Notes under the pieces: generated by a model | Told to the model about the DNA's origin: nothing | Seen by the model: the letters and a program-made list of their open reading frames with translations, nothing else | Database searches by the model: none | Source of the DNA: a virus | Direction: 5' to 3' (one strand) | DNA length: 20,142 nt | IMG/VR virus record: IMGVR_UViG_3300010153_000170 | Coordinates: 1 to 20,142 of that record | Shown here: positions 1-20,142 of the stretch, in pieces | Layout of the letters: each line of letters begins with the position of its first letter | Numbering within the stretch: the stretch's first letter is position 1 | Made by a program: the position numbers and the translations under genes

Positions 1-195
1 ACGGAATACATTAACCATATTCTCTACATACTTCTCAGGTGTGCTTTCTAATCCTATCTGTTCATCGACTCCATAATCTCTCAATCCCCAGTAGGGTGGG
101 CTGGTTACTACACAGTCAATACTTTCATCATCAACTGGCAATTCAGATGCGTTGGACTGATGCAATTGCACATGTTCATTATCAAAAACTTTCAA
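1..195 (-). CDS. DNA methyltransferase (N4-cytosine/N6-adenine family), N-terminal fragment
   Basis: The first 65 codons of a gene that leaves the window on the left. Residues about 26-40 read IDCVVTSPPYWGLRDYG, the motif IV (S/D)PPY catalytic loop of amino-methyltransferases. Here it lies near the N-terminus, as in the beta-type order where the catalytic motif precedes the AdoMet-binding motif (beyond the window). SPPY is commoner in N4-cytosine enzymes, but N6-adenine cannot be excluded. The start is a TTG at 195 that overlaps the TGA stop of the preceding gene (TTGA), with GGGAGAGG six bases upstream; no ATG fits, because an in-frame TAG lies just upstream. Expected role: modification of phage DNA, protecting it from host restriction or marking it. 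Last visible member of the leftward operon. Confidence 0.85.
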   Translation of the reverse strand, partial: MKVFDNEHVQLHQSNASELPVDDESIDCVVTSPPYWGLRDYGVDEQIGLESTPEKYVENMVNVFR

Positions 196-386
196 TCTCT
201 GCCTCTCCCAAATGTTATATCTCTAGTCATTGTTGCAACTCCAGTAACAGAATTGATTCTCAATGCTTTGATATCTTCTGGTGTATTGGAGAATATTTTT
301 ACAGCACGACACCTCTTGCATCGACCTTTGCTTTTAGGTTCCGTTGCTAAATCTATGATCCAGTGATGGATACAATCAGTCTCCAT
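192..386 (-). CDS. small zinc-binding protein (CxHHW...CxxC type)
   Basis: A 64-residue protein with a compact putative metal site: C5-I-H7-H8-W near the N-terminus and C23-K-R-C26 about 15 residues later, followed by a basic, otherwise featureless tail. The pattern CIHHWIID...GRCKRC resembles a family of short uncharacterised phage proteins with one zinc-ribbon-like site; I know of no assigned function. The ATG lies inside the 3' end of the upstream membrane-protein gene (11-base overlap) and the TGA overlaps the TTG start of the methyltransferase, so it is probably translated by coupling. The ribosome binding site is weak (ACAGGGTA). A DNA- or RNA-binding accessory role is only inferred from the Cys/His residues and basic charge. 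Confidence 0.7.
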   Translation of the reverse strand: METDCIHHWIIDLATEPKSKGRCKRCRAVKIFSNTPEDIKALRINSVTGVATMTRDITFGRGRD

Positions 387-522
387 TACCCTGTCTTTTC
401 TGCCGAATTATCTTCCAGATGAGTACGCCAATTGTGATACTTCCTGTTGCGACCAGAAGATTCTTCAGCGAAATTTCTTCGTCCAATAAATTTCTAACAG
501 TATATCTTAGATTTTCCATCAT
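376..522 (-). CDS. 48-residue single-pass membrane protein
   Basis: A short gene wedged between the RusA-like resolvase and the zinc protein. It begins MMENLRYTVRNLLDEE and has one hydrophobic stretch at about residues 21-39 (NLLVATGSITIGVLIWKII), followed by a basic end (RQKRQGNGD), consistent with one transmembrane helix and a positively charged cytoplasmic side. Its ATG overlaps the stop of the upstream gene in ATGA arrangement and its TGA lies 11 bases inside the next gene. This head-to-tail overlap on both sides is the main reason to call it real. Function unknown; small membrane peptides in phage early operons include holin-like, exclusion and host-takeover proteins, but nothing here selects among them. 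Confidence 0.6.
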   Translation of the reverse strand: MMENLRYTVRNLLDEEISLKNLLVATGSITIGVLIWKIIRQKRQGNGD

Positions 523-917
523 TCAACCTTTGTGTATTCATAAATGATTTTCTCTCCCTCAATAGGATCGAGTTCATAGTATGGTTCTATGGTTAGTTTA
601 TCTGCCGCATCATCTACAATGATTCGTTCTTTAGCTGCATCTATTGATGCTTTAACACCTGCAACCAAGTTATCTAAATCCCATCCACTGCCACGCTTTT
701 TCTTAGCTATGAATGTTAGTTTCAGATGTGCTTTCTGCCACGGTTCATCTGGACGTAGTGTCCAATGAATCTGGTTGTAATATGCAAGGAACTCATTTGC
801 TTGATCCTGCTTGAGTTTGCCAACATACTTCCGATCTATAGGCATTTTGTTAGGTGTCAGTTTCCTAACGTTATTAAAGCTAGGAACAACGATTATTATT
901 TTAGTAACTTCATCCAT
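519..917 (-). CDS. rusA: RusA-family Holliday junction resolvase
   Basis: A 132-residue protein, close to the usual 120-140 of the family. Residues 79-84 read WDLDNL, followed by ASIDAAKERIIVDDAAD at about 90-106. This reproduces the RusA active-site layout, in which acidic residues of D-x-DN, a following Asp in the next helix, and a DD pair coordinate Mg2+. The N-terminal half is beta-rich with a lysine-rich middle (AKKKRGSG), as expected for DNA binding. RusA enzymes are homodimeric endonucleases that cut four-way junctions symmetrically, resolving recombination intermediates and branched DNA before packaging. It follows the RecA-fold ATPase with only two bases between the genes and overlaps the next small gene by ATGA, so the two large genes likely act in the same replication/recombination pathway. 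Confidence 0.85.
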   Translation of the reverse strand: MDEVTKIIIVVPSFNNVRKLTPNKMPIDRKYVGKLKQDQANEFLAYYNQIHWTLRPDEPWQKAHLKLTFIAKKKRGSGWDLDNLVAGVKASIDAAKERIIVDDAADKLTIEPYYELDPIEGEKIIYEYTKVE

Positions 918-919
918 GA

Positions 920-2308
920 TTATTCCTTAGGTACTTCTTCTATAAGTCGTGCGCCCATCTTAGTAAGTTCTTCAACAATCCCATTGCTTGACCTGCTGTA
1001 TGTAACGTCAACCATTCTTGTTTCATCATCTAAGGTAAGAACACTACTATTACTTACAGTATTCTCTATGACTTGTACAGCTACTGTTACTTCTTTGATT
1101 ATAGAAATATTAGAAGCAAGTGTTTCAAGATCAGTTGCTCCATGAGTATCTACAAGTTCTCTTACTAACTCACCCATTGATAATGCTTTTAGAAATTCAT
1201 CATCAGCCTGACCAAGTTGCATCTTCTCCCAATGAACTGAATGTATTACTTCCTCATAGTATCCTTCAGACTCATTCAGCTTTTCTTCATTAACAAAATT
1301 AACAGTGAATCCTCTAGGAGACTGAGGTGGATTCTCATTAGCTTTACGATGATAGAGAACGAGTTGTATTTTTCCCGTCAACTCCTCTTGCTTCTTGCGA
1401 ATCTCGTACACCATTCGACTACGATTATATTTAAATGCTGATCCATATATTGCTGGTTTCCCAGTTGTTTCAGCACTACGATTAGCGTGATCTAATATTA
1501 AACTAGTAACGTTCAATGAATCTAAAGCTGAGTAGAATTGTTCAATCACCATAGGATCAATACTGTTGCCACCCAATGCTGGATTCATCGAATCAAATAC
1601 TATATAGGAAATGTTATTGTCTTTACATATCTTTGAAATAACTTCATAGGATTGTACGAAACTTCCGTACATTTTCTTCCATAAAATCCCAGACTTGGTA
1701 GGTTCTTCTATCCCTAAACCCCTCTGCAACGCTATGATCCGCCTCATAAAGACGTTCTGATTTTGCTCCCAATCTAGATATAAAGCGTTACTAGGTCTAG
1801 CTTTCAAAGAGAATCTCTCAAGACCTTTATCACATAAGATACAGGTAAGCTGTGCAAAATAACTTTTGAAACTACCACCTTGTGCCCATAAATGATTTGG
1901 CAATCCTTGAATTATTAATGGCTTGACATGCCATATATCTCCAACTGCCACATTCATATTCTCTAGAGTAACTACACTTTCTCCTTCTCGATGCTTACTG
2001 AGAATGTGTGCAAATGATTCTGTCACAATTTCATCAAAGCTAAATGCTCTTAATGATTTATCATCTACTGCATGTTCAAGTGATTGTATGAACGCATCTT
2101 TGCTACGATCATCCAGTAGTGATGGACGTGACCATAGCACTCTTTCTTTTCTGATTCCGTGATGTGTAGCTATATCCATTTGTACAGTTATTTCTGCTGT
2201 AACTTTTTCTGGACTCTCTACTATTCTTTCTGCTCTTAAATAAACTCCGACATCATTGAATGACACATCAATGATTGTGCCTAGTTTTGTAACTACAGGT
2301 TGATTCAA
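920..2308 (-). CDS. RecA/RepA-fold ATPase (AAA_25-like), probable replicative or recombination helicase
   Basis: A 462-residue P-loop ATPase. The P-loop is at about residues 141-150 (WAQGGSFKSY), with the Lys-Ser of Walker A but Phe where most families have Gly. LYLDWE at about 177-181 and ISYIVFDS at 233-240 look like the second acidic strand and Walker B; SLILDHANRS at 269-278 resembles the sensor strand of RepA/RecA-like hexamers. The closest familiar type is the AAA family (RepA-like) proteins of phages and plasmids that unwind DNA at an origin or load helicase. The C-terminal third has no motif I recognise. The start is TTG at 2308, overlapping the TGA of the upstream gene, with a run of AGGAGG ribosome-binding triplets just before it. 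Helicase versus recombinase is not decided by the visible motifs. Confidence 0.8.
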   Translation of the reverse strand: MNQPVVTKLGTIIDVSFNDVGVYLRAERIVESPEKVTAEITVQMDIATHHGIRKERVLWSRPSLLDDRSKDAFIQSLEHAVDDKSLRAFSFDEIVTESFAHILSKHREGESVVTLENMNVAVGDIWHVKPLIIQGLPNHLWAQGGSFKSYFAQLTCILCDKGLERFSLKARPSNALYLDWEQNQNVFMRRIIALQRGLGIEEPTKSGILWKKMYGSFVQSYEVISKICKDNNISYIVFDSMNPALGGNSIDPMVIEQFYSALDSLNVTSLILDHANRSAETTGKPAIYGSAFKYNRSRMVYEIRKKQEELTGKIQLVLYHRKANENPPQSPRGFTVNFVNEEKLNESEGYYEEVIHSVHWEKMQLGQADDEFLKALSMGELVRELVDTHGATDLETLASNISIIKEVTVAVQVIENTVSNSSVLTLDDETRMVDVTYSRSSNGIVEELTKMGARLIEEVPKE

Positions 2309-2574
2309 ATTCTTCTCCTCCTCCTCGATCTTCGTGCTACTCCATTACCATTACCTTCATTGGTATCTGAATCCTGATTTGTTTTACTTGCGTATGCAGA
2401 AATTTTATTTCCTAGCAGTCTCAAATCTTCACGGATTTCAGAAGTAGCAGTATCAATTGCATCTCTAAAATTATTATTAGGAACATACATCTTACAACAG
2501 AATACTGGTGAAACTGAAATATCCCCCCATTTACAACCATTCAAATCCCTGCATACGGGATCGTCATAAGCCAT
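2305..2574 (-). CDS. small Cys- and Arg-rich protein of unknown function
   Basis: An 89-residue protein with four Cys near the N-terminus (C8, C14, C26, C27), a central stretch rich in Asp/Thr/Ser, and a strikingly basic end, RRSRRRRRI. The N-terminal Cys pattern could bind a metal. The poly-Arg tail could bind nucleic acid, but it is also forced by the DNA: the AGG AGG AGG AGA codons are the ribosome binding site of the downstream ATPase. The ATG at 2574 has GGAGG six bases upstream, inside the end of the nuclease gene (11-base overlap). No family recognised. The tight coupling suggests that it is made with the nuclease and ATPase and may assist one of them. Confidence 0.7.
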   Translation of the reverse strand: MAYDDPVCRDLNGCKWGDISVSPVFCCKMYVPNNNFRDAIDTATSEIREDLRLLGNKISAYASKTNQDSDTNEGNGNGVARRSRRRRRI

Positions 2575-3292
2575 TGTCTGCCTCCTTCATTGCTTTCTTT
2601 GTTAACCACTTTGTGAGATGGGATGACCACTCCTCAATTGCAACTTGATTCTCTACAGAAGAAAGAAACAATTCCTTTTGCCATTCTATATCTCTACATT
2701 CTTTCAATGACAACGGATTATCTTGTGCGCTCTTAGGAAGTTTGAGTACTTGTGCTCTGATACCTGTACTCAAAATCCCTGATAGTATGTGCTCCATAGC
2801 CAATGTGTAAGCACATAATTGTAAAGCATTCTCTGGTCTTATCTTAGAACTGCTTTTGTAATCTATCAGGAATAGCTGTTGTCTACCGTCATCATATTCT
2901 TTATAGCCAATCAGATCACATGTGCCAGCAAATCGTGCGTGTGTTTCAGGATTGTAGTAATAAAGTTTCTGTTCTGCAGCCATAACTTTAAGACCACTGT
3001 TTGCTATCCAGTCAAACCAGGAATCAGTTGCGTATCTAAATTCCTGATCAACTGGATATGAAGTATCGTAAGTTAACTCCTCTATATATTTGTGCATTGC
3101 AGTACCCCATGGTGCTGCTTGACTCCTGAGGTGATCAACGAAATCAGTAACAGGGAATAGTCTATCAAGCACACTGGATACTCTAGGCATTGCTCTATGT
3201 TCTTCTGGTATTGTTTTATCATCCACATAATAGTGGGAGTTCTCAACTAGAGATACTCTTTCGTGGATTTCATTTAGCCTATCTTTAATCAA
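2564..3292 (-). CDS. PD-(D/E)XK nuclease (RecB/Cas4-like)
   Basis: A 242-residue protein with the ordered motifs of the RecB-type PD-(D/E)XK superfamily: PRVSSVLDRLFP (36-47), GTAMHKYIE with a candidate metal-ligand His67 (63-71), GTCDLIGY with D126, LIDYKSSSK with D144 and K146, and the QLCAYTLAM helix with Q158 and Y162. Length fits stand-alone phage exonucleases of this class, which process dsDNA ends for recombination. The TTG at 3292 is taken as start, but the nearest GGAGG lies 18 bases upstream; a CTG at 3304 would have GGAGG at six bases, so the true start may be five codon positions further upstream. It lies 14 bases after the preceding gene and overlaps the next by 11 bases. Confidence 0.85.
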   Translation of the reverse strand: MIKDRLNEIHERVSLVENSHYYVDDKTIPEEHRAMPRVSSVLDRLFPVTDFVDHLRSQAAPWGTAMHKYIEELTYDTSYPVDQEFRYATDSWFDWIANSGLKVMAAEQKLYYYNPETHARFAGTCDLIGYKEYDDGRQQLFLIDYKSSSKIRPENALQLCAYTLAMEHILSGILSTGIRAQVLKLPKSAQDNPLSLKECRDIEWQKELFLSSVENQVAIEEWSSHLTKWLTKKAMKEADNGL

Positions 3293-3306
3293 TTGAATGT
3301 TCAGAA

Positions 3307-4101
3307 CTATCCTCCTTTTCTTTCCGCTCTTTTTTCATCTGCTTTCTGCATCAGACTTTTAAGTTTGAGTGCCTTGACTGGTTTCTTCTTACCTGATGGC
3401 AAGATAGATTGGTAGTTTGTACCTCTTCGATTCTTTCTACCAATCTCTTTCTGGTAATTGCGTTTCACTTTTTTCTTTTTACCTTCCCAAAGTGGATCAA
3501 TGCCATTGTTGTTCCGCCTCACTTGTTTCATAGCCTTATGGTATTTAGCTATCAGTTTGTGCGCCTGTGCTCTGGTAGTATTAGGATCAGCCACCATTGA
3601 TACATCAATTACCTTCCCCGTTTCAGGTGATTGATACTTGAATGTGATAATTTTTATGCCCCCCAATTCGTCAAGTATGAAGTTGGAGTCTATTTTATTA
3701 GGGTCTGCTTTGGTTGTAACAGCATCTTCTCTATATTTAATCGAGTACCCTTCTTCGATTAATGATGCTTGGCTTGACGAGCGTTCAGCTAATCTCTTTG
3801 ACGCTGAATTTAAATAGTCTTTCATCCATTTGTTATTTCTATCTTCAAGAGATTTTACAGATTCCTGATTCATTTTACTAAGCACTTCACCGTAACGCTG
3901 TTTGAACCCAAACAAATCTCCATCATCCCAAGTCCTGATAGCAAGCATATTTAGGTCAGCTTTTTTTGCTGCTAATTCTGGGTCTTTATATTTAGCAAGC
4001 AGTTCAAGAAATGTATTTTGTCTTGACTTAATATATATTTGACTCTCTTCATAATAAACATAACGCTCTTCATAATTCATTTCATAATATGCTTTCTTCA
4101 T
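3307..4101 (-). CDS. basic protein of unknown function
   Basis: A 264-residue protein I do not recognise. The N-terminal 35 residues are rich in Tyr and Glu (YYEMNYEERYVYYEE). The middle is mixed helical sequence. From about residue 190 to the end it is strongly basic (GKKKKVKRNYQKEIGRKNRRG), typical of nucleic-acid binding. It lies between the ParB-like protein and the nuclease; its ATG lies within the last 20 bases of the ParB-like gene, and there is no clear ribosome binding site, so translation is probably coupled. The nuclease's ribosome binding site (GGAGG) is formed by its last Gly-Gly codons. A DNA-binding partner in replication or recombination is an inference from charge and position only. 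Confidence 0.75.
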   Translation of the reverse strand: MKKAYYEMNYEERYVYYEESQIYIKSRQNTFLELLAKYKDPELAAKKADLNMLAIRTWDDGDLFGFKQRYGEVLSKMNQESVKSLEDRNNKWMKDYLNSASKRLAERSSSQASLIEEGYSIKYREDAVTTKADPNKIDSNFILDELGGIKIITFKYQSPETGKVIDVSMVADPNTTRAQAHKLIAKYHKAMKQVRRNNNGIDPLWEGKKKKVKRNYQKEIGRKNRRGTNYQSILPSGKKKPVKALKLKSLMQKADEKRAERKGG

Positions 4102-5032
4102 TCTTTAACTTCACCGATACTTCATTCGCAATGTCGCTCAAGTTAGACCAGATTATCTGATAGTGTTCTTTGCTTGGATTATCTGTAAGAGGTTCGTCAT
4201 TATAAAAATTCACCCACGCAAAATGAACAATAAATAAATACACGTCATTTTTGTAGAATCTAGGTGTTGCTTTTGTAAGTGAATCATCTGTGGATACATT
4301 GAATCTCAACCATCTTCTAGGATCATGTTCATACATCCATGCGTTATGTTTTCCATCAACTAATCCTTCCCAAAACTCTTTACTTTTATCCTCATCATAC
4401 AGATCGTATAGAGTTTTCAATGTTGCAATAACACTGGCGGGTATTGACAGTAAATCCTTCTTTGCTTTTGCGTAATTGATTGATGACTGCAAGTTAGGAA
4501 ATAACTCATCAATCCTGTCTGCATCTAATGCTCCCACTGAAACCCGTTGCTTTCCAAACTTATTATGAAGTAGCCTGAACAACATCCTTATGCTTGGTGC
4601 TCTTACACCAGTTGAGTCTCTGCCTTTCACATGCAAGTTGTTAGCTAATGTTCTCTTTGCTCCTTGATCTATAAAAATATAATCAGATGCGTCATAACCA
4701 TAGATGCAAAGAAACGGTTGTGGTTTATCAGTAGCTATTACAGTTTGAAGTCTATGGTGTCCATCTAGCAATTCGTTATTACGAGTGAACAGAATAGGAT
4801 CGAGCAGTGCAGAGAAGTATTCTTTCTGATTCATGTCTCTGCTCAACCTATCTACCATATGGGTGTTGACTGGTCTGTTTCCAATGCTTGATGCCAACAT
4901 AACTTCTGCATCATTACGATCAATCCATTTCAGCCACCCATTCAGATCACGGTATGTATCGGTTCCATACCTGTCTGTCACATCCATCCTTAGATTACTA
5001 AATAGTTGTTGATTAACTATTTGAGTTGTCAT
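4082..5032 (-). CDS. ParB/Spo0J N-terminal-like (ParB nuclease-fold) phage protein
   Basis: A 316-residue protein from the start chosen here. Residues 52-95 carry the pattern of ParB-like phage proteins: NRPVNTHMVDRLSRDM, then DPILFTRNNELLDGHHRLQT, in which the DGHHR box matches the (D)GxHR nucleotide-binding loop of the ParB/Srx fold. FIDQGAKRTLANNL about 30 residues later matches the conserved D-x-G-x-xRT segment of the same phage family. ParB-fold proteins bind CTP/ATP or nick DNA; which applies here is unknown. The ATG at 5032 has GAGGAGG five bases before it. A second in-frame ATG at 5080 adds 16 Lys/Glu-rich residues and has only a distant GGAGG, so it is less likely but possible. It overlaps the next gene by 20 bases. 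Confidence 0.75.
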   Translation of the reverse strand: MTTQIVNQQLFSNLRMDVTDRYGTDTYRDLNGWLKWIDRNDAEVMLASSIGNRPVNTHMVDRLSRDMNQKEYFSALLDPILFTRNNELLDGHHRLQTVIATDKPQPFLCIYGYDASDYIFIDQGAKRTLANNLHVKGRDSTGVRAPSIRMLFRLLHNKFGKQRVSVGALDADRIDELFPNLQSSINYAKAKKDLLSIPASVIATLKTLYDLYDEDKSKEFWEGLVDGKHNAWMYEHDPRRWLRFNVSTDDSLTKATPRFYKNDVYLFIVHFAWVNFYNDEPLTDNPSKEHYQIIWSNLSDIANEVSVKLKNEESIL

Positions 5033-5085
5033 TTGTTCCTCCTCAATTCTTTCTATGAATTTCTTTTTCTTTAACGACATGTATC

Positions 5086-5751
5086 CTAACTATCCTCCTC
5101 AGGAGTTTCTACTTCCAAGACAGGTACCTCTCCAGTAACAAAGTAATGCAAGTATTGTTCGGCTAGATTAACAGAGCCAGCTACCATTGCTTGTGGGCTA
5201 GCAAAATCAAGAACTAAAGGAACCATTTGCCAAGACGCACACTTGAGTGCAGTTTGGCGCATAATTCGTAACTCGTTTTCTGTTACTCCTAGTTTCCAGT
5301 TATCCTCACTTATAGTTATTGAGTCATCTGTTGAACTCTCTTGGACATCAGGCTTGGTGATATCCTCTAATGGTTTCCTTCTATCCTTCTCAGCACCTGC
5401 ATCGTTTATGTTCTTAGCATCATTAGGAATCTCGATATCTGATACCTTCCAATACCAATTCCATGATACTCCACCATCAGTTCCATCTTTTTGTTCACCC
5501 CTTGTGACTGTTGCTGGATACTGACCCGGTGGGAAATCAAATTCAACTAAGTTTCCATCCTTATCACGCACCATGTAATCTGCTCTGATTACTTCCTGCA
5601 TTTCACCGTACTTTGCTCTAGTATTAAAGGGATAGAATACAGGTATTTTCCACTTACCATCTTTAGTTTTTATTACCCTGTGATTGTCTCCATCGGGTTC
5701 TTTAATTGTGATCACCAGTAATTGTGGCTCACTGTTTTGTGGGAACGTCAT
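5086..5751 (-). CDS. unknown protein, possibly OB-fold ssDNA-binding protein
   Basis: A 221-residue protein. The first 110 residues are beta-rich with aromatic clusters (KWKIPVFYPF near 33-42, GGVSWNWYWKV near 93-103), as in OB folds. Then comes a linker full of Asp/Lys/Ser (about 110-150), a helical segment (about 150-205) and an acidic tail ending VETPEEDS. The beta-rich core with an acidic C-terminus, in a cluster with ATPase, nuclease and resolvase, suggests a single-strand DNA-binding protein, but I cannot identify the family and the helical segment is atypical. The ATG overlaps the stop of the HTH gene (ATGA), with GAGGTG seven bases before it. A structure prediction showing an OB barrel over residues 1-110 would support the call. 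Confidence 0.6.
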   Translation of the reverse strand: MTFPQNSEPQLLVITIKEPDGDNHRVIKTKDGKWKIPVFYPFNTRAKYGEMQEVIRADYMVRDKDGNLVEFDFPPGQYPATVTRGEQKDGTDGGVSWNWYWKVSDIEIPNDAKNINDAGAEKDRRKPLEDITKPDVQESSTDDSITISEDNWKLGVTENELRIMRQTALKCASWQMVPLVLDFASPQAMVAGSVNLAEQYLHYFVTGEVPVLEVETPEEDS

Positions 5752-5981
5752 AAGTTAACACCTCTTTTCTTTCTTGGTTTAAATAATTTATTTTCTTTTG
5801 CAGTTTCAATATCAACACGATAGAAATATCTGATCCCATTTGCTGTTTTCATTGACGGGATAGGGAAGTCATCATCAATCAGTCTTTGAAGTGATTTATG
5901 ATGAAGTCCAAGAACATCTGCACTTTCTTTCACATTCAGAATTTCTGATTCGTGATTGCAGTTTTCACATAATATTTTCAC
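5748..5981 (-). CDS. excisionase/MerR-like helix-turn-helix protein
   Basis: A 77-residue protein. Residues 15-60 (LNVKESADVLGLHHKSLQRL ... YFYRVDIETAKE) match the winged-helix HTH_17/excisionase pattern: a helix-turn-helix, a wing containing GIRYFYRVD, and a third helix. The N-terminus has CENC, half of a possible zinc site with only one further His nearby. Such proteins are DNA-bending recombination directionality factors or small regulators; with no integrase in view, a regulatory or replication role is as likely. The start is GTG at 5981, sharing one base with the TAG of the upstream gene, with GGAGG ten bases upstream inside that gene. The C-terminus is basic (KPRKKRG). Confidence 0.7.
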   Translation of the reverse strand: MKILCENCNHESEILNVKESADVLGLHHKSLQRLIDDDFPIPSMKTANGIRYFYRVDIETAKENKLFKPRKKRGVNL

Positions 5982-6304
5982 TAATCATTCACCTCCATTT
6001 CTGCTAAATAATCTCTGCCTTTTTGTCTGAGAAATTCCCTCCCTTCTTCTGTGCCCCATAAAGAAGCAACAGCCTCTACTAAATCTGTATCAGCATCATA
6101 ATTAAACATAGCTTTTTCTAGCAGTTCTTTCTGTGCATCAGTAAAATCTTTATTCATTGCACCATCAACTTCTATTTTCTGTTCTATAATTTCTCCATCT
6201 GGTGAGAAGGTAGTGAGCAAAGAATCTTCACTATCCAATTCCCAATTACCTTCCTGAGATTTTCTTTCTTCCATTTCATCTGGTGTTAAAAATCTTTTAT
6301 TCAT
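5981..6304 (-). CDS. acidic protein of unknown function
   Basis: A 107-residue, strongly acidic protein with many Asp/Glu and no Cys. It has two parts: an N-terminal segment rich in Glu/Ser (TPDEMEERKSQEGNWELDSE) and a C-terminal helical part (about 52-103) containing FTDAQKELLEKAMFNYD and a GTEEGREFLRQKGRDYLAEM segment. I do not recognise a family. High acidity would suit a DNA mimic or protein-binding adaptor, but that is conjecture. The ATG lies in the last eight bases of the zinc-ribbon gene upstream, and GAGG nine bases before it is also inside that gene. Confidence 0.7.
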   Translation of the reverse strand: MNKRFLTPDEMEERKSQEGNWELDSEDSLLTTFSPDGEIIEQKIEVDGAMNKDFTDAQKELLEKAMFNYDADTDLVEAVASLWGTEEGREFLRQKGRDYLAEMEVND

Positions 6305-6638
6305 TGCTCACCACCTCATATGGGTCGCAGTCATGGCAACGTGTTGAGTCTTCTGCATCCAATACTCTCTCGCATTCAGGACACTGATGCTCGCTTATAA
6401 ATCCCAATAAATCCCAATAAATCCCAATAAATCCCAAGACGTATGCTTTAGCTTGATCATCACTAGTAAAGTAACCATCTCTTTTGTTGGCATGACAGTC
6501 ATCACATTTTTGTAAATCAGGTTGGAGACCTTCGTCATTAGACAAAATAAACCGCATATCGTGGCACTGATTACAAGTCATAACGGTACTCAAAGAATTT
6601 CTCCACTCTTTATATCTCTGGTCAATCTGTTCATTCAT
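6297..6638 (-). CDS. double zinc-ribbon protein with a 10-bp tandem-repeat linker
   Basis: A 113-residue protein with two CxxC pairs in the first half (CNQC at 22-25 and CDDC at 45-48) and two in the second (CPEC at 86-89 and CHDC at 99-102), so two zinc ribbons. Between them residues about 68-82 (LGFIGIYWDLLGFI) are hydrophobic and come from four perfect tandem copies of a 10-bp unit read in all three frames. That segment could be a membrane-inserting or packing helix, or an accident of slippage. The ATG overlaps the previous TGA (ATGA) with GAGG seven bases upstream. No specific family; a nucleic-acid-binding role is the usual guess for phage zinc ribbons. Confidence 0.75.
   Translation of the reverse strand: MNEQIDQRYKEWRNSLSTVMTCNQCHDMRFILSNDEGLQPDLQKCDDCHANKRDGYFTSDDQAKAYVLGFIGIYWDLLGFISEHQCPECERVLDAEDSTRCHDCDPYEVVSNE
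6398..6437. repeat. four perfect tandem copies of a 10-bp unit
   Basis: TAAATCCCAA is repeated four times without error, inside the zinc-ribbon gene. Ten is not a multiple of three, so gain or loss of one unit would shift the reading frame, while a change of three units (30 bp, ten codons) would keep it. The exact identity of the copies suggests recent slippage expansion. Confidence 0.95.
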
Positions 6639-6820
6639 CCTGTCACCTCACCAACGAAATCTTCTTTAAGGATAATACCCGATATCTCACCACCGCAGTC
6701 GTAGCAGATATCTCTTATCCAATCAATATTGTCTGCAATGTTCCCTGTATTGGGGTCTTTCCATACAGGTTCCGAAACATTTTCACCACCACAGTCTGGA
6801 CATACATAAATGTCATTCAT
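6635..6820 (-). CDS. single zinc-ribbon protein
   Basis: A 61-residue protein with two CxxC pairs: CPDCGG at about 7-12 and CYDCGG at about 39-44, the standard four-Cys zinc ribbon with a 28-residue insert. The Gly-Gly after each pair is typical of the knuckles. The body is acidic, which is less usual for a DNA binder and leaves protein binding possible. The ATG lies inside the end of the coiled-coil gene, with GAGG six bases before it, and the TGA overlaps the next ATG. No named family. Confidence 0.75.
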   Translation of the reverse strand: MNDIYVCPDCGGENVSEPVWKDPNTGNIADNIDWIRDICYDCGGEISGIILKEDFVGEVTG

Positions 6821-7193
6821 TACTCACCTCTTTTCTATATACTTGTTTAATTTTTTCTGCCTTATTCATTAGTGTTTCGATTTCTGAGATGGTAGAAATC
6901 TCAAATGGAATCTGATCTTTCAACTCCTGAATTTCTCCAAGCAATCCCTCAGAATCTCCAAGCGAATCTTCTGTATCACTTAGCAAATCAAATACTGGTT
7001 GTGAATAATTACATTCAACATCAAGAAATTCATCAGTAGTTGATCTGAATTTCTCTAGCATCAGATACACCTCATGCGTGTGATAGTAAAGAACAGATAG
7101 TTCATCTCTTCTCTTTAGCATTGCACCTTTAATGCGCTTGATTGCATCAAGAGCAGACGGAATATCAGAACACTTATCATTACCTTGATTCAT
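6813..7193 (-). CDS. coiled-coil protein of unknown function
   Basis: A 126-residue, mostly helical protein. Residues about 12-53 (SALDAIKRIKGAMLKRRDEL onward) and about 80-120 show heptad-like spacing of Leu/Ile with Glu/Lys, suggesting two antiparallel helices. Two Cys (C8 and C61) are isolated, so no metal site is evident. It ends KEVSNE, a tail imposed by the overlapping ribosome binding site and start of the next gene. The ATG at 7193 overlaps the TGA of the DUF3846 gene; GAGGGG lies about nine bases upstream. Function unknown. Confidence 0.65.
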   Translation of the reverse strand: MNQGNDKCSDIPSALDAIKRIKGAMLKRRDELSVLYYHTHEVYLMLEKFRSTTDEFLDVECNYSQPVFDLLSDTEDSLGDSEGLLGEIQELKDQIPFEISTISEIETLMNKAEKIKQVYRKEVSNE

Positions 7194-7474
7194 CTAATCA
7201 ATCCCCTCTCCATTAAAATAACATTACCAACAATAAGCCTACCTAATCTTGCACTAGCATTTGGATTAGGTGGAAGTTTCTGCAATGTTCCTTCCTCATT
7301 CACAAGCATTACAAATTTATTATTGTATTTATTAGTGATGGGATCAGGCACATGCCAGATAGGTTCTATATATCCTTCAACATACTCTTGCATATGTTTG
7401 AAACTTAGTTCAGAAACTTTTACTTTCTCTTCTTCACCATCAACTGGAATATAAATAGCAGTTAGTTTTTTCAT
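7190..7474 (-). CDS. DUF3846-like protein
   Basis: A 94-residue protein whose second half follows the DUF3846 pattern found in phage and plasmid genes: GYIEPIWHVPDP (34-45), then FVMLVNEEGTLQKLPPNPNA (54-73), then GRLIVGNVILM (78-88). In that family the conserved NEEGk-x-x-LPxNxxA box and the closing GxxxhGxVhhh strand are the recognisable elements; biochemical function is unknown. The Lys-rich N-terminus (MKKLTAIYIPVDGEEEKVKV) resembles the usual short first strand. The ATG shares four bases with the preceding stop (ATGA) and GAGG lies about ten bases before it. Confidence 0.75.
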   Translation of the reverse strand: MKKLTAIYIPVDGEEEKVKVSELSFKHMQEYVEGYIEPIWHVPDPITNKYNNKFVMLVNEEGTLQKLPPNPNASARLGRLIVGNVILMERGLIR

Positions 7475-7689
7475 ACGACACCATCCTCAATATATAGACA
7501 TATACATCCTTGCACATGCGGTATAAACAGTTCACATTGACGACAGTAATTAAGATACTCTTTCCCATCAATCAGTAAGTTATGAAAGCTGCAGAAATAA
7601 TATCTGGATTCACCATCCTCACATTCAGTGTAATGATTTTCAGTTGGTGGCTCTAACCACGATCTATCATCTGGAATAGGTATAGTCAT
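7471..7689 (-). CDS. Cys-rich small protein
   Basis: A 72-residue protein with six Cys: one near residue 23, C33 in the YYFCSFH stretch, CRQC at about 49-52, and CIC at about 62-64. These could make one or two zinc sites with the His residues. The start used is the ATG at 7689, which has GGAGG six bases upstream; an upstream in-frame ATG at 7704 has none at a workable distance. It overlaps the previous gene by 23 bases and the next by four. No family recognised. Confidence 0.7.
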   Translation of the reverse strand: MTIPIPDDRSWLEPPTENHYTECEDGESRYYFCSFHNLLIDGKEYLNYCRQCELFIPHVQGCICLYIEDGVV

Positions 7690-7846
7690 GTGGTACCTCC
7701 TCATAAACTTGTCTTAATGATTCTTGAATATCCTCGCTATCTAAAACAGCAGCTAATCTTTTAGCTACTTCATAATGATCTTCTGTGGAATCATTATCAT
7801 AATGTTCTAGCGCAAGTATCAACTGGTCAACTAATTCTCTATTCAT
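7667..7846 (-). CDS. small acidic helical protein
   Basis: A 59-residue protein, MNRELVDQLILALEHYDNDS onward, predicted to be nearly all helix and acidic. The ATG at 7846 has GAGGAGG six to seven bases upstream; the in-frame TTG two codons earlier abuts that site and is unlikely. The ribosome binding site lies within the end of the upstream 49-residue gene, and its own end contains the GGAGG of the following gene. Unknown function; no domain recognised. Confidence 0.65.
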   Translation of the reverse strand: MNRELVDQLILALEHYDNDSTEDHYEVAKRLAAVLDSEDIQESLRQVYEEVPHDYTYSR

Positions 7847-7988
7847 TCTCAACCTCCTCAGGTTTATTCATCGATTCAGATACCAATTCCAATTGCTTTG
7901 CATACATCTCCAACATAGCCCATTCGTAAGATGGAGTTTGATATTCCTGATCTTCAGATTGATCATTGGATATAGATTCGTTCATCAT
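7839..7988 (-). CDS. 49-residue acidic protein
   Basis: A short gene starting MMNESISNDQSEDQEYQTPS and ending PEEVENE. It is acidic, with one likely helix (YEWAMLEMYAKQLELVSESM). Support: an ideal GAGGAGG six bases before the ATG, a stop (TAG) overlapping the next start (ATGAATAG), and its C-terminal Glu-Glu-Val codons being the next gene's ribosome binding site. It is the first gene after a 61-base gap that holds a promoter candidate. Function unknown. Confidence 0.65.
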   Translation of the reverse strand: MMNESISNDQSEDQEYQTPSYEWAMLEMYAKQLELVSESMNKPEEVENE

Positions 7989-8020
7989 AAATTGCCTCCT
8001 CAAACAATAATATTTTCTTA

Positions 8021-8049
8021 ATAATAACAGCTAAGTATCAAATGTTCAA
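8021..8049 (-). promoter_or_regulatory. candidate internal leftward sigma70-type promoter
   Basis: TTGAAC (8044-8049) and TATTAT (8021-8026) are separated by 17 bases on the minus strand, in a 61-base AT-rich gap before the 49-residue gene. Matches are 4/6 and 5/6 to consensus. It could raise expression of the genes to its left. In an AT-rich genome such matches occur by chance, so this is only a candidate. Confidence 0.35.
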
Positions 8050-8247
8050 CTAAGTTTGTTTCCATGTTTGATTAGTATATGTCATATCTTTTGTGTTGCT
8101 ACTAATAACTTTGACACGATCTCTTTTATAGGTATTCAAAATAAAATTTCTGATTTCCTTTTCCAAATTCTGCTCAGTTAGTTCACCTGTCTCATCTTCC
8201 AAAATTGAAATATCAAATGTGTATCTGCTAACTAAATAATTAAACAT
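8050..8247 (-). CDS. small protein of unknown function
   Basis: A 65-residue protein, MFNYLVSRYTFDISILEDET onward, with an acidic middle and a basic C-terminal third (NTYKRDRVKVISSNTKD). It looks like a small alpha/beta fold; no motif recognised. GGGAGAG lies four bases before the ATG at 8247. A seven-codon reading frame with its own AGGAGG (8240-8263) overlaps this start, which may couple or modulate initiation. Unknown function. Confidence 0.6.
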   Translation of the reverse strand: MFNYLVSRYTFDISILEDETGELTEQNLEKEIRNFILNTYKRDRVKVISSNTKDMTYTNQTWKQT

Positions 8248-8263
8248 AATTCTCTCCCAACAT
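8240..8263 (-). other. seven-codon mini-ORF overlapping the next start
   Basis: AGGAGG, four bases, then ATG-TTG-GGA-GAG-AAT-TAT-GTT-TAA. Its TAA lies just past the ATG of the following 65-residue gene, and the GGA-GAG codons are that gene's own ribosome binding site. Ribosomes ending here would be placed to reinitiate. Whether the peptide is made is unknown. Confidence 0.35.
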
Positions 8264-8280
8264 AATGCCTCCTGTTGTAA

Positions 8281-8424
8281 TTAAAAGTTTTCTTGTAATA
8301 TTTTTTCCATTTCCTCTAATGATGCTTGGCTTTTCAATGCCTCAACTACTTTGGGTTCCTCTAATGCCAAAGCTGGATCAATTAAATGCTCCATACAGAT
8401 TGATATATACTCAAATTCAGTCAT
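8281..8424 (-). CDS. 47-residue acidic protein
   Basis: A short gene, MTEFEYISICMEHLIDPALA onward, ending EMEKILQENF; acidic and probably helical throughout, with one Cys. The ATG at 8424 has AGGAGG nine bases upstream, just left of the first G6/C6 hairpin. It stops 17 bases before the mini-ORF that precedes the next gene. Position in the unbroken leftward operon, ideal ribosome binding site and lack of other coding potential on either strand support it. Function unknown. Confidence 0.6.
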   Translation of the reverse strand: MTEFEYISICMEHLIDPALALEEPKVVEALKSQASLEEMEKILQENF

Positions 8425-8440
8425 TGTTTAATACCTCCTG

Positions 8441-8484
8441 TATTAAGTTTTAAGGGGGGAGTTATCCCCCCTCTATACTTAATA
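8441..8484. repeat. G6/C6 intercistronic hairpin, copy 1
   Basis: AGGGGGG (8453-8459) and CCCCCCT (8466-8472) around a six-base loop. An outer perfect 8-bp stem (TATTAAGT at 8441-8448 with ACTTAATA at 8477-8484) encloses the stop codon of the DUF2958 gene. There is no T-run on the transcribed strand, so a classical terminator is unlikely. Related to copies at 9076-9101 and 9612-9632. Confidence 0.85.
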
Positions 8485-8823
8485 ACCTCTATTACTTTTT
8501 TCAATTGCGTAAACGTCTTGAATAGTTTGTGTATCATCCCAATATAAATCTCTTTCTATTGGACATCCAAGAATGTTGATAGATTCTAATTCATCTAGTG
8601 ATGTATATCCATACTCCCCGTCTCTCATTTGTTCCCAAGTTAAATTGTTGTGAACAATTCCGAAAAAGGTTTTTGTTTCTGGATTGTATTCTGTGAAGTA
8701 CCAATTCCAGTCTGAGAATGGATGAAAATATTTTACATATACTCTCATTGGTTGATCTGGATTTTCCATTGTCCATTTATCTGCTGGAATTTTTTTCTCA
8801 ATTGCTTTGGTTAATAGTTTCAT
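8479..8823 (-). CDS. DUF2958-like protein
   Basis: A 114-residue protein that follows the DUF2958 pattern closely: MKLLTKAIEKKIPA at the N-terminus, VYVKYFHPFSDWNWYFTEYNPETKTFFGIVHNN in the middle (about 28-60), a YGYTSLDELESI segment (71-82), and a C-terminal LGCPIERDLYWDD (84-96). The family is short, common on plasmids, phages and conjugative elements, and has no proven function; it often neighbours antirestriction-type genes. AGGAGG lies eight bases before the ATG. The gene ends inside the outer stem of the first G6/C6 hairpin. Confidence 0.85.
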   Translation of the reverse strand: MKLLTKAIEKKIPADKWTMENPDQPMRVYVKYFHPFSDWNWYFTEYNPETKTFFGIVHNNLTWEQMRDGEYGYTSLDELESINILGCPIERDLYWDDTQTIQDVYAIEKSNRGY

Positions 8824-8825
8824 TG

Positions 8826-9053
8826 TTACACCTCCTCAGGTAGTTTTAATATTTGTCTTATGAACATATGCGCCTCTTGTAATGGATCAACTAAACCATC
8901 GTGCCCATATATAAAATTATGTAGTGCATCATGTACATATTTTAATTTTCTAGCTTTAGAAATTGTGTTTGGATCTTCCCCAATAAATAAAGGTAATTTC
9001 TTAGGGATCTCATAATCTTGTAATTTGCTCTGATCTGTTAATTTAATTCTCAA
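8826..9053 (-). CDS. small protein of unknown function
   Basis: A 75-residue protein, basic at the N-terminus (MRIKLTDQSKLQDYEIPKKL) and helical from about residue 28, with several His (HDALHNFIYGHDG, EAHMF). The start is a TTG at 9053 with AGGAGG six bases upstream; no in-frame ATG lies near. It ends PEEV, where the Glu-Glu codons form the ribosome binding site of the DUF2958 gene two bases further on. No family recognised. Confidence 0.65.
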   Translation of the reverse strand: MRIKLTDQSKLQDYEIPKKLPLFIGEDPNTISKARKLKYVHDALHNFIYGHDGLVDPLQEAHMFIRQILKLPEEV

Positions 9054-9075
9054 TTAATGCCTCCTAGATTAAACG

Positions 9076-9101
9076 TAGAGGGGGAAGTAATCCCCCCTCT
9101 A
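9076..9101. repeat. G6/C6 intercistronic hairpin, copy 2
   Basis: TAGAGGGGG (9076-9084) pairs perfectly with CCCCCTCTA (9093-9101) around an eight-base loop, nine base pairs in all, in the short gap after the 82-residue gene. The 18-base core GGGGGAAGTAATCCCCCC is identical to copy 3. Confidence 0.85.
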
Positions 9102-9109
9102 TAGATAGA

Positions 9110-9358
9110 TTAATATTCTTTAATGCGTTGTTGTCTTGCTATTTCATACAGGATATTTTGAATAGTGCGTGTTGTGAAAAACAATTCTTTCTTACTTGAT
9201 CTGTATGAGAATTCATGTCCATTATTGGTAACTAGTCTTGCGCCTTCAGCTCCAATATTTAATTGTGCTTTAATATCAACATCAAAATTATCTTTGATAA
9301 CTAAATTTAAGTATTTAATTTGATCCTCTAAGTCTGATTCTGTTATAGATATTCTCAT
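9110..9358 (-). CDS. small protein of unknown function
   Basis: An 82-residue protein. The N-terminal half looks helical (ESDLEDQIKYLNLVIKDNFD), then beta-strand segments (AQLNIGAEGARLVTNNGHEF) and a C-terminal helix (TRTIQNILYEIARQQRIKEY). No motif recognised. Its ribosome binding site (GGAGGG, about ten bases before the ATG) is formed by the last Gly-Gly codons of the upstream gene. Followed by hairpin copy 2. Confidence 0.65.
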   Translation of the reverse strand: MRISITESDLEDQIKYLNLVIKDNFDVDIKAQLNIGAEGARLVTNNGHEFSYRSSKKELFFTTRTIQNILYEIARQQRIKEY

Positions 9359-9359
9359 C

Positions 9360-9587
9360 TTAATAATTCCCTCCTAAACTTAATGCGAGATTTTCAAAAT
9401 ATGCGTCCTCTTGTGCTCTCTCATATTCTGAATCATTACGTGAAGTATCAGAACAATTAATACAAGAAACTTTTTTCATATCTGGATAGTATAGAACGTC
9501 ATCATGCTTATTAATCTGCTGTCTGCAGTGCATACAGGCATTGTTAAAACGTGTTCTAATCCAGCGTGGCTGTTTGGTTGATCTCAT
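9360..9587 (-). CDS. zinc-finger-like small protein
   Basis: A 75-residue protein beginning MRSTKQPRWIRTRFNNACMH. It has CMHC at about 18-21 and CINC at about 42-45, a four-Cys zinc site with the intervening stretch KHDDVLYYPDMKKVS, which looks like the treble-clef or LIM-type layout; the N-terminus is basic and the tail acidic. ATG at 9587 has GGAGG eight bases upstream; a GTG at 9596 abuts that site and is unlikely. It follows hairpin copy 3. Probably a nucleic-acid or protein adaptor; no name assigned. Confidence 0.7.
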   Translation of the reverse strand: MRSTKQPRWIRTRFNNACMHCRQQINKHDDVLYYPDMKKVSCINCSDTSRNDSEYERAQEDAYFENLALSLGGNY

Positions 9588-9611
9588 TTGTGACACCTCC
9601 TCAAGTGTTAA

Positions 9612-9632
9612 AGGGGGGAAGTAATCCCCCCT
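9612..9632. repeat. G6/C6 intercistronic hairpin, copy 3
   Basis: AGGGGGG (9612-9618) and CCCCCCT (9626-9632) around the loop AAGTAAT, directly before the ribosome binding site of the zinc-finger gene and after the tiny membrane peptide. Shares the 18-base core with copy 2. Confidence 0.85.
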
Positions 9633-9638
9633 GATTAA

Positions 9639-9704
9639 TTAATGTGTAACGATTGATAAAACGATTGATAAAGAAACAATTATTAGACAGATAAATGTTG
9701 TCAT
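9639..9704 (-). CDS. 21-residue hydrophobic membrane peptide
   Basis: A tiny gene whose ATG overlaps the TAA of the upstream gene (TAATG). It begins MTTFICLIIVSLSI and is almost wholly Ile/Leu/Val/Ser up to a final His, so it would be a single transmembrane helix with almost no soluble part. Part of it is encoded by a perfect 12-bp tandem duplication (ACGATTGATAAA at 9649-9660 and 9661-9672), giving the repeated Leu-Ser-Ile-Val. No ribosome binding site of its own; translation would rely on coupling. It fills a gap otherwise without coding. Real expression is uncertain. Confidence 0.4.
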   Translation of the reverse strand: MTTFICLIIVSLSIVLSIVTH

Positions 9705-9874
9705 TAATATTGCATCCAGTCAAAAATATTATTTGAAATTTGTGACGTTATTTGAGAATTCTCAGTCTCAACTACTAAAATTTCCTCATCATTATCATCG
9801 AGAAAATTATCACAAATTGCGCATTTCTTATAATCCCCAAACATGACTGTAAATTGATGTTTGCAAATATCCAT
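9704..9874 (-). CDS. small CxH...CxxC zinc-binding protein
   Basis: A 56-residue protein, MDICKHQFTVMFGDYKKCAI onward. C4-x-H6 and C18-x-x-C21 form a compact zinc knuckle like that of the 64-residue protein at the left end of the window; the C-terminal part is acidic. ATG at 9874 has AGGAGG seven bases upstream, whereas the longer frame starting at 9916 has none. It is the second gene of the leftward operon. Likely a nucleic-acid or protein-binding micro-adaptor; function unknown. Confidence 0.65.
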   Translation of the reverse strand: MDICKHQFTVMFGDYKKCAICDNFLDDNDEEILVVETENSQITSQISNNIFDWMQY

Positions 9875-9933
9875 TCTGTTACCTCCTACGGTATGAATTA
9901 AGAGCAGTTTTAACACTTGCTCAGGTGCACTAA

Positions 9934-10401
9934 TTACTTGATTGGAAATAATGCTTTCATTCCAGAAGTTCCAGAATTTTTGGAAACTTTCGGAGACTTT
10001 TTAACGACTTTCCGTACTACGGTTTTATTGCCAATTTTGTTTACCTGACATTGGCAAAATAGTCTTGCAGTTTTGCGAGTTCTTACTTTGGTAATGACCT
10101 CTTTACCGTCTTTAATCTCAACTTTGTTCATTATCTGAATAGTCATTACTGGAGTAGCTTTCTCACCTTTTTTAATGTTAAAGCCCTGCACGTTCCATCT
10201 GGATATCGTAAAGACTGATTGATATGCCTTATGTCCACACTTGCTAAAAGCTGCATTTACAATTTCGGTATTTTTTGCGCTCCTAGTCTTGAATTCTTTT
10301 GCAGTCTTAGCAGTTAACTTTGGCTGCTTAATACTCCTGTATTTAACTGCGTTTGTAGCACCTGCTTTAGATTGTTTCTTTACTACTTTAATAGTAGTCA
10401 T
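9934..10401 (-). CDS. basic protein with ArdC-like ssDNA-binding pattern, first gene of the leftward operon
   Basis: A 155-residue, very basic protein. The first 50 residues are Lys/Thr/Ala-rich and probably disordered. Residues about 57-117 (AYQSVFTISRWNVQGFNIKK ... RKTARLFCQCQV) follow the shape of the ArdC N-terminal ssDNA-binding domain: an aromatic strand ending in a Trp-containing helix, a G-x-x-h-xKGEKAtPV turn, and a closing hydrophobic strand. The peptidase half of ArdC is missing and the tail is again Lys-rich. ArdC proteins block restriction or protect incoming single strands; as the promoter-proximal gene this would be made first after infection. The assignment rests on the KGEKA box and spacing and needs a profile search. 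ATG at 10401 has GAGGAGG five bases upstream. Confidence 0.6.
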   Translation of the reverse strand: MTTIKVVKKQSKAGATNAVKYRSIKQPKLTAKTAKEFKTRSAKNTEIVNAAFSKCGHKAYQSVFTISRWNVQGFNIKKGEKATPVMTIQIMNKVEIKDGKEVITKVRTRKTARLFCQCQVNKIGNKTVVRKVVKKSPKVSKNSGTSGMKALFPIK

Positions 10402-10464
10402 TTCTACCTCCTCAAGGTATTGTTATTATTTGTTAGTATCTAGATTGAAACTAACTACTTCTAA

Positions 10465-10494
10465 AGTAAATCATAGTAAGTTACTATTTGTCAA
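10465..10494 (-). promoter_or_regulatory. leftward early promoter
   Basis: Perfect -35 TTGACA (10489-10494) and TTTACT (10465-10470, 4/6 to the -10 consensus) with an 18-base spacer, reading left into the ArdC-like gene. Transcription would begin near 10458, giving a leader of roughly 55 bases before the GAGGAGG. The spacer contains a 15-bp palindrome, so repression is likely. Confidence 0.65.
10473..10487. promoter_or_regulatory. perfect 15-bp palindrome between -35 and -10 (probable operator)
   Basis: ATAGTAA-G-TTACTAT: seven-base arms around one central base, lying wholly within the spacer of the leftward promoter. A dimeric repressor bound here would block RNA polymerase. Candidate binders in the window are the HTH protein at 5748-5981 or the zinc-ribbon/AT-hook protein at 11480-12001; neither link is shown. 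Confidence 0.65.
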
Positions 10495-10630
10495 CTAGTA
10501 AAATGCTATTAAATACTTAAAATATAGCAATTTTTCAGCAGCTCGGGATTTTTCAAGACTGTAAACACCTGTAATACCCAAAAACTGGAATTTTTTCAGA
10601 ATTTGAGAAATTGATTGAAAATAACTGATA

Positions 10631-10662
10631 TTGATACCCTTTTAATACTGTAGTGATATGAT
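10631..10662 (+). promoter_or_regulatory. candidate rightward extended -10 promoter
   Basis: TG-A-TATGAT (10654-10662) is an extended -10 element; TTGATA at 10631-10636 lies 20 bases upstream, too far for an ideal -35, but extended -10 promoters need none. It points toward the packaging genes and would give a long leader of about 800 bases containing all the structures described below. No better rightward promoter was found nearer to 11480. Confidence 0.35.
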
Positions 10663-10710
10663 CTGAACAAAAGCAATCATACCTATATAAAAAACAGTCA
10701 TTAAATTGAA

Positions 10711-10774
10711 TCGCGCACGTGCACGCATACAGACAGCTCCAGCCCTGTATTGTGGGGCGCAGAGGATTCTGTCT
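10711..10774. other. GC-rich palindrome and nested hairpin
   Basis: In AT-rich surroundings, GCACGTGC (10715-10722) is a perfect palindrome. Next to it AGACAG (10731-10736) pairs with CTGTCT (10769-10774), enclosing TCC/GGA (10738-10740 with 10764-10766) and GCCC/GGGC (10742-10745 with 10755-10758). This could be a structured RNA element or a protein-binding site; no known family recognised. Confidence 0.5.
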
Positions 10775-10783
10775 ATCCTATAT

Positions 10784-10975
10784 ATTTACTCACCGCAAAA
10801 AAACGCACCGCAACGCAATACAATCCCTACCCCACAAGGAACAGCGACAAGCAGTAACAGCAACAACAGCAATACGGATAACAAGCCAGCATACCTTAAC
10901 AATGCCAAAAAGGAACAAAAGATACCTATCTACATTCAGAAATTACAAAAGGGTATAGGTACTTGGAAGACATAG
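10784..10975. other. CA-rich, T-poor strand-asymmetric tract
   Basis: The plus strand is almost entirely A and C with some G for about 190 bases (for example GCAGTAACAGCAACAACAGC at 10853-10872). Low T removes stop codons, so it stays open in more than one plus frame, but no ribosome binding site or conserved-looking protein is present. Such unstructured, skewed DNA is seen at replication origins and helicase-loading or packaging sites; that role is inferred. Confidence 0.5.
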
Positions 10976-11030
10976 AAGTAAGTAGGTAGTTGATGTACAG
11001 TCAGTAACAGTTTCAGTTAAGGGAATCCCA

Positions 11031-11060
11031 GTACTGTACTGTACTGTACTGTACTGTACT
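11031..11060. repeat. six perfect GTACT tandem copies (iteron-like)
   Basis: Six consecutive GTACT units without error. A related cluster at 11097-11124 contains AGTACTGTACTG (11113-11124), identical to the start of this array (11030-11041), and between them are single ACTGTA/ACTG words and the AT-rich stretch 11080-11098. The unit contains the self-complementary GTAC, so each copy is a small dyad. Confidence 0.9.
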
Positions 11061-11152
11061 ACTGTAATCTGTAATACTGAAATATATTAATATTATTGTA
11101 CTGTATTACTGTAGTACTGTACTGACCATTTTAAAAAATAAATTAAATTTGT
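11031..11152. other. candidate replication origin or terminase/initiator binding site
   Basis: Iteron-like GTACT/ACTGTA words (11031-11124) followed by a nearly pure A/T run (11129-11150) between divergently transcribed early and packaging modules. Iterons beside an AT-rich unwinding element is the classical origin layout, and the RepA-like ATPase in the left arm could be its partner. A pac/cos site for the adjacent terminase is the alternative. Inference from sequence layout only. Confidence 0.4.
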
Positions 11153-11162
11153 CAAGTTATTA

Positions 11163-11248
11163 GGGTCGGGCTAGCGATATTGAGCGTGTCATCTGGTGTA
11201 TTATGAAAAACTATATGTCTTGATTAGAGAAGAATACTTACCCGACCC
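11163..11248 (-). ncRNA. candidate small RNA bounded by an 8-bp terminal stem
   Basis: GGGTCGGG (11163-11170) and CCCGACCC (11241-11248) are perfectly complementary across 70 bases in an AT-rich region. On the minus strand a consensus TATAAT (11255-11260) ends six bases before the first G of the stem, with TGGACG (11277-11282) 16 bases upstream, so a transcript could start at the stem and close on itself. It lacks the T-loop of a tRNA. No T-run follows, so its 3' end is undefined. It may instead be a DNA site. Confidence 0.35.
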
Positions 11249-11263
11249 GCTTGGATTATACAC

Positions 11264-11308
11264 AAAAAAAAGAACTCGTCCAGTAAGAGCAGCAAACTAA
11301 ACGAGTTC
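11264..11308 (-). terminator. intrinsic terminator on the minus strand
   Basis: Read leftward: GAACTCGT, a 21-base loop, ACGAGTTC, then eight consecutive T. The 8-bp stem (11301-11308 with 11272-11279) is perfect and directly abuts the T-run (11264-11271). On the plus strand no T-run follows. The long loop is unusual. No minus-strand protein gene lies upstream, so it must end a non-coding or read-through transcript. Confidence 0.6.
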
Positions 11309-11339
11309 AATATGATTCATTGATACTGAGGAGGCATAA

Positions 11340-11387
11340 ATGAATATACGAAGGATAACATATTTTACAAGGAGAAATCCAGTTTAG
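11340..11387 (+). CDS. 15-codon leader ORF with ideal ribosome binding site
   Basis: GAGGAGG (11328-11334), five bases, then ATG and 14 further codons giving a basic peptide (MNIRRITYFTRRNPV) before TAG. It is the best ribosome binding site of the whole rightward arm, yet serves only this peptide. Its last codons run through the first strand of the nested stem at 11368-11375, so translating ribosomes would open that structure. This is the arrangement of a translational attenuator. Expression is not proven. Confidence 0.45.
   Translation: MNIRRITYFTRRNPV
11343..11370 (-). promoter_or_regulatory. candidate minus-strand promoter for an antisense small RNA
   Basis: TTGTAA (11365-11370) and TATATT (11343-11348) with a 16-base spacer. 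A transcript beginning near 11336 would end at the terminator at 11264, about 70 nt. Its first bases (GCCTCCTC) are complementary to the GAGGAGG (11328-11334) of the leader ORF on the plus strand. Box matches are moderate, so this is tentative. Confidence 0.35.
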
Positions 11388-11456
11388 TTCAGATCAGACT
11401 TTATTGGAGGTGGTCGAAGCGGAGACAGAGTACCGCAATCTGATTACCTCTCCTTG
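11368..11456 (+). promoter_or_regulatory. nested foldable leader before the packaging operon
   Basis: Three nested complementary pairs: CAAGGAGA (11368-11375) with TCTCCTTG (11449-11456); ATCAGA (11393-11398) with TCTGAT (11439-11444); GCGG (11419-11422) with CCGC (11433-11436). GGAGGT (11406-11411) can pair alternatively with ACCTC (11446-11450), which would break the outer stem, so a switch is conceivable. It ends 23 bases before the first rightward gene. No known riboswitch core recognised. Confidence 0.45.
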
Positions 11457-11479
11457 AGGGGTCATGCTACCATAGGGTT

Positions 11480-12001
11480 ATGCAAATGTTGTCGAAAATT
11501 TGTCCGAGATGTAAAAAACGTGCAAAAAAAGATTTAGATGGTTTTAGTTGTATTACATGTGGATGGACTGAATATATAATTAACAAAACTCCTAAAAGAG
11601 TTAGAGGTAGTGTTCCGTATATAGATAAGCACTATCTGCCGTATGGAGGAGTAGACCCGGAATACAGGCAAGCACAGACGTTACTTATAACTTTTCTGTA
11701 TCAAACAAAAAAGAATCTAGATAGGATTGCTTACTTTATGAACTGTCCTCTGGATGACTGTGATAAGTTGACGATTTCAAAGAAGTCTTGCGAATATTCT
11801 TTGCGAAAGCGGGATGAGAAGTACTTTCGTTTTCTTTGCAATGCTAAACATTTATGGTATCTTGTTGTGCTAAATGGCGAACCACTCTACTGGCTTAGTT
11901 GTGATCTGGAGGTTAGAATGCCAAAAGGTATTGGAACATACGGTACAAAAAGAGGACGTCCACCTAAGAAAAAGAAAATGAAAAATGGCAAGAAGTATTA
12001 A
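11480..12001 (+). CDS. zinc-ribbon and AT-hook DNA-binding protein preceding the terminase
   Basis: A 173-residue basic protein. C8-P-R-C11 and C24-I-T-C27 form a zinc ribbon; the middle (about 55-145) is mixed helical with further Cys and aromatic residues; the end, GTKRGRPPKKKKMKNGKK, contains a good AT-hook (RGRP) that would insert into the minor groove of AT-rich DNA. First gene of the rightward operon, ending directly against the terminase small subunit start. It could regulate the divergent region or help the terminase recognise packaging DNA; neither is shown. The start is uncertain: ATG at 11480 or at 11486, both with poor ribosome binding sites, so the structured leader may matter. 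Confidence 0.7.
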   Translation: MQMLSKICPRCKKRAKKDLDGFSCITCGWTEYIINKTPKRVRGSVPYIDKHYLPYGGVDPEYRQAQTLLITFLYQTKKNLDRIAYFMNCPLDDCDKLTISKKSCEYSLRKRDEKYFRFLCNAKHLWYLVVLNGEPLYWLSCDLEVRMPKGIGTYGTKRGRPPKKKKMKNGKKY

Positions 12002-12493
12002 ATGCCTCGTAAAAAAAAGACGGAGTACTCTCGCTCAATTGTAAAAGGGCAAGACCCAGAAGATGTTGTTCTGAGACAAGACTTGTTTCTTGAGTCTTAC
12101 TCTAGACTCGGTAGTATCCGTGCTGTCGTAGAGGAAATTAAAATTTCACGATCTACTTATTATGAATGGCAGAAAAATGATAAGTACGGTTTCGCTGAAA
12201 GATTTGAAACTGCTAAACATGAGTTCAGAGAAATGCTGCAGGATATGGCTGTTAATCGAGTTAAGGAGCAGAAAGCTAGTGCTAACCCTTTATTACTCAT
12301 TACCCTGCTGAATGCACACTGGTCTGAAAAATATAAACCACGAGATAGCGGAGCTGACGAGACTGCTAAAGAAACACTTAAAGAATTAAGAGATAAATTT
12401 AAATTTGTTACACGAACTGAAGAAGAAGTCGAAGACTCTAAAACAGCTCTGCAACAAGCTAAAGATGTAATCGAGGGCAAGAAATCTGATTAA
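12002..12493 (+). CDS. terS: terminase small subunit
   Basis: A 163-residue protein. After a basic N-terminus (MPRKKKTEYSRS), residues about 28-62 (LFLESYSRLGSIRAVVEEIK ... TYYEWQKND) form the helix-turn-helix of the phage terminase small-subunit homeodomain-like family, followed by FAERFETAKHEFREMLQDMA, the long helix that builds the oligomeric ring. The tail is an acidic coiled coil with Lys (ETAKETLKELRDKFKF onward), the likely contact to the large subunit. It recognises the packaging site and loads the motor. It begins immediately after the preceding TAA and ends three bases before the large-subunit GTG. Ribosome binding site weak. Confidence 0.85.
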   Translation: MPRKKKTEYSRSIVKGQDPEDVVLRQDLFLESYSRLGSIRAVVEEIKISRSTYYEWQKNDKYGFAERFETAKHEFREMLQDMAVNRVKEQKASANPLLLITLLNAHWSEKYKPRDSGADETAKETLKELRDKFKFVTRTEEEVEDSKTALQQAKDVIEGKKSD

Positions 12494-12496
12494 GAA

Positions 12497-13852
12497 GTGG
12501 CAACACAAACTCCTGTAATAGATGAAATAACTGACGCATTTTATGAAACGGTGGACTTCTCTCCTACCGATTTGCAGAAACCTATACTCGCTTCAAGGAA
12601 ACGTTTCGTACTCGTTGCAGGCGGTGAACAAGCGGGTAAGAGCATGGTAGCTTCTAAGTACCTCCTATCAAGATTTTTGGAATCGGATAAAGAAGGACTC
12701 TATTGGCTCGTTGCTGCTGACTACGAAAGAACCAGAGCTGAATTTGAATACCTAGTGCAAGACTTTGCTACGCTTGGATTACTTGATACAGCTTCTAAAC
12801 GTGTTGATCCCGGTAGAATCATTCTCGCTGATGGAACCAGAATAGAAACTAAGTCTGCTAAAGACCCAAGAACATTAGCAATGCGTGCGCCAGACGGTAT
12901 TATAGGGTGCGAGGCATCACAGCTAGACCTTGAAACCTTTCATAGATTGCGTGGTAGGTGCGCTCCTAAACGTGGTTGGATGTTTTTATCAGGTACCTTT
13001 GAAGGATCACTCGGATGGTATCCTCAAATGTTTCAGTCGTGGCAGCACTCCTCTTCAAAAGACGAACAATCGTTCTCTTTACCTAGCTATTCTAATCAGT
13101 ATCTTTATCCTGGAGGTAGAGATGATCCTGAAATTTTGGCACTGGAGAAGGCAAGCTCCGATGATTTCTTTATGGAGAGGATCGAGGGAATCCCATCACC
13201 ACCGAGCGGAATGGTGTTCTCTGAAATTAGACCAGATATTCATGTGCAAGATGTGGAGTATGTACCCGATGAACCAGTACATATCTGGATTGATCCTGGT
13301 TACTCAGAAGCATACGCCTGTGAAATAGTTCAAATTGTAAATGATCAGGTAAGAGTTATAGATGAAATTTATGAACGTGATCTGGTTACAGATGAAATGA
13401 TTGATATTGCACAATCTCGCCCTTGGTGGAAAGACGCAAGGTTTGGTGTAATTGATATTGCAGGATATCAGCATCAGGCTATGGCTGCACCAGCAGAAGT
13501 CTGGATGAACAGAACTGGTATTTATTTTGATTCACAAAAAATAAGAATTAATGAAGGAACAGAAAGATTGAAGTCTTTCTTGAAGACTGATCCTGTAAAT
13601 CAGAGAGAACCTCGCATTGTTTTTAATCCAAAATGCAAAGGTATCCTTTCTGAGTTCGGTGTGCAGCCAAATCCATTTGATGGACAAACCCGTGCGTACA
13701 GGTGGAAAATGGATCGTGATGGAAATGTAGTTGGCGAAACTCCGCAAGATCAGTATAATCATGGCGTTAAAGCTGTGATTTATGGACTTATAAATCGGTA
13801 CGGTTACGGCTATGTTACCGAAAGTAATACAATTAAAGTAAGGCGTTGGTAA
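12497..13852 (+). CDS. terL: terminase large subunit (ATPase and nuclease)
   Basis: A 451-residue packaging motor of usual length. Walker A is GGEQAGKS at 42-49. The Walker B strand reads GIIGCEASQ at 134-142, with the catalytic Glu (E139) but Cys138 where Asp is usual. SGTFEG at 165-170 is the coupling motif. The RNase H-fold nuclease starts at IWIDPGYS (D266), with a second acidic strand VIDIAG (D320) and a C-terminal NHGVKAVIYGLI helix. It cuts concatemeric DNA and drives it through the portal. The start is GTG, with no in-frame ATG that would keep the N-terminus and only a weak ribosome binding site. It overlaps the portal gene in TAATG fashion. Confidence 0.92.
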   Translation: MATQTPVIDEITDAFYETVDFSPTDLQKPILASRKRFVLVAGGEQAGKSMVASKYLLSRFLESDKEGLYWLVAADYERTRAEFEYLVQDFATLGLLDTASKRVDPGRIILADGTRIETKSAKDPRTLAMRAPDGIIGCEASQLDLETFHRLRGRCAPKRGWMFLSGTFEGSLGWYPQMFQSWQHSSSKDEQSFSLPSYSNQYLYPGGRDDPEILALEKASSDDFFMERIEGIPSPPSGMVFSEIRPDIHVQDVEYVPDEPVHIWIDPGYSEAYACEIVQIVNDQVRVIDEIYERDLVTDEMIDIAQSRPWWKDARFGVIDIAGYQHQAMAAPAEVWMNRTGIYFDSQKIRINEGTERLKSFLKTDPVNQREPRIVFNPKCKGILSEFGVQPNPFDGQTRAYRWKMDRDGNVVGETPQDQYNHGVKAVIYGLINRYGYGYVTESNTIKVRRW

Positions 13853-15714
13853 TGGCAAACTATACACCAGAAGAAATTACTTCTCTTGTTGATAATCACT
13901 ATGATATAACTGAACCCCTACGTACCCGTATGGATGATGACCATAAACTTTATCGCTTAGAAGAGTTTGATGCGGGTGAAGGCTATCAGGCTTATACATC
14001 TAATGAGCCACAAGTTTATGCAGATAAGTTAATTTCGTGGATGACTACCGCAGAGATGGTAGTTAGAGTTCCATATAATAATTCGGAACGAGAACAGCGG
14101 GAAAACAATGACGCAAAAGAAAGATTCCTTATTGGAGTCTTGAAAGCTGCTGATGACAGATTAACTGCAAAATTTCAACCAGAAATTAGGCAACAGATTG
14201 CATGGTATACCTGTCTACGTGGATGGTATGCGGGTCGTGCATTGTTAGTCAAAGATGATGATGGTGAGACTTATGTAGATATTCAGCCTTGGGACCCAAT
14301 GCACACTTATTGGGCTGAAGGTAAACACGGACTTTCTTGGGCTTGCTATAAAACATTGAAGACTCCTTCTGAAATTAAGGCTATTTGGGATGTTGAGGTA
14401 AAGGGAGAAGGGGCTGAACTTGATGACGATGAAGCAATTAATGTTTATGACTTCTATGACTCAGAAGATAATATAGTTTGTACCGATGAAGTAATTTTAA
14501 AACGTGCAACTAAGCACGGATCAGGTAAAGTTCCTGTATTCTTAGGTCCAGTAGGCGCAAATCCTATGGTTCAATCAATTGCTGATACGAGAAATCAAGA
14601 TACTATAGAAGATTACGGTGAATCCTGTTTTAAATCATCTAGAGATTTGTATCAGAAACATAACTTTATGATGTCAGTTATGCTAGAGCTTACCGCTCGC
14701 TCCCGTAGACAAGGGCTTAAGGTAAAATCCAGAGATGGAACTAAGACTTTAGAGGAAGACCCATTCAAAGAGGGTTCAGAAATTGCACTCGGTCAGGGTG
14801 AGGACGTTGAACCACTTGGTTTGCTTGAAATGGCACGAGAATCTGGTGTATTCATGGGTCTTGTTGCTGGTGAGATGCAAAGAGGTGGATTGCCACATTC
14901 AATCTACGGACAATTAGAGTTTCAATTATCTGGTTTTGCTATTAATACCCTTAGACAAGGTGTTGAAACCATATTAAGTCCTAGACTCAGAGCATTGGAA
15001 CGTGCATATCGAACTATATTCCACTTGATTTGTGATCAGTATATTACTGGTGCATTTAAATCTATGGAATTATCAGGGCAAGATCAGAATAGAATGTATT
15101 TCAGAGAAGAAATTACACCAGAAATGATTAAAGATGCTGGTGATGTTGAAATTACATTGATTGGTCAACTGCCACAAGATGATATGGGTAAGATGAGCAT
15201 GGCTCAGATAGCAAGAGAAGGTAATACTCCGTTACTCTCAGATACATTTATTAGAGATAATATCTTAGGACTGCAATCTGCTGATGCAATGGAAGATTCT
15301 ATTAATACACAGATGGCAGAAAGAACTTTGCCAGAAGCACAGATATGGACTTTACTTCAAGCTGCAATTAGGCAGGGAAGGCAAGACTTAGCTGACTTCT
15401 ATCAGGGTGAACTTGCTCGTGTGTATATGATGAAGGCGATGGAACAGGCGCAAATGATGTCTGCTCCACCACCAGGTGCACAAGGTCCACCACCAGGAGC
15501 ACCACCAGGAGCACCACCACCACCACCACCTAATGGAGCAGGACCGACTTTCGCTCCAGAAGTAATGCCTAATGCTGGATTAGGAGTTCCTCCTCCAGCA
15601 CCAGTCGCAACACCAGGACCCGCAGTTCCACCAGGAACTCCACGACCAGGAGCACAAAATACTGAATCAAGACTAGCAAATATCGGAATGATACCGCCTA
15701 CGAATGGAGGCTAA
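13852..15714 (+). CDS. portal protein with proline-rich C-terminal tail
   Basis: A 620-residue protein directly after the large terminase, the standard portal position. Its N-terminal half (PLRTRMDDDHKLYRLEEFDA, then YTSNEPQVYADKLISWM, then QPWDPMHTYWAEG) has the clip/stem-like composition of portal proteins. The helical region around 300-420 ends in LSPRLRALERAYRTIFHLIC, typical of the long stem-forming helix. From about residue 538 to 600 the sequence is almost only Pro, Gly and Ala, an unusual disordered tail. Portal dodecamers form the DNA entry vertex. ATG at 13852 overlaps the terminase TAA; a TTG six bases earlier is possible but less likely. Assigned by position and overall character. 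Confidence 0.8.
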   Translation: MANYTPEEITSLVDNHYDITEPLRTRMDDDHKLYRLEEFDAGEGYQAYTSNEPQVYADKLISWMTTAEMVVRVPYNNSEREQRENNDAKERFLIGVLKAADDRLTAKFQPEIRQQIAWYTCLRGWYAGRALLVKDDDGETYVDIQPWDPMHTYWAEGKHGLSWACYKTLKTPSEIKAIWDVEVKGEGAELDDDEAINVYDFYDSEDNIVCTDEVILKRATKHGSGKVPVFLGPVGANPMVQSIADTRNQDTIEDYGESCFKSSRDLYQKHNFMMSVMLELTARSRRQGLKVKSRDGTKTLEEDPFKEGSEIALGQGEDVEPLGLLEMARESGVFMGLVAGEMQRGGLPHSIYGQLEFQLSGFAINTLRQGVETILSPRLRALERAYRTIFHLICDQYITGAFKSMELSGQDQNRMYFREEITPEMIKDAGDVEITLIGQLPQDDMGKMSMAQIAREGNTPLLSDTFIRDNILGLQSADAMEDSINTQMAERTLPEAQIWTLLQAAIRQGRQDLADFYQGELARVYMMKAMEQAQMMSAPPPGAQGPPPGAPPGAPPPPPPNGAGPTFAPEVMPNAGLGVPPPAPVATPGPAVPPGTPRPGAQNTESRLANIGMIPPTNGG

Positions 15715-15716
15715 TT

Positions 15717-18452
15717 ATGGCTAATGGATATATAACACCTGAAGACTTTGGGGATTTGGGTGTACCAGGTTCTCAGTTTGGACAATTCACTCCACCATCT
15801 CCTGTATCACCGCCTCGTCAGATGACACTTAGTGAATACGTTACAATGATGCAGCAGAACAGAAGATCGCCTCAAGATATCTTATTCGATGAGATAGTTG
15901 ATCAACCTTGGCTAATAAAAGGTGGACCTCAAGGACCTCAAGCACCAGTAAGACCTCCTACTCTGGCAGATGCACAAGCAATTCTTGCATCAGGCGGAGC
16001 CTTCCCAAATCAAACATTTGAACGTATGCCTACTGCTGTTGACCCAAGAGCAGGAGGTATAGCAACACAGACTGCTGCTGAAATAGCTAATATATTACTT
16101 TCACGAACGGGAGCACCTGTAACTCCTCCTCGTCCTATTCCAGACATGACAGGACAACAAGCGTATGGAGTTTTGGGAGTTGGGCGTGACTTAGGGGTTG
16201 GAAAACCAGCTATTGATCCGTCAGCATATCAGATCGGAGGACCGACAGGACCGAGAGGACCTTACGATGCAGGAGTGCAGATTTATCCGGGTCACACACT
16301 TGATAATGCGGTGCGATCGATTGGAGAGCAAGAGGCAATTGCTCTTCTTAGTGCATTAGACCCTGACAAATTAACTCGATGGGAAGAAGCTGCCAAAGAG
16401 CAACTCAGTGAAGAAGCAAAAGTAAACACACAGGAATATTTACGTGATCTGGCAGCACAACAAGCATTAGCAACAGAATCATCTGGTTACGGACCTATGC
16501 CTGATATTGCACCAGGAGCACAAGTTGATTCATCTCTTGGACGTACTCCTTGGAGTCTTTCTCCACAACAACTGGCAATGGGAGGTAATGTACAAGCAGG
16601 TGGATATTCTCCAATTGATGCCCCTGTATTACCATCAATTTCACTTGCGCCACCTGCAGCAGCACCTGCAGCAGCACCTGCAGCAGCAGCACCAATTGTA
16701 AATGTTGATGGTCAAAGATTTATGAATATGGTTGACCCTAATGCAGACTTTGGAGATGAAAGTTTGCAGTTGAGAGCACCAACTACAACTACGCCTACAC
16801 CTACGCCTACACCTACACCTACGCCCGCACCAGAAATCAGTGCGAAAGATAGGGCAGATTATGCAATTTACAAGGAAGCAGGAGGAAGGTGGTCACTAAA
16901 TGACTGGCTCCTTCGAGGCAGACCAAAAGCTGATACAACTGCTGATACAACTGCTGATACAACTGCTGATACAACTGCCGATACGACAACCACAACTACT
17001 GGTGATACAACACCGACTGTAACTCCAACTGTAACTCCAACTGTAACTCCGCAAATAGTTTCACCAGCAATGATTGATCAGGAAGCTGATGTTCTGGAAA
17101 CCATGATTGGTGCACCTGGTTCAGCTTTGGTTGCACCGCAAATCAGTCCAGCATTGATTGAAGATGCGAGAGCAGTTACACCAGGAACAGTTACACCAGA
17201 AACAGTTAACTTACCACTTAATGTAGCAGGTGCTTATGCAACAGCCCCACCAGATCGTGGTGCTTTACCTGAATGGGAACAAGTTCTATCACCAATAGAA
17301 CAATTAGCCAGATATAGATTGTCTCAATTCCCTGGTATATCTATGGGTGGATTAGCAAATATCGAAGGCGCATTACGAGGTGGATTTAATCCTTTATGGG
17401 GAAGATATTTATTATCACAAGCTGCAGGAGGAATACCACCAACAACAACTGCTGCTGGTGCTGGAATGCGGGTAACACCTGAAGGTCAGCCTGCACTTCC
17501 GACTGAAGGAGCACCTTATGAAATGGGAGCAGTCACACCAGGAAATATTCTTGACACAGAAGGTATGGCATTTAGAAATTGGTTAACAGGTGGACAACGC
17601 AGAGATATAGGTGATGTAAGAGCTACCTATGCAGGGCTTTCAGATTATCTGCGAGGTTTATCTGCAGCAGGTGGAGGAGGATTGGGTGCTGATATTGTTC
17701 AAACAGGGTTAGACCCTAGATTCGCTTCAATATTTGGTGGCGTTGATCCTCGGACTGGACAGTCGAGACTTCCACAGCAAATAGTACAGGCATCAACCGC
17801 TGCTCTAGGATTTGCACCAGGTATGAGTAATCGGGTGTATGGTAATCTTGCAGGTATATATGATCGGATGGAGAGCTTATACGGACCGACTCAAGCAGCT
17901 AGTAGATTTGCTGATTGGGTGGGAACTGCTTATGACGCTCCTACTTATCAACCATACTCACCAGGAGCACCGTGGCAGCAACAAACGGCTGCATCGCTTG
18001 GTGCACAACCAACTTATGAATCTCTAGTAGCGGGTGGTATGCCATCACCACAAGCTGCTACTGCAGCCGTTGCTGCTACTGGAGGTGTGTCAGGTTCTAA
18101 TATATCTTCAGGTTTGTGGAATCAACCAAGTTATACCGCAGCATCTTCTATGGGTAATGGTAGTGTTGCATATGATCCAGCAGCGGATATCAAGCTGACA
18201 GGACAGCCTCGTGCAGTACCACAACGTACTGCAAAGCAAACAGATACTGGACTATCATCTAGTCAAGCATTAGGAATAAATACTGTTCCTGCATCTGGAC
18301 CTGGACCTAGTTGGTCAAATTTGGGAGGACTGATGACTCCTTTTGATCCATCAGATGATCCTTCTACAATGGATGTTCTTAAATATGTAACACCTTTTCA
18401 ACTGGCGAGTGAACATGCGAGTAAAATGTATGATTGGGCAAGAGGTAGATAA
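15717..18452 (+). CDS. large low-complexity virion protein (911 residues)
   Basis: No family recognised. Residues 1-300 are rich in Pro, Gly, Gln and Ala (PPSPVSPPRQMT, GGPQGPQAPVRPP). Residues about 312-446 are dominated by coding repeats: Ala-Ala-Pro-Ala, Thr-Pro, Thr-Ala-Asp-Thr and Thr-Val-Thr-Pro arrays. The part from about 470 on is less biased but still Gly/Ala/Pro-rich with aromatic residues (FADWVGTAYDAPTYQPYSPG). No signal peptide or membrane helix. Position after the portal suggests a virion or assembly protein (scaffold-like, internal or decoration), but the function is open. It begins two bases after the portal stop, with GGAGG seven bases before the ATG. Confidence 0.7.
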   Translation: MANGYITPEDFGDLGVPGSQFGQFTPPSPVSPPRQMTLSEYVTMMQQNRRSPQDILFDEIVDQPWLIKGGPQGPQAPVRPPTLADAQAILASGGAFPNQTFERMPTAVDPRAGGIATQTAAEIANILLSRTGAPVTPPRPIPDMTGQQAYGVLGVGRDLGVGKPAIDPSAYQIGGPTGPRGPYDAGVQIYPGHTLDNAVRSIGEQEAIALLSALDPDKLTRWEEAAKEQLSEEAKVNTQEYLRDLAAQQALATESSGYGPMPDIAPGAQVDSSLGRTPWSLSPQQLAMGGNVQAGGYSPIDAPVLPSISLAPPAAAPAAAPAAAAPIVNVDGQRFMNMVDPNADFGDESLQLRAPTTTTPTPTPTPTPTPAPEISAKDRADYAIYKEAGGRWSLNDWLLRGRPKADTTADTTADTTADTTADTTTTTTGDTTPTVTPTVTPTVTPQIVSPAMIDQEADVLETMIGAPGSALVAPQISPALIEDARAVTPGTVTPETVNLPLNVAGAYATAPPDRGALPEWEQVLSPIEQLARYRLSQFPGISMGGLANIEGALRGGFNPLWGRYLLSQAAGGIPPTTTAAGAGMRVTPEGQPALPTEGAPYEMGAVTPGNILDTEGMAFRNWLTGGQRRDIGDVRATYAGLSDYLRGLSAAGGGGLGADIVQTGLDPRFASIFGGVDPRTGQSRLPQQIVQASTAALGFAPGMSNRVYGNLAGIYDRMESLYGPTQAASRFADWVGTAYDAPTYQPYSPGAPWQQQTAASLGAQPTYESLVAGGMPSPQAATAAVAATGGVSGSNISSGLWNQPSYTAASSMGNGSVAYDPAADIKLTGQPRAVPQRTAKQTDTGLSSSQALGINTVPASGPGPSWSNLGGLMTPFDPSDDPSTMDVLKYVTPFQLASEHASKMYDWARGR
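16651..16686 (+). repeat. 12-bp coding repeat, three copies (Ala-Ala-Pro-Ala)
   Basis: CACCTGCAGCAG occurs three times in tandem at about residues 312-323 of the 911-residue protein and is followed by further CAG triplets. In-frame, so copy-number change alters length only. Confidence 0.9.
16791..16826 (+). repeat. 6-bp coding repeat (Thr-Pro), about six copies
   Basis: ACGCCT and ACACCT alternate, encoding Thr-Pro dipeptides at about residues 359-370. The unit pair ACGCCTACACCT occurs twice, then a partly varied pair. Confidence 0.9.
16929..16988 (+). repeat. 12-bp coding repeat, four perfect copies plus one degenerate
   Basis: GCTGATACAACT is repeated exactly at 16929-16976, followed by a variant (GCCGATACGACA). 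It encodes the Ala-Asp-Thr-Thr array at about residues 405-424. Confidence 0.95.
17016..17050 (+). repeat. 12-bp coding repeat, three copies (Thr-Val-Thr-Pro)
   Basis: ACTGTAACTCCA occurs twice in full plus a third copy lacking only its last base (17016-17050), at about residues 434-445. The exactness suggests recent expansion. Confidence 0.9.
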
Positions 18453-18454
18453 TT

Positions 18455-18892
18455 ATGGTAGATCAAGTATCAGGTATGAATAATCCGTGGGCGAGTGCTT
18501 ATAGTAACGGAAGATCAAATAACGGAAGGTCAAATAGGAATAATGTAACTACGTTTGATGATTTCTATAGCACTATGTTGGCTGAAGACCCTCAATTAAC
18601 ATTTGCTGCTGAAGTTGGCAGACAGGCACTTCCTGATGCGTTTGGAACTGCTCCCATACGAAGACGGCAACAGGATTATTTAAGCGGACAGTTTTCAAAT
18701 CTATACAATCAATATCGTGGGAATCTTGCTAGGCAGATGACAACACCAGGAATACGACCATCAGAGTTTTCCTCATTTGCTGATTTCTTGAGAGATATAC
18801 CTATGGCTACCAGATATTCTCAGATGACTCCATCACAAAGAGGTGTGGGAACTAGCAGGTTTGCACCTAGAACAAGGCAGATATTCTTTTAA
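18455..18892 (+). CDS. small virion-region protein of unknown function
   Basis: A 145-residue basic protein. The N-terminus is rich in Asn, Ser, Gly and Arg (SNGRSNNGRSNRNN) with a short repeated GRSN motif; the middle has helix-like segments (YSTMLAEDPQLTFAAEVGRQ, QDYLSGQFSNLYNQYRGNLA); the end is Arg-rich (GTSRFAPRTRQIFF). The ATG is two bases after the preceding stop, and its TAA overlaps the next ATG (TAATG). No family recognised; probably a structural or assembly protein by position. Confidence 0.65.
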   Translation: MVDQVSGMNNPWASAYSNGRSNNGRSNRNNVTTFDDFYSTMLAEDPQLTFAAEVGRQALPDAFGTAPIRRRQQDYLSGQFSNLYNQYRGNLARQMTTPGIRPSEFSSFADFLRDIPMATRYSQMTPSQRGVGTSRFAPRTRQIFF

Positions 18893-20142
18893 TGGTAACT
18901 CCGCAGCAAATACCAGAACCAACTACTGGCATATGGGATAAGTTTCTCCCTATGGGTGCTTGGAGTTTAACTCCTTTTGGTGTTGAAAACTTCTTAGGCA
19001 CTGGAATGACAGGACCAGAAGCATTAGGGAAAGCTGCTGCTCCACTTGCTCCAGTTGTTGAACCTGCTATAAAAGGAATTAATTGGTTTGAAGAAAACAT
19101 AATAAAACCAGAAGTTGAAGCTAGGTCACAATACTTTCCAATACGTTGGGAACCAGGACCAGGTGCACTTAACTTTGACTGGAATGTAGATGCTTACAAA
19201 CGAGCAGATGGTGGATTTGATCCTAGATCACTATGGGATGCGTTTGCTGCCTTTAGGTTGAAACCTGAAGGTATTGCACCTCCTGATGTTCAAGAGTTTA
19301 AAGCAACAGGACAGATGCCAGAAGGTGTATTCGGAGAGAACATAACTAGGCTTGCAGCTCCTGGTACAGTTCGAGAAGAGAACATATTAGCTGAAATGGC
19401 TAAGAAAGAATCAGAACTAGGAAGATCACTTACACCTACTGAGGTCAGAGAAGTTAGTGAGGATTTATATAAACTTCCTCCTGGTATGAGAGGATTACTT
19501 GAAGAGATGCCGTGGGCTGCTATTCCTGCTGCTGGTGGCACAAAAGGGATGAAAGCAGGAATCTCAGCTACTAGACTAGGACCAGCGTTAAGACCTGCTG
19601 GTACACGATCTGCGCTTGGACAATTTCAGACTACGGGTACATTAACTAAACGTGCTCCGCTTGCTGCACAAGCAGCTCGTGGAGGATTACGTGTTGCTGA
19701 AGCTGCTGTTACGCCACTTGCTAAAGCAGAAGATTTAGTTGGTGCAGCATTGTCTGGAGCTGCAAGGAATATACTTGTAAGACCATTTAGAGTTATGGCA
19801 CCAGGTGCAAGGAAAGTATACAACTGGTCACAGTTCGCATCTGTGCAGAATAGGGTTGCCAGGATTGGTAATAATTTTATTGAGACTGGTATTCCAATTG
19901 AAGAAGGAACACTTTCAAAACTTAAACCTGAACAAGCATTAGAACATGTTAATGAGACGTTGCTGAAAATGACTGACGTTTCTGACGCATTTATTCTTTC
20001 TGCTCAAAAGAGAATAATAAGAAATCCCGATGCTGCTATTCCTAGTTCAGTTGAAGTTAAAAGTGATGCAGAGGTTGTTTCACAAATTGTTAAAGATGCA
20101 GAGGCAAAGGGTACACCAATTGTTCCTGAAGATATCCTGCCC
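18892..20142 (+). CDS. large virion-region protein, 5' part (417 codons visible)
   Basis: Open from the ATG at 18892 (TAATG overlap with the previous stop) to the right edge, so a partial gene. It begins MVTPQQIPEPTTGIWDKFLP. The first 200 residues contain Pro/Gly-rich loops (RWEPGPGALNFDWN, GRSLTPTEVREVSEDLYKLP). Residues about 205-310 are Ala/Gly/Arg/Leu-rich (AAIPAAGGTKGMKAGISATR, AAQAARGGLRVAEAAVTPLA), probably amphipathic or membrane-associating. The last 100 residues are helical and charged. I recognise no enzyme domain. Size and position fit an internal virion or tail/ejection protein; where a major capsid would be expected nothing capsid-like is seen. Confidence 0.75.
   Translation, partial: MVTPQQIPEPTTGIWDKFLPMGAWSLTPFGVENFLGTGMTGPEALGKAAAPLAPVVEPAIKGINWFEENIIKPEVEARSQYFPIRWEPGPGALNFDWNVDAYKRADGGFDPRSLWDAFAAFRLKPEGIAPPDVQEFKATGQMPEGVFGENITRLAAPGTVREENILAEMAKKESELGRSLTPTEVREVSEDLYKLPPGMRGLLEEMPWAAIPAAGGTKGMKAGISATRLGPALRPAGTRSALGQFQTTGTLTKRAPLAAQAARGGLRVAEAAVTPLAKAEDLVGAALSGAARNILVRPFRVMAPGARKVYNWSQFASVQNRVARIGNNFIETGIPIEEGTLSKLKPEQALEHVNETLLKMTDVSDAFILSAQKRIIRNPDAAIPSSVEVKSDAEVVSQIVKDAEAKGTPIVPEDILP

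Follow-up and report, generated by a model that had tools for sequence, protein, structure and literature searches.

A predicted pseudoknotted RNA kept by compensatory change at the head of a phage late operon

What kind of element stands directly before the packaging genes of this phage, and does it work as a switch? The window, which is the whole stretch of 20,142 bases analyzed here (IMG/VR record IMGVR_UViG_3300010153_000170), carries the element at positions 11368-11456, and its parts and the genes that follow it are on the plus strand. A preliminary description had read these 89 bases as a translational attenuator or riboswitch of the early-to-late transition, in which three nested pairings competed with a pairing of GGAGGT with ACCTC and the first strand overlapped a 15-codon leader ORF.

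Predicted fold and its compensatory changes

The 89-base core (11368-11456) had a folding energy of -31.8 kcal/mol vs. -19.85 ± 3.16 kcal/mol in dinucleotide shuffles (z = -3.78, 0/200 shuffles as stable). Because this excess fell to z = -1.5 once about 45 nt of flank were added on each side, we took the 89-nt core as the structure. The three pairings first described were all located in it: 8 bp between CAAGGAGA (11368-11375) and TCTCCTTG (11449-11456), which form the outer closing stem P1, 4 bp between GCGG (11419-11422) and CCGC (11433-11436), which form P3, and 6 bp between TCAGAT (11389-11394) and ATCTGA (11438-11443). Moreover, CCAG (11379-11382) pairs with TTGG (11404-11407) as P2, a helix absent from the preliminary description, and since this pairing crosses the 6-bp one, the whole fold is a pseudoknot, in which P1 encloses hairpin P2, the inner helix P4 and hairpin P3, and TCAGAT in the P2 loop pairs with the strand 3' of P3. 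The bases GGAGGT (11406-11411) and ACCTC (11446-11450) can indeed pair, but they do not compete with the stems: they correspond to P4 (GGT at 11409-11411, consensus CGGT, with ACC at 11446-11448, preceded by a nearly invariant TT), which is compatible with the rest of the fold. P1, P2, P3, P4 and the pseudoknot can thus all coexist in a single structure, and covariation was seen for none of the alternative pairings, so that the proposed switching is not supported. The conserved unpaired bases are WTTAGY in the P2 loop (TTTAGT at 11383-11388, with TTAG in 95-100% of lineages per position), TA before the P2 3' strand, GGTCGA in J2 between P4 and P3, the P3 apical loop (AGACAGAGTA at 11423-11432, family consensus AGGCAG) and TT before P4 in J3.

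Relatives were gathered by the terminase large subunit (TerL) as 80 viral-contig loci, and upstream of the first late gene, g1, the closest of them as a set had little in common beyond the element and the bases to just past the g1 start. When six relatives were aligned with MAFFT, standard pairs made up 98% of pair cells and 7 pairs were changed on both sides, pseudoknot included, vs. 40-53% and 0-1 pairs when the partners were slid by 1-3 columns in the same alignment. Across 28 lineages, 26/29 pairs were changed on both sides, with pairing in 92% of cells, in an alignment that was set by hand on the helices and so leans towards the structure fitted (one pseudoknot-strand base of L050 was omitted as a bulge). 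The 24 curated follow-up strings were identical letter for letter to their loci. When 3' strands were dealt among 24 lineages, pairing fell from 95% to 64% in P1, from 98% to 79% in P2, from 98% to 54% in P3 and from 92% to 62% in the pseudoknot, and the mean folding z across 24 lineages was -2.4. The strands themselves were diverse, with 13 distinct 5' strands of P1 and 15 distinct strand pairs of P3 in 24 lineages, and 19 distinct 5' strands of the pseudoknot. Among the lineages we found GCGTGCAG/CTGCACGC, GGTGGAAA/TTTCCACC and GGGGAGAG/CTCTCCCC in P1, CCAG/CTGG, CTGG/CCAG, ACGA/TCGT and GCAG/CTGC in P2, CGGT/ACCG, CGT/ACG and CGGA/TCCG in P4, and TCAGAT/ATCTGA, ACAAGA/TCTTGT, CGGGGA/TCCCCG, CTAGAGC/GCTCTAG and CCGGGAT/ATCCCGG in the pseudoknot. 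A pseudoknot test with automatic windows and no hand fitting gave 4.82 vs. 3.35 ± 0.17, with the window misplaced in one lineage group. Inspected by eye, neither a pairing of the TTAG loop with the tail motif that follows P1 nor a hairpin of the tail showed covariation. Compensatory changes and folding energy beyond that of shuffles, the general marks of conserved structured RNA and the two checks named in the preliminary description, were both found; judged by these comparisons, the element is a conserved structured RNA.

Distribution and genomic setting

A covariance model built from six relatives without the pseudoknot gave 47 matches (44 distinct) in nearly all related contigs with enough upstream sequence; 38 distinct sequences lay beyond the six used for training, and most scored 17-60 bits. 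The matches reached much less similar loci and were located on the terminase strand, immediately before either g1 or the terminase genes. By our own count over the search tables, the element was present in 56/69 loci with TerL identity of at least 80%, and most of the other 13 contigs start too near the terminase genes to contain it. L026, L064 and L067 retain 0.5-0.9 kb before the gene of the terminase small subunit (terS), yet had no covariance-model match. Among the 11 loci whose TerL is 71-73% identical, none matched (0/11), and L071, L074 and L079 had no match with filters off either. Exactly one copy was present in 9/10 records, and the tenth contig starts downstream of the site. Comparison of these loci shows a predicted RNA fold of about 90 nt that is kept by compensatory change, in single copy and at a fixed place.

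When viral contigs and, in a single scan, bacterial and archaeal genomes were searched for the pattern, the element came up in this phage clade only, other matches being due to chance. Rfam 15 (4227 families) was searched with this region of the window and with seven divergent relatives; only chance matches below the families' gathering scores came up, none of them over the element, and no tRNA or tmRNA was found. The titles and abstracts returned by a literature keyword search named no such element. Cultured relatives had TerL identity of about 26% at best, and none was found for the gene after TerL. The fold is new to the catalogue, but as a structured phage leader RNA it is of a known kind. 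The late operon of a clade for which we found no cultured member is headed by a strongly covarying pseudoknotted RNA with no catalogued relative, which offers a ready family for structure work and a direct way to test how such phages start or sustain late expression.

The tail motif, a palindromic, -10-like sequence (ATGCTACCAT at 11464-11473, consensus ATGNTANCAT), was present in 22/22 lineages, including near-matches in L065, L029 and L056, and lay 5-7 nt after P1 in 21/22 (13 nt in L031). Its distance was constant to P1, not to the start codon, and was independent of the identity of the first gene. In the window this gene is g1 (11486-12001, alternative start 11480), which encodes 171-173 aa with a CxxC zinc-ribbon-like N-terminus. 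The poor ribosome binding site ascribed to it at first was borne out, being weak here and with a good Shine-Dalgarno sequence mostly absent in relatives; the next genes have GGAGGT sites, and g1 starts about 6-7 nt after ATGNTANCAT. The g1 product had no Pfam or PHROG match, resembled S27ae-type zinc ribbons weakly (E = 0.017) and gave a modest predicted structure (pLDDT 69) with no fold match. It is followed by terS (12002-12493, PHROG 4044, E = 5.6e-6) and the TerL gene (12497-13852, PHROG 2, E = 2.6e-20).

In G003, a 35-kb relative, the element stands at the start of a block of about 20.6 kb, from the terminase onwards, in which almost every gene is on the same strand, and opposite-strand genes lie behind it. 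The element is retained though the first gene differs, which is mostly g1 and in L040, L018 and L065 a small basic-protein gene with its own Shine-Dalgarno sequence; it is therefore separated from any one gene, which points to the transcript as the target. The small basic protein (about 33-40 aa, MPKVGKKKFPYTKAGMAKAKK...) has a strong GGAGGT site and is too small for the ORF lists used, and its gene lies between g1 (or the RNA) and terS in L236, L042, L039, L017, L013, L040 and others. Terminator-like sites were not enriched in the late block, and therefore the sequence does not demand antitermination.

Upstream of the element, a second conserved feature is an inverted repeat (11163-11170 and 11241-11248) with arms of 6-10 bp that covary among relatives (GGGTCGGG/CCCGACCC, GGGCTGGG/CCCAGCCC, GAATGGTG/CACCATTC, GGGAACGG/CCGTTCCC, GGCTAATGG/CCATTAGCC). 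It ends 4-9 nt from a box ATTRTAY (11255-11264), which on the minus strand reads as a TAYAAT -10, so that the repeat may form a stem-loop at the 5' end of a leftward early transcript. Between the element and the box lies a terminator-like hairpin on the minus strand (11263-11308, GAACTCGT..ACGAGTTC and then a T-run), and a similar hairpin with an A-run was seen by eye in L010, L042, L216, L228, L235 and L239. Farther upstream are low-complexity CTGTA/TACTG repeats (11020-11130). Several relatives have G-rich tracts (GGGGGGATAATAGGGGGGAGGG) upstream of the element, where contigs seem to break.

Possible roles of the element

A regulatory role, as proposed at the outset, is reasonable for a structured RNA before packaging genes because the element heads a long late block and g1 mostly lacks a good Shine-Dalgarno sequence, and a part in the early-to-late transition is compatible with its position. 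The specific proposal of an attenuator coupled to the leader ORF, in which GGAGGT/ACCTC would compete with the nested stems, did not hold up and is now very improbable. The 15-codon ORF is real (11340-11387, with a strong Shine-Dalgarno sequence, GAGGAGG, at 11328-11334) and overlaps P1 and P2, and L235 and L016 have similar leader ORFs with the stop inside the P2 loop. However, it lies outside the conserved parts of the element and is itself not conserved: an ORF preceded by a Shine-Dalgarno sequence and running to or into the element was found in 13/32 lineages, with frames, lengths and stops all differing, and was absent from 19/32, and in other lineages a conserved -10-like box 4-10 nt before P1 leaves it no room. 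A Shine-Dalgarno/anti-Shine-Dalgarno logic fails likewise, since the Shine-Dalgarno-like CAAGGAGA of P1 is replaced by GGTGGAAA, GCGTGCAG or GTGAGAGG in other lineages. Neither a conserved overlapping leader ORF nor mutually exclusive conserved pairings, which would mark a leader-peptide attenuator, were present.

Least credible of all is that the conservation reflects a coding region or a site in the DNA (pac, operator) instead of RNA structure, even though one frame is open across the element in the window, L008, L057 and others and the palindromic tail motif is near the terminase genes; a DNA site would not be expected to show covariation in P2 and the pseudoknot, two helices that cross. 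Protein coding was rejected, as no frame is open in every lineage (15, 13 and 0 of 26 for the three frames) and indels of 2 and 7 nt between close relatives break the frame. Nor do we expect a self-cleaving ribozyme that would process the late transcript: the small pseudoknotted fold and conserved junctions would suit one, but no Rfam ribozyme family matched, and HDV-like and pistol topologies were rejected by their strand order, which we take to differ from that of the element. The constant place beside the terminase genes, the compact pseudoknotted fold and the single copy could also be those of a trans-acting RNA, for instance a structural part of the packaging motor with a role like that of phi29 pRNA. 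This too is improbable, as Rfam, including the pRNA family, gave no match, relatives with TerL 71-73% identical do without the element, and the spacing to the tail and first gene, being short and constant, suggests action in cis. A 5' stability or processing element is somewhat easier to accept, though unlikely.

The next most likely explanation after the put-like action set out below is a translational operator or riboswitch, in which a phage protein (e.g. the zinc-ribbon g1 product) or a metabolite would bind the pseudoknot and set the translation of the first late gene, much as in the autoregulation of T4 gene 32. It is possible, if doubtful: the start of g1 about 6-7 nt after the tail motif, its mostly absent Shine-Dalgarno sequence, the CxxC pairs of its product, and the conserved unpaired P2 loop, J2 (GGTCGA), P3 loop (AGGCAG) and J3 (TT), which resemble a binding site, all speak for it. 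On the other hand, L040, L018 and L065 keep the element without g1, the next gene's own Shine-Dalgarno sequence being about 25-30 nt or more beyond, no alternative pairing that would hide the start was seen to covary, and the g1 product has no recognized fold.

We consider it probable that the element is a compact RNA of about 90 nt, that it belongs to the leader of the late packaging/structural transcript and that it acts in cis; the leading candidate for its mechanism is an operon-wide one like that of put in phage HK022. There, putL and putR encode antiterminator RNAs of about 70 nt with two stem-loops, which lie downstream of phage promoters and act in cis on the early operons, and putL includes a -10-like sequence that presumably makes the polymerase pause (PMC9378689). 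Three features favour operon-wide action: the great length of the operon that the element heads, the element's indifference to which gene comes first, and the -10-like motif at a constant distance after it. Put-like antitermination is accordingly our first, though tentative, choice of mechanism, by analogy: the RNA would fold as it emerges, perhaps while the polymerase pauses at the tail motif ATGNTANCAT, and would stay with or modify the polymerase, leading to read-through of the late block of about 20 kb. By the same analogy with putL, a polymerase paused at the tail motif would have just released the RNA. Against this explanation as a whole, the start site and cis action in a late-operon leader are inferred from sequence, no rightward promoter was identified and the conserved ATTRTAY box is more readily taken for a leftward -10; late-block terminators are not enriched, the fold is unlike that of put, and the g1 start about 6-7 nt after the tail motif could equally indicate translation control. 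Further, the element might be a pseudoknotted late-operon counterpart of put, that is, a new polymerase-modifying or late-switch RNA serving as an RNA-only late regulator clade-wide, which is a speculative proposal by analogy and rather unlikely as a whole. If true, the -10-like pause motif sits at the point where the RNA has only just cleared the polymerase, and late expression in these phages is possibly run by an RNA element instead of a dedicated activator protein.

Comparison with known systems

Like phi29 pRNA, the element is a phage RNA with a three-way junction, but its link to packaging is one of position only, its length and topology differ, Rfam gave no pRNA match, and nothing was found that supports action in trans. 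The 5' leader of T4 gene 32 is a pseudoknot in a phage mRNA that serves autoregulation; the element is likewise a predicted 5' leader pseudoknot, while fold and gene differ. It shares with the riboswitch classes of Rfam a compact pseudoknotted leader and conserved unpaired nucleotides, though it matched no class. The closest comparison is with HK022 put, a structured phage RNA of similar size at an operon head, which acts in cis as proposed for the element and has a -10-like sequence comparable to the tail motif. The two differ in architecture and place, since put consists of two adjacent stem-loops forming a V with no enclosing stem, whereas P1 encloses all other helices of the element and its pseudoknot crosses P2; the element belongs to a late operon, and its -10-like motif follows the RNA, while that of put lies inside.
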